From assembly GCA_012862575.1 (NCBI GenBank), contig BLSF01000014.1:62001-126000 (forward strand): a DNA stretch of 64,000 nucleotides, written 5' to 3'. Positions 1 through 64,000 of the stretch are shown here, piece by piece. The notes under the pieces were generated by a model that saw only the letters and a program-made list of their open reading frames with translations, made no database searches and was not told the DNA's origin. Both the position numbers and the translations under genes were made by a program. Position 1 is the first letter of the stretch; every line of letters begins with the position of its first letter. This DNA comes from Parietichytrium sp. I65-24A. Taxonomy: Eukaryota > Sar > Bigyra > Thraustochytrida > Thraustochytriidae.

Positions 1-601
1 CATAGCCTAGAGCTCTTGCAATAGTAGGGGTCACCGAGACGGCAGCCACGAGCCGAAGGGGCTCGGTGAACTTGGTTAGGATCCAAGCGAGAGCGAAATT
101 CCCTGCCTTCGGGGATACTTTAGACATGTCCACAAAGTTATTTAGCCCGGTTGATTCTAAAAGTGAGATGGCGTCTCCTGCCCCGATCACCTTGCTTTCT
201 ATGAGACCGTACAGGAGGAAAAGGGTGCCCACGTAGATCCCGCCATATGTTCCAAATGCAACTGCGCCGTATTGCTTGAATAGTTGTCGCAACCTGCCCA
301 ATTGCTCCTGTGCTTCTGCTTTCATTTGTTCCCCAGCGGTTTCTGGAACATTGGAATTATTTTCTGTTTTTTTGGGCTCCGAAGAGAACTGACGGCTCTG
401 GAGGCCACCCCAAACGAAATCTAAATTACCACCAAGCTTATACCGATCCTTTTCTTCGACATTAGTGCTGGATCTCAGCAGCTCAAACTGCGGCGCAGCA
501 CGAACCGGGGCCAGCAAAGACCGTCCGCGCAAGTTTGCTTGAGCACATGAAATGCCAAATTTTGCTCCATTCCTCAGCGCCGCACATCTAGCGAGCATCA
601 T
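1..601 (-). CDS. FAM210/DUF1279 family organelle membrane protein (C-terminus cut by window edge)
   Basis: The frame starts at an ATG at 601 and is open to the window edge, giving 200 residues. A second in-frame ATG follows directly. Residues 1-75 are rich in R, A and S with few acids and resemble a mitochondrial or plastid transit peptide. From about residue 103 the sequence matches the DUF1279/FAM210 domain: LRQLFKQYGAVAFGTYG, a hydrophobic helix, then FALAWILTKFTEPLRLVAAV and TPTIARALGY. Family members are inner-membrane proteins of mitochondria (FAM210A/B) or plastids; FAM210A has been tied to organelle translation. The exact compartment here is inference. The protein is divergent with the RING gene, with about 2.2 kb between them. 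Confidence 0.8.
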   Translation of the reverse strand, partial: MMLARCAALRNGAKFGISCAQANLRGRSLLAPVRAAPQFELLRSSTNVEEKDRYKLGGNLDFVWGGLQSRQFSSEPKKTENNSNVPETAGEQMKAEAQEQLGRLRQLFKQYGAVAFGTYGGIYVGTLFLLYGLIESKVIGAGDAISLLESTGLNNFVDMSKVSPKAGNFALAWILTKFTEPLRLVAAVSVTPTIARALGY

Positions 602-1882
602 CTTGTGTGCGTGGTTTCTCTATTCCCAGCCTTGATCGAGGGCCCACGGCGGTGCTCCTTCTGGAGAAGATCTGGCCGGAACTTGAAGGCTCCTGAGCCT
701 CCGTTCGCTCCTCTCACAGAGCTTCGCCTTTCTATCCGCTGTGTCTATCGAGCGCTTGCTCCTGGCGCCCAACACTCGCTCCCTCCGTCCCTCTCTCTCT
801 CTCTCTTCTTTGTTTCTGCGCAACCGCTTTCCCCGATGTGTTTGGAACGAACACTGACGCTGCGACTCTGGAAAGCTTCTCCATCGCCACATTCTTTCTT
901 TCCTTCTTGTTTCACTGTTTCTCACTGTGAATTCTCTAGACTAGACAATGCTCCACCAGTTGAACTATCTACCGAGTGCTGCACTGCTGTTACGAGTACC
1001 ACTGTCGAAACCACACTACTCGGGCAAGTGTGACCTTCCGCGTCATTTCTCCATCTTTCTCCAAGTCACTGTAACGTCTGTAACTTACCTCGGTCGATCG
1101 AAGGATAGAAAAAGAGTAATGATTCGTTCGCCTGCTTTTTTCTTCCGCGTTGCTTGCTTTCGTTAGTTCGAATGCGGACAGACCTGCGAGTCTTCGAGAC
1201 CACATCTTTCGAGACCACGTCTTCACATTTTCTAAAGAGGACAGTGCCAAGGGGTACTGTGAGTAACCTAATCGCTACCGTCTCCTAATTAACCGACTAA
1301 AGAGCGCCTAGCCACCAGCACGGTGCGTCGGTTCTCCCGGCTCTGTCGGGTTCTCCGCCAAGGAACCGGGGACGCACGTGATCGAGGCGACGTCCAAGTT
1401 GGGAAATGCAGGCACGGAAACACTCGCTCGGAGCCCGTTTGAGTTTGAGGCTCTCGCAAACGCCACCACCGGGAACTGCTGCCGCCTGACTGCCACTCTT
1501 TTTGACAAGACTTCTGCGACATATGGAACTGCGGTTCTTCTGGTACGACATGTGGACCTGCGGTTCTTCTGGCGCAACTCAAGAGCCAGCTCATGCTCGC
1601 TTGAGGTCATTGTTGCACGACTTCCAATGAGTTGTTGCGAAGCATTTTGAAAATCGCAATGCTATTTCTCAGTCCAGAACAGGTGTAAAACCTTCGCTCC
1701 CAAGCCGCCGACAGACTCACTGTTGCGGCACTCCTATTCAAAATCGGGAGAACTATCACCTAGCTAGACAATTTTTCTATCTGTAGACTACTAACGTGCA
1801 AGGCAGGGCTTCCACACTCCCATTCCAATGCTCCATTAAGATTTACCGTAAAGCACCTTAAAGCGGAGAACATCTCAGGTTG

Positions 1883-1971
1883 CCTCCACCCCCCGCAACA
1901 CTACAGACCGCCATAAGCGACCACTAGCAGCAAAGCCTTATTAGCGGTATAGTTGGACGGGGGGTGGGAGG
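1883..1971. other. Stable imperfect hairpin of about 89 nt, possible structured RNA or MITE-like element
   Basis: The outer arms CCTCCACCCCCCG (1883-1895) and CGGGGGGTGGGAGG (1958-1971) pair with a single bulged G. Inside them CAAC pairs with GTTG, ACCGC with GCGGT and ATAAG with CTTAT. No protein frame explains the symmetry. Whether it is transcribed is unknown. Confidence 0.4.
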
Positions 1972-2408
1972 AAGAACGCTCATAGTTGCCCTAAGATGTT
2001 TACGCTGGTCACACGATTCAACGTTGCCATGTTTGCTGTACCATTGCCATTTTATTTTCTCCTTCATGTTCTGAACAGAAGCCGGAATAAAAATTAATTC
2101 ACTGTCAAGTTGCGGCTGTCAGGCAGGCCTGCCTTCAAAAATCACAATGAAGCATTAGAGGACAAAGAGAAAGAAAGAAAGAAAGAAAGAGACTTGGACA
2201 ACCCGTGACTCTCCTCTCAGCAATCACCCACTGTCTCAGCCTATCTCCTCCTACACCCACTTACAATCCCATTACCCCACCTTCTATCCCTCCACGGTCC
2301 TACGCAACCGAAGTAGACCAGATAATACCATGCTATGGCAGGCCTATCGAGTCCCCTAGCGCGAGAACCAGAAGGCTTTGCTCACAAACAGACACAGGAG
2401 ATCATAGC

Positions 2409-2410
<2 letters not shown>

Positions 2411-2446
<36 letters not shown>

Positions 2447-2471
2447 CAGAGAGAGAAAGAGAGAGAGAGAG
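2411..2471. repeat. GA microsatellite upstream of RING gene
   Basis: Near-pure GA dinucleotide tract on the coding strand, about 310 bp before the RING start codon. Confidence 0.9.
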
Positions 2472-2782
2472 GGAGCAGGAGTCTCTCGCCGTCACCAGCG
2501 GCGAAGAGTGCTCTAGCGCGTTTGGCACAGGTGGCACAGAGGACACAGACACACAGAGGAAACAGAGGAAACAGAAGACACAGAGGACGGCGCAGAGGAC
2601 GCGGAGGATAGTCGGAATACAGAGGAAGGCGACCGTTCTTGTTCTTTTACTTGTTCTTTTTCTTTTTCTCGTTCTCGTAGTCGGTGACGCAGAGCAGTAG
2701 CTTGGGGAGGCAGTCGCGAGGTTTGCTTCGCGGGAGCGCGTTGTAGGGAGGGGAAGAGAGAGCAAGGCGAGAGCTTCGGGAA

Positions 2783-3802
2783 ATGATGCCTCGTGGGTCG
2801 CGCGCTAGCAGCACGTCGAGCCGCGAGCACGGGCGAAACGTGCGTAGGAGAACTGGCGGGTCGGATAGTGATGACGTAGAGCTCGTAGGGGTGATGCGCG
2901 GCTTGCCGAGCGTGAGGCACTTTTGCCACAAGTGCCAGCGGTGTGTCACGATCCGAAGGAACCCTGCGCGAGAGCTTGTTTGTGGCACGTGCAGCGATTC
3001 ATTCGTGGAGGAAGTCCGAAACTCTTTTGAGCAGGATGCTGCGAGGGCTATTGAACGTAGACTTCAGAGCCGTGCTCCGATTAGACGGCTGACTGGCAGT
3101 CGGCCACATGACCGCCTCGGTGATCTTTTCTTTTTCGGCGGCCACGAAGATGACGATGATGATGATGACGACGAGGAGGAAGAGGATACCTTCGGTGATG
3201 ACGATTTTGGTGACGACGATTTTGGTGATGATGACTATGACGACGACAGTGCCTTGACATTCTTAGCGCAAGCCCCTTCGTTTATCATGACCCAGGAAGG
3301 AGCCGGGCCAGCCTACAATGCTTTGGTTGGAAGCATGTTGGGAAACTTTCTCGGCAATATTCATTTCCCCGGACCACACCGGCCAATGGAGCCGGAGGAA
3401 GGCACCTTCCGGAGTCTTCTCTTCCAAATGCTTGGGAGCGCGATGAACCAAGGCCCACCTCCGGCGTCTCAGAGCGCCATTTCTTCCCTCCAAAAGGTCA
3501 AGCTGCAAGAAGCAGACCTCCCGCTCGAATGTGTTATATGTTTGGATAGCTTCGAGTCCGGCCACGAATGCACAAAGATGCCTTGCGAGCACAAATTTCA
3601 CCACACTTGTTTGGTAAAGTGGCTGAAGAAAAACAATACCTGCCCTGTCTGCCGCAGAACTATTAACAGCGAAGCTGATGATCGACGCGACCGTGCGGTG
3701 GTTCCGCCGGCCCAGCCACAATTCTCAAGCAGCGCCCCGTCTTATGGCCGCCGGAGACCGCAATCCAATCAACGTGGTTCTGGAAGGCGTCAGAGGAGAT
3801 GA
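2783..3802 (+). CDS. RING-H2 E3 ubiquitin ligase (RNF126/RNF115-like)
   Basis: 339 residues in one exon, starting with a double ATG. An N-terminal zinc-ribbon-like finger (C48-x2-C51 ... C67-x2-C70) resembles the BCA2/RNF126 zinc finger that binds ubiquitin or client proteins. A very acidic stretch (about 122-155) carries FGDDD repeats. A C-terminal RING-H2 has C250, C253, C268, H270, H273, C276, C287 and C290 with the usual spacing, followed by a basic tail. The family transfers ubiquitin from an E2 to substrates, including mislocalised membrane proteins and receptors; the substrate here cannot be inferred. It is tail-to-tail with the 4198-5526 gene. Assignment as an E3 is firm; the subfamily is likely. 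Confidence 0.88.
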   Translation: MMPRGSRASSTSSREHGRNVRRRTGGSDSDDVELVGVMRGLPSVRHFCHKCQRCVTIRRNPARELVCGTCSDSFVEEVRNSFEQDAARAIERRLQSRAPIRRLTGSRPHDRLGDLFFFGGHEDDDDDDDDEEEEDTFGDDDFGDDDFGDDDYDDDSALTFLAQAPSFIMTQEGAGPAYNALVGSMLGNFLGNIHFPGPHRPMEPEEGTFRSLLFQMLGSAMNQGPPPASQSAISSLQKVKLQEADLPLECVICLDSFESGHECTKMPCEHKFHHTCLVKWLKKNNTCPVCRRTINSEADDRRDRAVVPPAQPQFSSSAPSYGRRRPQSNQRGSGRRQRR

Positions 3803-4197
3803 GCTCGACGTTGCTCGTTCAACTAACCCGCCAAGCGTCGAACGAAATGTGTCAAATGGCCAACTGTCGAAGTGCTCTTCGAGTGCCATGAGGTAGAGAC
3901 ACCTGAGTGAGCTCAGCCTTCGTGGCGGTTGTAAACACAGCTGGAATGAAAGAGTTCCAAAATTTAAGGAAACCGACTATGAATTGAATTACCATCTTAT
4001 AATTGTCACACTCTCTCAACTAAGCAAGACTCGAATCGATCGTGCCAAAAAGCTGCCCCCTCCTCAAATGGTGCGTAAGCGCTCAAACAAAGCATCGAAT
4101 CGTGGAGGTCCTACCGCCAACAAAACTACCCCTTGCTTTGATTCTAAAAGGAACTCTCTAAGTCACACGGACAAACTGCTCGAGCGAGAGAAAAAAA
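3803..4197. other. Short 3' to 3' intergenic spacer
   Basis: Lies between the stop codons of two convergent genes. Nothing beyond likely 3' untranslated sequence is seen. Confidence 0.6.
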
Positions 4198-5526
4198 CTA
4201 ACAATAAGGAAGAGTGATGTGAACTTGATGGCTCGAAAGAGTCCACGCAGCTTCTTCGAATACCTCGCGCACAATGGCATTCGCGCCATCGCTGAACAGC
4301 TTATAATCTCTACACATTCGAGTTGCCGGCGGCGCGTTTCCATCACAGTGATCGACAATATTCTCAACCCAGTGACGGAGAAGCTCGAAGCGAGGCAGAA
4401 CTGCGCTTTGCTCGCCAGCTTTTCCGAAGATCTGTCCGGGATCAAAACCTTCCTCGCAGGACTTTTTCAAAAGCAGAGGGTCCTTGATTTCAATTTCAGA
4501 ATTTGCACTGCAAAGAACTGTACCATCCTGAAGACAGAGTTGAGCAGCGCGGTCAAATGTTCTGCTGGTATCGGTTTCTGACACGAGTTTACCCTTTTCT
4601 AGAATATTTACATGCACAGGTTCATCCAAGTAACTCGACAAAAGGCGCTCTACGTTTCCGTTCGCTGTGAGAAGCACTCTTTGGAACGGCAAGAGAACGT
4701 CTCCGTTGGACACCATCGCGCTAGTTTGGGTGCCAGACATGAGGTCACCAAATGTCCCTGGCTGCTGTTGCAGCTGAAGCTGAGCGGCTGTGGAAGCACC
4801 CCTGTCTCTTTGACTGCCACGCTCACGCTGCTGACGCTCAAAGCGATCAATTACTTGCAAATTGAAGTCTTCTCTGATCTCGCACAGTATCCCATCAGCG
4901 CTCAACGTGTACTCCCTCGACAGCGCTTGTGCTGATTCTCGAGAGACGCTGAGCAGTTGGAACCTGGGGAGAATGTCATATGCCCTGAACAGCTGCCCGA
5001 TCCCTACCTTGCCAGACTCCACTGCCAGCACATAGTCTGCCCGCCGTAGCGTCACCTTGCTCACCGCCGTGGCAAATTTGACACCTGCGCATTCGAGATC
5101 CACTTGCCGCTCGAACAGCGCGGAGCCCTCGTCCTCGTCCTCGTCCTTGGATGGGCTCTTCCCCGTGCTCTCCGGGAGCATCCTCCCGTTCCTCACCACC
5201 CGCACGGACACCTCTTCGTTCGCCCAGCTGCTCACCACGCGCTGGAGATTACCGTTCGCCGTCGCGAGCACGCGGTCTAGCGCCCGAGAGAGACCGTGCC
5301 GCGCGGGCAAAAACGGCGAGGACGCGGCTCTTCTCTGCGTTTCCGAGTGGCCGCTTTCTCCCGGACCGTCCCCATCATTCGACAACGCCGGTCCGCGAGA
5401 TGAAAACACACATCTCTCCGGCTCTGCCTCGGGGCTGCCAGCCACCGATTGCGACTGCGGCGAATGGGAGGCGGAGTCGGAGTACGACGGCTTGGCGCCG
5501 CCGAGGAGGTCGCCGAAGTGGCTCAT
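4198..5526 (-). CDS. Unrecognised protein made of two copies of one domain
   Basis: 442 residues, ATG at 5526. The protein is an internal duplication. Copy 1 (about 1-228) and copy 2 (about 258-442) each begin with a short FGDLL/FGDLM-type motif, followed after a spacer by RVLATANGNLQRVVSS in copy 1 and RVLLTANGNVERLLSS in copy 2. Each then has a short beta-rich stretch with an IGQLF/PGQIF-like element, a LPRFQLL or LPRFELL motif, and a REYTLSADG or RDYKLFSDG motif near the end. The copies are clearly homologous but diverged. The TANGN...L.SSY signature recalls poorly characterised plant and algal proteins, and faintly the chorismate-lyase fold, but I do not claim that function. No signal peptide or membrane segment is seen; the linker at 229-258 is Q/R-rich. 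Confidence 0.75.
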   Translation of the reverse strand: MSHFGDLLGGAKPSYSDSASHSPQSQSVAGSPEAEPERCVFSSRGPALSNDGDGPGESGHSETQRRAASSPFLPARHGLSRALDRVLATANGNLQRVVSSWANEEVSVRVVRNGRMLPESTGKSPSKDEDEDEGSALFERQVDLECAGVKFATAVSKVTLRRADYVLAVESGKVGIGQLFRAYDILPRFQLLSVSRESAQALSREYTLSADGILCEIREDFNLQVIDRFERQQRERGSQRDRGASTAAQLQLQQQPGTFGDLMSGTQTSAMVSNGDVLLPFQRVLLTANGNVERLLSSYLDEPVHVNILEKGKLVSETDTSRTFDRAAQLCLQDGTVLCSANSEIEIKDPLLLKKSCEEGFDPGQIFGKAGEQSAVLPRFELLRHWVENIVDHCDGNAPPATRMCRDYKLFSDGANAIVREVFEEAAWTLSSHQVHITLPYC

Positions 5527-6168
5527 TCCTCTCTCGTTCAGTTTTTGTTCCGCTCGCTTCTCTCTCCGGCGGGCTTTTCAAGTATCTGGGCAGCTTGGGT
5601 TATTGTTAGGCTCCTCCTCGCGAATTGCATAATCTTCGCTCTTCGCTCTTTGATCTTTGATCTTTGATTTTCCTCTCCTTGTCTCCTTGTCTCCTCGTCT
5701 CCTCCTCGCCTCGAGTGACTCACAGACTTGACAGACTTGACAGACTTTCTTCACAGACGCCACTTTGCTATGCTACACTTTTGCAGCTGTGCTGACAGTA
5801 CTATTACGCGCTCCATTCTCCAGCTATTCCACTCACGAATAAGTCACAATATTAGCTGCAGTAGAGCGACTCGCTTCCGGGCCGGTTCTCGAGGGAGGAA
5901 CCGAGGGCGTGCCAGTCGCAGAAAAGTACTTTTTCTTCGGTTCCACTAGCTATAGTTGAAACTCTACTCTAGTAGGCTCGCTTTTCAGGTGAAAGGAGAG
6001 ACCGTGACATGACTGTGCCACAGTGTATTTGCATGAAAGATTCTCTCGCAGAGAGAACAAGTGGGAGTGAAAACAATAGGGAAGGAGGGGTGCGCGGGTA
6101 AGATCGTAACGTACGTCGATAAGAGTCGTGGGAAAAGGAAGAAAGGTCTCGACCAGGTGACTGTGGGA
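5527..6168. other. Intergenic region between divergent genes
   Basis: A pyrimidine-rich tract at 5630-5712 is purine-rich on the coding strand of the duplicated-domain gene. The bases just before 6169 stay in frame with the membrane-protein gene but lack an ATG. No other feature is seen. Confidence 0.5.
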
Positions 6169-6714
6169 ATGCGCGTGTTCAACCGGCTGCTGATCCTAGC
6201 GACCCTCGGGTGCTGGGGGGAGCTCCTGTACCATAATGCGCAACACGGTTTGTTCCCGCACGCGATGGACACCAGGCTGAGCTGGGATAAGGCGGATCTA
6301 TTGGAGTCGCTCCACGCGCTGGGCAAGGAAGGCAGGATGGAGTATCAGAAGATGTACTCGGGGCTGATTCTCGGTGATCTGGCTTTCCCGATTTTGTACG
6401 GACTCTTCATGTGTTTGCTGCTTGTCGGGAACGGGTCGCGACTATGGTTTTTCCCCATCTTGGCAGGCGTGGGAGACGTTTTGGAGGGCCTCACCATACA
6501 AAAGCTGCTTGTGCAGTTTGACAAAGACGAGACCCTCGATGACGATCAAGTGTTCTGGGCCGGAACGGTCTTCACTCCTGCAAAGTGGGTTTTTGTAGTT
6601 TGCAGCATCGCTGCAATACTGCTGTCCAACAATGGCGGAACCTTGAAGAGCGGCGTACACCAAAATGGTTCCGGTCTTGACGGAAAGGGACAGAAGAAGA
6701 CGAAATCTATCTGA
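6169..6714 (+). CDS. Small four-helix integral membrane protein, function unknown
   Basis: 181 residues from the first in-frame ATG (6169). The open frame continues about 108 nt upstream without an ATG, so a spliced or non-ATG N-terminal extension is possible. Four hydrophobic helices are visible: near residues 5-22, after KMYSGLILGDLAFPILYG, around RLWFFPILAGVGDVLEG, and FTPAKWVFVVCSIAAILL. The loop between helices 3 and 4 is acidic (KDETLDDDQ). The tail is short and basic. I do not recognise the family. The even spread of charged residues and long uninterrupted frame support it being a real gene. Confidence 0.7.
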   Translation: MRVFNRLLILATLGCWGELLYHNAQHGLFPHAMDTRLSWDKADLLESLHALGKEGRMEYQKMYSGLILGDLAFPILYGLFMCLLLVGNGSRLWFFPILAGVGDVLEGLTIQKLLVQFDKDETLDDDQVFWAGTVFTPAKWVFVVCSIAAILLSNNGGTLKSGVHQNGSGLDGKGQKKTKSI

Positions 6715-7179
6715 AAAGATTGCCTGGCTTTGTGCTCGCACGTTAAATATCTTGTATCAAATATCCCCTCAAGCTGGTTCGAAACATTTGTTCAATTAAT
6801 TTAATTTTTTAACGTTCATTTTCTCCCAAAGCATTTGCAAGGGCCCAGGGAGCATGCTCCGAAGGAAAATCTGCGAGTTGAGCACTATACTTTCCGCGGT
6901 TCAGTAGGACATTATATTGAAAGATCGCGATATGGCTCTTTCAATCCCGCCGTGACTGACAGACTTTGAACAACTTGACACTGTGAATTTGTAATTTAAG
7001 TTTTAGTTCTTTTCGAATAAATTTTCTTTGGTGATGTGTAAATAAAATAAGAAACGAATGTTACAATGGCGAAAAGCCGAGCCAATATAAGATATAGTTA
7101 TAGTTGCAGACGAAGCAACTCACACGATGTGCTCATCGGTGGTGTCGGCCAGACACATTTGAGGGAAAAAATCACCCAC
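6715..7179. other. Convergent 3' spacer
   Basis: AT-rich sequence between two stop codons with several AATAAA-like sites (for example around 7016 and 7043). It likely holds the 3' ends of both neighbours. Confidence 0.5.
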
Positions 7180-9366
7180 TTAAACCCGTTCACCACCAGT
7201 GGTCTTCTTGGCTGCATTCTTCTTCGCCTCCGCAAGATTCATATTGTACTTGTCGTGCTTGCGGAAGAAGACTTCTGCCAAAATGAAAGAAAGGTAAGCA
7301 AGAGCAGGCAACAAAATGGAGAAGAGCACAGGGATGAACGGAACAAAGTCACCAATTGGTCCAACCAAGCACACGTTGAGAGCTCCGGTGCCTTGAGCAG
7401 AGCAGGTTGTTGGCTGGTTGCCAAGGGCGAGGTCGTTGATCGCAATAGCCTCAGGAAACTCGTTGGTCAAGACGTAGTTTGAGGTGTACATTGTCTGATT
7501 GCAATCAGCGTCATTGATGTTTTGCGCGCAAGTCTGATTGTTATCGTAGTACAGCGCGTCGGTTGCATAGGTGGACATATCGTATCCTTCGCATCCAAGG
7601 AGTGAGTTGATAGTCGAGCCTGCAGCGCTTGTGCTGTAGCACCAGAGGCGGGCAATGCTAGTGGAGAACCCATCAGTGTTGCTGAGCAGACCAGCGCCGA
7701 GGCACTCTTCTGGGCGCGAGCCCTCTGGAACATAAGATGCAGGCAGAATTGGCATCTCGTATGTGGTCTGGAATGGAACAGTTGCACTTGGCTTGCCTTG
7801 AATGGCGAGAGACAGCTCTCCGAGGGTACAGTTACTTGGCACATAGTAGATCGCTCCAGTGTTCTCGTCAAAGCGTGGGCAAGTCTCGACTCCACATGGG
7901 CAAGTATTTGTCTTGTCTGCGGATGAGAAGGTGCTTGGGATGCAAGAGAGGTCAGGAACGATAGGCTCGATGTAGTCGGCGAGCAAGTTTCCGAAGATAG
8001 TAATTCCGATAAGCTTGCCGAGAGCCTCAGAGCTGCGGATCGCACCAGCCATAGTTCCGCGCTCGCGGGCTCCGACCTGGCTCATGAGAATCGTGACGGT
8101 TCCAGGATACACCGAGCTCGAGAAGAAGCTCATTGGCACCATGAGATAAGAGAGGTTGACAGTAGGAGCGAAGCTGAAAGCGAAACCAAGAGCGACAAAG
8201 ATAATGCTCGCAACATGGATCATTCCCTTGAGGCCGAACGCGCGAGTGTACAGAGGAGTCATAATCGCGGCACCAAGTCCGGAGGCGATCCATACACAGA
8301 CAATAAATTGAATAAAGTCAACGAGCTGGTATACCGCGTAACGGCGGAGCCACCATCCTGCAGTCGCAGCCTCTGTAGCGCCAACAGCAACCCAGCCAAA
8401 GAACGCGCTCAACCAGATGAAGAACATGTATGGGGTTCTGAAGATCATAAACAGGAAGCCAAATGGGTTGGCCTTCTTCCAGTTAATGGTCTTGGTGCGC
8501 TCCTCCTTGTGAACAGACTCAGGGAGAAAGACAGCTGCGAGCGCAATTGCGATGAGCATCATTGCAAGGCCGGTCGCGTACGACGCGAAGAACATTTTGT
8601 TGTATGATTCATTGCTGGCTCCTCTGCCGGTAGTGAGACTGGTGATGATGAGGGAGATTGCAGCACCGCTCATCAGGCCAATAAAATATCCTGCGCCCTG
8701 CATGAGCCCTAGGTTAGATGCAAGGAACTCGCGAGGGGAGATATCTGACACATAAGCGATGTTGTGAGGCTGAACCGGGCTGCTCATTCCCAAGAGAATT
8801 CCACCGAGGAAGAACAGAGGCAATTGCTGGGTTCCCCATCCGATGAGAAAGCAGACCGCTGCTACGGCGTATCCGGTCATAGCAAGCAGAAGCATAGGCA
8901 TACGTCCAAAGTGGTCAGAGAAAGCACCGACAAGAGTACCGCAAGTAAAAGTCATCAGACGGAGAAGAATCAAGATGAGGGTGTAGGTTCTCTGACTTTC
9001 AGAGGTTGGAGCGAAGCAGGCAGATTCCGCATCATCCAAATCGCAGCCATTGTTGACGTTGATAATAGTGTGCACAGAATATGGCATAGCGACGAACAAC
9101 ATGACGATGTAAGCTGCTGCGCCAGCCCAGCCAGTCAACGTCACAAAGGACACAAGCTTGAGCTGGCGTTTGCGGTCGTGCACAACAGAGAGCGAGTGCA
9201 TTGGGCGACCTTCGCCATCGCCGCTGTCGCTGTTTGGCCCATCGTTGCTCATCTTGCGATCGACGCCATCTTCATTCAGATCAACCCTGATTGAAGCCCC
9301 GTTCGCGTCGGCCTCGCGCTCCTCCTTGCTGAGGTCCACTGCCGCACTCTTGTTGTTTCCGAGCAT
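7180..9366 (-). CDS. Major facilitator superfamily transporter with large Cys-rich loop
   Basis: 728 residues from the ATG at 9366; the frame extends a further 60 nt upstream without an ATG. About 12 transmembrane helices are visible. The loop between helices 2 and 3 carries GAFSDHFGRMP, the classic MFS signature, and helix 5 has a GxGYFIGLMSG-like pattern. The N-terminus (1-75) is hydrophilic and probably cytosolic. Helices 11 and 12 are separated by an unusual insertion of about 190 residues containing many cysteines and several N-x-T/S sites (for example SNCT, NNQT, DCNQT). That predicts a disulphide-bonded, possibly glycosylated lumenal or extracellular domain. The substrate is unknown. 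Drug:H+ antiporters are the closest general look, but this is inference. Confidence 0.85.
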   Translation of the reverse strand: MLGNNKSAAVDLSKEEREADANGASIRVDLNEDGVDRKMSNDGPNSDSGDGEGRPMHSLSVVHDRKRQLKLVSFVTLTGWAGAAAYIVMLFVAMPYSVHTIINVNNGCDLDDAESACFAPTSESQRTYTLILILLRLMTFTCGTLVGAFSDHFGRMPMLLLAMTGYAVAAVCFLIGWGTQQLPLFFLGGILLGMSSPVQPHNIAYVSDISPREFLASNLGLMQGAGYFIGLMSGAAISLIITSLTTGRGASNESYNKMFFASYATGLAMMLIAIALAAVFLPESVHKEERTKTINWKKANPFGFLFMIFRTPYMFFIWLSAFFGWVAVGATEAATAGWWLRRYAVYQLVDFIQFIVCVWIASGLGAAIMTPLYTRAFGLKGMIHVASIIFVALGFAFSFAPTVNLSYLMVPMSFFSSSVYPGTVTILMSQVGARERGTMAGAIRSSEALGKLIGITIFGNLLADYIEPIVPDLSCIPSTFSSADKTNTCPCGVETCPRFDENTGAIYYVPSNCTLGELSLAIQGKPSATVPFQTTYEMPILPASYVPEGSRPEECLGAGLLSNTDGFSTSIARLWCYSTSAAGSTINSLLGCEGYDMSTYATDALYYDNNQTCAQNINDADCNQTMYTSNYVLTNEFPEAIAINDLALGNQPTTCSAQGTGALNVCLVGPIGDFVPFIPVLFSILLPALAYLSFILAEVFFRKHDKYNMNLAEAKKNAAKKTTGGERV

Positions 9367-9699
9367 GGTTCCTGTCGCCTTCCTGGCAATCCACCGGCTT
9401 GCACAGCTTGAACCGACCGCGGACACACCACTCTATTCGGGTTTTGCACAAGGACTTGAAAGCTCGAGCTCGTCTGCGGCTTTCCTTGCTGCTTTGCGTT
9501 TGGTTTCTGCTCTTCCTTTTTTTCAGGTCCGCCAAATACTTGGCCACCCAAACCCTATTTCACAAGGACTTCTTCCTACGGCCAGCTATGGACATCGCCT
9601 AGCAACCCCCTCTTCCTCGATCCCAGCTTTGCGCCAGGCACTGGATCGTCCTATACGCAGGTAGGCCTCCCCCTCACGTGCGCTAGCGATGGGCTTTGC

Positions 9700-9722
9700 C
9701 TCTCTCTCTCTCTCTCTCTCTT
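9700..9722. repeat. TC microsatellite
   Basis: Pure TC run; reads GA on the coding strand of the MFS gene, about 335 bp upstream of its ATG. Confidence 0.9.
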
Positions 9723-12700
9723 CTTAGGCTCCCTCCTTCCCTCACAATCACTCACAAACTTCCCTCAGGGTCTCTCTCTGTCTCTCTGTGTCTCCCTTTT
9801 TCTCTCTCTCTGCTTCGCTCTCTCCCCGTCCTCCTTCAGCTGTTCTCACATTGGGATGGTGGCAAGTGGCTCTTCCACCCTCTCCGACTGCGCGGTGCAA
9901 GCGGGAGGACGAGAAAGTGAGAAGAGAAACAGTATGTGCGAGGAGAGAAGAAGAGAGGAGAGAATAATGCAAGCTGGGGCAGGCTGAAAAGAATGAAAAG
10001 AATGCAAGTTTCCGAGAAGAGAGAAGAGGATAAAAAGATCTCGCTTGCCTTCTCCCCAGCTCCTTCCCTTCCCCCCTTCCTTTCCCAGTCCCTCTAGACA
10101 CGTCTGTGAGGAGGATCGTGTCCTATGGTAAATCATGACTTGGAGTAGCGTGAGCTTAGCTTGCTTAGATTTGGCTGTGGGAAAGAAGCGCGCTGGGAGG
10201 AGTAAAGCTCTTAGTCAATTTTTGGAATACCAGCTAAGCAAACACTAGAGGAGGAGAAGGAGGATGTAGGGGTTCAATAGGAGTCAAGTCCCACGCAACA
10301 GCCCATAACCTAAAACCCTCTGATCCCAAAAATCTTTCTCCCTTCTTCTCTCTTTCTTCTACACACTCTCTGCCTCACACCGGGAGACCAATATGCCGAC
10401 ATAGTGGCAGCATAGAGCACTAAGCTTAGATATTCAGAGATTTTATCCACAGGACTACAGGTGCACTTGAACGAAGAAGCTCTTTAGCGGTTTTGATTAG
10501 AAGCTCTACCAAACGTTTCGTGTGAGTGGGAGGGACGCTTGGAAGACCTATGGCATGGATAAGTTGAGTTAAGTGAAGTTCTTGATTCTTTAACTGGTAC
10601 AGAGTACTCAGTCCGGGACTAGTACCACCAGCGAGTACTCACTCTGGGGAAAGGGTATGAAACCGCAATGACAGCGAAGGACAGTGGCAGAGAAGGAGCC
10701 AATGCTCGCGAGTTTGATTGCTCGTAAAAATACTCGTTGCTCTGCGAGTCTTGCGACACTCGATGGTTCTCAGTACTAGTATTGCCGAGGCGAGAGAAGG
10801 GCGAACATGAAAACTGCCATAAAAATTGCCGCAATGGACATAGGCATCCAGTAAGCACTCGGTAAATATGAGTAACCTCACCCAGAGCGTGCGCGACTAC
10901 GCTTTTCAGTATAGATGCGGCCCAGCCAGCGCATTGATTGTGTCTCGGAGCTCATGTTCTCGCACAGAAAATGCCTCCGAGGTTGTAGGCAGCCGCTACC
11001 ACCAAGAGTAGTTTCCCTGGCACGTTTTAGACAGCCGCGATCGTTTTAGACTCACCCGGGACTTGCTCCGCAGCCTTTGGGTGAGGGTTCAAGAAACCTT
11101 TTTTTATGGTTGCAGCCGCTGGTACAGTACTACACCCGTCTGCAGATTGATTGACTTCGTTTCACTTCGTGGATGTTGTGTATCTTGTGTAAATTTCAAG
11201 CGAACAGCTGGCTCGTGCTCGAGGCCTCGTGGGAGTGAGTGTTGGTTGGATTGGTTCGGTTCGGCTGAGAACTAAGTATTAGGTGCCAGTACGACACACA
11301 TAACGCCATTGTTGCAAAACTCATTGTTGGCCAAGTGGCGAGGAAGACAGCAAACGTTCCAAGTAACTTGCATGTCGATAAGTTATGCTTGTATTCTCCG
11401 AACAGCAGGCAGTGCCTGTCAGTATTCAACCGCCTCGATCGACTTTTTTTGACTGACTGTGGACTTGACAAATTCTTTTTTGACTGTGAATTATGTGATT
11501 TGGATGAGAGCCAATTTGATGGAGAATTTTAGAACTCGCCCCTTTCTCGTCGTCCGTCCACTCACAGAAAACGTCCCACACGAGTAATACAAGAGACCAC
11601 TACACTACAGTTGCAGTTCCTCTTGGGGCTAGTCCTTTTCGTGGGACTATTACTGGGGCTAGTACCCGGTAGCGTAGGCCATCGGGAAGCAACATGCAAG
11701 TCCGCCACAATGGGAAAGCTGGGAAGTTGAAAGGGCTACTGAGTACTCCGTACCAAGGGAAGAAGGCTGAGAACTAAGCGGATGCATGCTTCGGTTTTAT
11801 TTTGCGAGCCAGAACGTTTGACTTCAGCACTGGCTCTGTAGCGTCTCGAAAGTCGAGACTCGCGGCTCATCTCCGTTCTCCGAGAGCTACCGCAGAAGAC
11901 TACTGCTCCATGACTAAGAGTGCTAGTTCGTATGAGCAAGTTTTTGCCAAAGCTCTCTCCGACTCGCTCACTCGCTCACTCACTCACTCGGAGTGTGGCA
12001 CTAAATAATTTCACGAAGAGGGAAGATGAACTCGCACGATAATGTACTAGCTAGTCCCGGAAGATGTGGCGTTGCATTGCACTAGTTGCACTGCTTTCAT
12101 TGAACAAAAACCGTTCATGAATTCAGAACTCATTGGCTGCTTTTTTGGGGACCAAAACGCAGACAAAAGTTGAGTCTGACGAAAGATTTGCTACTTTCAA
12201 ATCCTTAGGTCTCTCTACATTTATCTGTAGAAGCGCTGGTCAATTTTTTTTCGTATTCATCGCTCACTTGGGTGGGAGCTGCTGGCCATTATCATCATTA
12301 TCATACTAATTGCCACTGCACGACCAAAGTGCTAGTAGATTTTTGCGGAAGTTGGAAGAGAGAGGGATTTGAACTCATTCTCTTCTTTGTGGCACTGCGC
12401 ACTCACAAAACCATTCCTCGAGTACAAGCAAAGATTTCCCCTCAGTGAAGAAAATAAAAAAAAGGTTTTTCCCCAGCCAGAAGAGCAATGCGGTTCAATT
12501 CTCCCTTAACTTTTACCAAAATTCTCCTTTCGAGACCCATGCTGCTAATAGTCAGCGACATTCCATTTTTAGCTAGTCGAGCAACGTATCGGTATGGAAC
12601 AAACAAAGTACACTTCCTACTGCACCTCGCAAACCTCTTGCGCAGAGATGGCCGGGAATTCCGAGCGAAGGTGAGGGTGCCGTGCCTCGAACAATCTCCA

Positions 12701-13494
12701 CTACTACCTAGCTGATAGAGTCAGAAAGCTTCGCAAATAAATTGAATTTTGCAATTTTTCGACTTTCGGTTTTTTCTGCTCCGTATGTGTCACGGTCGAG
12801 TGAGTACTGAATGCGGGTACTGAGAACTAATACTGAGCGCTGCACCGGCTGCTCAGCCCAACCAAGCCAAACTTTGAACTTCAAGGTCTCCATGAATGCG
12901 TGGTGTCTTGTCTGACGTGTCTCACACGCGTCTCACGACAGTCTGACGCTGGGATTGTTGTGAGGAAACGGAGCCGAACGATGCCGAACGGCGCCTCATG
13001 CTCTCGCGTTTCAGAGGATTAGATTAATTAAACACTTTGCAGTCACTGAGAGACATAAACTTGCTTGATCTTGCGACTCGAATTGGTTCCAAACCTACGC
13101 TCCACTATTATAATGCTTTCTACCAGTGCTGCTAAGGCACATTGATTGTCGCTTCAGCTCTTGATGCCGAAGAAAAATCTGCCCATATCCTTGGCCAAGA
13201 CTTACTGACAGAGTACGCATGAGTATTGCCCCTCACAAGTAAGCCTCGTATTAACCAAGCAGGTAGCCTTCTGGCTTGTCCGTCCCCGTTTCACCAAGAC
13301 GCTCTGCACTAAAGATACCAGTATACATTCTGCGATGCACAACCCCAAAGCCCTCGGCGAAAACGGGGGAGTGTTGCAAACCTGTGATAAATGAGTGGTA
13401 GTTGGTGCTACCGGTAAAGAGTCTGGAGTGTGCGCCCCAGTGAAGCTTTTTTTTTTTTTTCTTTTTACTTTAAAAATACTAAGTTTGTTCTGTT

Positions 13495-13512
13495 NNNNNN
13501 NNNNNNNNNNNN
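13495..13512. other. Assembly gap (18 N) flanked by near-identical sequence
   Basis: Both sides read poly-T, then TTTAAAAATAC(T)AAGTTTGTTCTGTT (13471-13494 and 13537-13559, split here only by a T). The gap probably separates two overlapping copies of one locus. Confidence 0.9.
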
Positions 13513-16403
13513 TTTTTTTTTTTTTTTTTCCCCTTTTAAAAATACAAGTTTGTTCTGTTTTGACTGTGAATTATTATTCGTAAGTTCTGAATTTTAATTG
13601 ACAGTGAAAAATTTGCAAGTGTTTAAAGACAGGTGAGCAGAGCTCCTCTCAACAGGTTTGAGGAATTTCTTCCAGGGCAGGGAAGCCAGAGAGGAAGCTT
13701 GAGATACATGAGTTATGATCTTTTGGACCCGACTATCACGCTGTGGCACTCTCTCTCTCTCTCCCACCCACTGTCTGTCCTCCGGCAAATATTCAGCTCA
13801 GCTCTCAGCGGCCAGCACTGAGAACCCAGCATGAAAGTTTCCCTGGACGCTGGCGCCAACCTCAAAGTGAGAAAGAAATTCAGCCAAGACTAGGCACGTG
13901 TGACTCAAAGAGAGCATACGAAAATTAATTCCTCTCGATGAAACGCATACAAAGCGCTCGGCTCAGAAAACTGAACAGAAATATCAACCAAGTTATTTGC
14001 GAAATTGCGACACACGGTATCGGAAGTGTGCGAAAGGCGAAGACGTATGCGTTTCGAAGAAGAAGTGGAGTGTGAGAAAACATTGAGAAATCGAGCTTCG
14101 CGTAGCAAAGCAAAGCAACTAACCTTGAGATGGCCCCGAATTACTCGGGCGCCGGGACGTGTTGGCTCGCCGGATCTTTCATAATTTCCAACACTCGAAC
14201 CCCATCACGGTATGCTCAAGTTGGAAGACCTCGCCGATCTAAATTAGCAGGACCAAGTGCCAGGTACTCAGTACCAGTACGTCGTTTGACTGACGTCTTG
14301 CTCCGACTTGTTGCAGTAAAACGCCAGTCGGAGTCCGAAAGTAAACTTTCTGTGAATGGTGGTGAGCGCTGATGACCAATTCTTAGAATTCATTCTCATG
14401 TACAAAAAGTATTGTGCGCTGGCCGCATTTCCAAATCCGTTTCAATTAAAGAACAACAAGCTGCTGTGTAGCTTCAGACATATGAAGTCTCACCCAACAT
14501 GCTTCTTTCAGCCTTGTCGGTTTGGCATGGGCCAACTGGGCCAACCTCCAAAGTTAACCTCCAAGTTCTGATCCTCCTGATGTCGCGCTCCCCACTTCTC
14601 CCATTTCTTTAAAATTGCGCGCCCAAGTCAGTTTCACCAATAGCCAAAGAAAGCTGAGCGCTCGGAGAGTTCATTCTATCTAGTAGACACTGAGGCACTT
14701 GTCGATCCGACGACTGGTAAGAAAGAGCGTCGAGAGCAGACTCGAACCACAAGTTCCTTTTGCGCGGCTCTCTGGGGAGGTACTCAGTAGTCAGTGCCAT
14801 TACTCGTTCCTCATTACTCGTTTCTCCACTCCACTCTGATGCAAGATCTCCAAGTTACCCCATTTTGTAGCCTTTGCGGCCGCAATTTTGCACGGCACTA
14901 ATTGACTTTTGGTTCTCCCATCGCCGCGCCTCTTTTTCCTCTTCGAACATTTCTTTCTGTAACTAAACGCAGAGAAAACTCATTTTGGCAGCTGTTTCAT
15001 TCGAGCTTCAAGGGCAGGTAGGCGAATTTTGATCGTCTTGCACAATTTGTATCGCACTTTATCTTGGTTGCCCCCCCGTGGGTGGCGGCAACACGCGGAA
15101 AGTCCCCAATTGCCTGAACGCGAGACTCTCAGACCCTTTCTGGGCGGCCTCGTGCTTCTTGAATGAGTTTTTATTTATTTTCTTCCGAAAAGACGCCGAT
15201 CCCGGACAGCTCTGGTCAACCGAAAATTACGAACCTTGCGCATACAAAATACAAAATCTATACAAGTACGGAATGGCCAAGTTGCAGCGCCGATCCGAAC
15301 TGGCAAGTTTGGTCGAATGAAAAGTCGAACAGGACTCTTGCTTTCCGCATTCTTTGCCGCACTGACTGTGAGTACATCAAGTCACTCTTTTTTTCGGGAG
15401 AAGGGTGAAATATTGCAATCTTCCTAGAAAAGTAAAGCATTGCCTAACATCAGAACAATTTTTTTGTTTTTTTTTGTTTTTTGTTTCGTTTCGTTTTTTT
15501 TTGTTTTTTGTTTTCGTTGGGTTTGAGTTTGGGTTTGGCTTCGAGAAGATTGGAGGGTGGGAGATGGAAGGAGAGAGAACGGCAGGCAGCAGCAGTGCAA
15601 CGAAGTTCTGGTCTGTAGAACAGAAAGGGCAAAAAAAAAGAGAAAGTGATTTTTTTTTATGTTTCTTCCCACTTGCAATTCTCCGATTGTGCCAAGTGTG
15701 GGAGGCAAACCACCATCTAATCGAATCATAAGATTTTAGTTAAAACGGGGATCAACGAGCGTGAGATAGAGATAGATAGGAAGGCGGCGAGGCGATAGGA
15801 ATGGGTTGGGGCGCACATGACTCTGTCCACGTGCCCTTCGTAAGACTGGTCTACAACGAAATCCACTGCGGTCCAAAACAGCCACCGAGTCTTCGCCCCG
15901 CATTGCGCAAAAAAAATAAACTTTTTCGAATCAAAACTTGGTGTCAAGACAGAAAGTGTCGGACAACGCCGTATTCAAAGATGTAATTTATACTCTTCCA
16001 CCATATTCGCATATCTGCGGCTATCAAATCAAATTCATACCAGCAAGTCTCTCCCGCCTTCGAGCGAACTTCCTTGGGATTCCCTCCTTCCCGTCGTTCG
16101 TTGTTCGTTGTTCGTCCCAACACAACCTTCATTCCAGAATAGTCTACCCCCCGGCGACCGAAAACACTAGCACTCCAACCCCCGCCACATCACCCACTTC
16201 TACCCCTCCTACACTACTCCTACGTGGCGCTTCACTGAAAAAACTAACAGTAAATCAGAATTCAGAATTTCAGAATCCTCGTGCACATCGTACATGAGGG
16301 GGTGCGCGCTACGATATTCACTACGCAGCGTACTCGCGCACAGTAATAAATAGGCGCCTGCGGCGACTGTGTGCAACAGGAGAGAGCGAGAAATTGAGAG
16401 AAC

Positions 16404-16447
16404 GAGAGAGTGAGAGAGTGAGAGAGTGAGAGAGTGAGAGAGTGAGA
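16404..16447 (+). repeat. GAGAGTGA tandem repeat in 5' leader
   Basis: About five copies of an 8-bp GAGAGTGA-like unit end one base before the ATG of the Trx/PUB gene. Confidence 0.85.
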
Positions 16448-18229
16448 ATGACAGGAAGCGTGGTGCACGTGCACGGAGCGGCGCACTTGGCGCAGCATCT
16501 TTCAGAGTCGAAGAACAAGCTGGTGGTGGTGGACTGGTCGGCGCCGTGGTGCGGTCCTTGCCAGAGAATCGCTCCGGAGTATGATGCCATGGCCAGGCGC
16601 CACGCCGCGGTGCTGTTCCTTCATGTGAACACGGAGGAGCCGGCGAACCAGAATGATAATCTCGGAATGCGGTACTCGATTCGGGCGTTCCCGACCTTCA
16701 CGTTCCATCTGAACAATAACGAGCTGGAGAGAGTGATGGGCGCCAACGTGCAAAAGCTGGAGGAAGCCGTGATCCGCCTTGGCGCACGCGCGGAAGATGA
16801 GCAGCTTGCAGAGGCTATCAAACTGTCGATGGAGAACTCGGGGGGGGCAGCGGCTCCTGCGCCTGTCGACCCTGAGGCGGTCAAAGCGCAACAGGAGGCA
16901 GAGCTAGCGGAGAGCCTGGAAGCGCTGGACCTTAAAGATCCTGAGCCTCAGGATGGAGAAGACATCACGGTCAAATTGAAGCGCGTGACAGGGCAGGTTA
17001 TCATGGTGAAGGTTAACACCAAGGCTGCTGTGCAGCATCTGCGAAGGAAAGCTGCTCGCGAGCTGAAAGCAAATCTGGACGCTATTCGGCTCATCTTCAA
17101 GGGGAAGGTTCTCAAGGATCAAAGCTCGCTAGCTTCTTACGGAATCAACACCGACGAACTCACTGTTCATATTGCCGTATCCGCTATTTCAAAACCATTC
17201 CAGCCAGCGTCAGCGCCTGTTTCCCCTGCGTCTCCCGCGACTGCTTCTCAAGCATCTGCGTCTCCAAAAGTAATGAAATTGCGCCAAGCCCTGGCGTCCC
17301 TGGAAACTCGCAATAGTCGGCAGCAGGCCAGAGACGCCGCAACGGTGATCTCGCTGTACATCAAAAACGTAGTGGCCCACCCTGACGATGTCAAGTACCG
17401 CTCAATTCGTATCGGGAACCCCAAGTTCTCATCTAAAGTGGCATCGTGCTCCGGCGGCGTGGACTGCATGAAATCTATCGGGTTTGAGCATCAGGATCGC
17501 AACGGGGAACCATATCTCGTTCTCAGTTCGTCTACTTCCGCCTCTGATATGAAAGCTTTCGGGGACGAGCTCGCAAGGTTTGCCCAAACAGTTGCCCCTG
17601 AGCCTGTACAAGCACCACGGCCTTCCGCTCCAGCCGCTGCTCCCGCGGGGGGGAACTCTGGTGCCAATCCGTTTGCATCTTTGGTCAACCCGGGAAATAA
17701 CTTTTCTTCAATGTTTGGCCAGGCAATGGGTGGAGGTGGTCAAAGTATGTTTGGTCAGGGGCTCGGTGGAGTAGACCCTTCTTTTCTTCAGGGCCTGCAA
17801 AGTAATCCTGCAATGCAACGCATGAATCAGCGCATGATGCAGAATTTCATGCAAAATCCGCAGTTCATGTCTTCCCTCATGACGGCCATGTCCTCGGGAC
17901 AGGATCCTATGAATGTGCTTATGAGTAATCCCGCTTTCATGAATGAGATGACTTCTATGATGATGGACCCTGAGATCATGTCTTCCATGACTTCGATGAT
18001 GGGCAACATGGGAGGTGCTGGTGGTCTCGGTGGGTTTGGCGCAGGCGGCTTTGGACAATCTGGGGGCAACGCTGCGCCAGCGCCCACAACTTCTGCTTCC
18101 CCACCGCCTTCCGCTTCATCTACTCAGCAGCCAAACGGCTCCTCGACCTCTGGTTCTTCCCAGCAACAGCCGCCACCCCCGCCCAGCGAAGAAGAGGACG
18201 ACGACTTGGACGACATCTACGCCGACTGA
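16448..18229 (+). CDS. Thioredoxin-UIM-ubiquitin-like-PUB-STI1 multidomain protein
   Basis: 593 residues, ATG at 16448. Domains in order: thioredoxin fold 1-112 with an intact WCGPC active site (C35, C38); a ubiquitin-interacting motif about 116-131 (QLAEAIKLSM); a possible second UIM-like helix about 149-162; a ubiquitin-like domain about 172-244; a PUB domain about 276-363 (VISLYIKNVV ... YRSIRIGNPKF ... GFEHQD), a fold that binds the p97/CDC48 tail; and a Met/Asn/Gln-rich region about 445-520 with two repeats of the ubiquilin STI1 type (NPAMQRMNQRM, NPQFMSSLM, NPAFMNEM). The C-terminus is polyproline then very acidic, ending DDIYAD. Known roles of the parts suggest a redox-active shuttle between ubiquitinated clients, CDC48/p97 and the proteasome. 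This combined role is inference; each domain call is well supported. Confidence 0.85.
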   Translation: MTGSVVHVHGAAHLAQHLSESKNKLVVVDWSAPWCGPCQRIAPEYDAMARRHAAVLFLHVNTEEPANQNDNLGMRYSIRAFPTFTFHLNNNELERVMGANVQKLEEAVIRLGARAEDEQLAEAIKLSMENSGGAAAPAPVDPEAVKAQQEAELAESLEALDLKDPEPQDGEDITVKLKRVTGQVIMVKVNTKAAVQHLRRKAARELKANLDAIRLIFKGKVLKDQSSLASYGINTDELTVHIAVSAISKPFQPASAPVSPASPATASQASASPKVMKLRQALASLETRNSRQQARDAATVISLYIKNVVAHPDDVKYRSIRIGNPKFSSKVASCSGGVDCMKSIGFEHQDRNGEPYLVLSSSTSASDMKAFGDELARFAQTVAPEPVQAPRPSAPAAAPAGGNSGANPFASLVNPGNNFSSMFGQAMGGGGQSMFGQGLGGVDPSFLQGLQSNPAMQRMNQRMMQNFMQNPQFMSSLMTAMSSGQDPMNVLMSNPAFMNEMTSMMMDPEIMSSMTSMMGNMGGAGGLGGFGAGGFGQSGGNAAPAPTTSASPPPSASSTQQPNGSSTSGSSQQQPPPPPSEEEDDDLDDIYAD

Positions 18230-19216
18230 CCTTGTGCACTTTATTGTTGTTATCATCTCAACCCCTCCCATCTGAATCGATATTTTGTATCTTTACCCAA
18301 AGTAATCTCAAAAGCCAACAGCTGCTCAATCTTTCACCCTTTCGAATCTTTCTTGCAATTCAGGGTTCGTCAACTCATCCATCCTAATCCATCTCCAATC
18401 AATCAATCAATAAAAAAATCAAAAGGGACGAATAGATTCTGACCATCACCGATTGAAATCAATTCAAATCGAAATTCAAAACAAATGGACGCGGAAGTGG
18501 AAGTGGAAGTGGAAAACAAGCTAAACAAACCCTTCAAAGTTTCGTCCCGGAGCACTGGCTCTGAGTGCCACCAGTGCCATCAGGTGCCATCGTGACCATG
18601 ATCGTGGCATGATCGTGATCATGGTCATGAGAATCATGATGGATACTACCCTAGCAGCAGCTACACTCGCGCTGTCGCACACTCCGATCGAAACGCGTAC
18701 GAGTGTCCTAGTTCGTCTCGGAGCGAAACCCGGAAGGAGACGATAACGATACCGCGTTTTTAAGTACCTGAATCGCATAGCTCCGGCGCTAGCAGAGGCG
18801 GAGTGGCTCCACACGTCTCGATTGTCTCAATAGTCTCAATGTCGATTACGCTTCTCCATTCTTTCTTACTTCACTCCCATCTTTCTTGGCTTTGCCCTCC
18901 TTTGCCCTCTTCGCCCGCTTTCACTTTCGCCTCTCAAAACCCACAGTGGAGCAATCTGAAAGCTCAAAGCTCAAAGCTGAGTGAGTGCGCACGGCGTTTG
19001 CTTTTGCTCAACCTTCACACGGCTTGGCTTGCCTCGCTGCACCGCTTGCAAAAGCTCAGGGGACTGTGATGCGCGCGCGAGCGACTGCGTGCAAGTGAAC
19101 CCGGAGCTACAGGAACACAGGAGCGCGTGGCGGACGCGGGGTGGTGGTGAGCTGTGGAAAAAAAGCAGGGCCTGCGTGGCAAGGGGCAAGACACGAAATC
19201 TTCTGATCAGATCGAA
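18230..19216. other. Intergenic region
   Basis: Contains a GGAAGT triple repeat near 18490-18510 and an inverted repeat, GACCATGATC (18594-18603) with GATCATGGTC (18617-18626), inside a run of ATGATC/GATCAT words. No gene is seen. The JmjC frame is open for 63 nt upstream of its ATG. Confidence 0.5.
18594..18626. repeat. Perfect 10-bp inverted repeat with 13-nt loop
   Basis: GACCATGATC and GATCATGGTC are exact reverse complements; the loop also contains CATGATCG. Confidence 0.8.
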
Positions 19217-22150
19217 ATGGGTGAACTCAAGCGCAAAACAGGGCTGTCCAGGGACACCAAGTTGGTCCTGGTTATTGTGGTGCTCCTCGGGCTTCTGTCC
19301 TTGATTTTCGTAAGATCGCATCTTACGCTGGTGACGGCATCGTTGCTGGTGAAAGTGTGTAGGAGGCCCGGCTGCTATTCTACCGAGCCGTTTGACCTTG
19401 AGGTGTTCAAGTCTGACCACGCCGCACTGGAGCTGCCGGAGGAAAACAACATTGTTAGCGATGGCGAGGAAGTCTTTGCGCAGAGCGAGGATACCCTGGC
19501 CCCCTCGAATCAGGGCGAGGAAGAACCAGAGGGCCTTGCGAATCACGCAAAGTACTCAGAAAGGCTCAGCAACCCCTCGATTTCCGAGAAAGAGGGCCTC
19601 GAGCTCGACCCTGAAGACGATCGCCACGGAACTCACCACCTTTACAATCGAAACTTTGATCGCATCCTCGCAAGCACAAACTGGACCGAGAGGGCTCTAC
19701 ACGAATTTAACATCGACCTCGAAGACCCTTTCTATTCATTTGCCGAACTGAAAGAGCTTCACGGCCCATTTTGTCAGCCTCTCCGCCACTGCAGTGTGAA
19801 GACATCCAGCAATTTCTTCTTCCGGGGAGGGCACTGGCGGCAGAAGGGGTATGACATGGAAGGGCCGACTGCTCCAGACTCTAGCGCTGATGCTGCTGTT
19901 TTGAGTGCCCCCGTCTTCAACCCTTACGACTGCTGGACCTACGAATTCTCGGGTAAAGAAAGCTGGACCAAACCAATTGATGATGGGCGCACTTTCCAGC
20001 GAATTGGAATTGTTCTTGACGACGGGACCAGCCAAACAATGTCTTCCGCCACGCAAGAGTTCTCCGATAGTCTGCATTTTGTGCAGTCCGCTACACCTGG
20101 ATCCCTTGCGGACGAGGAAACCCTGCTGCGGAGACTAACGGACATCATCTTGACAAAGAGAAAGACAAAGCGCGTAGTTCTAACACTTGCTTCCACGTGG
20201 CAGCCGATATTTAGCGGCGAGAATCAGCTCGTGAATCAGCTTTGGCGTCTTGCTGGCCAGCTGCCAGTGTCTGCGGCTCGCGTGGTTTGGATTTCGAGGC
20301 CGTTCAGCAACACAAACAACACAGCTTCCGCAATCGAGACCAACGAGCGAATGCGGCGCGCTATTGCCAGCGTCAACGTTGCACGGTCCGCTGAAATGCT
20401 TGTCATGAACTCCAACACAGAAGACATGTTTGCCATTACGACCCCCCCTGACGGTGTTCAAAGCGATTCGCGCGTGACAAAGAGTATGGCGGCTAATCAG
20501 CGGCCAAAGCAAGCAAGGTTCGCAAAACCAATCGCCATCACTGCATCTCGGTTTACTGAAAATGAGGATCTCAGCGACTACGTCCTTGTTGATGCGAGAT
20601 TTCAGACTGCGCCATCACGGACAAACCCGACCGCGGTAAGCTCGTTTGTGGATCAATTTGCTAGCTTTCGGCTCACTGTGAAGCAGCTTCGCCAAGACTG
20701 GAATCTTGCATTACACCCGGACGCGAAGATTCTGATTGTTTGTGATAATGGAGGAGAATCCCGCAAGATTGCCGAAATCCTGAGAAGGCAAGGTTTTGTG
20801 AACGCAATTTCGCTCAAAGGGGGTCTGCGAGAACTTGCAGCACTCGCAGCTAGCCCCAGCTCAAATTTGCGTGATGGTGTTTCGGGTGCCTCGCCGCCAA
20901 ATGATAATGAAAGTGAAGAAACTGTAATAAATGGCGCCGGTGAACGGAGCGCAGTCGACACCTCCGCTGATCCTGCCAATTCTTCGGATAAGTTGGGGGA
21001 TGCGACCGCAGCGAAGCCAAATCTGAACATCTTCGACGCTTCACTCGAAGCGAGGCCACGAAAGATTGTCGAGCGTTTGCAGCTCACTGGTTTGGACCTG
21101 TTCGCACCTACCCTCACTTCTCCTGCTTACATTGCCGATCCTCAGGACCATCGTATCATGTCGCACTTTGTCGGAAACTATCTGATGAATCTCATGTTTC
21201 AGCGTGAGATCTTGGGATCTACACTCTCGCACTCTTCCGAGAACGAACACGTCTGCAAAACCTATGGACACTGCTCTTCGTGCTTTTTGGTCAATTCACG
21301 GGTGCCATCAAGTCGAATCAACCATGTACTTCTCGAGCACTACTTTTCAAGTTGGGGAGTGCCCACCATCATAAGTTTGGAGGAGGACCAAAAGGTGTGG
21401 AAGGGAACGTGGCTTTCCTTTTTGGAGGAGAATAAGAGCAAAATGCTGAACGTCCGCAGGAATTACGAGACGGCCAACTCAAGGCAATTCTCTCAACAAA
21501 CTCTTGAGGCCTACTTGACGGCTACCGGGATCGTGGAGAAATCCGCGGACGGGACGTTCCGCGAAACGGTCGAAACTCCCTTCTCCACTGACGGCGGTAA
21601 GCTGCCCACATACGCTGGCAACAACAAGTTAAGTAAGCAGATGATGAGCAAGTTCCGCTTCAACTACCCAAAATGGTACAGCGTGAATGCCCTCCAGACG
21701 CCGTCAATGTGGTTGGGCCCCAAAGGCTCGTTCAGTGCCCTTCACCAAGACCATAGAAACGATGGTAACCTAGCATACCAAGTTCTCGGTGAGAAGCGCT
21801 GGCATTTGTTCCCGCCAAGAGTGTTTGATTGGACATATCCAAAGCATATCGGAGTCGTCTGGTGGTCGAAAATCACCAACCCGGAAGCATTTACCGAGCA
21901 GCTCGCAAGCCAGTATCCGCTCTTCAAACTGGTCCTTGCACATACCATTCTCCTGGACGTGAAAGAAGGCGAACTTCTTTACAATCCTGATAAATTCTTT
22001 CACGTGGTGTACAACACGAAGAGCAGCCTCATGCTCAACTTTTGGGTCAAAGTGCAGCCGGGTGATCAGTCACAAAGACCAGAACAGCAGCAACAGGTCC
22101 CTCCGCGAGTCAGTCAACCAAGGCCTCAGGTGAATACTAACAAGGTGTAA
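19217..22150 (+). CDS. Type II membrane protein with rhodanese-like and JmjC (cupin) domains
   Basis: 977 residues from the ATG at 19217. A short basic N-terminus is followed by a single transmembrane anchor (about 16-32), predicting a type II protein with most of the chain in the ER/Golgi lumen. A rhodanese-like domain sits at about 452-535: DYVLVDARF, then ILIVCDNGGESRKIAEILRR with the candidate catalytic Cys509, and a conserved GGLREL end. The C-terminal JmjC/cupin-8 domain starts SMWLGPKGSFSALHQDHRN; iron ligands would be H843, D845 and H929, with GEKRWHLFPPRV as the family hallmark. JmjC proteins are Fe(II)/2-oxoglutarate oxygenases. The region 170-440 is conserved-looking but unrecognised. 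Acting on secretory-pathway proteins or glycans is inference from the topology. Confidence 0.8.
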   Translation: MGELKRKTGLSRDTKLVLVIVVLLGLLSLIFVRSHLTLVTASLLVKVCRRPGCYSTEPFDLEVFKSDHAALELPEENNIVSDGEEVFAQSEDTLAPSNQGEEEPEGLANHAKYSERLSNPSISEKEGLELDPEDDRHGTHHLYNRNFDRILASTNWTERALHEFNIDLEDPFYSFAELKELHGPFCQPLRHCSVKTSSNFFFRGGHWRQKGYDMEGPTAPDSSADAAVLSAPVFNPYDCWTYEFSGKESWTKPIDDGRTFQRIGIVLDDGTSQTMSSATQEFSDSLHFVQSATPGSLADEETLLRRLTDIILTKRKTKRVVLTLASTWQPIFSGENQLVNQLWRLAGQLPVSAARVVWISRPFSNTNNTASAIETNERMRRAIASVNVARSAEMLVMNSNTEDMFAITTPPDGVQSDSRVTKSMAANQRPKQARFAKPIAITASRFTENEDLSDYVLVDARFQTAPSRTNPTAVSSFVDQFASFRLTVKQLRQDWNLALHPDAKILIVCDNGGESRKIAEILRRQGFVNAISLKGGLRELAALAASPSSNLRDGVSGASPPNDNESEETVINGAGERSAVDTSADPANSSDKLGDATAAKPNLNIFDASLEARPRKIVERLQLTGLDLFAPTLTSPAYIADPQDHRIMSHFVGNYLMNLMFQREILGSTLSHSSENEHVCKTYGHCSSCFLVNSRVPSSRINHVLLEHYFSSWGVPTIISLEEDQKVWKGTWLSFLEENKSKMLNVRRNYETANSRQFSQQTLEAYLTATGIVEKSADGTFRETVETPFSTDGGKLPTYAGNNKLSKQMMSKFRFNYPKWYSVNALQTPSMWLGPKGSFSALHQDHRNDGNLAYQVLGEKRWHLFPPRVFDWTYPKHIGVVWWSKITNPEAFTEQLASQYPLFKLVLAHTILLDVKEGELLYNPDKFFHVVYNTKSSLMLNFWVKVQPGDQSQRPEQQQQVPPRVSQPRPQVNTNKV

Positions 22151-22328
22151 TTTTGCATCTCAGAATTGTCGATAATTAGTAGTTCTATATTATAATCCTC
22201 CTCGCTCCTTTTCACTTTTCACTTCCCTCTAGAGAAAACTTTGCCTCCCTCAACACGGCCACGAGACGTTGAGAGGACGGTAGGCCTGAGGCATCCCAGA
22301 GCTGATCTCAAGCGCTGCAGACTTACAC

Positions 22329-24890
22329 TCACTGGGACGCTTCAATGAACAGCTTCATGTGCAAATCTGCGCTCTCCCCGCCGTACTCGAATTTTTTGAG
22401 CCATTCGATGGCAATCTCAAAGCCGTTGAGAGGTTGAATGCTCCACTCCATGAGCTGACGGACCCAAAATCTCAGCGTCGAGTCCTCGTTTGCAAGTACA
22501 CCACTTTGCAAAAGCCGCTTTTGTACAATATTCCAGGTATGATCGTGTGACTGGCCTTGCATCATATCACCGACAGCCACACCCTTCACAGTCCTTCTCT
22601 TCCGACCCTCCAGAACTTGCTTTTGACTTGATCTTGAGATCAGGTCCCTCCACTGTGACTTGCTCGCGTGAACAGCCCAAGCCATGTGAAGCATGGCTTC
22701 GCGCTCAAAAGCTGTTTCTTGCAAAAGACTTTGAGGGACACCAGATTTGATAAGACTCGCGCCCGAGACCGTTCCCGCGCGCATGTGGCTCCGCAACGTA
22801 TCTACATCTACCGGCCTTGCAGGGTTTTCCGCAATTAGACGAAGCAGAGCTCTCGCGGAGGAAATTCTCACAGCGCTTGGCCACTCTTCGTGGAGCTTGG
22901 TAAGCAGCGCAAGGTCCACAAGAGCCCAACGCCGCAATATGATCCCAGGGATGTCAAGCACACCTGGTTGGTGTTTCGAATGGCAAACAAACAATCTTTG
23001 TTGAATAGTAGCGTCCGCTTTCGCAGTAGTTGAGCAGCATCGGAAATAGCTTTCAAACTCGGAAACAGATTGGGTGGCGGACAGCGCGATGCTCTCCATG
23101 ATAGCTCCTCTTTGCAGTCTCTGCGGGGTCGCCCAATCCAGCTCAGTTGTGCCAGTCGTAGTGGCTCTCGGGACAGCGATACAGTCTGAGTCAATAGAGA
23201 AGACAGGACAAGGCAAAGCTCTAGTAAGTTTTTGAAGCATCTCGAGAGAATCTCGGGTGTAGCTTTCTGACGTCAAAACAATCTGCGTCTTTCGCTGCCT
23301 TGTAAACAGGCTCAAACAAGAAATGATGTCCTTCCCATCACAGTGGATGCCAAGTAAAGGTATTCCAAGATTGCCAAGCTCAAAGTGAAGCTCGGTGTAT
23401 GCGGTTGCAACAAACCTCTCGGGATGAGTAGGCGTGCCACCTTTCTCCAGGTGATTCAAATTCGGGCTGACAAAGCAGATTGCCAGTATGGGAAGCCCGA
23501 GCTTCTGGTGCAGCCATAAAGCATGAGAAAGAGGGATATTGTCTTCTGTACGAACAACACAAGAGGCCGTACCTCCCACCCCACCAAGCTGCAGCCAAAG
23601 AAGGATGTGGTCGCCTTTCCATCGCGTACTTAGCTTGTAGCAATGGCTTCGGCTTTGGACGAACGAAGGCCATGTATTTGTCTCCAGAAAGCTTTCGTCT
23701 CCAGCGCGGGACTCAGACACGTTCTTAGATGCTTCTCCATTAACCGCCTTGATCTCCTTTGCAACACTTTCAGTAATATCTGGGAGAAGCGCGGCATTAG
23801 CCTTTTCCTCAGCGACTGGAGCATTCCCGGGAGAGTCTAAACTTTCTTCATTGGCAGAAGAAGCTGGATCGCTTTGCAACCAGGCACGTACCGATGTTGC
23901 GGTATCCGAATCCTCAAAGTCACGAACTTGAAATGGCACAGTAGCATCGCAGGTCTTTACATTAGAAGGCACACTTCCGACATCCACGTCATCGATGTCA
24001 TGTCCTCCTCTATCATCGATTTCTTCGTTAAGGACGGTTTCAACATCACTTTCGTGCCTGCCATCCGGAGAGCATGGCGCCACCGCTGCACTTGTTGTAA
24101 TTCCTTGAAGACAATCTGAGCCAGGTGAGCAAGTCAAAGTTTTGTTAATCTCAGCATCTTTCTGCTCATCGACATTCTTGATTTGAAAACCCTCTATGTT
24201 TGCTGCGCTCTCTGAACAATCTATCTCAGGCACACAAGTAGAATGTTCGCCATTTTCAACGAATTCAATGCTCTCCTCTGTGCTTTCTGCGAGCGCCAAC
24301 CCCGAGGACAGGGGAACTTCCTGCTCTTCGCTGGTTCTGCCCGCTATTTCAACGATTGCGGTCGACTCCACCCAACCTTTCTGAGTGCGTCCATTGCTTG
24401 ATTGATCGACGGGCACATTCTCCGCATCACTATCCGCCTGTGCAATGCATTCAACACTGCTTGTGCACTGATTTGATTCTGCCGAAAGTCCATTTTCGCT
24501 CTCAACAAAAGACTTCAATAAATTCTTCTGTTTCTTGCCTGGAGCTCGATTCTGCTCCGTGGCAGCAGTTCTCTTTCTCTTTATCGCGTCTTCCATCAGG
24601 TCCCAGAACCCATCAGGCAAAGGTCTCTCATCATCGTCGCTGCACAAGATCAAAACTCAGTTTTCGTCAGTCAGTGTCTGTCTGCCCCCATCACCACCCC
24701 CCCTTCAGGCCAAGCTCCCCACCATCCAAGCCATCCAAGCACGCCCGCCATCAACAGTCCTCTACGCGCACACAATCACTCACAGCACTTCCACCACAGT
24801 GCGTCCCAGCGGATCCGCTTGGAACCGCTTTCCCCTCTGGACCAGCCCCCGCAGCAGCAAGTGCTCCACTTGCCCGCACACGTCCCCCAT
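22329..24890 (-). CDS. Class II photolyase-like protein with long acidic N-terminus (two exons)
   Basis: Predicted as exon 1 24784-24890 and exon 2 22329-24639, with a 144-nt intron (donor GTGAGT, acceptor TGTGCAG) joined in phase; 805 residues. Without the intron, exon 2 has no ATG before residue 51 of the joined protein. Residues 1-375 are low-complexity and acidic (E/S-rich). From about 378 the sequence resembles class II CPD photolyases: the ILLWLQ...TEDNIPLSHALWLHQKLGLPI N-terminal fold, then SHDHTWNIVQKRLLQSG and LRFWVRQLMEWSIQPLNGFEIAIEWL at the end. The usual terminal segment with DGRDPNG is absent. Repair activity is therefore uncertain, and a regulatory or cryptochrome-like role is equally possible. 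The gene is convergent with the JmjC gene. Confidence 0.62.
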
Positions 24891-25450
24891 TCCGCCGAGC
24901 GACACCCACCACACGATATATCCCACTCGGATCCCGCCTCCTCACTTGAGGGGACCTGAATTCTTTTTTGTCGCTCCCTCAAGTCCCCTCATGTACGTAC
25001 CATAGATTACCATTGCACCATTGCGTTTATTTTTCAATTTGAAAAAGTTGTAGGCGAGGACCTAAAGAGAGCTACAATGACTACAATGGAGCGGGATAGC
25101 GGGAGTGTTTGGGCTGAGCAGAATACAGGACTCAGGACATCTCAGGACTCTCAGGACTGAGGTCTCTTTGCATTCTTTGGATGGGATGATTGGGAGGATT
25201 CGTGAATGAAGGCCAAGGCGTTTGGATCTGGGAAAGTTGCGGAAGGAAGGATTCGTTTCTCCGTGCTCTTTTGACCATTGGAGAACAGATTAGAGCAGGC
25301 TTTGATATTGACGCAGGGTGGGAAATCTCAAGTTCAGTCAGACGCACAATTCAGTATTTCTTCTTTAAGATCAGCACATAGTGTTCCCGCGCTCTCGTCG
25401 GGTGGAACAGACCACTCCACGGGAGCAAGATGATGAGGCTCGCTCAAACA
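24891..25450. other. Intergenic region
   Basis: Upstream of the photolyase-like gene and downstream of the F-box/kinase/cyclin gene, both on the minus strand. No gene or repeat is seen. Confidence 0.5.
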
Positions 25451-28307
25451 TTATTCGTCATCGGGAAACAGTTCTTCGCGAGATGGCACTTTCAAATTGG
25501 CTACTTCTCGCATCGCGGCTCGCTGGTACCTTCGAACAATGACCTGCAAAAGCGTCTTGAAGGGAGCTTCTGCGAGGGCAGATCGGAGGTTGATTATGCA
25601 GGGTTTCATCTCAGCCAACGTATAGCCGGTAACAGCAGTGATTCGCTCCATGGCGAATGAGCTGTTTTTGCAATAAAGCGCAAGTACGAGGCAGCTCGCA
25701 GCTACGAGCGATGGCATTTTGGTGATAAAGTACTGCTCTTGTAGTGATAGCTCTGCAAGGTAGCGAGACAGAAACTGAGAGTCCAAGCACATGTCAATTT
25801 GTGGCAGCGGCTCTTTGGTAGACTGGTCGTACACGATACAGGAAATATCCTCTGCCTCATTATAAGACAATCGCACGATAAATACATTGAGGAAGTCAAT
25901 CACGGTAGGAACACTAATGCGAAAGTCGAGTGTGTTCAAAACCTGCTCTTCGAGGCGCAAAACATCCTCTTTTTCGTAGACTTTGTCGGCACAGACCACG
26001 AGGTCTTCAACGCCGATGTAAGACACGTCTTCACACTTTGATGCGACATGTAAACAAGTGGCACCAAGTAACTGGAATCGCTTCCGCCCAACCATCTCGA
26101 TTGCGAGGAAGCGGTCGGTGTAATTGACAGCCATAAACACACTTCTAACTGACATTTCAAACACATCAATCACCTCCACAAGCCAATCTACAAGCATGGA
26201 GCGATGTACAGGAAGAAGATCAGCCGGAGCACGTGGATCCCGATCAGAAGCCAACTGAGCGGAGGCAGATGATGATGATGACGAAGACGAGCCCGCTTTT
26301 TTCTGGGTCTGCGGGCTGATTACATCGACGAAGGGGAAACATCTGTGCTTCCAAGCACTTGAGATAATGGTAGTATCTCACCAAGTATACAGGATCATCG
26401 AGCCCCTGACGAGAACGAACACCGTGCTGCACCTTTTCCTGCAACTCTCTCGCATACTTCCAACAGCTCGTTTCAAACCCGTCGTCACTACCTGCAGCCC
26501 AACTCATATTGTTCAGATCAAGGTTTCCTAGCTCATTCGAGACGATTGGAAAATCTTGGTCGTCCGGAGGAGGCAAGTTGCTGTCAGCAGAACTCTGATC
26601 GCTGATAATTTTCGCCAGCGGAATGGTAGTAGGCATCAGCGGCTTTCGAGATGATGATGAAAGGGAGGAAGGTTTTCCCCCAGTCACAAGATTTGAGCTA
26701 CGGCTCTCCTCTTGGGCAGCTCGAGCAGCCTGGCGTTCGCTGTCAAAGTACGCATGCTTGAGTGCATCTTCTGCGGTAATACGCTTGTCGGGGTTAATTT
26801 CGAGCATGCGAGACATGAGGTCTAAACCCTCTTTATCGAATGCTGGGAGGTGCATGTGTACGGAGCGCTTTGGCCAGTTAGGCAACTCGAAGCTGAAGTT
26901 TGGAAGCGCCTTGAAAGTCTCCCACGTCTCCACGGTTGGGGTACCTAGCTTGCAAAATATTTGATACAGCTGGTCAATCTCACAGATACCGGGGAAAAGA
27001 GGCTTCCCCAAGATCATTTCCGCAAACACGCAGCCCACGGACCAAACGTCTACTGCAGCAAAGTATTGCCCACCCATCAGGACTTCTGGTGATCGGTACC
27101 ACAGAGTAACTACTTCAGTAGTGTAGTTTCGGAGGGGTATAGATGTGGAGCGGACGAGAGCAAAGTCCGAAATGCGTATGTTTCCTTCTTTGGCACAGTC
27201 CATCAGCCTGTGGTACACCGCATTAGTGATTGAAGTGAACCCACCATCTACAGTCGTGGATTTTGGGTCCTTCTTTGGGGTCGCCTTCGCCTTGTCAAGA
27301 TTTGATTCGCCTGAAGTGGATTCCATGCCAAGTAAGTTTTTGAGAGCAGTTCTTTCGAGGGCAACGTTCACGCAGCGGTTAGGAGAGTTTGTGAATGCAG
27401 GAATGTCGACCAGTAAGTGCTTTGGTTTGAGATTTCGGTGCAAGACACCGCGTTGATGGCAAAAAGCGACTCCCTGCAGAATCTGGAAGAGGAATCGCTT
27501 GATCAGGGGATGCGGAAGCGGGTCACCGCCGCTTGCGTCGTTGTTCGGGTTGATGAGATCGAAGAGCGACTTTTCCGTGTAGTTAAAGAAAAGATTGAGC
27601 TTGTTCTGGGCAAGGGAAATTCGCTCTATCGAGGCAATGTGCGGATGTCTGAGGCCTTGCAGAAACGCCAGCTCGCGGAGCATGTAGTATGGAACACCTT
27701 CTCCTTCCGGGTACACCCTGGCCTTTTTGCGAGCAAAAAAGCGGCCGGATCTATAATGGTACAATTTGTAGCAGTGGCCCTCAGTCCCTTTGTTTTTCAA
27801 GCCAAGGAATCGAAATGCGAGCTGATTTACGTCTCCGTCCTTTGCAAAGGACGGGACCGTTTTCCACAGCTGCCTGCTACTGCAAGTTTCTTGCCACGAC
27901 TTGGAGACGGCCCACGGACCCGTCAGGAAGCCTTCGTCATTGATGAGGTACGAAAATATCAAAATTTTGCACTCTTCAAGCAAGTCCGAGAAATGCGTGG
28001 CACGTTTTTCTCTTTTCACTCTGCTTTGGCCTCTGGCGTCTTCCAGAGACATTCTGGAGGGCGATGAGACCGTTCTGTCATCGTGGAGCTTTCTTTTCGA
28101 CACTAACGGGCTCGTAAAATGTGCTACTGCACGCGCAGGTTTCGGCGGGTCCACTTTCAACGGAATATTCGTCGGCGACGCCGAGCCGTCGGCGCACAAT
28201 GTCTCCCCGCTTTCTACCTTGTTTCCCCTAGGCTCCTCATACGATGAGCCCACCCAGCTCCCATTCCCGCGGTTCAGTTCCTGCCCGTTCGCCGCCTCAT
28301 CAGACAT
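25451..28307 (-). CDS. F-box / CDK-like pseudokinase / cyclin fusion protein (two exons)
   Basis: Exon 1 26382-28307 and exon 2 25451-26254 join in phase 0 across a 127-nt intron (donor GTGAGA, acceptor GCTCAG) to give 909 residues. The F-box is at about 105-150 (ECKILIFSYL ... AVSKSWQE ... LWKTV). The CDK-like kinase is at about 175-521: β3 Lys194; a PYYMLRE helix in place of PSTAIRE (E212); T-loop TTEVVTLWYRSPEVLMG; and CDK-type DVWSVGCVFAEM and GTP features. The catalytic HRD is HRN (N292), the Mg-binding Asn is His297, DFG is DFA (D381) and the glycine loop is degenerate; about 75 residues are inserted between HRN and DFA. An A/B-type cyclin box spans the splice (CWKYARELQEKV ... HRSMLVDWLVEV ... 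LHVASKCED), followed by a second cyclin fold. The cyclin exon alone lacks a usable start. By analogy with cyclin F it could recruit SKP1/CUL1 and bind its own kinase lobe. Confidence 0.85.
26255..26381 (-). other. 127-nt spliceosomal intron inside the F-box/CDK-like/cyclin gene
   Basis: GTGAGA at the 5' end, a pyrimidine-rich run of TCATCATCATC type near the 3' end, and CAG at the 3' end. Removal restores a continuous cyclin box. Retention would end the protein after the kinase half with a short tail. Confidence 0.75.
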
Positions 28308-28635
28308 GATCTGTCGCTGCGGAACCCAACTTTCACTCTCTCCTTTCTCTCTCTCCGTGTACTCCACAAGCTCCACCCGATGTCCAGTCGGCAAGGGACG
28401 ACCTGCGGACAGCGAAACGAGGAACGAACGAACGAACAAACGAACCAAAACGAACGAACGTAGGGATGCAAGCAACAAAGAACGCGGGATTGCAGGATGG
28501 CTTTTTGTTCAATTCGACAAACAGAGGCACCCCGCACGACGAAGAGGGTAGAGGGTAGAGGACAAAACGAAGGGGCGACTAGGGCGGAAGAGTATGTCGG
28601 ACTAGGACGCCGCGGACGGTCTTGTACCTCACTGC

Positions 28636-28647
28636 GCGCGGACACTT
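28636..28647 (-). promoter_or_regulatory. AAGTGTCCGCGC motif upstream of F-box/kinase/cyclin gene
   Basis: Minus-strand copy about 330 bp before the ATG at 28307. Confidence 0.4.
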
Positions 28648-29072
28648 GTGCAACGTCGCTATGTGCCGGGCCCACAGTTCTCTGCGGTCCCTTTTTTCTT
28701 CTTTTTTTACCGTCAATTTCTCGATTTTTTTTCCAACTATTTTTGGTCTTACAAAACGGCACTACGCCACGCGCTAGCTAGCTCTAACACCCGCCGAAGA
28801 ACCGTCGTCGCCGTCGCCGTCGCCGTCATGGTCGTCACCCGCATACCGCCGCTAGGACAATCTATAGCATGTTGGGTTCTTGAGGAACGTCCTTAATGCT
28901 CTCTGGAGAACTGCGCGAACACTTCTCTTGTTCCCCTGACCAGGTTGTCATGGCTTCCTGTGCTTCCTGTTCCTTAGTGTTTCGATTATGCTTGTGGTAA
29001 GGATGCCTAACAACAGTAAGTTGAGACATGACCTGTTTTTTCACTAAGTGAAAGTGGAAAGTGAAAAGTGAA

Positions 29073-29084
29073 AAGTGTCCGCGC
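29073..29084 (+). promoter_or_regulatory. AAGTGTCCGCGC motif upstream of UBAC2-like gene
   Basis: Identical to the element at 50621-50632 before eIF3m and to a minus-strand copy at 28636-28647. Here and before eIF3m it follows AAAGTGGAAAG by 9-14 bp. Confidence 0.4.
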
Positions 29085-29176
29085 AAAGAGAGAGAGGGAG
29101 AGGTAGCAAAAGTACAAAACCTTATTTGCCGAAGAGGATTAATTAAACTATCGCGCGAGAGCAGCAGGAGCTCGCA

Positions 29177-30415
29177 ATGGCGACACTTGACTTTTGTAAG
29201 TTGCAAGGTGACCGACCACAAGGAGAACTGGGATGGATTGACGCAAGTTATGTCGGAGGGGCAGTGTCTGACGGCTGAGGATGTGTTGTTGGGGAAATGT
29301 GGAATCTGTTGTCGCGCGTGATGTTTGCGCGAGTGAAGACCAGGCGCCGGCTACGAAAGCATTGTTCTACGGGTCTGCCGCAGGAACGCTGATTTCGGCC
29401 GTGTTGTTGAAACAGCCGACTACGGGATACGGTAAGTGTGGGAAAGTCTGCAGACGGGGGTTGGAGCTTTGACCGTGTGGCTGACTTGGGATGCCTTGTG
29501 AAAGATGTCACCGCGTTTGCAAGCCTAAAGATATTCAAGGTTATGGCGAACCAGCTCGTGTTTGGAAGCATCGGGGAAATGATTATTGGACTGGGTTTGC
29601 TGTACCAGTTTCGTGTTTTTGAAAGGCGGATGAGCACGTCACGATTTTTGTCGTATACAATTTTGTCCACGCTTCTATCCATTTCATTACAGATGCTTTT
29701 CATGGTTGCCCATCCGGGGTTCGATGACCGCGCTCTGACAAGAATGCCGCCAGGGCCATACAGTGTCATCTTCTCCCTTTTTGTACAGTACTTCACCTTC
29801 ATCCCGAAGGTGCAAAAGCACTCAATTCTTGGTCTAGAGTTCTCGGAGAAGAGCTTCATGTACTTTCTAGGTGGCCAGCTCTTGTTTTCGCGCGGGCGCG
29901 AGTCTCTAGTTGCTGGTGTGTGCGGATTCATAGGTGGCCTCTTGTGCTTGAATGAGCGGCTCCCTTTCCGAAATTTTCGATTGCCTGATCAAATTCAGTC
30001 CTTCGGAAAGAATTTTCTTGCTCCCATTTTCGCGTCCAGGTCACCGGAGGAACTCGCAGCTGAGAGGGCCAGGGCTCAACAAGATAGGGTTTCACGAATG
30101 GGATATGCTGCTCAGTTAGTGGAGGGAAATGTGCAGAGGCAAGCTGCTGGGGCGAATAATGGAGCGCAAACAGATCAGCTCATTCCAGGTCCTAATCAGA
30201 TGTTTGCTGATGTCTTTCAGCAGCAGCAACGCCGATTTGGTGCACGCAATCCTGCACCTGCAGCCCAGGTTCCTGCTGCTCCCGAACCTTCGGAAGAAGC
30301 CATCGAGCAGTTGACTGCACTTGGGTTCGAACGAACTCTTGCCGTCCAGGCACTTCGAACGCACCAGAATAACGTGGAGCACGCCGCGGATAGCTTATTT
30401 CGCCAGGCACAATAA
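29177..30415 (+). CDS. UBAC2: UBAC2-like rhomboid pseudoprotease with UBA domain (three exons)
   Basis: Predicted exons 29177-29195, 29339-29431 and 29505-30415, 340 residues; human UBAC2 is 344. The spliced start reads MATLDFYQAPATKALFYG, matching the YKAPLSKSLL start of human UBAC2, and the second junction recreates the YD...-K-I-F-K region before LLYQFRVFERR. Introns are 143 and 73 nt, both with GTAAGT donors and both ending in AAG rather than CAG. A membrane domain of about five helices lacks the rhomboid Ser/His pair. The C-terminal 40 residues form a UBA domain (EEAIEQLTALGFERTLAVQAL). UBAC2 sits in the ER membrane in ERAD complexes and restrains UBXD8. First-exon and intron limits are inferred from protein alignment and phase. 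Confidence 0.78.
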
Positions 30416-30756
30416 CCCTGCACCCACCGTGCTCGACCTTCTGAAATATACCAAAATTCACGATACGTCAAGCCTTCTCGTCCTTTGAACAACGCGAGAA
30501 GTGTACAATCAATCCAACGTCACGCAATTCCGAATGCCACGAAAGTACATAGAAACCCAATATACTCCTCGTTGAAAGAAAAAAAGACCCTTTTATTATT
30601 ATTATCATTCGTTGAACAAATATCTTCCAAAGCCTTCCTCGGAGCAAATAAAGTTTACACATCCTGCCGCTGCGGTATGGTACTTGAACGATGACGGCAT
30701 TAATCTTGTTACAGCAAATCTAGCGAGCCCCTTTCCTCAACGGCCTGGCCCACCGA
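30416..30756. other. Convergent 3' spacer
   Basis: Between two stop codons; AT-rich with an AATAAAG site near 30646. Nothing else is seen. Confidence 0.5.
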
Positions 30757-33405
30757 TCATTTTTTCCGGTAGTACTTATTCGTTTTGGGGCAAAAGTAAC
30801 ATTCGAGGATCGGGTCATAGACCAGGTCCAATTCACTCTCTTGCGCCGCAGCTTGCTTCCTGTTTGTATTGCCTTCATCAAACGCCTTGGAAATTGATGA
30901 CTTGACAAAATTTGAGGTCAACTTATCCAAATTTTCCTCCTCGTCTTCCTCTTCCTCGAGCTCATCACCACCATCGTCTTCGTCCACGTCGATTTCACAG
31001 CTAGCCCCGAGAATTTCGGCCTCTTCTTCCTCCAGCTCATCCTCAAGCGTCTCTAACCGCTTACGCTCAGAGCTGAGATTCTCTTCAAGCTGCCGGTTTC
31101 GATGAGCGAATGCGCTGTTGACAGAAAACCTGGAATCCTCAAGTTCGTCATCCGAGTGCATTGCCATTTCTCCTCTTCCAGGGCTTCCCAGAGAAAGAGC
31201 ATCGTCTCCATCTAGCTTATCGCCGTCCTCGTCTTCATCGTCGCTCCTCTCTTCTTCTATTCTTTTGGCAGATCCAGGTCTCAGTTTCCCGGGCGGCGAA
31301 GAGCCTCCCAGTAGAGTTCTTCCGTGCTGAAGGTTGTGCCAGTAATCATCTTCGTCGCCCGCTCCGCTGTCATCTTCTCTTTCTGAGGCCTCGCCTCCGT
31401 GCGGTGCGACACTGGGAAGGCTTTCATAAACTGCTGGCGGGTCGTGAAATGCAGAAGCTTCTCCGACATCGTAATCATATGTGGAGGGTCCTTCCTGGTC
31501 ACTGCGCTCGTCGTAAGGGTTCCCGTCCTCGTCGGTCCCGGAGAAACCCTCCTCTTCATGCTCCTCTTCATGCTCTCTCAAATCAACTTGTTCGTCTTCG
31601 TCACTATCAACCATCACGTCACGGAGGACTTGCTCTTCACCACGCTTCTGTTGCAGTCGCATCATCGCTGGAAGCATCTTTGCAGGTTTTCCGCCGTTTT
31701 CATGTGCACTCCGGTCCGCGCGCGAGCTTGAAGGCCTGTCATCGTTGTGACGTAGGCTGGGCTTTGATCGGGAGCTTAACATCGGTTGTTCGTGCTCGTG
31801 CAGACTCGTATTGGAGCGCGCGCTCAATACTGGTTGCACTCCCTCGCGGAAACTAGACATGGGTGCGGAATTGTCCGTCAGACTTGATCTAGATCTTGCA
31901 CTTGACAGTGGTTGTCCATCCTCACGCAAACTGGTTCTGGAGCGGGAACTTGCCAGTGGGGCAGCGTTGTCCATCAAGCTTGATCTAGATCTTGCACTTG
32001 ACAGTGGTTGTCTATCCTCACGCAAACTGGTTCTGGAACGGGAACTTGCCAATGGGGCAGAGTTGTCCATCAAGCTTGCCCTGGATCGCGCGCTTGACAG
32101 TGGTTGACCATCCTCACGCAAACTAGTTCTGGAACGGGAACTTGCCAATGGGGCAGAGTTGTCCATCAAGCTTGATCTAGATCTCGCGCTAGATAGCGGT
32201 TCCTCACGTAAACTAGTCTTGGAGTGTGAGCTCGGCAACTTTGGGGAAACGTTTGCGGACCTGGATCGAGAACTACTCAAAGGCTCGGATCGATCTCGAA
32301 GGCTTGCCTTTGATCGAGAGCTGGCAAGGGGTGCGGCGGGGGAGTGCCTTGCAGAATACTGAAGATTAGAGGGGTACTCCTCCTCCTCCTCCATATCTTC
32401 TTCTTCTTCCTCGTTATTGTTTGGTCTTTGATGGACATCCGATCGTCCAGAGGCAAAGTGAGACCTTGCAGAAGCTGGAACTTCGGAGCCACGTCCGCTC
32501 CTCGTGCTATGCATGCTCATTTGCGATGAGCTGCGTGCACTGGCCCGGGAAGTCTCCACCCTAGAGTCGGTCGAGAGTTTCGAGGTTGGTCTAGACTTTT
32601 GGGGGCCTTCTTTGACTGCCCGAGGTCCGCTAGAGAAAGATGAGGTCGCACGCATCGTCTTGCGCGCCGTTTCCATCGGCGCTTCTGAAGGTGTCGCAGC
32701 TTCGGCGACACTAGCCACCCACTTGTGCAATGCATCCATATCGTACATAATTGTAGGTGGAGAGGTGTCCATCGCAGGGGGAAAAAGTAATTGCCGTGGA
32801 ATTGGCTTCCCCGGGCCATCGCAGCCCAGTGCATCTGATGGCACGTCCTTCAGAGTGAATATCTTTCGAAGTTGAAAGTGTCCGTGCAAAGTCACGGACT
32901 CTAGAGCTCGGTGCATGACCCCCTTGAAATTGCTGGCTACGACTTTCGGAAGGTCAAAGCACAGCGTTATCCACTCCCCACGAGGAAGTAAATACTCTTG
33001 CAGGTCTTCCTCGGCGAATCCTCGATGCGGTTTAAATCCGGACGCTATGGGTACCTGGGCATGAAGAGGGTTCGTGACAAAACTTCGGAATCCGTGTGAG
33101 AAAACTAATCTTCTTCGGGTTCGCGATGTATCAGATATGACGAGCTCGATCGAGAAAGGCTCCATCGAGGCGGGGATAGACATTTGCAGCGCGAGGATCG
33201 GTTGCGTGAGCCCCAGCACTTTTTTAGTCTTGGGATCCGGAAGCTCGACTTTGCTCTGCTGCCCACCCTCGCTCACCAGCGCATTCCCTTTCAGCTCCTT
33301 GTCGAATGTCTTCTTCACCCTGCCTTTCACACCAACATCTTTGAGTGGGGCGGTGCCCTGGGTGCTGAAAACTTCTACGCAAGGGCCACCTTGATACTTG
33401 AACAT
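30757..33405 (-). CDS. CFAP20-domain protein (CFAP20DC-like) with tandem repeats
   Basis: 882 residues from an ATG (33405) that gives the family-typical MFK start. Residues 1-190 form a CFAP20/DUF667 domain: MFKYQGGPCVEVFS, a LGLTQPILALQ core strand, ELVISDTSRTRRRLVFS, and GEWITLCFDLPKVV with the RKIFTLKD end. The middle (about 270-600) is Ser/Arg-rich and contains a 32-residue repeat (LSSARSRSSLMDNSAPLASS type, then SRTSLRED), present about three times nearly identically and further times in diverged form. The C-terminal third is very acidic with a likely coiled coil (ERKRLETLEDELEEEEAE) and ends in a YDPILECYF.P.T.KYY motif. CFAP20 proteins occur in cilia but also in aciliate lineages, with nuclear roles; which applies is unknown. 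Confidence 0.78.
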   Translation of the reverse strand: MFKYQGGPCVEVFSTQGTAPLKDVGVKGRVKKTFDKELKGNALVSEGGQQSKVELPDPKTKKVLGLTQPILALQMSIPASMEPFSIELVISDTSRTRRRLVFSHGFRSFVTNPLHAQVPIASGFKPHRGFAEEDLQEYLLPRGEWITLCFDLPKVVASNFKGVMHRALESVTLHGHFQLRKIFTLKDVPSDALGCDGPGKPIPRQLLFPPAMDTSPPTIMYDMDALHKWVASVAEAATPSEAPMETARKTMRATSSFSSGPRAVKEGPQKSRPTSKLSTDSRVETSRASARSSSQMSMHSTRSGRGSEVPASARSHFASGRSDVHQRPNNNEEEEEDMEEEEEYPSNLQYSARHSPAAPLASSRSKASLRDRSEPLSSSRSRSANVSPKLPSSHSKTSLREEPLSSARSRSSLMDNSAPLASSRSRTSLREDGQPLSSARSRASLMDNSAPLASSRSRTSLREDRQPLSSARSRSSLMDNAAPLASSRSRTSLREDGQPLSSARSRSSLTDNSAPMSSFREGVQPVLSARSNTSLHEHEQPMLSSRSKPSLRHNDDRPSSSRADRSAHENGGKPAKMLPAMMRLQQKRGEEQVLRDVMVDSDEDEQVDLREHEEEHEEEGFSGTDEDGNPYDERSDQEGPSTYDYDVGEASAFHDPPAVYESLPSVAPHGGEASEREDDSGAGDEDDYWHNLQHGRTLLGGSSPPGKLRPGSAKRIEEERSDDEDEDGDKLDGDDALSLGSPGRGEMAMHSDDELEDSRFSVNSAFAHRNRQLEENLSSERKRLETLEDELEEEEAEILGASCEIDVDEDDGGDELEEEEDEEENLDKLTSNFVKSSISKAFDEGNTNRKQAAAQESELDLVYDPILECYFCPKTNKYYRKK
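31901..32200. repeat. 96-bp tandem repeat inside CFAP20-domain gene
   Basis: Copies start near 31901, 31997 and 32093 with exact 96-bp spacing and only a few substitutions; a shorter, diverged copy follows. 96 bp is a whole number of codons, so the reading frame is kept. Confidence 0.9.
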
Positions 33406-34751
33406 GTTGCACAAAGGGGCGTAAGGCTCGCAATCCGAATCCGCCGAACGCTCTTCTTTCTGTTATTTCCCTCTCCCAAGTCGCTTCCGCAGCAGCCTTC
33501 GTCTCCGTCCTTTTACTTTTTTTCAACTCCTTTGATCCCCCGCAACTTCCCACCTAGCATCTCACCAAAGTGTCCGAAACACCTGCCTGCTCCTAGTACT
33601 ACCTTAACGATTTGATATAACGTATGCGACGGTACTCGGCTTTCAGCGAAAGGTGTGCGCGAGGACCTTGAGCGCTGGGAGTCCATGCGCCGGCCGCAAA
33701 CAATGCATTATCATTTACCCTATCTACTCTGTAGCAACGCTGCTCCAAGACCTTATGTTGCTAATGTTCAGAGTTTTGTCTTCTGTTCTGAATGAATGAA
33801 TCGTAAATGAAAGTTCAATTACAGAGCTAAAAAACGAAAAGGATCGGAGCAGTTGATTGCAATGTTGGTGCTCGACATCTCTCAAGTGGGTTTCTTTCCT
33901 GGTTCCCTTTTCATTCAATTGAATCGAGGATCAAAATCGGTTCAGAATTGCTTTCACAACTATTAGTCAACCAATCAGTCGATCGCTTGGCAGCCAAACA
34001 GTCCAACGTCCATATCTCGCCGTTGCTGGGTGTTGACGATCAAAGAGCTGTTCTCTAGGCACCCATAGTCAGCTAATAATGAGCACTACAGCTCGGCCAG
34101 TGGGATCTTCGTGAGGTTGGTTCTTGACGGTGGGTAAGCTACTGTTAGTACCGCGACGTCCCTCCTAACGATTTCACTTGTCACTTGTCAGTTGCAGGTG
34201 GGACTCACAGTCAGTCAGTTTTGAAAAGGAAAACGAAAGAGAAACTGTTCAAAAGCTCTCTCACTGCGAAGTAAGAAAAACAACGCCAAGCTAAGTTATA
34301 ACAAATAATGAGTTATTATAAATAGTTTATTAAAGAAAAGAAAAAGAAAAAGAGAAAGCTCGCACAAGTCTTTGTTTGTTCTCTTCATTTTTAAGAACAA
34401 TTGAGCAAGGCCACAGCAACGAGGGATCGATCTTTCTTGCGTCTCCGCTATACTGTTGCTACCATAAACAATACGTTTGCGTGGAGAACCAAACCACTGC
34501 ACCAGGGCGTTGCGGGGTCGTTGCAGGAGAGCACTTGAGGGAGTTTGGAAGGCGTGGAAAGTGTCCTCGGTGCGTATGAGCCGTGCGCGTACAGGTTACA
34601 GGTTACAGGTTACACGATACACAATACACAGCGCGCAGACCTCTTGAGTCTGTGTCGAGGCTCAGGAGAGTAGCTAGAAAGACAGGCCGGCATTCGCTTC
34701 GAGTTGAGCCGTCACTTGGGTGTGTTGGCGGTTTTGGTGGCTGAAGGTAAG
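33406..34751. other. Divergent intergenic region
   Basis: No gene is seen. A tandem ACAGGTT-type repeat lies at 34591-34613, with related CGATACACAATACACA just after it. A poly-A/GA mix lies near 34331-34360. Confidence 0.5.
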
Positions 34752-37202
34752 ATGGCCTTGATTACCCGCGTGCGGAGGAGCTCTGTCGCACTCTGGACAG
34801 TGCTCCTGCTGATGCTTTCAGCGAAATCGAGCGCGTTTCGGATTTTGTATCCGACGACCGGCACCAAGGTGTTTTCTCCCAGCGTAGATGTGGATGTAGA
34901 AATGACGCCGAGTAGCGGCTCGACATTTGAGCGAGCGGCTTTCCTGGAGATTATTGTGGAGAACGGGAGCGGGACCAAGTTCTCAAGCAGACAGGAGATA
35001 AGAGGTCTGCAGAGACTGTTCTTTGAAGAGAAGGACGGAAGTGGCTTTGGACATTTTCTGCCGCAGGTGTGCGTACTTGGTGACCTTCGTCCTGGGGTTC
35101 ACAAACTGCGCATTGTGCAACTAGACGAATTCGGCAACTCGCTTGGGGAGCCCGCTGAGGAGACGTTTGAGGTGTTTGCGACTTCTCTCAAACTGCAGGT
35201 GCCAATTCAGCCGAAATCACAGATGCCATTCCAAATCTTGGTCACCCCACCACCGGAATTCACCGCTGGCGAGGACGGGGAAGTATATTTGTACTCTTCG
35301 TGCTGTACCTTTCCGTTTATACTGAATGAAACCCAACCTGGCGAAACAAATACGCTGCCTATCTCCATTACATCGGGTCTGCCAGGAAAATGGTTTGTAT
35401 TTGCCGTACTTATCCAGAGACCGCCTTGGTATCGAAAACAGAAGAAGGCTGTTGTGGTAACGTCTAAAGCCGCGATTCAGATCACTTCAATCTACAACGG
35501 CCAGGAAGACACAGTGGAGAAAAACAGTGATCACACGCCACGTGTTGTAGACTGGATGTTTGGGGACCAGTTCATTATACCGCGTAATGATGAATACATA
35601 GGCGCTTCCATCGAGCACTTTGGAGTTTGGTCGTACACTGAGATCGAGCTCTTTAGAAATATCATTGATGCAGCCAGCTCAATGACGAAGAGTGAAGAAG
35701 CTCCAGTTGTACTTGACATTGGAGCGAATATTGGGAGCTTTTCTGTTCCACTCGCAAAGCACCTGGCTGCGAAAGGGAATGGGCGCGTCGTAGCATTCGA
35801 GGCACACCCCAAAATCTTCTCCTATTTGCACGGGAATCTTATATTATCGAATGTAGATAACGTTGACGCATTCCACTACATCGTCTCGGAAGAGAATCTT
35901 GACCAATCACAGGTTCTTGCAAAGCTCGAGATCCCCAAAAACAGTGGTACCATGTCTTATGACGATTCGAGCGCAGTGTTTCAGTATCAGCTCTTTGCCA
36001 AGCCAATCAACGAAAGCGAGAGCGACTCAATGAAGGCTAAGATTGGCAGACCGGTGGAGAAGTGGAGAACCCTGGACACCATTCTGGAGACCAACTATGC
36101 CCCGGATTTTGGCCAAGTTGTACTTGTGAAAATTGATGTGGAGGGCATGGAACAGCACGTAATGCGTGGGGCGACCAAAACGATCAACAAGCATCGCCCA
36201 GTTGTTTATTTTGAAGCAGAACGACCCGAGGAGAACAGCATCTTGCGAGAAATCTTCGCTGAGCTCGGCTACAAACTTTTCTGGTCGAATCACCCCATTG
36301 ATCAAAACATGGGAATCCGAAACCAGAACACCTCCATGTTCAAGCACAAATATGCAATAAATATCCTTGCTGTGCCTAGCGAAAAGCTGCTTGCTTTTCG
36401 AGCCGTTCCCGCGCTCTCCAGCTTCATGCGCTCTGAGCTGGAGGTTTCGGATGCTTTCCCGCTTGACAAGCCGGCAGATGTGATGTTGACCTCATCGAAC
36501 ATGCAGCACTACGAATTTAGCCAGTACTCACCCAATGGAGAAGACGGGGTACTGCTTTCCTTGTTTGCCATGATTGGTGCCACCAATCGCAACTATATCG
36601 AGCTCGTGTCTTCCGCCTCCGCGAATACCTGGTCGAGTGCATACTACGCACCGAGGTCCTTCACCCGCTCCCTGGAGGAACATATTCATATGACGGGGAA
36701 AGTGATAGACATCCAATCTTCAGAATTTCACACCCTCCTGTCGCGCTCCAAGCTTTCACCAGACCTTCTCGTGGCAGTGCATGATGGAGTCGAGAACGAC
36801 ATCTTGTGTCCGCTGCTCTGTGGAGCAACATGCGCAAATGGGGAGTGCCCGGCTGGCGCTCGTAAACTTTGGTTTTTCAGCCCCCGAGCTGTGCTTGCTA
36901 GACCTGTCGTTCATTCGCAGAAAATCGTTTGCGACGACGCCCGAGGTGCGATCGCTTCTTTTGTTGGACCATTGCAAAGGCTGGCGCGCTCAGCGGGGTA
37001 CGAGCTTTTGTATTGCGGCGAAAATGGAATGACCTGTCTACTTGTCCGACGGGACCTCACAGGGTGGGACGCTGCGTCCGAGAAACAGAAGGCTGCGATG
37101 ACCAACTTTTACACGCTTGACAGACTCTACAAGAAGCCGCAGCCTAATGGCTATGCGAATTGGTGTGCACACTCTGAAGCCACAATGTCTGCCGTTGAAT
37201 AG
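34752..37202 (+). CDS. Secreted or lumenal FkbM-type methyltransferase with N-terminal Ig-like and C-terminal degenerate domains
   Basis: 816 residues from the ATG at 34752. Residues 1-29 form a signal peptide or anchor (VALWTVLLLMLSAKSSAF). An Ig-like beta domain follows at about 30-130 (LRPGVHKLRIVQLDEFGNSLGEP). The FkbM SAM-dependent methyltransferase domain covers about 310-520: VLDIGANIGSFSVP at 319 (motif I), FEAHPKIFSYLHGN (motif II), and VKIDVEGMEQHVMRGA at 460-473. A third region (about 575-780) starts FSQYSPNGEDGVLLSLFAMIG, a GED motif seen in FkbM relatives, but its SAM-binding glycines are replaced, suggesting a dead second copy. The family methylates sugars and other secondary metabolites. 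A polysaccharide or glycoprotein substrate in the secretory pathway is inference. Confidence 0.82.
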   Translation: MALITRVRRSSVALWTVLLLMLSAKSSAFRILYPTTGTKVFSPSVDVDVEMTPSSGSTFERAAFLEIIVENGSGTKFSSRQEIRGLQRLFFEEKDGSGFGHFLPQVCVLGDLRPGVHKLRIVQLDEFGNSLGEPAEETFEVFATSLKLQVPIQPKSQMPFQILVTPPPEFTAGEDGEVYLYSSCCTFPFILNETQPGETNTLPISITSGLPGKWFVFAVLIQRPPWYRKQKKAVVVTSKAAIQITSIYNGQEDTVEKNSDHTPRVVDWMFGDQFIIPRNDEYIGASIEHFGVWSYTEIELFRNIIDAASSMTKSEEAPVVLDIGANIGSFSVPLAKHLAAKGNGRVVAFEAHPKIFSYLHGNLILSNVDNVDAFHYIVSEENLDQSQVLAKLEIPKNSGTMSYDDSSAVFQYQLFAKPINESESDSMKAKIGRPVEKWRTLDTILETNYAPDFGQVVLVKIDVEGMEQHVMRGATKTINKHRPVVYFEAERPEENSILREIFAELGYKLFWSNHPIDQNMGIRNQNTSMFKHKYAINILAVPSEKLLAFRAVPALSSFMRSELEVSDAFPLDKPADVMLTSSNMQHYEFSQYSPNGEDGVLLSLFAMIGATNRNYIELVSSASANTWSSAYYAPRSFTRSLEEHIHMTGKVIDIQSSEFHTLLSRSKLSPDLLVAVHDGVENDILCPLLCGATCANGECPAGARKLWFFSPRAVLARPVVHSQKIVCDDARGAIASFVGPLQRLARSAGYELLYCGENGMTCLLVRRDLTGWDAASEKQKAAMTNFYTLDRLYKKPQPNGYANWCAHSEATMSAVE

Positions 37203-37469
37203 AATAGCACCCGAAGTGTACGTATGCAATTCATCTTATTTTTAAAAGTACTGTGGTATGTAAACTTTGAAGTGGTTTTTTAGAGTTATTATCTCAGTCA
37301 AGATTGTCAAGATGGGCATTATGTGTAGCGTATCCACGTTTTTTAATTGACATTTTCATGTTACCAAAAAAAAGGAGGAAAAGTATCAGGTTTTCATTTT
37401 CTTTAGACTGTTAGTTCCGAATTGGGTCTATTTCACCCCTTTATAGTTACACTGTGTGAATACGCTTGA

Positions 37470-38000
37470 TCACTCATGAGTTATGCGGTTTTCAAGCGCG
37501 CCTGCAGGAAGGGACTCCAAAATGGCACTATTCATGCAGTCTTCGTGAGCCTGCGAAATGGCCACTTCTGTAACGGAGCCATGACCGTAGAGCTTGAGCT
37601 TCTCTTTGTCGCTAGTCACCTCTACGATGGGAAAGGCTGACCCAACCGTGAAGACGGCGTGCATGTTGTGGAAGTGCACATGTCTAAAGGTCTCGAGGTC
37701 GTTCACTTTTTTTCCATACGCTTTAGCCACTGACTCGAGCTTGTCCTTGCGCAACACTACGTAGACACCCTGTGAGGTAAGCACGTAAAGCTCATTCTTG
37801 AGCAGCTCGCTCTGCCAGCGCGCAGATTTCGCCATGAACGGAAAGCACGCGGCAATGGGAGGTGTACGCGTCTTTTCAAACTGCTCCACGCAGTCCACTG
37901 AGGGCGCAAACACCGAGACGATGCCCTCGCCCGACTTGCTCAGCACGTCTTTGAGCGCAGTCTGCACATACTCCTTCTCCTCTGGCGTAGCCTCTGCCAT
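37470..38000 (-). CDS. Small soluble protein of unknown function
   Basis: 176 residues, ATG at 38000. The frame is open upstream but only through low-complexity leader sequence (GAGAGA and CAACAA repeats). The protein has a mixed alpha/beta composition with no signal peptide, membrane helix or recognised motif. Segments such as ELLKNELYVLTSQGVYVVLRKDKL and HAVFTVGSAFPIVEVTSDKEKLKLYG look like beta strands of a compact domain. I do not recognise the family. Its regular composition and clear start make it a likely real gene, convergent with the FkbM gene. Confidence 0.65.
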   Translation of the reverse strand: MAEATPEEKEYVQTALKDVLSKSGEGIVSVFAPSVDCVEQFEKTRTPPIAACFPFMAKSARWQSELLKNELYVLTSQGVYVVLRKDKLESVAKAYGKKVNDLETFRHVHFHNMHAVFTVGSAFPIVEVTSDKEKLKLYGHGSVTEVAISQAHEDCMNSAILESLPAGALENRITHE

Positions 38001-38084
38001 CGCTTCTTCCACCGAGATCCCCCACTTTCTCTTTCGCGAGCCGAGATTTTTTATTTTTCGTGAACTCAGCTGTCCCGGTCTCTG

Positions 38085-38115
38085 CCCAACAACAACAACA
38101 ACAACAACACAACAC

Positions 38116-38149
<34 letters not shown>

Positions 38150-38152
38150 TCA
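38085..38152. repeat. CAA and CT microsatellites
   Basis: A run of AACAAC, then a run of CTCTCT, in the 5' leader of the 37470-38000 gene (GTTGTT and GAGAGA on its coding strand). Confidence 0.9.
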
Positions 38153-39352
38153 CAGAGATGTTCCTCGCGGCGATTCAGCTACCCAGTACACTAATCCACA
38201 CTACTCTCCCGCGCGCACTCCGCGGACTCTGAGGACACCGACAAACGTTGAAAGTAAGCCAGCTTGACCACCACGTGCAGTCCTATGGTAATACCTATAC
38301 CCATGGGTAGAGATGGGTGAGGTATTGCTAGCTAGTAGAAGTGTGCAACATTGATAGCGAATAATAGTAAGTCAACGCTATGGAGAGGGAGCTCTCACGC
38401 AGTGCTAATGATCCAGGTAGATGTGCGTTAGGAGCTGTCAGTGGACACGTGCCGCTTTGGCCTTTGGTCTGGCCCTCCAGTAAGGTTTGTTGCGCGTTTC
38501 GGTAGGACCAGCGTGCTCAGGTGAGTATGATAGGATGGCTGATAACAACACTCAAAGTTGTGAAAGGTGTGCGAAGTTCATGTTGCTCCTTGGAGAACCC
38601 GAATTGGGAAGAAGGGATCGTTGTTCGTCGGGAACGACGCTGGTGCACACCCTATGCCTTCTATGCTCAGAGGTAGCCGGTTTTTAGTCGAGAATGAAGA
38701 TCCGTTTCGCGGAGTGCTAGCCTACTGAATCGTAGCTTTCGCGAGTGAGTCATCAATGTCAGGTTGCCAAAGATACAAAAATGTATTTTCTGAAGAACTG
38801 AAAAATTTCCATTTTCATTTCCAAATACTGACAGTAGCATGACTCAGTACTCAGTACCCAGTACCTGGCTACTGTACGTGTACAGTCACCAAGCCCTTGA
38901 GAGAAGCAAAATTCTTACAAAATCGTTCAGTTGGAAGTTGAGCTTCCGTCCTTGAGTGACGTCTGGCAAGCAGATTGTGGAGCATTTTGAAGTTGACCAG
39001 GCGTTCATGAAGTTTGGCATTTACAGTTAATCAGAAGAGACGAATGTCTCAACTTGGCCAGCTCCAAACTCGGTCACATCTCCCGCAACAGTCCCGCTCT
39101 CCCACTCATTACCAGTCTTGTAAAATGCTACGCTTTGCTATGCTTCGCTTCGAGCCGAGAAGCAAATGCAGCGAGCAGACGCTAGATGTTACAAGTGCGT
39201 CTGCATCGCCTCGATACAACACTCCAGCTCTAGTAGCTAGAGCAGAGCAGAGAAGTTGAGAGTGCCCTATGCCAGTGAGCATTTTCCTCGGGCAAACAAA
39301 AATGTTGAATCCTTGTTCTGGCCAATCTTCAAGGGACATCAGTCGGAGAAAA

Positions 39353-39376
39353 TTTCACTGTTTTAAAACTGTGAAA
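39353..39376. repeat. 24-bp near-perfect palindrome
   Basis: TTTCACTG-TTTTAAAA-CTGTGAAA: 22 of 24 positions are symmetric. Confidence 0.7.
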
Positions 39377-41581
39377 TATTATGTTCTGAAAACTTAGGCA
39401 TCAGGCCTCCGAGTTGCGATCTTGATACTCATTCGGAGTCGAGTCTCAATCAATCGGACAAGTTCCACAACATACATCTTATCCAGTGATCAAAACTCAC
39501 AAGTCGCTCAACAGCTCAACAGGTACGATTACCGCTATATTCGCTCCTTACCCGAGGGCCAGCGGACTGCAGGTTCGATTCTCGACCGGTGTGAAGGAAG
39601 AAAGGAAGGAAGGAAGGAAAGAAAGAAAGAAGGAGGAAAGAAGGTGCAGACTCGGAGAAAGGCCATCACCCTACGGAATTCGTTGAGCGACTAGTACGCA
39701 AAGAGGAGCTCGTGCACACCTTCTGCTTGGAAATGCGATGATGGCAAACTCCAGTAACATCAGTAAGCTCCGGGGCTCCCCGCGCTCCTCATGCTTCCCG
39801 ATGGCTCTTCACTGTGAAGTTGTAAAATGACTCGGCCATGACTCTATCTATATTCTCTCTAGCGAGTGAGGACTTTTGATCCGCATGCCAAGCGTCTACG
39901 TTGAAGACTTGGTACAAGCTCGTGCCTCTTGCTTCGCAGACAACAAGAGCAATCAATCAATCACCGTGCAGCACTCAGAATTGTGAGTACCACTCAGTAC
40001 CGTGCGACGACGCGCTGGATGCGGTTGAATCATGGTGATGTTGAGGATGAAAAGGAGATCAGATCAGCAGCAAAGTTACGTTTATTGATTGAAAAACTTC
40101 GAAAATGCAGTAATAGGATACTCGAGTACCGTACCGGTACTGAGTACCACTATCCAGAAGACAAATGACGCCAGCCCTTTTTGCATCCAAGCCAAGTGAA
40201 GCCACGAAGTGAGAGCGTAAACAAACCCTATCGGAAGGTGGGGTGCATCCAAGCCGAAGCTTAAAAAATTGAAAAACAGCGTCATCTTCCTCGGAGTTCA
40301 GAGTTCAGGACAGAAAAATTAAAAAAGGGTACTGTACTAGTAATACTATGCGTAAAGGTATCGAGAGGCTGCTGAATCTTTTTTGTGTTCTATGGTTTAC
40401 TATGACAGCATAGAACCGTCCGCTTTTGCCTCGGGTAACAAATTCTGAAACAGTCCCGCTAATCATACTACGTGCACGACTAATACCCTGCGCTGGCACT
40501 CTTCTGTGATGCTCCACCAAGTACCTCACCCTCATAATTGGTGTATAGTAATATCATTAGTAGTTGGAAAACAAGATGGAAGTAACTGCTGTCTAGTAAG
40601 AAACCTAGTGCCGAGTAAGCCATGCGAGGACTTTCAATCGAGCAAGTGCATCATACCGAATTCTGCTAAATTCTCTACCACTGGATCGCTAGTCAAACTT
40701 AATCCTTTCGTTAAAAGAGGTGGACGAGAGGGAATGTAAACATATATCAATCGCGTCAGCTAAAGGCACTCTCATGCATGCCTACCGCAAATCATAGTGC
40801 TTTCCGTTTCCTCTGCCAGCTACTAGTACTATTAGTAAAACCCTAAATATCTCCTATGACCACACTACCCGAGTTGCCGTGGCAGAAAAAGCCTACGCCC
40901 GCACCCACGCTATCCGCTAAGAGTCCTCAAACTGGAGAGGCTGCGGACAACGATACAATACCGGCACACCGGCACGAGCAAAGATTACTCCTAACTCCCC
41001 ACTATCCGGTCCTATCATGCGCAGCAGGTGTGCGGGAGGAAGGTAGAAGAAGCGAGACAAAAGTGATGGTGAAAGTAGAAGGAAGGAGCGCCAGGGAGGA
41101 AAGAAGGGAGGGATGCATTTTCGTTGATCATTGTTTGATCATGAATTTAAGCTTAAACTTATCACGAAAAAATACAAGAAGAAGAAGAAGGAACCGTGTG
41201 TTGGAACGACGAACAAATGATCACACCTCTTCCTTCCTCTCCAAAAGGCTTCGACCGAGCGAGTTGTTGAGGAACTTCTTACTACCTGGTAGCCCCGCTA
41301 CTCACAACTTCCAGCGCGCTAAAACGCACAGTAAGCGGAGGCATACAACCGCTCGAGCCAGGCGCGCTCTTTTCTTCCTTTCTTTCCTCTACTTGTGCTC
41401 TACTTTGCTCTACTCACTCTCCGCGCAGGAAGAGTGGACTTGCGCCGCCTTCCTCGCGTTCACTGCAAGGCAAGCTAGACACTTGCTAATAGATAGATAG
41501 ATAGAGAGAGAGAGAGAGAGGCGTGGCGAGGAGATCAAAAGAGAGAGAGACACGCTGCCAACAAACGAACAAACCAAAAAA

Positions 41582-41613
41582 CGACAACAACAACAACAAC
41601 AACAACAACAACA
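41582..41613. repeat. ACA/AAC trinucleotide repeat
   Basis: About ten CAA units in a row. Confidence 0.9.
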
Positions 41614-42397
41614 CAAAACAAACAAACAGGCAGGAAAAAAGAAACATACACACAGGCGAGACAGCAGCAGAGCAGGGATCGGTGGTTGACCGCCAATTCG
41701 CATCGAGTGAATCGAGTGAGAAGGAAAGAAGGCCCTCCAAAGCAATCAAAGCTCACGCTCGCTCCGAGCCAGTCTGCTGTGACTGCGACTTTGACTGTGA
41801 GTGACTGACTGAGAAGAGTGTGAGTGTGAGAACTTTGACGCTGAGTTCTCTGAGTACTCAGTACCCACTGTACCTACTACGTCTACGAGCTTGGACCCTC
41901 CTCCCATTTCCTTCCTTCCTCCCTCCCTCTCCCTTCCTCCTCCTCATCCTCCTGCAGCAGCAGCTCCTCCTACCGCGCGAGTACGCGGCGACGTAGCAGT
42001 GCGGAGTGAAGGTGGAGACGAAAGTCCGCGTAATACCAAATTGTTTTTGGAAGAGAGACAGAAACAGAAACAGAGACTGAGACAGAGACTGAGACAGAGA
42101 GCAGCAAGATAGGCACAGTACGGGGAGAAAGAGAGCGTCCGCGAGCACAGCAGGGAGTAGTATTCGCGTCTCGGTCGGCATGCAACGCAGTCGGATTGTG
42201 GTACAACTGGGGTGAAATCGCTCGGGTCGCCGTGCTGTGGAACGCGTGGAAAGAAAGCGTGGAAGGCAATTGAATTAGTTCTTTTGGGTCGTTCAGCAAG
42301 TGTTATTGCTTGGTGGCGCAAAGGGTTTGGCGACGGGTGAAGGCGCTCTTGCTGTAGCTTGAGGGGGAGCTGCGACGGCTGCCGTCCGATCGGTCGG

Positions 42398-45340
42398 ATG
42401 GCTCCACTGCGTAAATTAGGAAAGCAGCAGAAAGAGGACAGCGACAGCTGCTCGACGGTTTCCACACATGTAGCGGATGAGGTCGGCCCGCAGAGACCTG
42501 CGTCTCAGTCGACGGCGTCGTCTTCCACGTCCGTGGAGCTGTCGTCTGCGCGAGAATCCGGTATGACGGTGCTGCAATCAGCCAGGGAGATCAAACTAGA
42601 TGTGGATGATGACGACTATGACGAGCAAGGTAGAAGGCCAAGCTGGTCACCCGCACGGCAGCAAAGCACCAAGACACTCGGGAGCAGGACGGAAGCAGAG
42701 GAAGCGGAGGTACCGCACAGCCGGAGTTTGGTATTGCAAGTATTGTTGTTCTTCGCGGTACAGGCGTTTGGAGTGCTTTTTCTGTTCTTATTTTCTGCAA
42801 TGCCGTATTGCCGCGGAGATCGGATTCACCGCGAGCTTGCTAATCTGGAGCGCCTGAGGTTCAAGGTTGGAGTGTGTTCCGCGGCCCTGGTGGTCGGGCT
42901 GTATATGCTGGACGCGAGGTATTGGCGAGGAGGCTGGAGACGCGTTCGCAATGTGCTCGTCATCTTGAACCTTGCCGGATTCAGCTTGTTCGCGCTGCTC
43001 TTGGCCAATGAGATTCCGCTGGCGCCAATTGCGGTTTTTCTGTTTGGAACGCCATTTCTGTTCATGGCGCTGCGTACGGACACTCTTTTTGGTCGGTTGG
43101 ACATGGCCGTCTTCCTCCAAGTAATGATGTGGTCACTAGTGTTCATCTCCTTGTTCGCACTTGCAGGTTGGCTGGCATGGCTCATCATGATGCAAGCCTG
43201 GTGGTCGGAAGCGGACACCAAGCTAATGTTTTACATCGGAATGGATTGCAAAGAGGGCAAACTTGCGCTCAATGTAACGGAGAAGGTGAACGTTTCGAGC
43301 ATCATGGACGGCGCATATGTTACGAGCTGGTATTCCGATGGGCTCGACGATTTGCATTCCAAGCTGAACGAGACTGACTGGCAAGAGGTGGCCCAGCGCA
43401 TTGACAAGGCCATCGAGGGCTGTCAGGCGGCGTTCTTGTGGTGGTTGCTCCCGCTCATCTTGTCGATTTGGGGGGTAATTTTCGCTGGAGTACTAGCAGT
43501 GGTGGCGCGGGCACTGAGAATGTCTAGAGATGCAGCAGAGGAAGGATGGAGCGGTAAGGCGGTCATAGACCCTTTTGCCAGAGCCTTTCTATTCTTCGTC
43601 GGTCTTGGCGTCTTCGGAATGTGGGCTGTTGCCGGTGTCAGTGGAGCGAAAATGAGCATGACAACTGTGGTTCTCACTCTGGCTTTCTTAGCCATGGGAA
43701 TCAGTGGGGCGGTGATCATCGCAGTCTTTGGAGTCAGTGACATCCGACAGGGCCTCAGCAACACCCCTCTCGGCTCGCGCCTCACTCGTATCGTCAAGTC
43801 TGACTGGCTTAAGGCTGCTATGCTCATGTTTGGTGGGCCGTTCTACTTTGTCTTTGTCCTATTTAGTGCCCTTCGCCAGTCTTCGCGTAAAGTATTCACA
43901 TGCACCAAATCCCTTACCCCAGAGCAGCGCAAGTACTATGTGACGAACAGCGTGCATCATCAGCTGGCTGACCTGAAAAAGTGGAACTGGGGTTCCGTCT
44001 TGGTCAAGGTGTTGTGGATTGGCGTCATCTTCTTCCTGTTTGTGGTCGGAGTCGTTCGAATGACCACGCTGCTCATGGCTCAAATGAATGTATGGCTTGA
44101 ACCCGTACCTCTTCCTGTCACGACGGCAATCTTTGTTGTGGTAGGCCTTGTAATGTTTTTACTCCCTCCTGTCCCGGGAGTACCTGTGTATGTTGCGGGT
44201 GGTGTCATCCTCGCGGCGAGCGCTGACAAAGTGATGAACTTCACCTTTGCTGTGCTCTACTCGACTTCTGTCTGTTTTGGAATCAAACTCGCCGCAATCG
44301 TTGTCCAGCAAAAGGTGATTGGAGAGCACCTCGCGAGCAAGTCGGTGTGGGTACGTAGTTTTGTAGGTGTAAACTCGTTGGAGATTCGCGCCGTTCGCCA
44401 CATCCTCCAGCAACCCGGAATGACCATTCCAAAGGTCGCAATCCTATGTGGTGGACCAGACTGGCCAGTCAGCGTCTTAACCGGTATTCTGAAACAGAGT
44501 GTGTGGGCCATGTTGTATGGCTCCCTTCCAGTCATTTTCTTGGTAGCACCAATGGTCTTGGGCGGTGCCATGCTTCTCAAAGCTGACGGTCCCGGCCCCT
44601 GGGGAGCTCTCGCTCCGATGATGCTCGTGCTGGCGTTTATCATCCAGGGCATCGCTTTCATGGCTGCTGTACACCACATAGCGAAGACCATTGTCCACCA
44701 CGAGGCTGAGCTCCTTGCCCAGCCTGACGATGTGGAGGTTCTTCGCCTTGAAGATGATCGTCGCGAGAAGAAGGAGCTGACAGAGTCTCTAACACACTGG
44801 CGAAATCTGAGCAAATCTGACCGCGTGGTCCTCATCACCTCAGGGGTTTTGATGACCTTGAGCTGCTATGTCTTTCAACTCGGAGGTCCCCGCTGCTTTG
44901 TTCCATTCAGCGTCAACGATAGCATCGAAAAGAAGCTCCGTGGCAACGCTTTGAACCTCGTTCGCCCCCTCGGCTGGATCGGCCTTGGCCTCTTTGCTAT
45001 GGGGCTCGTCGGACTGGTTTTGTTCAACTTCCGTATGAAACGGTATGTGTCGCGCTCACAAGCAGACCCCGCCTACTTGTCGCAGCGTATGTCCTACAAC
45101 CCTCGGCATCCTTCCAACCAGTCAGAGAGGAGCTCTGACGACGGTTACCTGAGTGGCGATGACGAAGATGATATGATTCCTCCTCGCCTTGCGGCCCAAA
45201 GTGGCTCAATGAGAGCGCTCTCTTCTCGCACCATTGATTTGGAGGGCCACCAGGTAGCTCTCGAAGAGTCGGCCGTGTCGCGCGCGATCTTCTCGTCCAT
45301 TCTCTTCCGCTCTTTCTTTTCCTGCTTGCGATCGAGATAA
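42398..45340 (+). CDS. Large multipass membrane protein with VTT/DedA-like segment
   Basis: 980 residues from the ATG at 42398. About 15 hydrophobic helices are spread over residues 120-900; the N-terminus (1-115) and C-terminus (905-980) are polar and Ser-rich, probably cytosolic. Around residues 585-690 the segment MFLLPPVPGVPVYVAGGVI, followed by GIKLAAIVVQQKVIGEHL, resembles the core of VTT/DedA proteins (TMEM64, TMEM41B/VMP1), which have a conserved P-x-P-G re-entrant loop and act in membrane traffic or lipid scrambling. The rest of the helices are not recognised, and the protein is more than twice the usual VTT length. A lipid scramblase or small-molecule carrier role is inference. A single uninterrupted frame with a good ATG supports the model. 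Confidence 0.75.
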   Translation: MAPLRKLGKQQKEDSDSCSTVSTHVADEVGPQRPASQSTASSSTSVELSSARESGMTVLQSAREIKLDVDDDDYDEQGRRPSWSPARQQSTKTLGSRTEAEEAEVPHSRSLVLQVLLFFAVQAFGVLFLFLFSAMPYCRGDRIHRELANLERLRFKVGVCSAALVVGLYMLDARYWRGGWRRVRNVLVILNLAGFSLFALLLANEIPLAPIAVFLFGTPFLFMALRTDTLFGRLDMAVFLQVMMWSLVFISLFALAGWLAWLIMMQAWWSEADTKLMFYIGMDCKEGKLALNVTEKVNVSSIMDGAYVTSWYSDGLDDLHSKLNETDWQEVAQRIDKAIEGCQAAFLWWLLPLILSIWGVIFAGVLAVVARALRMSRDAAEEGWSGKAVIDPFARAFLFFVGLGVFGMWAVAGVSGAKMSMTTVVLTLAFLAMGISGAVIIAVFGVSDIRQGLSNTPLGSRLTRIVKSDWLKAAMLMFGGPFYFVFVLFSALRQSSRKVFTCTKSLTPEQRKYYVTNSVHHQLADLKKWNWGSVLVKVLWIGVIFFLFVVGVVRMTTLLMAQMNVWLEPVPLPVTTAIFVVVGLVMFLLPPVPGVPVYVAGGVILAASADKVMNFTFAVLYSTSVCFGIKLAAIVVQQKVIGEHLASKSVWVRSFVGVNSLEIRAVRHILQQPGMTIPKVAILCGGPDWPVSVLTGILKQSVWAMLYGSLPVIFLVAPMVLGGAMLLKADGPGPWGALAPMMLVLAFIIQGIAFMAAVHHIAKTIVHHEAELLAQPDDVEVLRLEDDRREKKELTESLTHWRNLSKSDRVVLITSGVLMTLSCYVFQLGGPRCFVPFSVNDSIEKKLRGNALNLVRPLGWIGLGLFAMGLVGLVLFNFRMKRYVSRSQADPAYLSQRMSYNPRHPSNQSERSSDDGYLSGDDEDDMIPPRLAAQSGSMRALSSRTIDLEGHQVALEESAVSRAIFSSILFRSFFSCLRSR

Positions 45341-45791
45341 GATTGTAGACACTCAAGGGATCATTGAAAATTATCGAGGACCTTGGCTTCGGATTACATC
45401 TGAAATCAAGATGACCTCATTCCTAGAGCTAGCAAATGAAAACTGTACATATATCTTTGTGTCACTATTCTTTATTCTTGAGATGCTATCTTCATGTTCT
45501 GGACAGAACGCCAAAACGATTTTGCCTGCGTCTCTCTTCATTCAAAGCGAGAAAAAATATTCAACGTATTCTTTCATCTCCGGCGCTCGGTTAAGCTCAG
45601 AACGTGAACCTTTGAGCTTTGAGATGTGACGATTTTTGTTCAACAAAGTTTGATTAATTTCAAAATACTGTGCGGAACACAACTGGAAACTCGGAGTCAC
45701 TAAAATTGCTTATATTACTTTTCAAGATGGATATGTCTCTGCCATCTTTGACTCTGTCTTGGCGGACACGGTCTTGTTGGCATCAGCAGGT
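45341..45791. other. Intergenic spacer
   Basis: AT-rich sequence following the VTT gene. No gene is seen. Confidence 0.5.
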
Positions 45792-46175
45792 TCACGCCAA
45801 ACACGGATAAAAGCAGGCGCGAGGACTTCTTCTCAAATGTCGAGGGCTCATTTTACGAAACCGCATTTGACGTCTCAATTTCTTCTGTTTACGCTGCTGA
45901 ATGATAACCCTTTGCTGCTTTTGCCAATATCGAGTCTCGACTCGGGTTCTGGTCTCAGGATATGTATCGCGATTGGGCAAGTCTGCGCTGGGAAGAACAG
46001 GTGGTATATCCTCGCATTTGATACGCTTCGTGGCGACGGGCTCATGCACCTTTGCTTCCAATGAAAACAGACATCTTTTCGCGGCCAATGGCTGCTGTTT
46101 TGGAGAGATTGTGAACCCGTACCCAGAAAAGTCTAGGTCCGTTCGCGTCGGCGTGTGCTCGCCAAGAGATGACAT
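45792..46175 (-). CDS. Possible small basic protein, unknown
   Basis: 127 residues, ATG at 46175. The N-terminal half has an ordered look (DLDFSGYGFTISPKQQPL, a potential phosphorylation site TISPK); the C-terminal half is a very basic helix (QKQQRVIIQQRKQKKLRRQM) that could bind nucleic acid or act as a nuclear signal. No family is recognised. It sits alone in a 2.4-kb interval and could be a chance frame; its non-repetitive composition favours, but does not prove, a real gene. Confidence 0.35.
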   Translation of the reverse strand: MSSLGEHTPTRTDLDFSGYGFTISPKQQPLAAKRCLFSLEAKVHEPVATKRIKCEDIPPVLPSADLPNRDTYPETRTRVETRYWQKQQRVIIQQRKQKKLRRQMRFRKMSPRHLRRSPRACFYPCLA

Positions 46176-47803
46176 TTTGACGATGGGCTCGCAGCTGTTT
46201 TGGTGAAACTTCTTTCGTTGAAAATCTTCCTTTGGATAGTTCCGGGTCTGCTTCCATCAGAACTCAGGGACGACATGCGCCAAGCTTTCCGACGCCTGAT
46301 TCTTGGAGCAACTCTTCCGTTCAAATGGCGCACGTGCATTCTTACATGCCAATCGAGTCGATTTGCAATGATGCGCCAAAGCATCCGACGTTTCCAAAAC
46401 GCGGAGCCAAGTCCATTTTCAAAGCGTGGCCAGCTTTTGCGATGCTACACTTTGCTAATTTTTGCTAGTCAAACTGACCGACCAAGGACGTGCTATCGAA
46501 GAGAACTGCTGCGCCACGTGCGGTTCCGCACTCACCGACCAGGATTCGTCGGAATGTAAAATCTGTCCACTTTTGCTGACTTGTGCACGTTCAGTTGCCG
46601 ACTCGTTTACATAAAGTGGCTCTTGGGATCTGCTCTTGGTCCCCAAGCCCAACCGCGAGCCTTCCACAGTGTGCATAGACGTGCTACTGCAAATGAATAT
46701 GCACACCATACAGACATGCACATGGATGTGCCGTTCTTCGCTCGCAATCAGCGGCCCCATTTTCATCTCTCCATATGCACAGCTTTTGACCAATCTGCTC
46801 GCTGACTTGGGTTCATTGAATGAATGAATGAATGAATGAATGAATGTTGCGAACTCTATTGTCTCTTTCCACAGATAAAACGATTTAGAGTGGTTCATTG
46901 AACATTGTGCAGTACAGTACATCAGCGTAGCGCCATAACGTAGCGTCACCAAGGCAATCATACAATAATCATACAATGCATTAGAATGTACAACTAGTCT
47001 GACCCGATCTCGGTAGCAGCTCGTAAAACTCATTAGTACGGGAAATACGTTGAGAAAGTTGAACGAGAATTATTTTTTTAAAGTTAATACAAGTCAATTC
47101 TTCAATCACAGTCCCCTTTGGATGCTTGTCATCACATGTTATCACTGAGGAACAAATGGTGAGCGAGTTCAGGATTTACAATTCGAAGCATCGGAAACTA
47201 GAGCTTCAATTGAAAAAAAGTTCCGAATCGAAAACAAGCATTCGAGGGAGAATGAGAACGAGGATTCGCACTCTGACGTCGACTGTCTTGCACTCCCAAG
47301 CACAGCTCTCTACCCGGGCGAGCACGGGACTTGATTCAGTTTACCAATTTCCTTCTTCACGCAGCGCAGATAAGGAAGCACGTGCCGAATTCGCAGTTGC
47401 CATTCTCGTATCCTCCAACTAGCGTGTCTCCGCTTTGCCGTGTCAGCTCGTCTTGATCTCGTTTCGAAACAGCATAAAAAATAATGTGTAAAGTAGTTAT
47501 TGTCAGCGAATCGTTCCTAGAGAATTAGATTATTGGAGCAACGGAAGAAACTAGCTGCAAGCATAGTCTTTTGTCTTTTTCAAGTTGTCGGCATCTTGAA
47601 GTTTGCCTCGAGGCTTCGAGCACAGAGAATAGGCTTGTTGTCTCAGTCATCTCGCAGCACAGAGGCAGCTGCGGGCATTCGCGCCTCCATATCCCACTGA
47701 ATCGCTGATCTCCGCTCTCGTGAGCCCCGGAGAGCAGGCGCCAGTGCGAACTTTCCGCCTTTAACCCAGTTTGCACTGGGCTCGTTTCCGCGCAGAGTCA
47801 AAA
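46176..47803. other. Intergenic region
   Basis: No convincing gene. A GAAT microsatellite lies at 46817-46846. Open frames here are short and lack domains. Confidence 0.5.
46817..46846. repeat. GAAT tetranucleotide repeat
   Basis: About seven GAAT units. Confidence 0.9.
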
Positions 47804-49213
47804 ATGAGCGAGACAAAGGTGCATAAGGAGGGATGGCTCACGAAGGCCCCAATGTCGGAGGGGTCCAAGCATGCTTCCTTGATTGGGGGCTTCTCCCACA
47901 AGAAGACTCGCAAGAGATATTTCGTGCTCGATGGCGACCATTTGCAGTACTTCGAGAAAGCTGGAAGTGGCAAGGCCAAAGGTGGCATTGAAATTGGGAA
48001 AAACACGATTGTCAAGTCAGTGGACAACAATGAGAGCCTCGTGGTGATTCCGTACCCAGGGTGCAAAAAAGAGCTTCTCTTGTATGCAAATGACGCCAAG
48101 GAAGCAGCGGAGTGGCTCAAAGCGATTGTCGATGCTTGCAAAGTCTGCAAAGGCAACGAGGAGGAAGAGGAGAAAGACGAGAGCTCCGACTCGGGCGAGG
48201 AAACAGAAGCGAGCAGCGAGGATGAGCAAGCCGAAGATAACATCGATGTCCAGCCCTCGCAGCCAGCATCGCCAAGGCACCAATCTCTCGCCTCTGTCGA
48301 AAGCCACGCTGCCGCTGTCCCAGAGTGGAAAGCAGAGTGGAACGCCCGAATGAATCGTCGAACTCACCTTCCAAAGCTCTCATACGAAATCGTGCTTCAA
48401 GGCCCGTTAGAGAAGGAGCACTCTGGTGCTTTTTCGCTCATCGAGGGCGGGTGGTCTAAGAAGTATTGCGTCCTGACCGACAAATTAGTGATTTACGACT
48501 CCGAGGAGGCCGCTCGTGCAGATCATGACGGTCAGCAAGTGAGTTTGGAGGCAATCAGAGTCTCCCAAGCGTTTTCGGAAAGCAAGCGCGAGTTCACTCT
48601 ATATGCTATTGGTGCGTCGATTGCATTTCGAGCTGGCAGCGAGGAGGCAGCTGAGGAGTGGATGGAGAAGCTCGCACGCAATACTGAATTCTTGCGCACC
48701 AAAACCTTCGTTGAGCGCAAACCCGTTGCCGTACTTGAGAAAGTTGTGCCTGATTTCTTGCAAGGACTAAAAGACCGTGCGCAAAAGTCTATGCCGCAGC
48801 AGGATCCGTGCCCTCCTCCGTTGGTGCACGAAGAGGAGGAGCAAACGGACATTGTGGAGTCCCCTGATATCACGTCCGCGAGCCAAGATTTTCTCGAAAG
48901 CGAACCAGTCTTGTTGGAGTCCGAAACACAACACGAAAGCGGAAGCGGTGACCCAGACGACCGATTTGCAAAGTTGAGGGCGCTCAGGGAGAAGAGGGCT
49001 TCTTTAGGAAGTAGACATGACTCGGACCACGGCCAGGACGACGCGGTCGACTCCGTAACCGTGGGAAACGATCTTCATACTGACGATGCGAGCGAGCCAG
49101 GAAACGACCAAGACGGCGCGAGCGAAGAAGAGGCCGCTCCGCTTGCTGAGGATCGCTTCGCCAAATTGCGTGCCCTGCGAGCAGCGAAAGAAGCGGAAGG
49201 AGGCAGTGCGTAG
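47804..49213 (+). CDS. Double PH-domain protein
   Basis: 469 residues from the ATG at 47804. PH domain 1 is at about 6-112 (HKEGWLTKAP ... KKTRKRYFVLDGDHLQYFEK ... AAEWLKAIVDA), including the basic patch typical of phosphoinositide binding. PH domain 2 is at about 195-300 (GPLEKEH ... WSKKYCVLTDKLVIYDS ... AAEEWMEKLARN). An acidic Ser/Glu linker separates them. The tail is disordered and acidic with two copies of RFAKLRALR (about 386 and 450), which look like short amphipathic or partner-binding motifs. The protein probably works at membranes as an adaptor recruiting a partner through the repeated tail motif; the partner is unknown. Convergent with mS38. Confidence 0.85.
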   Translation: MSETKVHKEGWLTKAPMSEGSKHASLIGGFSHKKTRKRYFVLDGDHLQYFEKAGSGKAKGGIEIGKNTIVKSVDNNESLVVIPYPGCKKELLLYANDAKEAAEWLKAIVDACKVCKGNEEEEEKDESSDSGEETEASSEDEQAEDNIDVQPSQPASPRHQSLASVESHAAAVPEWKAEWNARMNRRTHLPKLSYEIVLQGPLEKEHSGAFSLIEGGWSKKYCVLTDKLVIYDSEEAARADHDGQQVSLEAIRVSQAFSESKREFTLYAIGASIAFRAGSEEAAEEWMEKLARNTEFLRTKTFVERKPVAVLEKVVPDFLQGLKDRAQKSMPQQDPCPPPLVHEEEEQTDIVESPDITSASQDFLESEPVLLESETQHESGSGDPDDRFAKLRALREKRASLGSRHDSDHGQDDAVDSVTVGNDLHTDDASEPGNDQDGASEEEAAPLAEDRFAKLRALRAAKEAEGGSA

Positions 49214-49483
49214 TCTCAGGCGCCTCTCGAGAGGGAAATAAACAAAACGTGCGCCAATGTGTATTCCAAAATTTAATGCAAAAAGTGAAAAAAAGTGATG
49301 TTTTACAAGCAGGAAAGTGCAAACTCAAAGGAGAAGAAGGTCAAACTTTTCATGGCATGTAGTACGTATTTCTAAACATTAATACTTTTCGTCTTGCCCC
49401 TATCCCAATCCACCAAAGCATCCATGATTCAACTGCAGGCAAGAACTATAAAGAAGCGACACAGTCACCAGGCCGCTGCATTC

Positions 49484-49936
49484 TCAGCCCGTCCGTCTGT
49501 TCTCATTGCGGAACCTCTGCGCCTTCTTGCGCTTCTTATACTTGTGCTTATTCATCTTCTTTCGCCTCTTCTTCAACACACTGCTCATCACTAACCCTTC
49601 CACGGCCGCTTCTTCCAGGCCCACCTTCTCCAGCATTCCCGCTGCCCGCAGCACCTCAACCAGCTCCAAAAATTTCGCATTCGCATTCGCATTCGCATTC
49701 ACGTCCCCGCTCGAGCTTGAGCTGTCATCAAACGACACATTTTGGCCGCCAACATGGGCATGTGCACGGACTTGGCTGAATTGACTGGCTTGCCTGGCTT
49801 GCCAGGACGACTCACGCACTGATACTGACGCGAATTGCTGCGCGCACGGGCTCATCGGCGCGGCGAGAGCGCGGACTTTCGGGAGCGCAGCGCCGATGCG
49901 GCGCCATTGGCCCGCGCGGATTGCGGCTGCCAGCAT
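49484..49936 (-). CDS. mS38: Mitochondrial small-subunit ribosomal protein mS38 (AURKAIP1/Cox24 family)
   Basis: 150 residues from the ATG at 49936. The first 35 residues are basic and Ala-rich with no acids, a mitochondrial presequence. The C-terminal 30 residues carry the diagnostic SVLKKRRKKMNKHKYKKRKK motif of mS38/AURKAIP1/Cox24 (DUF1713), which contacts small-subunit rRNA in the mitoribosome. The middle is low-complexity and includes an NANANANA run encoded by a CATTCG hexanucleotide repeat at about 49675-49701. Head-to-head with eIF3m, 0.83 kb apart. Confidence 0.85.
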   Translation of the reverse strand: MLAAAIRAGQWRRIGAALPKVRALAAPMSPCAQQFASVSVRESSWQARQASQFSQVRAHAHVGGQNVSFDDSSSSSGDVNANANANAKFLELVEVLRAAGMLEKVGLEEAAVEGLVMSSVLKKRRKKMNKHKYKKRKKAQRFRNENRRTG

Positions 49937-50429
49937 GTGTTGAGTTTTGCAGACAGACAGAAAAAGGGCCACGCGGGAATCGCGGGGTTTACTTGTTGGT
50001 TTTTATTCTTCTTCCGTCCCTGTCCCAGTCCCTGTCCCAGCTGCGAGTATGCCGAGGTGTCCTCGCGTACACCGCAGGAACAATGCGGTCCCCGGGCCGC
50101 CGCGGCTCGGAAGCGTAGTTGGAAATACGACCGCGCCTTGAGGGTGTAATTCTGTAGTTGTCAATATTGACGCAGTGTGGCGCGTCGCTTTGGGCCGGTT
50201 TTCGTCACAGGTGCGCTTCTGTGACGTCAGTAGCGCGGATGTACCTCGCAGCTACTCGTCATTAGGACACCGCCGTGACGAGAGGCAAACTCAACCAATG
50301 TGGCGCGTCACAGGAGCCTCTTTGATACGAGATTTGATCTAGATTACGCGTCACCGTGACGCCAGCATGACGTGCTCGTCTGAGCCCGCCGTCTGGCGTC
50401 ACCGAGCCCCCCGGAATGACGCAAAGCTG

Positions 50430-50449
50430 CCCTAACCGGCGGGTTAGGG
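50430..50449. repeat. Telobox-like inverted repeat
   Basis: CCCTAACC and GGTTAGGG are exact reverse complements with a 4-nt loop. Similar telo-box elements occur upstream of translation genes in plants; a role here is inference. Confidence 0.6.
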
Positions 50450-50620
50450 TAGGGAGGAAAGTGTTTGTGGCGTGGGTGGATGGGTGGATGGATTGGGAGG
50501 AAGGATCTTGCGGTAGGACATCTAGCGAAAACGGTACTGGGACGAGAATAGAGAGGAGACGACCTGAGTCAGAAAGTGAGTGAGTGATTGTGTGTGGGAA
50601 AAGTGGAAAGAAGGAGGAGA

Positions 50621-50632
50621 AAGTGTCCGCGC
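50621..50632 (+). promoter_or_regulatory. AAGTGTCCGCGC motif upstream of eIF3m
   Basis: About 134 bp before the eIF3m ATG, inside the palindrome GTCCGCGCGGAC. Confidence 0.45.
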
Positions 50633-50765
50633 GGACATAGAGACTGTTAGTAAATTGAGTTATCTTATAAAAAGAAGGAAGCTGAGGCTAGAAGAGAGAA
50701 AGAGGTAAAGCAGGTGCGGGGAACGAAAGGAGGCAAGAGGAGGAAAAGGATCAGAGGATCGCAAG

Positions 50766-52187
50766 ATGGCGACAACCAAGCTGAGCTCGTTTCACCTTGA
50801 CCAAGTGGTTTTGGAGCTGGTGGCATTGGAAGATGTGGCGTTGGAGTTTATCAATCACACTACCTCGGACATGGACCAGGGGTCGGCCCAGGCGTTCAGG
50901 AACAAGTGCGACACCTTCATTAAGGAGGGCCAGCTGCAGACGCTAGTGGACGCGTTCTTGGAAGGACTCGTTTTGGTGGGACAGAAGGCATCGGTGGAGA
51001 ACACGGTACCGCGGTTCTCGATCTTGTTCTCTCTGGCGAGACATCTGCCTCCAGATGTTTTGGCGAACGTAGTTCCAAGGATTGCAAAGGTAGTGATTGA
51101 ATTGCCTGCTCGTAGCGGCGAAGATGTCGCAAAGGATAACGAGATGAGAATGTCCGTGCTCAGATATCTTTACACCATGCTTGACGCCAGGTCCCCAACC
51201 CGCTTTGGAACTCTCGTGACGATGCTTGACTTTGCCTCCTCGCACAATATGTTCTCCATCCTCGATGGAACCTCTGCAGTAGATGTCGAAGAGCTCTGCA
51301 ACTTGTGGAGCTCTGAGTCGGACGCAGGCCTTGAACAGCAGAAAAAGCTGTACAAGCTCTTTTGCGATCTGTCAGAGAAGAAACAAAAGTCCATGGGCAC
51401 CGATCGCGACCAGAAGGATGTTCGCGCTGATGAGCTCAAGGAGTTGCGGTTCTTGGTCAAGCTTTTGGAGCTCTACGATAGCGCACCAGACCAGCTTCCA
51501 AGTGTCGCAAAGTACGCTGCGCGCGCCTCTGTCATCTCGATCAAGTACCCGCTTCCAGGCGACATGGCCGTCTCCAATACCCTTGAGGAGCAGTCTCTCG
51601 AGGGACTCCGCCGCGCGACTGTTGCTATCCTCACCGCCGAGCAGACCCAGAAACTAGATACCAGTCTTGCTGCTTCGCCTTCTTCCGTTGCTCACTTTGC
51701 TGCGGTTAAACATTTGACTTCCATCTCTGAATACTCGAACGTGTCCAAGCTGCTCCACATCTTTGCTGCAGACGGGCTCGAGGAGTACTCAGCTTTCACA
51801 AAGGCCAACCCAAAAGCCCTTTCGGACCTCGGCCTTAACGAGGCAGCTTGCTTGCGAAACATCCGCTTCCTCACCCTTGCCTCTCTTGCTGCCAAGAGCG
51901 AGAGTGTGACTTACCAGACTATCGCCGAGAAATTGCAGGTCGATCTTGCTGAAGTGGAGAAATGGGTAATTGATGGTATTACCATTAAAGTTATCGATGC
52001 AAAGATGGACCAGCTGAACCAGAGCATTGTTATTAACCGTGGCGCGCAGCGCTTGCTCACCGAGTCCCAGTGGGAGGATGTACAAGGAAAGCTCAATCAA
52101 TGGAAAGCTAGCGTCAGAAGTCTTTTGGGAACGATTAAATCCGTGCGCCAAGAGCACGAGTTCTTGTCACAACAGCCACAGCAGTAA
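50766..52187 (+). CDS. EIF3M: Translation initiation factor eIF3 subunit M
   Basis: 473 residues, one exon, ATG at 50766. N-terminal helical repeats are followed by a PCI domain (about 245-400: YSAFTKANPKALSDLGLNEAACLRNIRFLTLASLA...TYQTIAEKLQVDLAEVEKWVIDGI). The C-terminal helix (TESQWEDVQGKLNQWKASVRSLLG) is characteristic of eIF3m. eIF3m is one of the PCI/MPN core subunits of eIF3, which brings the 40S subunit and mRNA together in the cytosol. The related COP9 subunit CSN7 is a less likely alternative because of the length and tail. Confidence 0.9.
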   Translation: MATTKLSSFHLDQVVLELVALEDVALEFINHTTSDMDQGSAQAFRNKCDTFIKEGQLQTLVDAFLEGLVLVGQKASVENTVPRFSILFSLARHLPPDVLANVVPRIAKVVIELPARSGEDVAKDNEMRMSVLRYLYTMLDARSPTRFGTLVTMLDFASSHNMFSILDGTSAVDVEELCNLWSSESDAGLEQQKKLYKLFCDLSEKKQKSMGTDRDQKDVRADELKELRFLVKLLELYDSAPDQLPSVAKYAARASVISIKYPLPGDMAVSNTLEEQSLEGLRRATVAILTAEQTQKLDTSLAASPSSVAHFAAVKHLTSISEYSNVSKLLHIFAADGLEEYSAFTKANPKALSDLGLNEAACLRNIRFLTLASLAAKSESVTYQTIAEKLQVDLAEVEKWVIDGITIKVIDAKMDQLNQSIVINRGAQRLLTESQWEDVQGKLNQWKASVRSLLGTIKSVRQEHEFLSQQPQQ

Positions 52188-52579
52188 AATTTATTGTCTC
52201 ATCCATGGATTGATAAATTGATTTAGGGATTGATTGTTTGATTTGTATCGATCATTTTTCTTTTCTTTTGTTCTCCTCCGTTGCCTTCTCTTGAGCCTCG
52301 ACCTCTCTATCGGACGCCAGGCTTAAAAGGAGTGCGCATCAGAATCGAATTTTCTTCTGGGCTATGGCTTTTTTTAACTTTTCTTTTCTATAAAAGTACG
52401 TGGGGCTGTGATTTCCATCAGGCTACAGTACTAGTACAAATGATATCCACTCGTCAGAGAGAAGGGGCTTCCAGTTCCGTTTCTTTCTTATGGGTGCACG
52501 CAACAGACAGAGAGAGAGAGAGAGAGAGAATATTGGGCTAGTCAGCCAGCTACCCATCATTGTCATCCACAAAAAGCCC
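52188..52579. other. Convergent 3' spacer
   Basis: Between the eIF3m and cofilin stop codons. Contains a GA microsatellite at 52508-52529. No gene is seen. Confidence 0.5.
52508..52529. repeat. GA microsatellite
   Basis: Eleven GA units in the spacer between two convergent genes. Confidence 0.9.
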
Positions 52580-53123
52580 TCAGCGCTGGTCCAGCCAATC
52601 GTCATCGTCGTCCGCAAAGTCTTCATCGCTGTCAACCCTGTCACCGAGGATACCCTCTCTGACGTCTCCGGCAGTCGTGGCACTGACGTCAAAAACTCCG
52701 TCGCAAACTGAACGTTCCAAACTCGATGTCAGCGACAACTCTCTTCTATGAACTTTACCAACCGCCCCACTTACCTTCTCGGATGGAGGTTCTGCCGGTA
52801 AGATACTCCATTTGAACTTGCGTTGCTGCAGCTCGAGGATTCCAGTTGATGAAGAACAGCTTGTCCGTCGATCGACCGTCTTTGGTCTTGTAATCGTGGT
52901 CGTACACCACATACCTGCAGTCGTGTCCCGGAAGAGCAGCCAATAGCTCGTCAACGCCAGCACTTCTGTCCGCTTGCTTCTCTTTCACCACATGCACCTT
53001 CTTCCCATCTTCATCCTGGATGCCAAACATCACCCAACGGTACTTGCGCTTCAGCTTGAAGTTACGATACTCCGTGTTAACTTCATCGCTCACTCGGTAC
53101 AGCTTTCGATTATCCGACGACAT
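52580..53123 (-). CDS. ADF/cofilin actin-depolymerising protein (two coding exons)
   Basis: Exon 1 52775-53123 and exon 2 52580-52707 join in phase across a 67-nt intron (donor GTAAGT, acceptor GTTCAG); 158 residues. The ADF-homology fold is clear: YRVSDEVNTEYRNFKLKRKYRWVMFGI, then LPGHDCRYVVYDHDY, DKLFFINWNP and QVQMEYLTGRTSIRE. The family binds and severs actin filaments in the cytosol. The last 20 residues are strongly acidic (DSDEDFADDDDDWLDQR), which is unusual for cofilins. A probable 5'-UTR intron (53125-53264, 140 nt, donor GTAAGT, acceptor GCGCAG) ends one base before the ATG. Confidence 0.85.
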
Positions 53124-53518
53124 CCTGCGCTCTTTCCTGTCCCATGCGCATCCACACGCCGTGCAGCAACCGATCGTTTTCGTTCCATCTCGAACTTTCG
53201 CATCAGTGTCCGCGTATGAACAAACTTGCAAATCGCAGAAATCCCGCCAGCCCAAAGTACTTACCAGGCTTTCTTTTTTATCCCTCTCTCCTCCTTCTCC
53301 TTCTCCTTCCTCCGCTCTACCTGTCCCCGCTTAAGATTCGAGTAGCACTACCTACCGCGTACACTTTTGCAATCCTCGTTTGTAGGTCTCGACACAGTCT
53401 CGACGGTTTTGGAATGTGTGAAAAATCTATTTCTCTAATCATTCATACCGGATAATGTAATACTCATTTCTATCCGACGCTATAATTCGGGTATAAGACT
53501 CTTATATAATGGCTCTTA
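53124..53518. other. Cofilin 5' region
   Basis: Contains a probable UTR intron (53125-53264) and a purine-rich leader on the minus strand (53280-53325). Nothing else is recognised. Confidence 0.5.
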
Positions 53519-56500
53519 CCGAGGGGGGTAGCACTTGGAAACAGGGTACTTAATGCTGGTTAGTCAGCATTACCTACTCTAGCTGCTTTTGCCTTCTACT
53601 ATAGCACTGTTATGGAGCTAGCTTTCTCACTTATAATAAAGGCTAACATCTTTTACTCACGTGTCCAGTAAGATTATATAATCGATCGGTTAGACCTCAC
53701 CGCTTGTATTGGACGTTATAAGTCAAACCATAACCCCTCCTGGTCGTAAGGACCTCTGGTAAGTCCTCGAGTACCAGGTCCCTGCATTCCACGTAGTAGT
53801 ATCTTAAAAGCCTAAGTTTTACTTAGAAACTTTTTACAATTGCTTTTCAATCAAGAGAAATTCGAGTTCTTTAGTTCTTTCGAACTCTTTTGTTCATTTA
53901 AATCTTACGGTTCCACGTAATTAAAACCATTATTGGCTGTGAAGAACTCTTTCCATGCTTGATGGAAACAAGTTCGAAAAACATGAACAACCAAGTCGCC
54001 CAAGTCGCCCTCTGAAAGAACTAGGCGAGTGAGAGGACAGCGAGGCAAAGACAATGGAGTTCTCGCATCGCGACCTTCACATCGTGGCAGATGTTCTAAA
54101 AGGAAAGCCAGCGCTATACAATGGCCTTAAATATGAAGTGGAAACTGTGGGCTTGGAGACTGCAGAGTTGAAGGCCGCAACCGGTGAGATCACACAGGTG
54201 GACTTGAACACGTTGGCCAACGCTGTGAAAGAAGCCGCACAAAGCCAGGGGGGGGGCAAAATACTTGTCCAGAGATTTATGCTCATATCGGTCTGTATCT
54301 GAACGAAAGATTGAGAGCTTCGAAAACGCGCGCCAAAGAAATCAGGAAAAACATGGAAGCCAAGAGGGTTATGATTTACACGGTGCAAAAGCTGCTTGCC
54401 GATCACACCGCCCTGGAGCAAAAACAGCATGGAGATCTTGGGGATCAGCTTGATGCTTGTAAGGACAAGCATACGGCTGCATCACTGAAAAGGAGGGAGG
54501 GGCGACATATCAAACGCATGGAGGAGCTCAAGTCAGAACTCCACGAGTGCTCGAAATTTCCAATCCAGAGCGTCCAAGCGATTTGCGATTTTATCTTACA
54601 AGTGTTCCAGGTGCAGGTGCCGCTTCGAACACTTCACTACTGGATATCAAACGGGATTCAACGCCCAAAAGGGCGACCCCCTGCGTTTTCAAAAGAAGCA
54701 GAAAAAAAGCTGGCGGAGATGGTGCTGTGGATGGATATGGAGGGCATGCTTATGACCAAGGAGAGAATTCTTGATCTTGCAGCAGATCTAGCCACCGAAG
54801 AGGTGTCAAGTCGCTTCTCTACCGAAGGGCCTACAATGAAATGGCTGGATGGGTGGTTCGCGAGGTGTAAGAAAGACTTTCCTGGCTTAACTCTCGTGGC
54901 GCAGCGCAGTACAGATTGTGCGACAATTCAGTGGTTCAACTCCGAAAATGTCAATTGGTGGTTTGATAACTTTGTGCGCAAAGTCGTGGAATATGGGTTC
55001 GCTGAAAAGGTGGAAGGTGGTGAGGAGGAAGTTCGTTGGCTCACTCCAGCGCGAGTTTTCATATCTGATGAGACATGTGTGAGCGGGGCGCTAGCTAATC
55101 AAGCCAATGCTGCCGAAGTCAAGGTTGTCAGTTTGGGCGCGACGGAACAGCACATAACTCTCCTAGCCGGTCATTATTTTCTTGGTGAGATGACTCCGCC
55201 GATTTGGATTCTTTCTGCGGACAAGTATATTCAAGGAAAAACCGAAAAGGAGATCGAGAGTGCAGTCTCTGCGCTTCCTTCCCTTCCCATTAATGCGCGC
55301 CGCATCGAACAAGTCTTTATCGGTCACTCGGCGAAGGGAGGCGTAACGAGGGAGAATATTCAAAGCACCATCATTCCAATGATAAAGGCAGTCTATCCCG
55401 ACTTGGCTCCAGTGCCGGGCAAGAGAGTTCTATGGTTGACGGATTGGCATGACAGCCGGCTGAGTTATGCCTTAATCAAGCAACTGCGGGACATTGGTGT
55501 ACATTTTATGGGCTGGCTACCAAACATGAATTGCAAGATGCAGTGCCCCGACGTTGCCCTATTCGAGGAAATGAAATCACGAATGCACAGAGCGCAATGG
55601 GTCCGTCATCATGTTGTAGAGAAAATCGACTTGAAGACTCACATCCAAATTGCCAACGCAGCTCTGCACAAGACGTTCACAGCTACGAAAATCCTAGCAG
55701 GGCTGCAGAAAACTGGCATGGTTCCGTGCACTCGCAAACCCCTCCTCCAGCATCCAAGCATTCGAGATGGTGACAAGTGCCGAGCGGAATTCAACCAAAG
55801 CTCCCTCAGTAATTGCGGTATAAGGCTGCAAACTCCCCCGAGTGCATCGAGCTCTTCTCGGTCATCAGGTCCCGGGGTTAGCACCGCTCCAGGTCCGACT
55901 CCATGCCTTGTGAACGCCACCGTGGAGTTAAACCAGGACGAAGCCGACGATGAGCCTAAGACTCCACTTCCTTCGTCACAAAACTTTCCTGATCTGGAGT
56001 TCGACACACAGGAGAAGGCGGAACATGCCGAATCAACCTACACCTCCATTTCTCAACGCGGACCATCTCTTGGTCCATACGCAAGTTTGCTAGATTCCAT
56101 GAGGGATGACGCGACGCTCGCTGCTGCACAAAGAGACTATGCATTGGGTTTGATCGACGCTGTTCTACTCGGCGAGGAACTCGACCAATTTGAGCGAAGA
56201 ATTGACCAAGACTTTCGTTCATGGAAGAGGCGACGACTTGAAGTTCGGAATGAAACCCTTGCTTCCATTGAGAGTGAGATACGGTCTCGCGCACTCGAAC
56301 GCAGATCGGCCGAGACGGTTTTGAACAAGGCTCAGGCTGAGGCGAGAGCGGCAGAAATAGCGGTGGAAGCTGCGCTATCAAACGTGGAACTAGTCAAGGC
56401 AAAAGAGGATCGCGCCAACGCGGAACGCAAGAAAGTTAGGTTACTGCACACCGAGGATGTGAATCGCCAAGCTGAGGTTTTCCGTGAGCGGCGAAGGGCA

Positions 56501-56879
56501 GTTAAGCTGGAGAGGCATAACTTGAGCCTTTGGAGACAAAAAATTCAAAATTTGACTTTGACTGACAAGGATCTTGCCACATTGGCAACGCTCATGGAGA
56601 ACCTGAAGTATCTGGAGAGCGTTGAGCGTGACGAGTTTGGTCTGATACGCAGAAGCACTGCAACCGCTCCTGCGCTGGACGAATATTCGTGACCTCAATA
56701 TCCAGGCATGGGAAAATCAAATTAAAACCGCCCAAAAATCACCACCAGCGCAAAAAATATGCCGAGTTTTACAGCACTGCGGTGACATTGAAAAAGTGTC
56801 GAAGGGGCCCTCGTTTCTACGTAAACCTTAGTCTCTCCAAATACTACCACGGGGGATGCATGGATAGGCACCCCCCTGG
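53519..56879 (+). mobile_element. Pogo/Tigger-like DNA transposon (DDE_1), frameshifted
   Basis: A 3.36-kb element flanked by TA (53517-53518 and 56880-56881), the target duplication of the Tc1/mariner-pogo superfamily. Short terminal inverted repeats: CCGAGGGGGGTAGC on the left and, on the complement of the right end, CCAGGGGGGTGCC, matching at 12 of about 14 positions. An 8-bp hairpin (TAATGCTG/CAGCATTA, 53551-53572) lies near the left end. The element carries one transposase gene broken by a one-base shift. Ends are inferred from short repeats and are less certain than the transposase call. Confidence 0.55.
54054..56692 (+). pseudogene. Pogo/Tigger-type transposase, one-base frameshift in a G9 run
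   Basis: Two frames make one protein of about 879 residues. The first (54054-54302) continues into the second (54311-56692) with a shift inside a run of nine G at 54248-54256; one more G would restore a single frame, and the second frame reads sensibly back to that run (CPEIYAHIGLYLNERL). The C-terminal part has a CENP-B/Psq-type helix-turn-helix (RPKGRPPAFSKEAEKKL ... PTMKWLDGWFARC) and a DDE_1 catalytic core with Asp residues in FISDETCVSG, LWLTDWHDSRLS and CPDVALFEE (35 residues between the last two). The tail, after a Ser/Pro linker, is a coiled coil. The shift may be a real inactivating change, a sequencing error in the homopolymer, or less likely programmed. Confidence 0.82.
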
Positions 56880-57171
56880 TACTGAGTACCCTATATTGAA
56901 TAAAGCTATATCTAACTCTATCCTACGCCCAAACCCCTATCCGCACACGTCAGCGCACGTCAGCACGTCTCCGTCTCACTTCATTTTCAAAATTCAAGAA
57001 TTTTTTGGAAGGAAAGAAGGAAAGTGACAAAGTGACATACGCGAGTACACACTCTCGAGCCACGCGCACCCCCACCATCGAAAGCCGTTACGTTCGGTTG
57101 GCCCCGGCGGTGCGGCAAGTAGGCAAGTAGGAAAGTGGCACTGGCAGAGTGCTTCGAGCGGAGAGAGATAG
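56693..57171. other. Transposon right end and SLBP upstream region
   Basis: Contains the transposon terminus (about 56867-56879), which abuts one copy of the dispersed palindrome GGTACTGAGTACC (56878-56890). A GAAG-rich leader lies near 57005-57025. Confidence 0.5.
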
Positions 57172-57863
57172 ATGAGGGGACAGAAGCGCAGCTTTGCGCA
57201 GAGCGAGCCGGACTGCCCGCCTCCGAGCGAAGGGTCCAGCTGCGCAGCGGTCGATGGCGGCGCTGAGTTTCGCTACGAAGGTGAGTCGAATGCATAATGC
57301 ATGGCTTGATGAAATGACTTGGGATCGGGAACGAGTTGGCAAAAGCGGGTTAGTTTATCTGAGTTCGGAGTTGTGAGTTCTGACAGCTGCACGATTGGTG
57401 ATAATGTGATTGATGGGACTTTGCAGCGGTGAAGCGAGTGAAAGTGGAGGTGGAGACCGACGTGAAGAGAATCGCGGTGCGCGAAAAGCAAATTATGCTG
57501 GGGAAGAACACGTTGGGGTATGAAAGGTATCTGAGCATGGTTCCTAGAGACAAGAGGAAAAAGGAACATCCCAGAACGCCAGACCCGCACAAAAAGGTGA
57601 GCAAGAGGTGCTTTGATGGTCTTTTGCGAGTTTGGCGCAGGAGTTTGCACAAATGGGACCCTGAAGTTGAAGACCAAGGTATTAAGCTCAATCTGGAACT
57701 CTTGGCCGCAGAAGCAAAAGAGAGCAGAGAGTCGGAAGATCCAAAAGCTTTGCCCCCGAGCCAAGAAGAAGAAAAGGTCCTGGAACCCATTCCAGACAAA
57801 GAAGAGGTAGGGCCCCGCAAACCCACCATTTTTGATAGCTTTGAGAACGACGACCTTCTTTAA
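57172..57863 (+). CDS. SLBP: Histone stem-loop-binding protein SLBP (two exons)
   Basis: Exons 57172-57280 and 57427-57863 join in phase across a 146-nt intron (donor GTGAGT, acceptor TTTGCAG); 181 residues. The frame from the nearer ATG (57254) would hit a stop at the junction, so the upstream ATG at 57172 is preferred. The RNA-binding domain is at about 51-117: RIAVREKQIMLGKNTLGYERYL, a P-rich turn with TPDPHKK (T87, equivalent to the TPNK phosphorylation site), and SKRCFDGLLRVWRRSLHKWDP. SLBP binds the 3' stem-loop of replication-dependent histone mRNAs and drives their processing and translation. The acidic tail is short. Confidence 0.88.
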
Positions 57864-58272
57864 ACGTAGGATAGGCCGCCTCAAGTGTACACATATTTTA
57901 TTTAGAGAGAGTAGGTGGTGTGTCCATTAACTTTGAACTGTTAATTTTAAAAACCGCTATGCTTTTACGATGCGAGCCGTGTCCGAGTCTCGAGAAAGCT
58001 AATCGCAATGCTTATTAATTCTCCTTCCTTTTCTCTTCTCTCTTTAATTAATTAAAAGAACTTCTAACTATCGCATCAAAAGACGCCAGTTGGCCAACAA
58101 CATATGTGTACAGGGGCCAGAGCTTCCATCGCACAAGCGGACAATGCAAGCCATGTGCAGCTCTTTCCTTGACGGGATGCATCCAAGTCGTCTTCGTCTC
58201 TATTTTTCTTCAATTCGGCTGGGATGTTGAAGAAGAAAAGTTGTGTCCCTACTTGGACACAAGACTTTCCCC
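57864..58272. other. Convergent 3' spacer
   Basis: AT-rich; between the SLBP and RPC5 stop codons. No gene is seen. Confidence 0.5.
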
Positions 58273-59852
58273 CTACAAAGTTTCCATCTTCACCCGAGGG
58301 GCTACCTCAGTCGACACGTTATACCCGGATTCCTCCGAAGCCTTCTCTGCGCTTACACCCAAGAAAGTAAGAGCGTCGTAAAAGCGCTTTTTCCATAGCT
58401 CTTTTTGTTGCGCGTGGACTTTTGGGAACTGCTTCTTGAACTTGGGGTCGTCATTGGCGAACAGTACCCATGACTTGCTGTTCCTTTTGTCAATTTTTGC
58501 CACACTTGTCATGGCGTCGTGCAGAGCAGAGCTGGGCACCTTTACTAACCTGGTGATGTGAGACTTATCGATGGAGGCGGTCTCGCTCTTGTCGAAAACG
58601 GCGAGAACGAGATTACGCACAGCGCATCTCTTTTTGATATTCTCCTGAGAGCGGTCCACTCCGTCGGCGAATATTTCTCCAACCTGGTCTTTGTAAAAGT
58701 GCTCACTGTCGAGTGCCCACGCCCCGCGCACGAGGACCGCCGTGCCCAGCAGGGTCTGGACAACCTCTTTGTTGTTCTTCGAGCCGTACGGCAACAGCTC
58801 TTCCAGTCGCGACACTTGGCCCCGCCTGAGCCTCTGGTTGACCTCTTCCTGCAGCGAAATGCGGTGGCTACTCTGCAGAATAGGCTGGCCTGAGCTGTCC
58901 ACCTCAAGTGCACCGGACAGGCTTCCGTCGCGCACAGGCGGCGCGAGTCTGTCCAAATACTCCTTGGCGGATACCTTGAATGCCTCCGCAGCGCTTAGGA
59001 CGCCTTTGCTCTTGACGGGCTGCCTCCTCTTCTGCTTGCCCGCCTTTGCTCCGCGAGCGGCGTCCGTATCCATAAGGTCGTCGTCGCCGTCGTCCGACAC
59101 GTCGCTCAGCTCTTCGATGACCCAGTCCAGGTGGTTCGCGTCGGGGGTGTGCTTCTTGTACAGGGCCTTGCTCACCTCGCTGTCCCTCGCGTAGATCTTG
59201 AGCGGGCGCCACTCTTCCTCTGCCTCGACCTGCTTCATCTTGTCGAACGTGAGCTTCGCAGACTCCTGCACCGCTCTGGCGCTGTCCTTCTTGTAGTTGA
59301 CCACATCCAGCAGCCTCGGCGCGGCCTTCTTGCCCGCATTCTGCCCCTGGCTCGGCGCCTGGCTCTGATTCTGCTCGTCCAGCGGTGTCCCGCCCTGGTC
59401 CGAGTTGTCCACGAACCCGTTCTGCAGCACGGGCTTCATCTCATACATGGCCCTGAGCGGCACCAGGTGCAACGTCCCGGCCTTCCGGTCCACCGTGCCC
59501 ATGCAATACGACCGCTCGCCGCCGCCCACGCGCTCGGACCGCACCGTCTGCATGCGCAGCGCCATCTCGCGCTCCGTGGCCTCCGCGGACTCCGCGGACC
59601 TGCTCGACGCCCTGCGGGCCACCTCGAAGTGCACACGTTTGTCCTTGCCCTGCACGGCGCGGAGGGCGTCCAGCTCTAGCTCCAGCACGTCCACGGCGCT
59701 CTTGAAGCGCCCGCTGCTGGCGCGGGGCACGGGCGCGCCGCGGGGAGGTGCGCCCACCGCAGCAGGCACGCCTGGTCCTCCAGAGAACGGTTCACGAACA
59801 CGTCCAGCTCCAGCACCACCGGATCATCGTCGTCGTCCACAGCGGACGCCAT
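58273..59852 (-). CDS. POLR3E: RNA polymerase III subunit RPC5 (POLR3E) with a frame break near its N-terminus
   Basis: The ATG at 59852 gives MASAVDDDDDPVVLELDVFVN, matching the DDPVVQEIDVYL start of human RPC5. That frame ends soon, while the rest of the protein (GRFKSAVDVLELELDAL onward, to the stop at 58273) is in another frame; the switch lies within about 59717-59757. A 41-nt GTGGGC...CCAG intron would join them in phase (512 residues), but a single-base error in this GC-rich sequence is as likely. Later conserved parts: SYCMGTVDRKAGTLHLVPLRAMYEMKP, EEEWRPLKIYARDS, ALLGTAVLVRGAWALDSEHFYKD and KSWVLFANDDPKFKKQFPKV. RPC5 pairs with RPC4 in a TFIIF-like module of Pol III in the nucleus. 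Confidence 0.82.
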
Positions 59853-60550
59853 CTTTGACCGCCGCGACCTCACACCTGACACCTGACAACTGACACCTGA
59901 GACCTGACACCTGACACCTGCCGCGCTGAGGAACTGTTCCGCGAACGCGCGAACGGGAGGGCAGAGAAAGAGGGTAGAGGGTAGAGGGCAGAGGGGTCCT
60001 CGAGGACGCTGAGTTGGAACGTGACCGGAATGTATTGGAATGTATTGGTGGCTTGGCTATGCTTGGCTAGATATCAGCTGGGTGGCGCAAGCTAAGCTAA
60101 CTGTGTGGATGGGATGGCTGGTACTCACTGTCAGTACACTGCTGGTAGTTCGGTGTTTTGGTGTAGTGCCACCACCATAGATAGGGTCCATAGGGAATGA
60201 ACAAAGTGTGGCTCAAGATTCTCAAGATGGGGAACGATCGAGAAATGACAACGAGCAATGGAATAAGGTCCGTGCGCCTGCTGAGACCCATTTTCTGAAT
60301 TCTGATCTCTGATCTATCTGGTGCCAATGCTGCTGTATGTAGCGCTCAGAGCCGAATCTGTCTTCGATTTCTGGAGGCACGTGTAAGTGCGTAGTGCAGC
60401 TGGATCTCTTGCTGCGAGCAAGCTGAGCAGAACTGGATTGCGGCTTTGGTGAACTAGGAATCATGCGAAAACGAACAGCGGAACTTGACGATCGACAACG
60501 CTTTTTCTTTTGTACTCTACAATATAAAAACCAATGAAAGTGTGCAAAGA
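59853..60550. other. RPC5 upstream region
   Basis: Includes an ACCTGAC tandem repeat (59872-59920) directly before the RPC5 start. No gene is seen. Confidence 0.5.
59872..59920. repeat. ACCTGAC heptamer tandem repeat
   Basis: About seven 7-bp units with minor variants, in the 5' leader of RPC5. Confidence 0.85.
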
Positions 60551-63500
60551 TTAGAAAAAATCCGCACAGTCCAAGTCGTCCTCAATCGCAGCCAGACGCG
60601 ATGGGGCGGCTGCTTCCTTGAGTTCCTCAACGTATTTGGCACGCTCTGCGGAAAAAATTGCCAGATACGACTGCAGCTCAGCGCTGCGCTCGTTCCTGCG
60701 CCTCTCAGCCAGATCTTTGACTGCTAGCTCCTGGCGGTGAAGACAAATTTTGCTGGTCTCTGCAATAAGAGTTTGCATGCGAGCCTTCTCTTCCTTACGC
60801 AAGACCTCGGCCCTTTCCTTCAGTTTAGCCTCCGTATATATCAGACGCTGCTTGGACGCACCATACTTTTCCTCCATGTGCATCTCTAGCTCCTCGGTTT
60901 CGTCACGCACGCGTTGGAGAGCTCGGTTTCTCTCTTCCGTGCGCTTCTGGAGTCGAAGATGGTGGCTCTTCTCGTCCGATCCATAGAGCTCTTCTAGTCT
61001 GGGCACGTCCCCTGTGCTCTTCGTGTGAAAGTAAAATGAATCGACGTGCTTCATGAGATGCTCCCGCCACATGCCGCTGGCCTGCATCTTACTTTTGACT
61101 AACTTCTCGAACTCAAAGAGACCAAGCCTGCCAGTTGCTGCATCTTGACCGGGATCCTCAGTTTGATTTGCTGCGGCAACCACAACTTCCCCCGGGCCAG
61201 CAAAAAGCCTGTCCAGATCCATACACTTTCTGCACACATTATAAACATGAGCAGCTTCCACCAAGAACTCTCCCACTTGGGCGTCAGAATACCCGGACCA
61301 AATGAGCTGAGAAGGATCCTTGCAGCGAACATCGCTTCCGAAGCGCTTTGGAAACGAGCTGAGAGGGTTGTGCGTTACGCAAAAGTAGCCCAAACGCGGA
61401 ACAAGAACTCCTAGCTCTGCTGGGACAGCCCGAAGCATGTTGTGCTGAGCATCCAGTTTTTCAAGATTCGCCAGCGCTGACAGTTCGCCAGGTAGCCATT
61501 TCAAAACATTGCTGGCCAAGTCCAGCTCTTTAAGGGACTTCAGCTGGCCAATGGTTGCTGGAATCTCTCTCAATTTGTTTCGGGCGAGCTTGAACGTTTC
61601 TAGCGATCGAAGATATCCAATGGTCTCCGGTAGCACTTGCATCACGTTGCTCGACAAATCTAGATAGCGTAGAGATACGAGGGCCCCAATGGTTTCTGGG
61701 ACGTTCTCAAGCATGTTTTGAGAGAGGTCAAAACGAATTAGGCGTCGGAGAGACCCTATTGAGGCGGGTATGCTTCCCTTAATTTTATTTTCCGAAAAGT
61801 TCAGCGCTTGCAAAGACGACGACGCCCCAAGCTCGATTGGTAGTTCTTCAATCTCGTTGCTTTGAGCATTCAGCGACAAGAGAGTGCGCAGGGAGCCAAT
61901 GTCTTTGGGAATCGCTCTCACCCTATTCCGAGAAATATTTATATCTTGAAGACTTCTCAGCTCTCCAATTTCGTCAGGAAGGCGAAGAACCCGGTTGCTA
62001 GACACGTCGAGTTTGAGCAGAGAAGCTAACCCTTTGATGGAGGGTGGGATCTCCACCAGAGCATTGCGCCCGAGATTCAATACTTGCAAAGACCGCAGCC
62101 CGTCCAGAGTGTTCGGTAGCCTACGTAGCTCGTTCCCGGAGAGTTCCAAAATCTCCAGGGAGCTCAAATTGCCTACTGCGCTGGGAAACTTCTGCAGACG
62201 ATTCCAGGAGAGATCTAGCAGCCTGAGGTGCTGGAGCTGGCCCAACTCCTCGGGAAGCTCCGAGATTGCATTTAGTGAGAGGTCCAAAGTCTGTAGCATT
62301 GCGCACCTTCCAATCTCGCTTGGAATCACAGAAAGCGAATTGCGATAGGCGATCAACTCCGTCAAATTCGTCCTCAGTTCACCAAGTTCTGGGCAAAACT
62401 CTTGCAGATCATTCTCGGCCACATTCAACGAGACCAAGGACTGCAGAGTGCGGAGATCTGGGGGTAAGTGCCTCAATCGGTTGTGCAACAAGTTCAGCAA
62501 TTGCAGGTTCTCGAGTCCAGCAATATCACTGGGCAATGCAGCGACACGATTATGTGAGAGCACAAGCCGGCGAAGCGATCCGCACCAGAAAAAAAGACCT
62601 GCTTGAGGCAGCTTTTCGATTTTGTTCCAAGAAAAGTCCATTGTTATCATGTACGATAGCTTTTCTTGAGCCTCCTTGCCTTTGTAGACCGACTCTGGGA
62701 TCTGACGGAGTCCCTGCTCGACCATTTCGATCCTGTCGTCGCCGCGCTTGGCACGTGCGTCTTTCTCTTGTTGCTGGCGAAACTCTCTCTCGGCCTTACG
62801 CTCTGCGCGCTCTTTTTCCTCCCGATAGCGCAACTCTTTGTCCAGCTGCTGGCGGAGGACTTGCTCGCGCTCCTCGAGCTGCTTTCGCTGACTAGACTCC
62901 ACCCGCTTCTGCCGTCTCAGCTCTTTGTCCGCCTTGGAAACCGCCACGCGTGCAGCTAAAGCCTCCCGCTTTCGAATTTTGTTTTTCTCCTTCTTCATCA
63001 CGTCGAGCTCCATACGCATATCTCTCATGTCCTGATAACACCGCTCGCATGCCTCCGTGAACTCGCGCTCTTCTTCTTCATCTTCGGTACGAACAAGTCG
63101 TTCGAGAAAATCCCTCCCCCGTTTCAAAGCCCTTCCGCTAAGCACACCTGCATCGGCCTTGGCGAACAGCTTTTCGTACTTTTGCCACTGCTTATTCTCC
63201 TCTATCTCGGCCTTCGACAGCTCGGCTGCATCATGGGCAAGATTGATCGTCCTGTTAGCTTCGCTTGTTTTGGACTCGGAGCTGGGGTTTGGTACTGGCT
63301 GACGCTTTTGAATTCCTCGCAAACGGAGCCGATAGCGTAGCTCAGCCTCCACGTCGCAGAGAGAAAGCCAGATGTCGCGGAATTCGGGGTACTCAATATG
63401 ACCAGACCGGTCTTTGTCGCTCTTGTTGAAGATTTTGGTGGCCGCTTCGCGATCGACTGCGTCCGGGGAGATTGTGCGCACCGCTTCGTAAAACTCGTGC

Positions 63501-63895
63501 TCATTGAGCTCACCGGACCCGTCATAGTCGAAGAGCTCAAAGGCGTCCTTGCATGTGAGGCGTGGTTTCTGTCTGAGCTGGTCGTTTATGTGGATGGCGA
63601 GTGGGAGCTCCATGAGGTCCACGACACCGCTCTTGTCCAGGTCGCACGCGGCAAAGATGCGCTGGAGCCGAGCTTCCGTGAGAAACATGCCCAGATTCTC
63701 CGTGATGGATTTGAACTCTTCAAATTCGATGGTGCCGGACCCGTCCTTGTCAAAGTACCGCAGCTTGGGCTTGAGCAGCTGGCGAATCTTCTTGAGCCCC
63801 ATCCCCGGCACCCACGTATTCAGATTCTCAATTTTGGCCTCCATCTCGGCCATCTCCTTCTTTTTCCGCTCCACCTCCTCCTTGTTCGTTTGCAT
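60551..63895 (-). CDS. EF-hand / leucine-rich-repeat / coiled-coil protein
   Basis: 1114 residues from the ATG at 63895; the frame is also open from there to the window edge, so an upstream extension is possible. Four EF-hands have calcium-type loops at about 49-60 (DKDGSGTIEFEE), 85-96, 123-134 (DYDGSGELNEHE) and 160-171 (DKDRSGHIEYPE). A long K/E-rich coiled coil runs about 270-395. Nineteen 23-residue LRRs follow (about 412-855) of the L..LDLS.N.L..LP..IG.L type, as in plant Ras-group and soc-2-like LRR proteins. A second coiled coil and an acidic C-terminus (DDLDCADFF) end the chain. This points to a calcium-responsive scaffold; partners and location are unknown. No signal peptide or membrane segment is seen. 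Confidence 0.85.
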   Translation of the reverse strand: MQTNKEEVERKKKEMAEMEAKIENLNTWVPGMGLKKIRQLLKPKLRYFDKDGSGTIEFEEFKSITENLGMFLTEARLQRIFAACDLDKSGVVDLMELPLAIHINDQLRQKPRLTCKDAFELFDYDGSGELNEHEFYEAVRTISPDAVDREAATKIFNKSDKDRSGHIEYPEFRDIWLSLCDVEAELRYRLRLRGIQKRQPVPNPSSESKTSEANRTINLAHDAAELSKAEIEENKQWQKYEKLFAKADAGVLSGRALKRGRDFLERLVRTEDEEEEREFTEACERCYQDMRDMRMELDVMKKEKNKIRKREALAARVAVSKADKELRRQKRVESSQRKQLEEREQVLRQQLDKELRYREEKERAERKAEREFRQQQEKDARAKRGDDRIEMVEQGLRQIPESVYKGKEAQEKLSYMITMDFSWNKIEKLPQAGLFFWCGSLRRLVLSHNRVAALPSDIAGLENLQLLNLLHNRLRHLPPDLRTLQSLVSLNVAENDLQEFCPELGELRTNLTELIAYRNSLSVIPSEIGRCAMLQTLDLSLNAISELPEELGQLQHLRLLDLSWNRLQKFPSAVGNLSSLEILELSGNELRRLPNTLDGLRSLQVLNLGRNALVEIPPSIKGLASLLKLDVSSNRVLRLPDEIGELRSLQDINISRNRVRAIPKDIGSLRTLLSLNAQSNEIEELPIELGASSSLQALNFSENKIKGSIPASIGSLRRLIRFDLSQNMLENVPETIGALVSLRYLDLSSNVMQVLPETIGYLRSLETFKLARNKLREIPATIGQLKSLKELDLASNVLKWLPGELSALANLEKLDAQHNMLRAVPAELGVLVPRLGYFCVTHNPLSSFPKRFGSDVRCKDPSQLIWSGYSDAQVGEFLVEAAHVYNVCRKCMDLDRLFAGPGEVVVAAANQTEDPGQDAATGRLGLFEFEKLVKSKMQASGMWREHLMKHVDSFYFHTKSTGDVPRLEELYGSDEKSHHLRLQKRTEERNRALQRVRDETEELEMHMEEKYGASKQRLIYTEAKLKERAEVLRKEEKARMQTLIAETSKICLHRQELAVKDLAERRRNERSAELQSYLAIFSAERAKYVEELKEAAAPSRLAAIEDDLDCADFF

Positions 63896-64000
63896 GTCCT
63901 CCGGCGGGCGAAACTCGACAGAGCACAAAATCGTGGGTTGGCTTGTAATCGGATGGGATGCCGCGCGCTTGGCGATCACGAGCCCTTTCCACTCAAGAAT

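Follow-up and report, generated by a model that had tools for sequence, protein, structure and literature searches.

A predicted pseudo-CDK and A-like cyclin in one chain behind an F-box-like segment in the thraustochytrid Parietichytrium sp. I65-24A

The window, i.e., the whole stretch of 64,000 nucleotides of contig BLSF01000014.1 that was analysed, holds on its minus strand a predicted fusion gene that runs from an ATG at 28307 to the end of a TAA codon at 25451 and encodes a protein of 909 aa after removal of an intron of 127 nt. Within the open frame of exon 1 no in-frame Met lies upstream of this ATG. Exon 1 (26382–28307, minus strand; 642 codons) encodes an N-terminal tail, an F-box-like segment, a CDK-like kinase that is predicted to be inactive (pseudo-CDK) and a linker, and exon 2 (25451–26254, minus strand; 267 aa followed by TAA) encodes a cyclin. 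The two frames had been proposed, in a sequence-only reading of the locus, to join in phase 0 across a GT-AG intron at 26381–26255 (127 nt, GTGAGA..CTCAG, minus strand), and both the coordinates and the phase hold, with the splice itself being predicted and with three acceptors fitting it.

In the stretch examined, 24 in-frame GT..AG joins of at least 40 nt are possible, and the donor GTGAGA, which is used by three of them, is the sole GTRAG-type start in this set. Depending on the acceptor, introns of 73, 79 or 127 nt are obtained, which lead to products of 927, 925 or 909 aa, respectively; when one of the two nearer in-phase acceptors is used and the intron is short (73 or 79 nt), exon 2 begins at 26308 or 26302, respectively, and a poly-Ser stretch is retained in the product. 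For comparison, GTAAGT opens each of three introns whose positions in own-genome CDK genes were derived from homology.

Both cyclin domains of exon 2 score far over the cut-off, namely Cyclin_N with 113.2 bits (residues 13–114 of exon 2; 25913–26218, minus strand) and Cyclin_C with 58.0 bits (residues 116–255 of exon 2; 25490–25909, minus strand). When compared with solved structures, this cyclin matches cyclin A2 best (E 1e-31), followed by cyclin D1 (1.3e-18), cyclin F (9.7e-18) and cyclin B1 (2.4e-16). Two residues that we take to be CDK contacts, Lys in ASK and Glu in LEEQVL, are kept. The MRxIL hydrophobic patch of the cyclin box is not kept, and HRSML is found at its place (26192–26206, minus strand), where the Arg and the last Leu are retained, Met is replaced by His and Ile by Met. 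It had been stated that the cyclin exon contains no ATG outside this core motif, and indeed exon 2 has its first Met only at residue 20, within HRSM.

The same reading held that the splice junction rebuilds the cyclin box, so that the tail of exon 1 would form its beginning, and this had to be abandoned, as the tail failed both the Pfam test and the test against a model of own-genome cyclins. The Cyclin_N score of exon 2 alone is not raised by joining (108.7 bits for the joined protein and 108.4 bits for two short joined forms), and the start of the match moves by no more than one or two profile positions, from 26 to 25 or 24. On a model of the N-terminal extensions of five cyclins from the same genome, the score of the tail was reached by 873 of 5000 shuffles. 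By eye, the tail ends with DDPVYL, and DPNYM and DPKYM are found at that place in two own-genome cyclins, a likeness that is only suggestive.

The kinase domain of exon 1 is far over the cut-off (Pkinase 161.1 bits) and finds its best solved-structure matches in CDK3 and CDK2. It is composed of a part from the N-lobe to the catalytic loop (residues 172–301; 27405–27794, minus strand), delimited by alignment to CDK3, a 71-residue insert between the catalytic loop and DFA (residues 302–372; 27192–27404, minus strand) and a C-lobe that corresponds to the best Pkinase stretch (residues 373–521; 26745–27191, minus strand). The set that characterizes an active CDK (HRD, Mg-binding Asn and DFG) is lost in all three elements. 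HRD is replaced by HRN (residues 290–292; 27432–27440, minus strand), as judged from the CDK3 alignment and own-genome CDKs; according to the alignment, His 297 (27417–27419, minus strand) replaces the Asn of the catalytic loop, which is presumably the Mg-binding one; and DFG is replaced by DFA (residues 381–383; 27159–27167, minus strand). The kinase thus reads HRNLKPKH and DFA, whereas three own-genome CDKs read HRDLKPQN and DFG, and the same is seen in the CDK3 alignment. The HRN substitution had gone unmentioned in the sequence-only reading.

Other positions of the kinase are kept, namely Lys in ARKK, RE in PYYMLRE, which stands at the PSTAIRE position (residues 206–212; 27672–27692, minus strand), the Arg preceding the Asn, Asp in DFA and, in the T-loop, TTEVVTLWYR with its Thr (Thr 396; 27120–27122, minus strand). 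Apart from the Asp of DFA, these are presumably residues of cyclin and T-loop control, and the position of Thr 396 is taken to be that of the T-loop Thr of CDKs. With both the catalytic Asp and the Mg-binding Asn replaced, the kinase is predicted to be dead, and its catalytic inactivity is considered likely. As for the claim that the locus encodes a cyclin with its kinase partner covalently attached, the predicted single chain is well supported, but given the loss of the catalytic Asp it is unlikely that the partner is a working kinase. The 71-residue insert is missing from the three own-genome CDKs, and either a genuine insert or a hidden in-frame intron could explain it; the donors within it were inspected by eye and none was convincing.

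In front of the kinase lies the F-box-like segment (residues 112–151; 27855–27974, minus strand). It matches PF12937 with 15.7 bits in exon 1 (E 0.013), 15.2 bits in the joined protein (E 0.018) and 17.7 bits in a fragment of 85 aa (E 0.003), and PF00646 with 10.6 bits, and it stays under both Pfam cut-offs, which are 24.3 bits for PF12937 and 20.5 bits for PF00646. In the genome-wide PF12937 search it ranks 29th of 32 matches (E 0.43), 17 places being over the cut-off, and among 14 prokaryote control genomes, matches with E values of 1 or lower occur in three but do not reach the cut-off. On an own-genome F-box model, built from 12 of the 17 places that pass the PF12937 cut-off, the 85-aa fragment, which had been picked from the Pfam match, scored 6.7 bits, and this value was reached by only 5 of 5000 shuffles. 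In a tile control the tiles of the segment came top of 513 tiles, taken from the 17 frames of at least 300 codons in this window, with the next best scoring 3.7. The 12 own-genome F-boxes, when left out in turn, scored from 11.3 to 39.1 bits, all above the 6.7 bits of the segment.

A search of solved structures with the F-box-like fragment returned no F-box protein and one unrelated chain (E 1), and AlphaFold single-sequence models of the region (mean pLDDT 44.7 and 54.7) were too poor for use. The LP motif of the F-box is not kept, LL being found instead in LLEECKILIFSYL. Of the earlier statement that an F-box stands in front of the kinase it can be retained that an F-box-like pattern is present, but this pattern lies under both Pfam cut-offs; judged from the sequence, a real F-box is moderately favoured. 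The genome contains one match to SKP1 and five to cullin, so that SCF should be available in the cell, and the built-in SCF link that had been proposed would depend on the sub-threshold F-box.

In the N-terminal tail, between residues 44 and 82 (28062–28178, minus strand), SP sites are found at 44, 66 and 82 and RKL at 72, a combination that makes the fusion protein a possible CDK substrate. The protein also contains several stretches of RxxL, a short motif that arises by chance, and no KEN box was found in it.

CDKs that carry a cyclin at the C-terminus were described in oomycetes. Four such proteins of Phytophthora infestans, including PITG_21617, in which Cyclin_N and Cyclin_C stand at the C-terminus, were published in 2010 and confirmed by RT-PCR, and all four have Asp replaced by Asn in subdomain VIb (PMC3019232). 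According to that paper, related fusions with the same Asp-to-Asn replacement occur in other oomycetes, two ciliates and Theileria annulata; the authors judged the oomycete fusions to be possibly inactive and proposed that the cyclin domain may regulate stability (PMC3019232). The predicted Parietichytrium protein shares with the P. infestans fusions the order of a CDK-like kinase followed by Cyclin_N and Cyclin_C as well as the replaced catalytic Asp. It differs from them, as far as the oomycete side is known by its published description, in having additionally the Asn-to-His and DFG-to-DFA replacements, the 71-residue insert and PYYMLRE, and an F-box is not reported there, the word "F-box" being absent from the main text of PMC3019232.

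Since the same Asp-to-Asn replacement is seen in an independent lineage, fusion and loss of the catalytic Asp appear to go together, and this is the most telling result of the analysis. Even without the F-box, a further lineage is thereby obtained in which Asp-to-Asn accompanies the predicted fusion, an indication that the dead state is selected for. The sequence-only reading considered a chain with all three domains to be undescribed; this is wrong for kinase plus cyclin (PMC3019232), but F-box, kinase and cyclin in one protein were not found together in the open-licence literature, searched mostly through titles and abstract starts, and the novelty of three domains therefore stands, if the F-box is real. 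In the open-licence literature no functional study of the oomycete CDK-cyclin fusions was found either.

In the joined frames the CDK-like kinase is followed by C-terminal Cyclin_N and Cyclin_C, and a single polypeptide is predicted from the splice. It is very probable that kinase and cyclin indeed form one chain, because the cyclin exon has no start before residue 20 and no stop codon interrupts exon 1 ahead of the GTRAG donor; the strongest support comes from outside, namely from the same order confirmed by RT-PCR in P. infestans (PMC3019232). The in-frame join per se is weak evidence, because 24 such joins are possible, and this, together with an exon-1 tail that is not recognisable as cyclin in two tests, would speak for two genes, or for a cyclin with its first exon elsewhere, in which case the fusion protein would not exist. 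The missing start before residue 20 of the cyclin exon, the open run of exon 1 as far as its GTRAG donor and the RT-PCR-confirmed precedent of identical order (PMC3019232) speak against such an arrangement, which is very improbable. Among the 20 Cyclin_N places and the 73 kinase places (69 of 187 candidates scored) of the genome, only the fusion locus has both, the nearest other pair being about 60 kb apart, on C2, and the fusion gene is single copy as far as searched. No relatives of the fusion were found in viral contigs (two scans) or prokaryote contigs (one scan), which are collections without eukaryote genomes. If one chain is accepted, it may be asked whether the attached cyclin turns the kinase on despite HRN. 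The kept Lys and Glu, the Asp of DFA and the T-loop Thr would all be in line with self-activation; nevertheless, with the catalytic Asp and the Mg-binding Asn both lost, with DFG turned into DFA, and with oomycete genes of the same Asp-to-Asn replacement judged possibly inactive by the authors who described them (PMC3019232), this explanation is very improbable.

As described in two reports, cyclin F, which does not bind CDKs and does not activate them, recognizes its substrates by means of the cyclin box, the hydrophobic patch of which brings RxL substrates to SKP1-CUL1; when Met/Arg or Met/Leu of the patch are changed, substrates are lost (PMC8670743, PMC4738361). The LP-to-AA mutant of cyclin F was described not to promote CDC6 ubiquitylation (PMC4738361). 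The predicted fusion protein resembles cyclin F (FBXO1) in that an F-box, here only F-box-like, stands before the cyclin and in that the cyclin would have a role other than CDK activation. It differs from cyclin F in that neither LP nor MRYIL of the latter is kept, and its cyclin is closer to cyclin A2 than to cyclin F (E 1e-31 and 9.7e-18, respectively). Cyclin F has, to our knowledge, no kinase domain. Among solved structures, each half of the fusion is most like CDK1/CDK2 and cyclins A and B, respectively; there, in contrast, kinase and cyclin are separate chains and the kinase is active.

The domains and their order, the lost catalytic residues, the kept residues of CDK control and the SKP1 and cullin genes of the genome are observed. 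It is tentatively proposed, at somewhat less than an even likelihood and partly by analogy, that the locus encodes an oomycete-like pseudo-CDK and an A-like cyclin in one chain with an F-box-like front, which would serve as a binding module that possibly feeds SCF in the manner of cyclin F. The dead kinase and the cyclin would pack together as CDK2 and cyclin A do, and the kinase-binding face of the cyclin would then be filled by an inert partner; with this face occupied by a dead CDK of the same chain, the cyclin would be unable to activate a real CDK. The module would act by binding, with cell-cycle proteins held on the surfaces of its cyclin and its CDK, and should the F-box be real, it would pass the held proteins through Skp1 binding to SKP1-CUL1 for ubiquitylation, like cyclin F does. 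Without the F-box the protein could still be a pseudo-CDK/cyclin scaffold or competitor. The most far-reaching form of this proposal, that of an SCF receptor capped by its own dead kinase, in which the substrate reader is a whole one-chain CDK-cyclin complex with the kinase killed by mutation, is rather unlikely. If true, the docking signals of a real CDK-cyclin would be read by it, and the proteins would be destroyed and not phosphorylated. If fusion and F-box are both real, a CDK-cyclin pair in one chain, with its chemistry off and a CDK used purely as a binding surface, would be joined to the ubiquitin system, and a testable function would be offered for the dead oomycete CDK-cyclin fusions known since 2010.

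The weak points of the SCF-receptor reading are LL for LP and HRSML for MRxIL, and with them an F-box score under the cut-off and oomycete relatives for which no F-box is reported (main text of PMC3019232) make it quite possible, though well short of an even likelihood, that the N-terminal stretch is no working F-box and that the pseudo-CDK/cyclin is a scaffold or competitor for CDK-cyclin regulators or substrates with no link to SCF. What argues against this explanation is that the F-box-like score was reached by so few of the shuffles and was the best of all tiles. The F-box could also be real and yet be used for turnover of the protein itself or of its bound partner, with the cyclin part timing the protein's own destruction. 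The proposal that the cyclin domain of such fusions may regulate stability (PMC3019232) and the several RxxL stretches, chance-prone as they are, would suit this explanation, but with no direct evidence for it and no KEN box it is improbable.

Several frames around the fusion gene and elsewhere were also noted. Upstream of the fusion gene and divergent from it, the frame at 29411–30415 (plus strand) encodes a membrane-like protein, which has a UBA domain (35.9 bits) at its C-terminus and which we take to resemble UBAC2. At 30757–33462 (minus strand) lies a gene for a CFA20-domain protein, CFA20 being linked to cilia, with a tandem repeat of 48/96 bp at 31859–32184. On the other side, a frame of 775 aa (22329–24656, minus strand) contains, after a long N-terminal part without a match, a DNA photolyase domain of weak score (29.8 bits with 26.6 as cut-off; residues 369–502), and at 19151–22150 (plus strand) rhodanese (24.0 bits, cut-off 22.2) and Cupin_8 (71.9 bits) are found in one chain. 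In the genome, a PfaA search gave 13 matches, all of them under the cut-off, and neither a labyrinthulomycete 18S primer nor an 18S core pattern had a match; with 18S absent altogether from the matches, these searches carry no information on the lineage. Outside the window, a frame of 5583 codons (G000:C66:8562-22499) gives repeated ketosynthase-type matches and appears to encode a giant polyketide or fatty-acid synthase.
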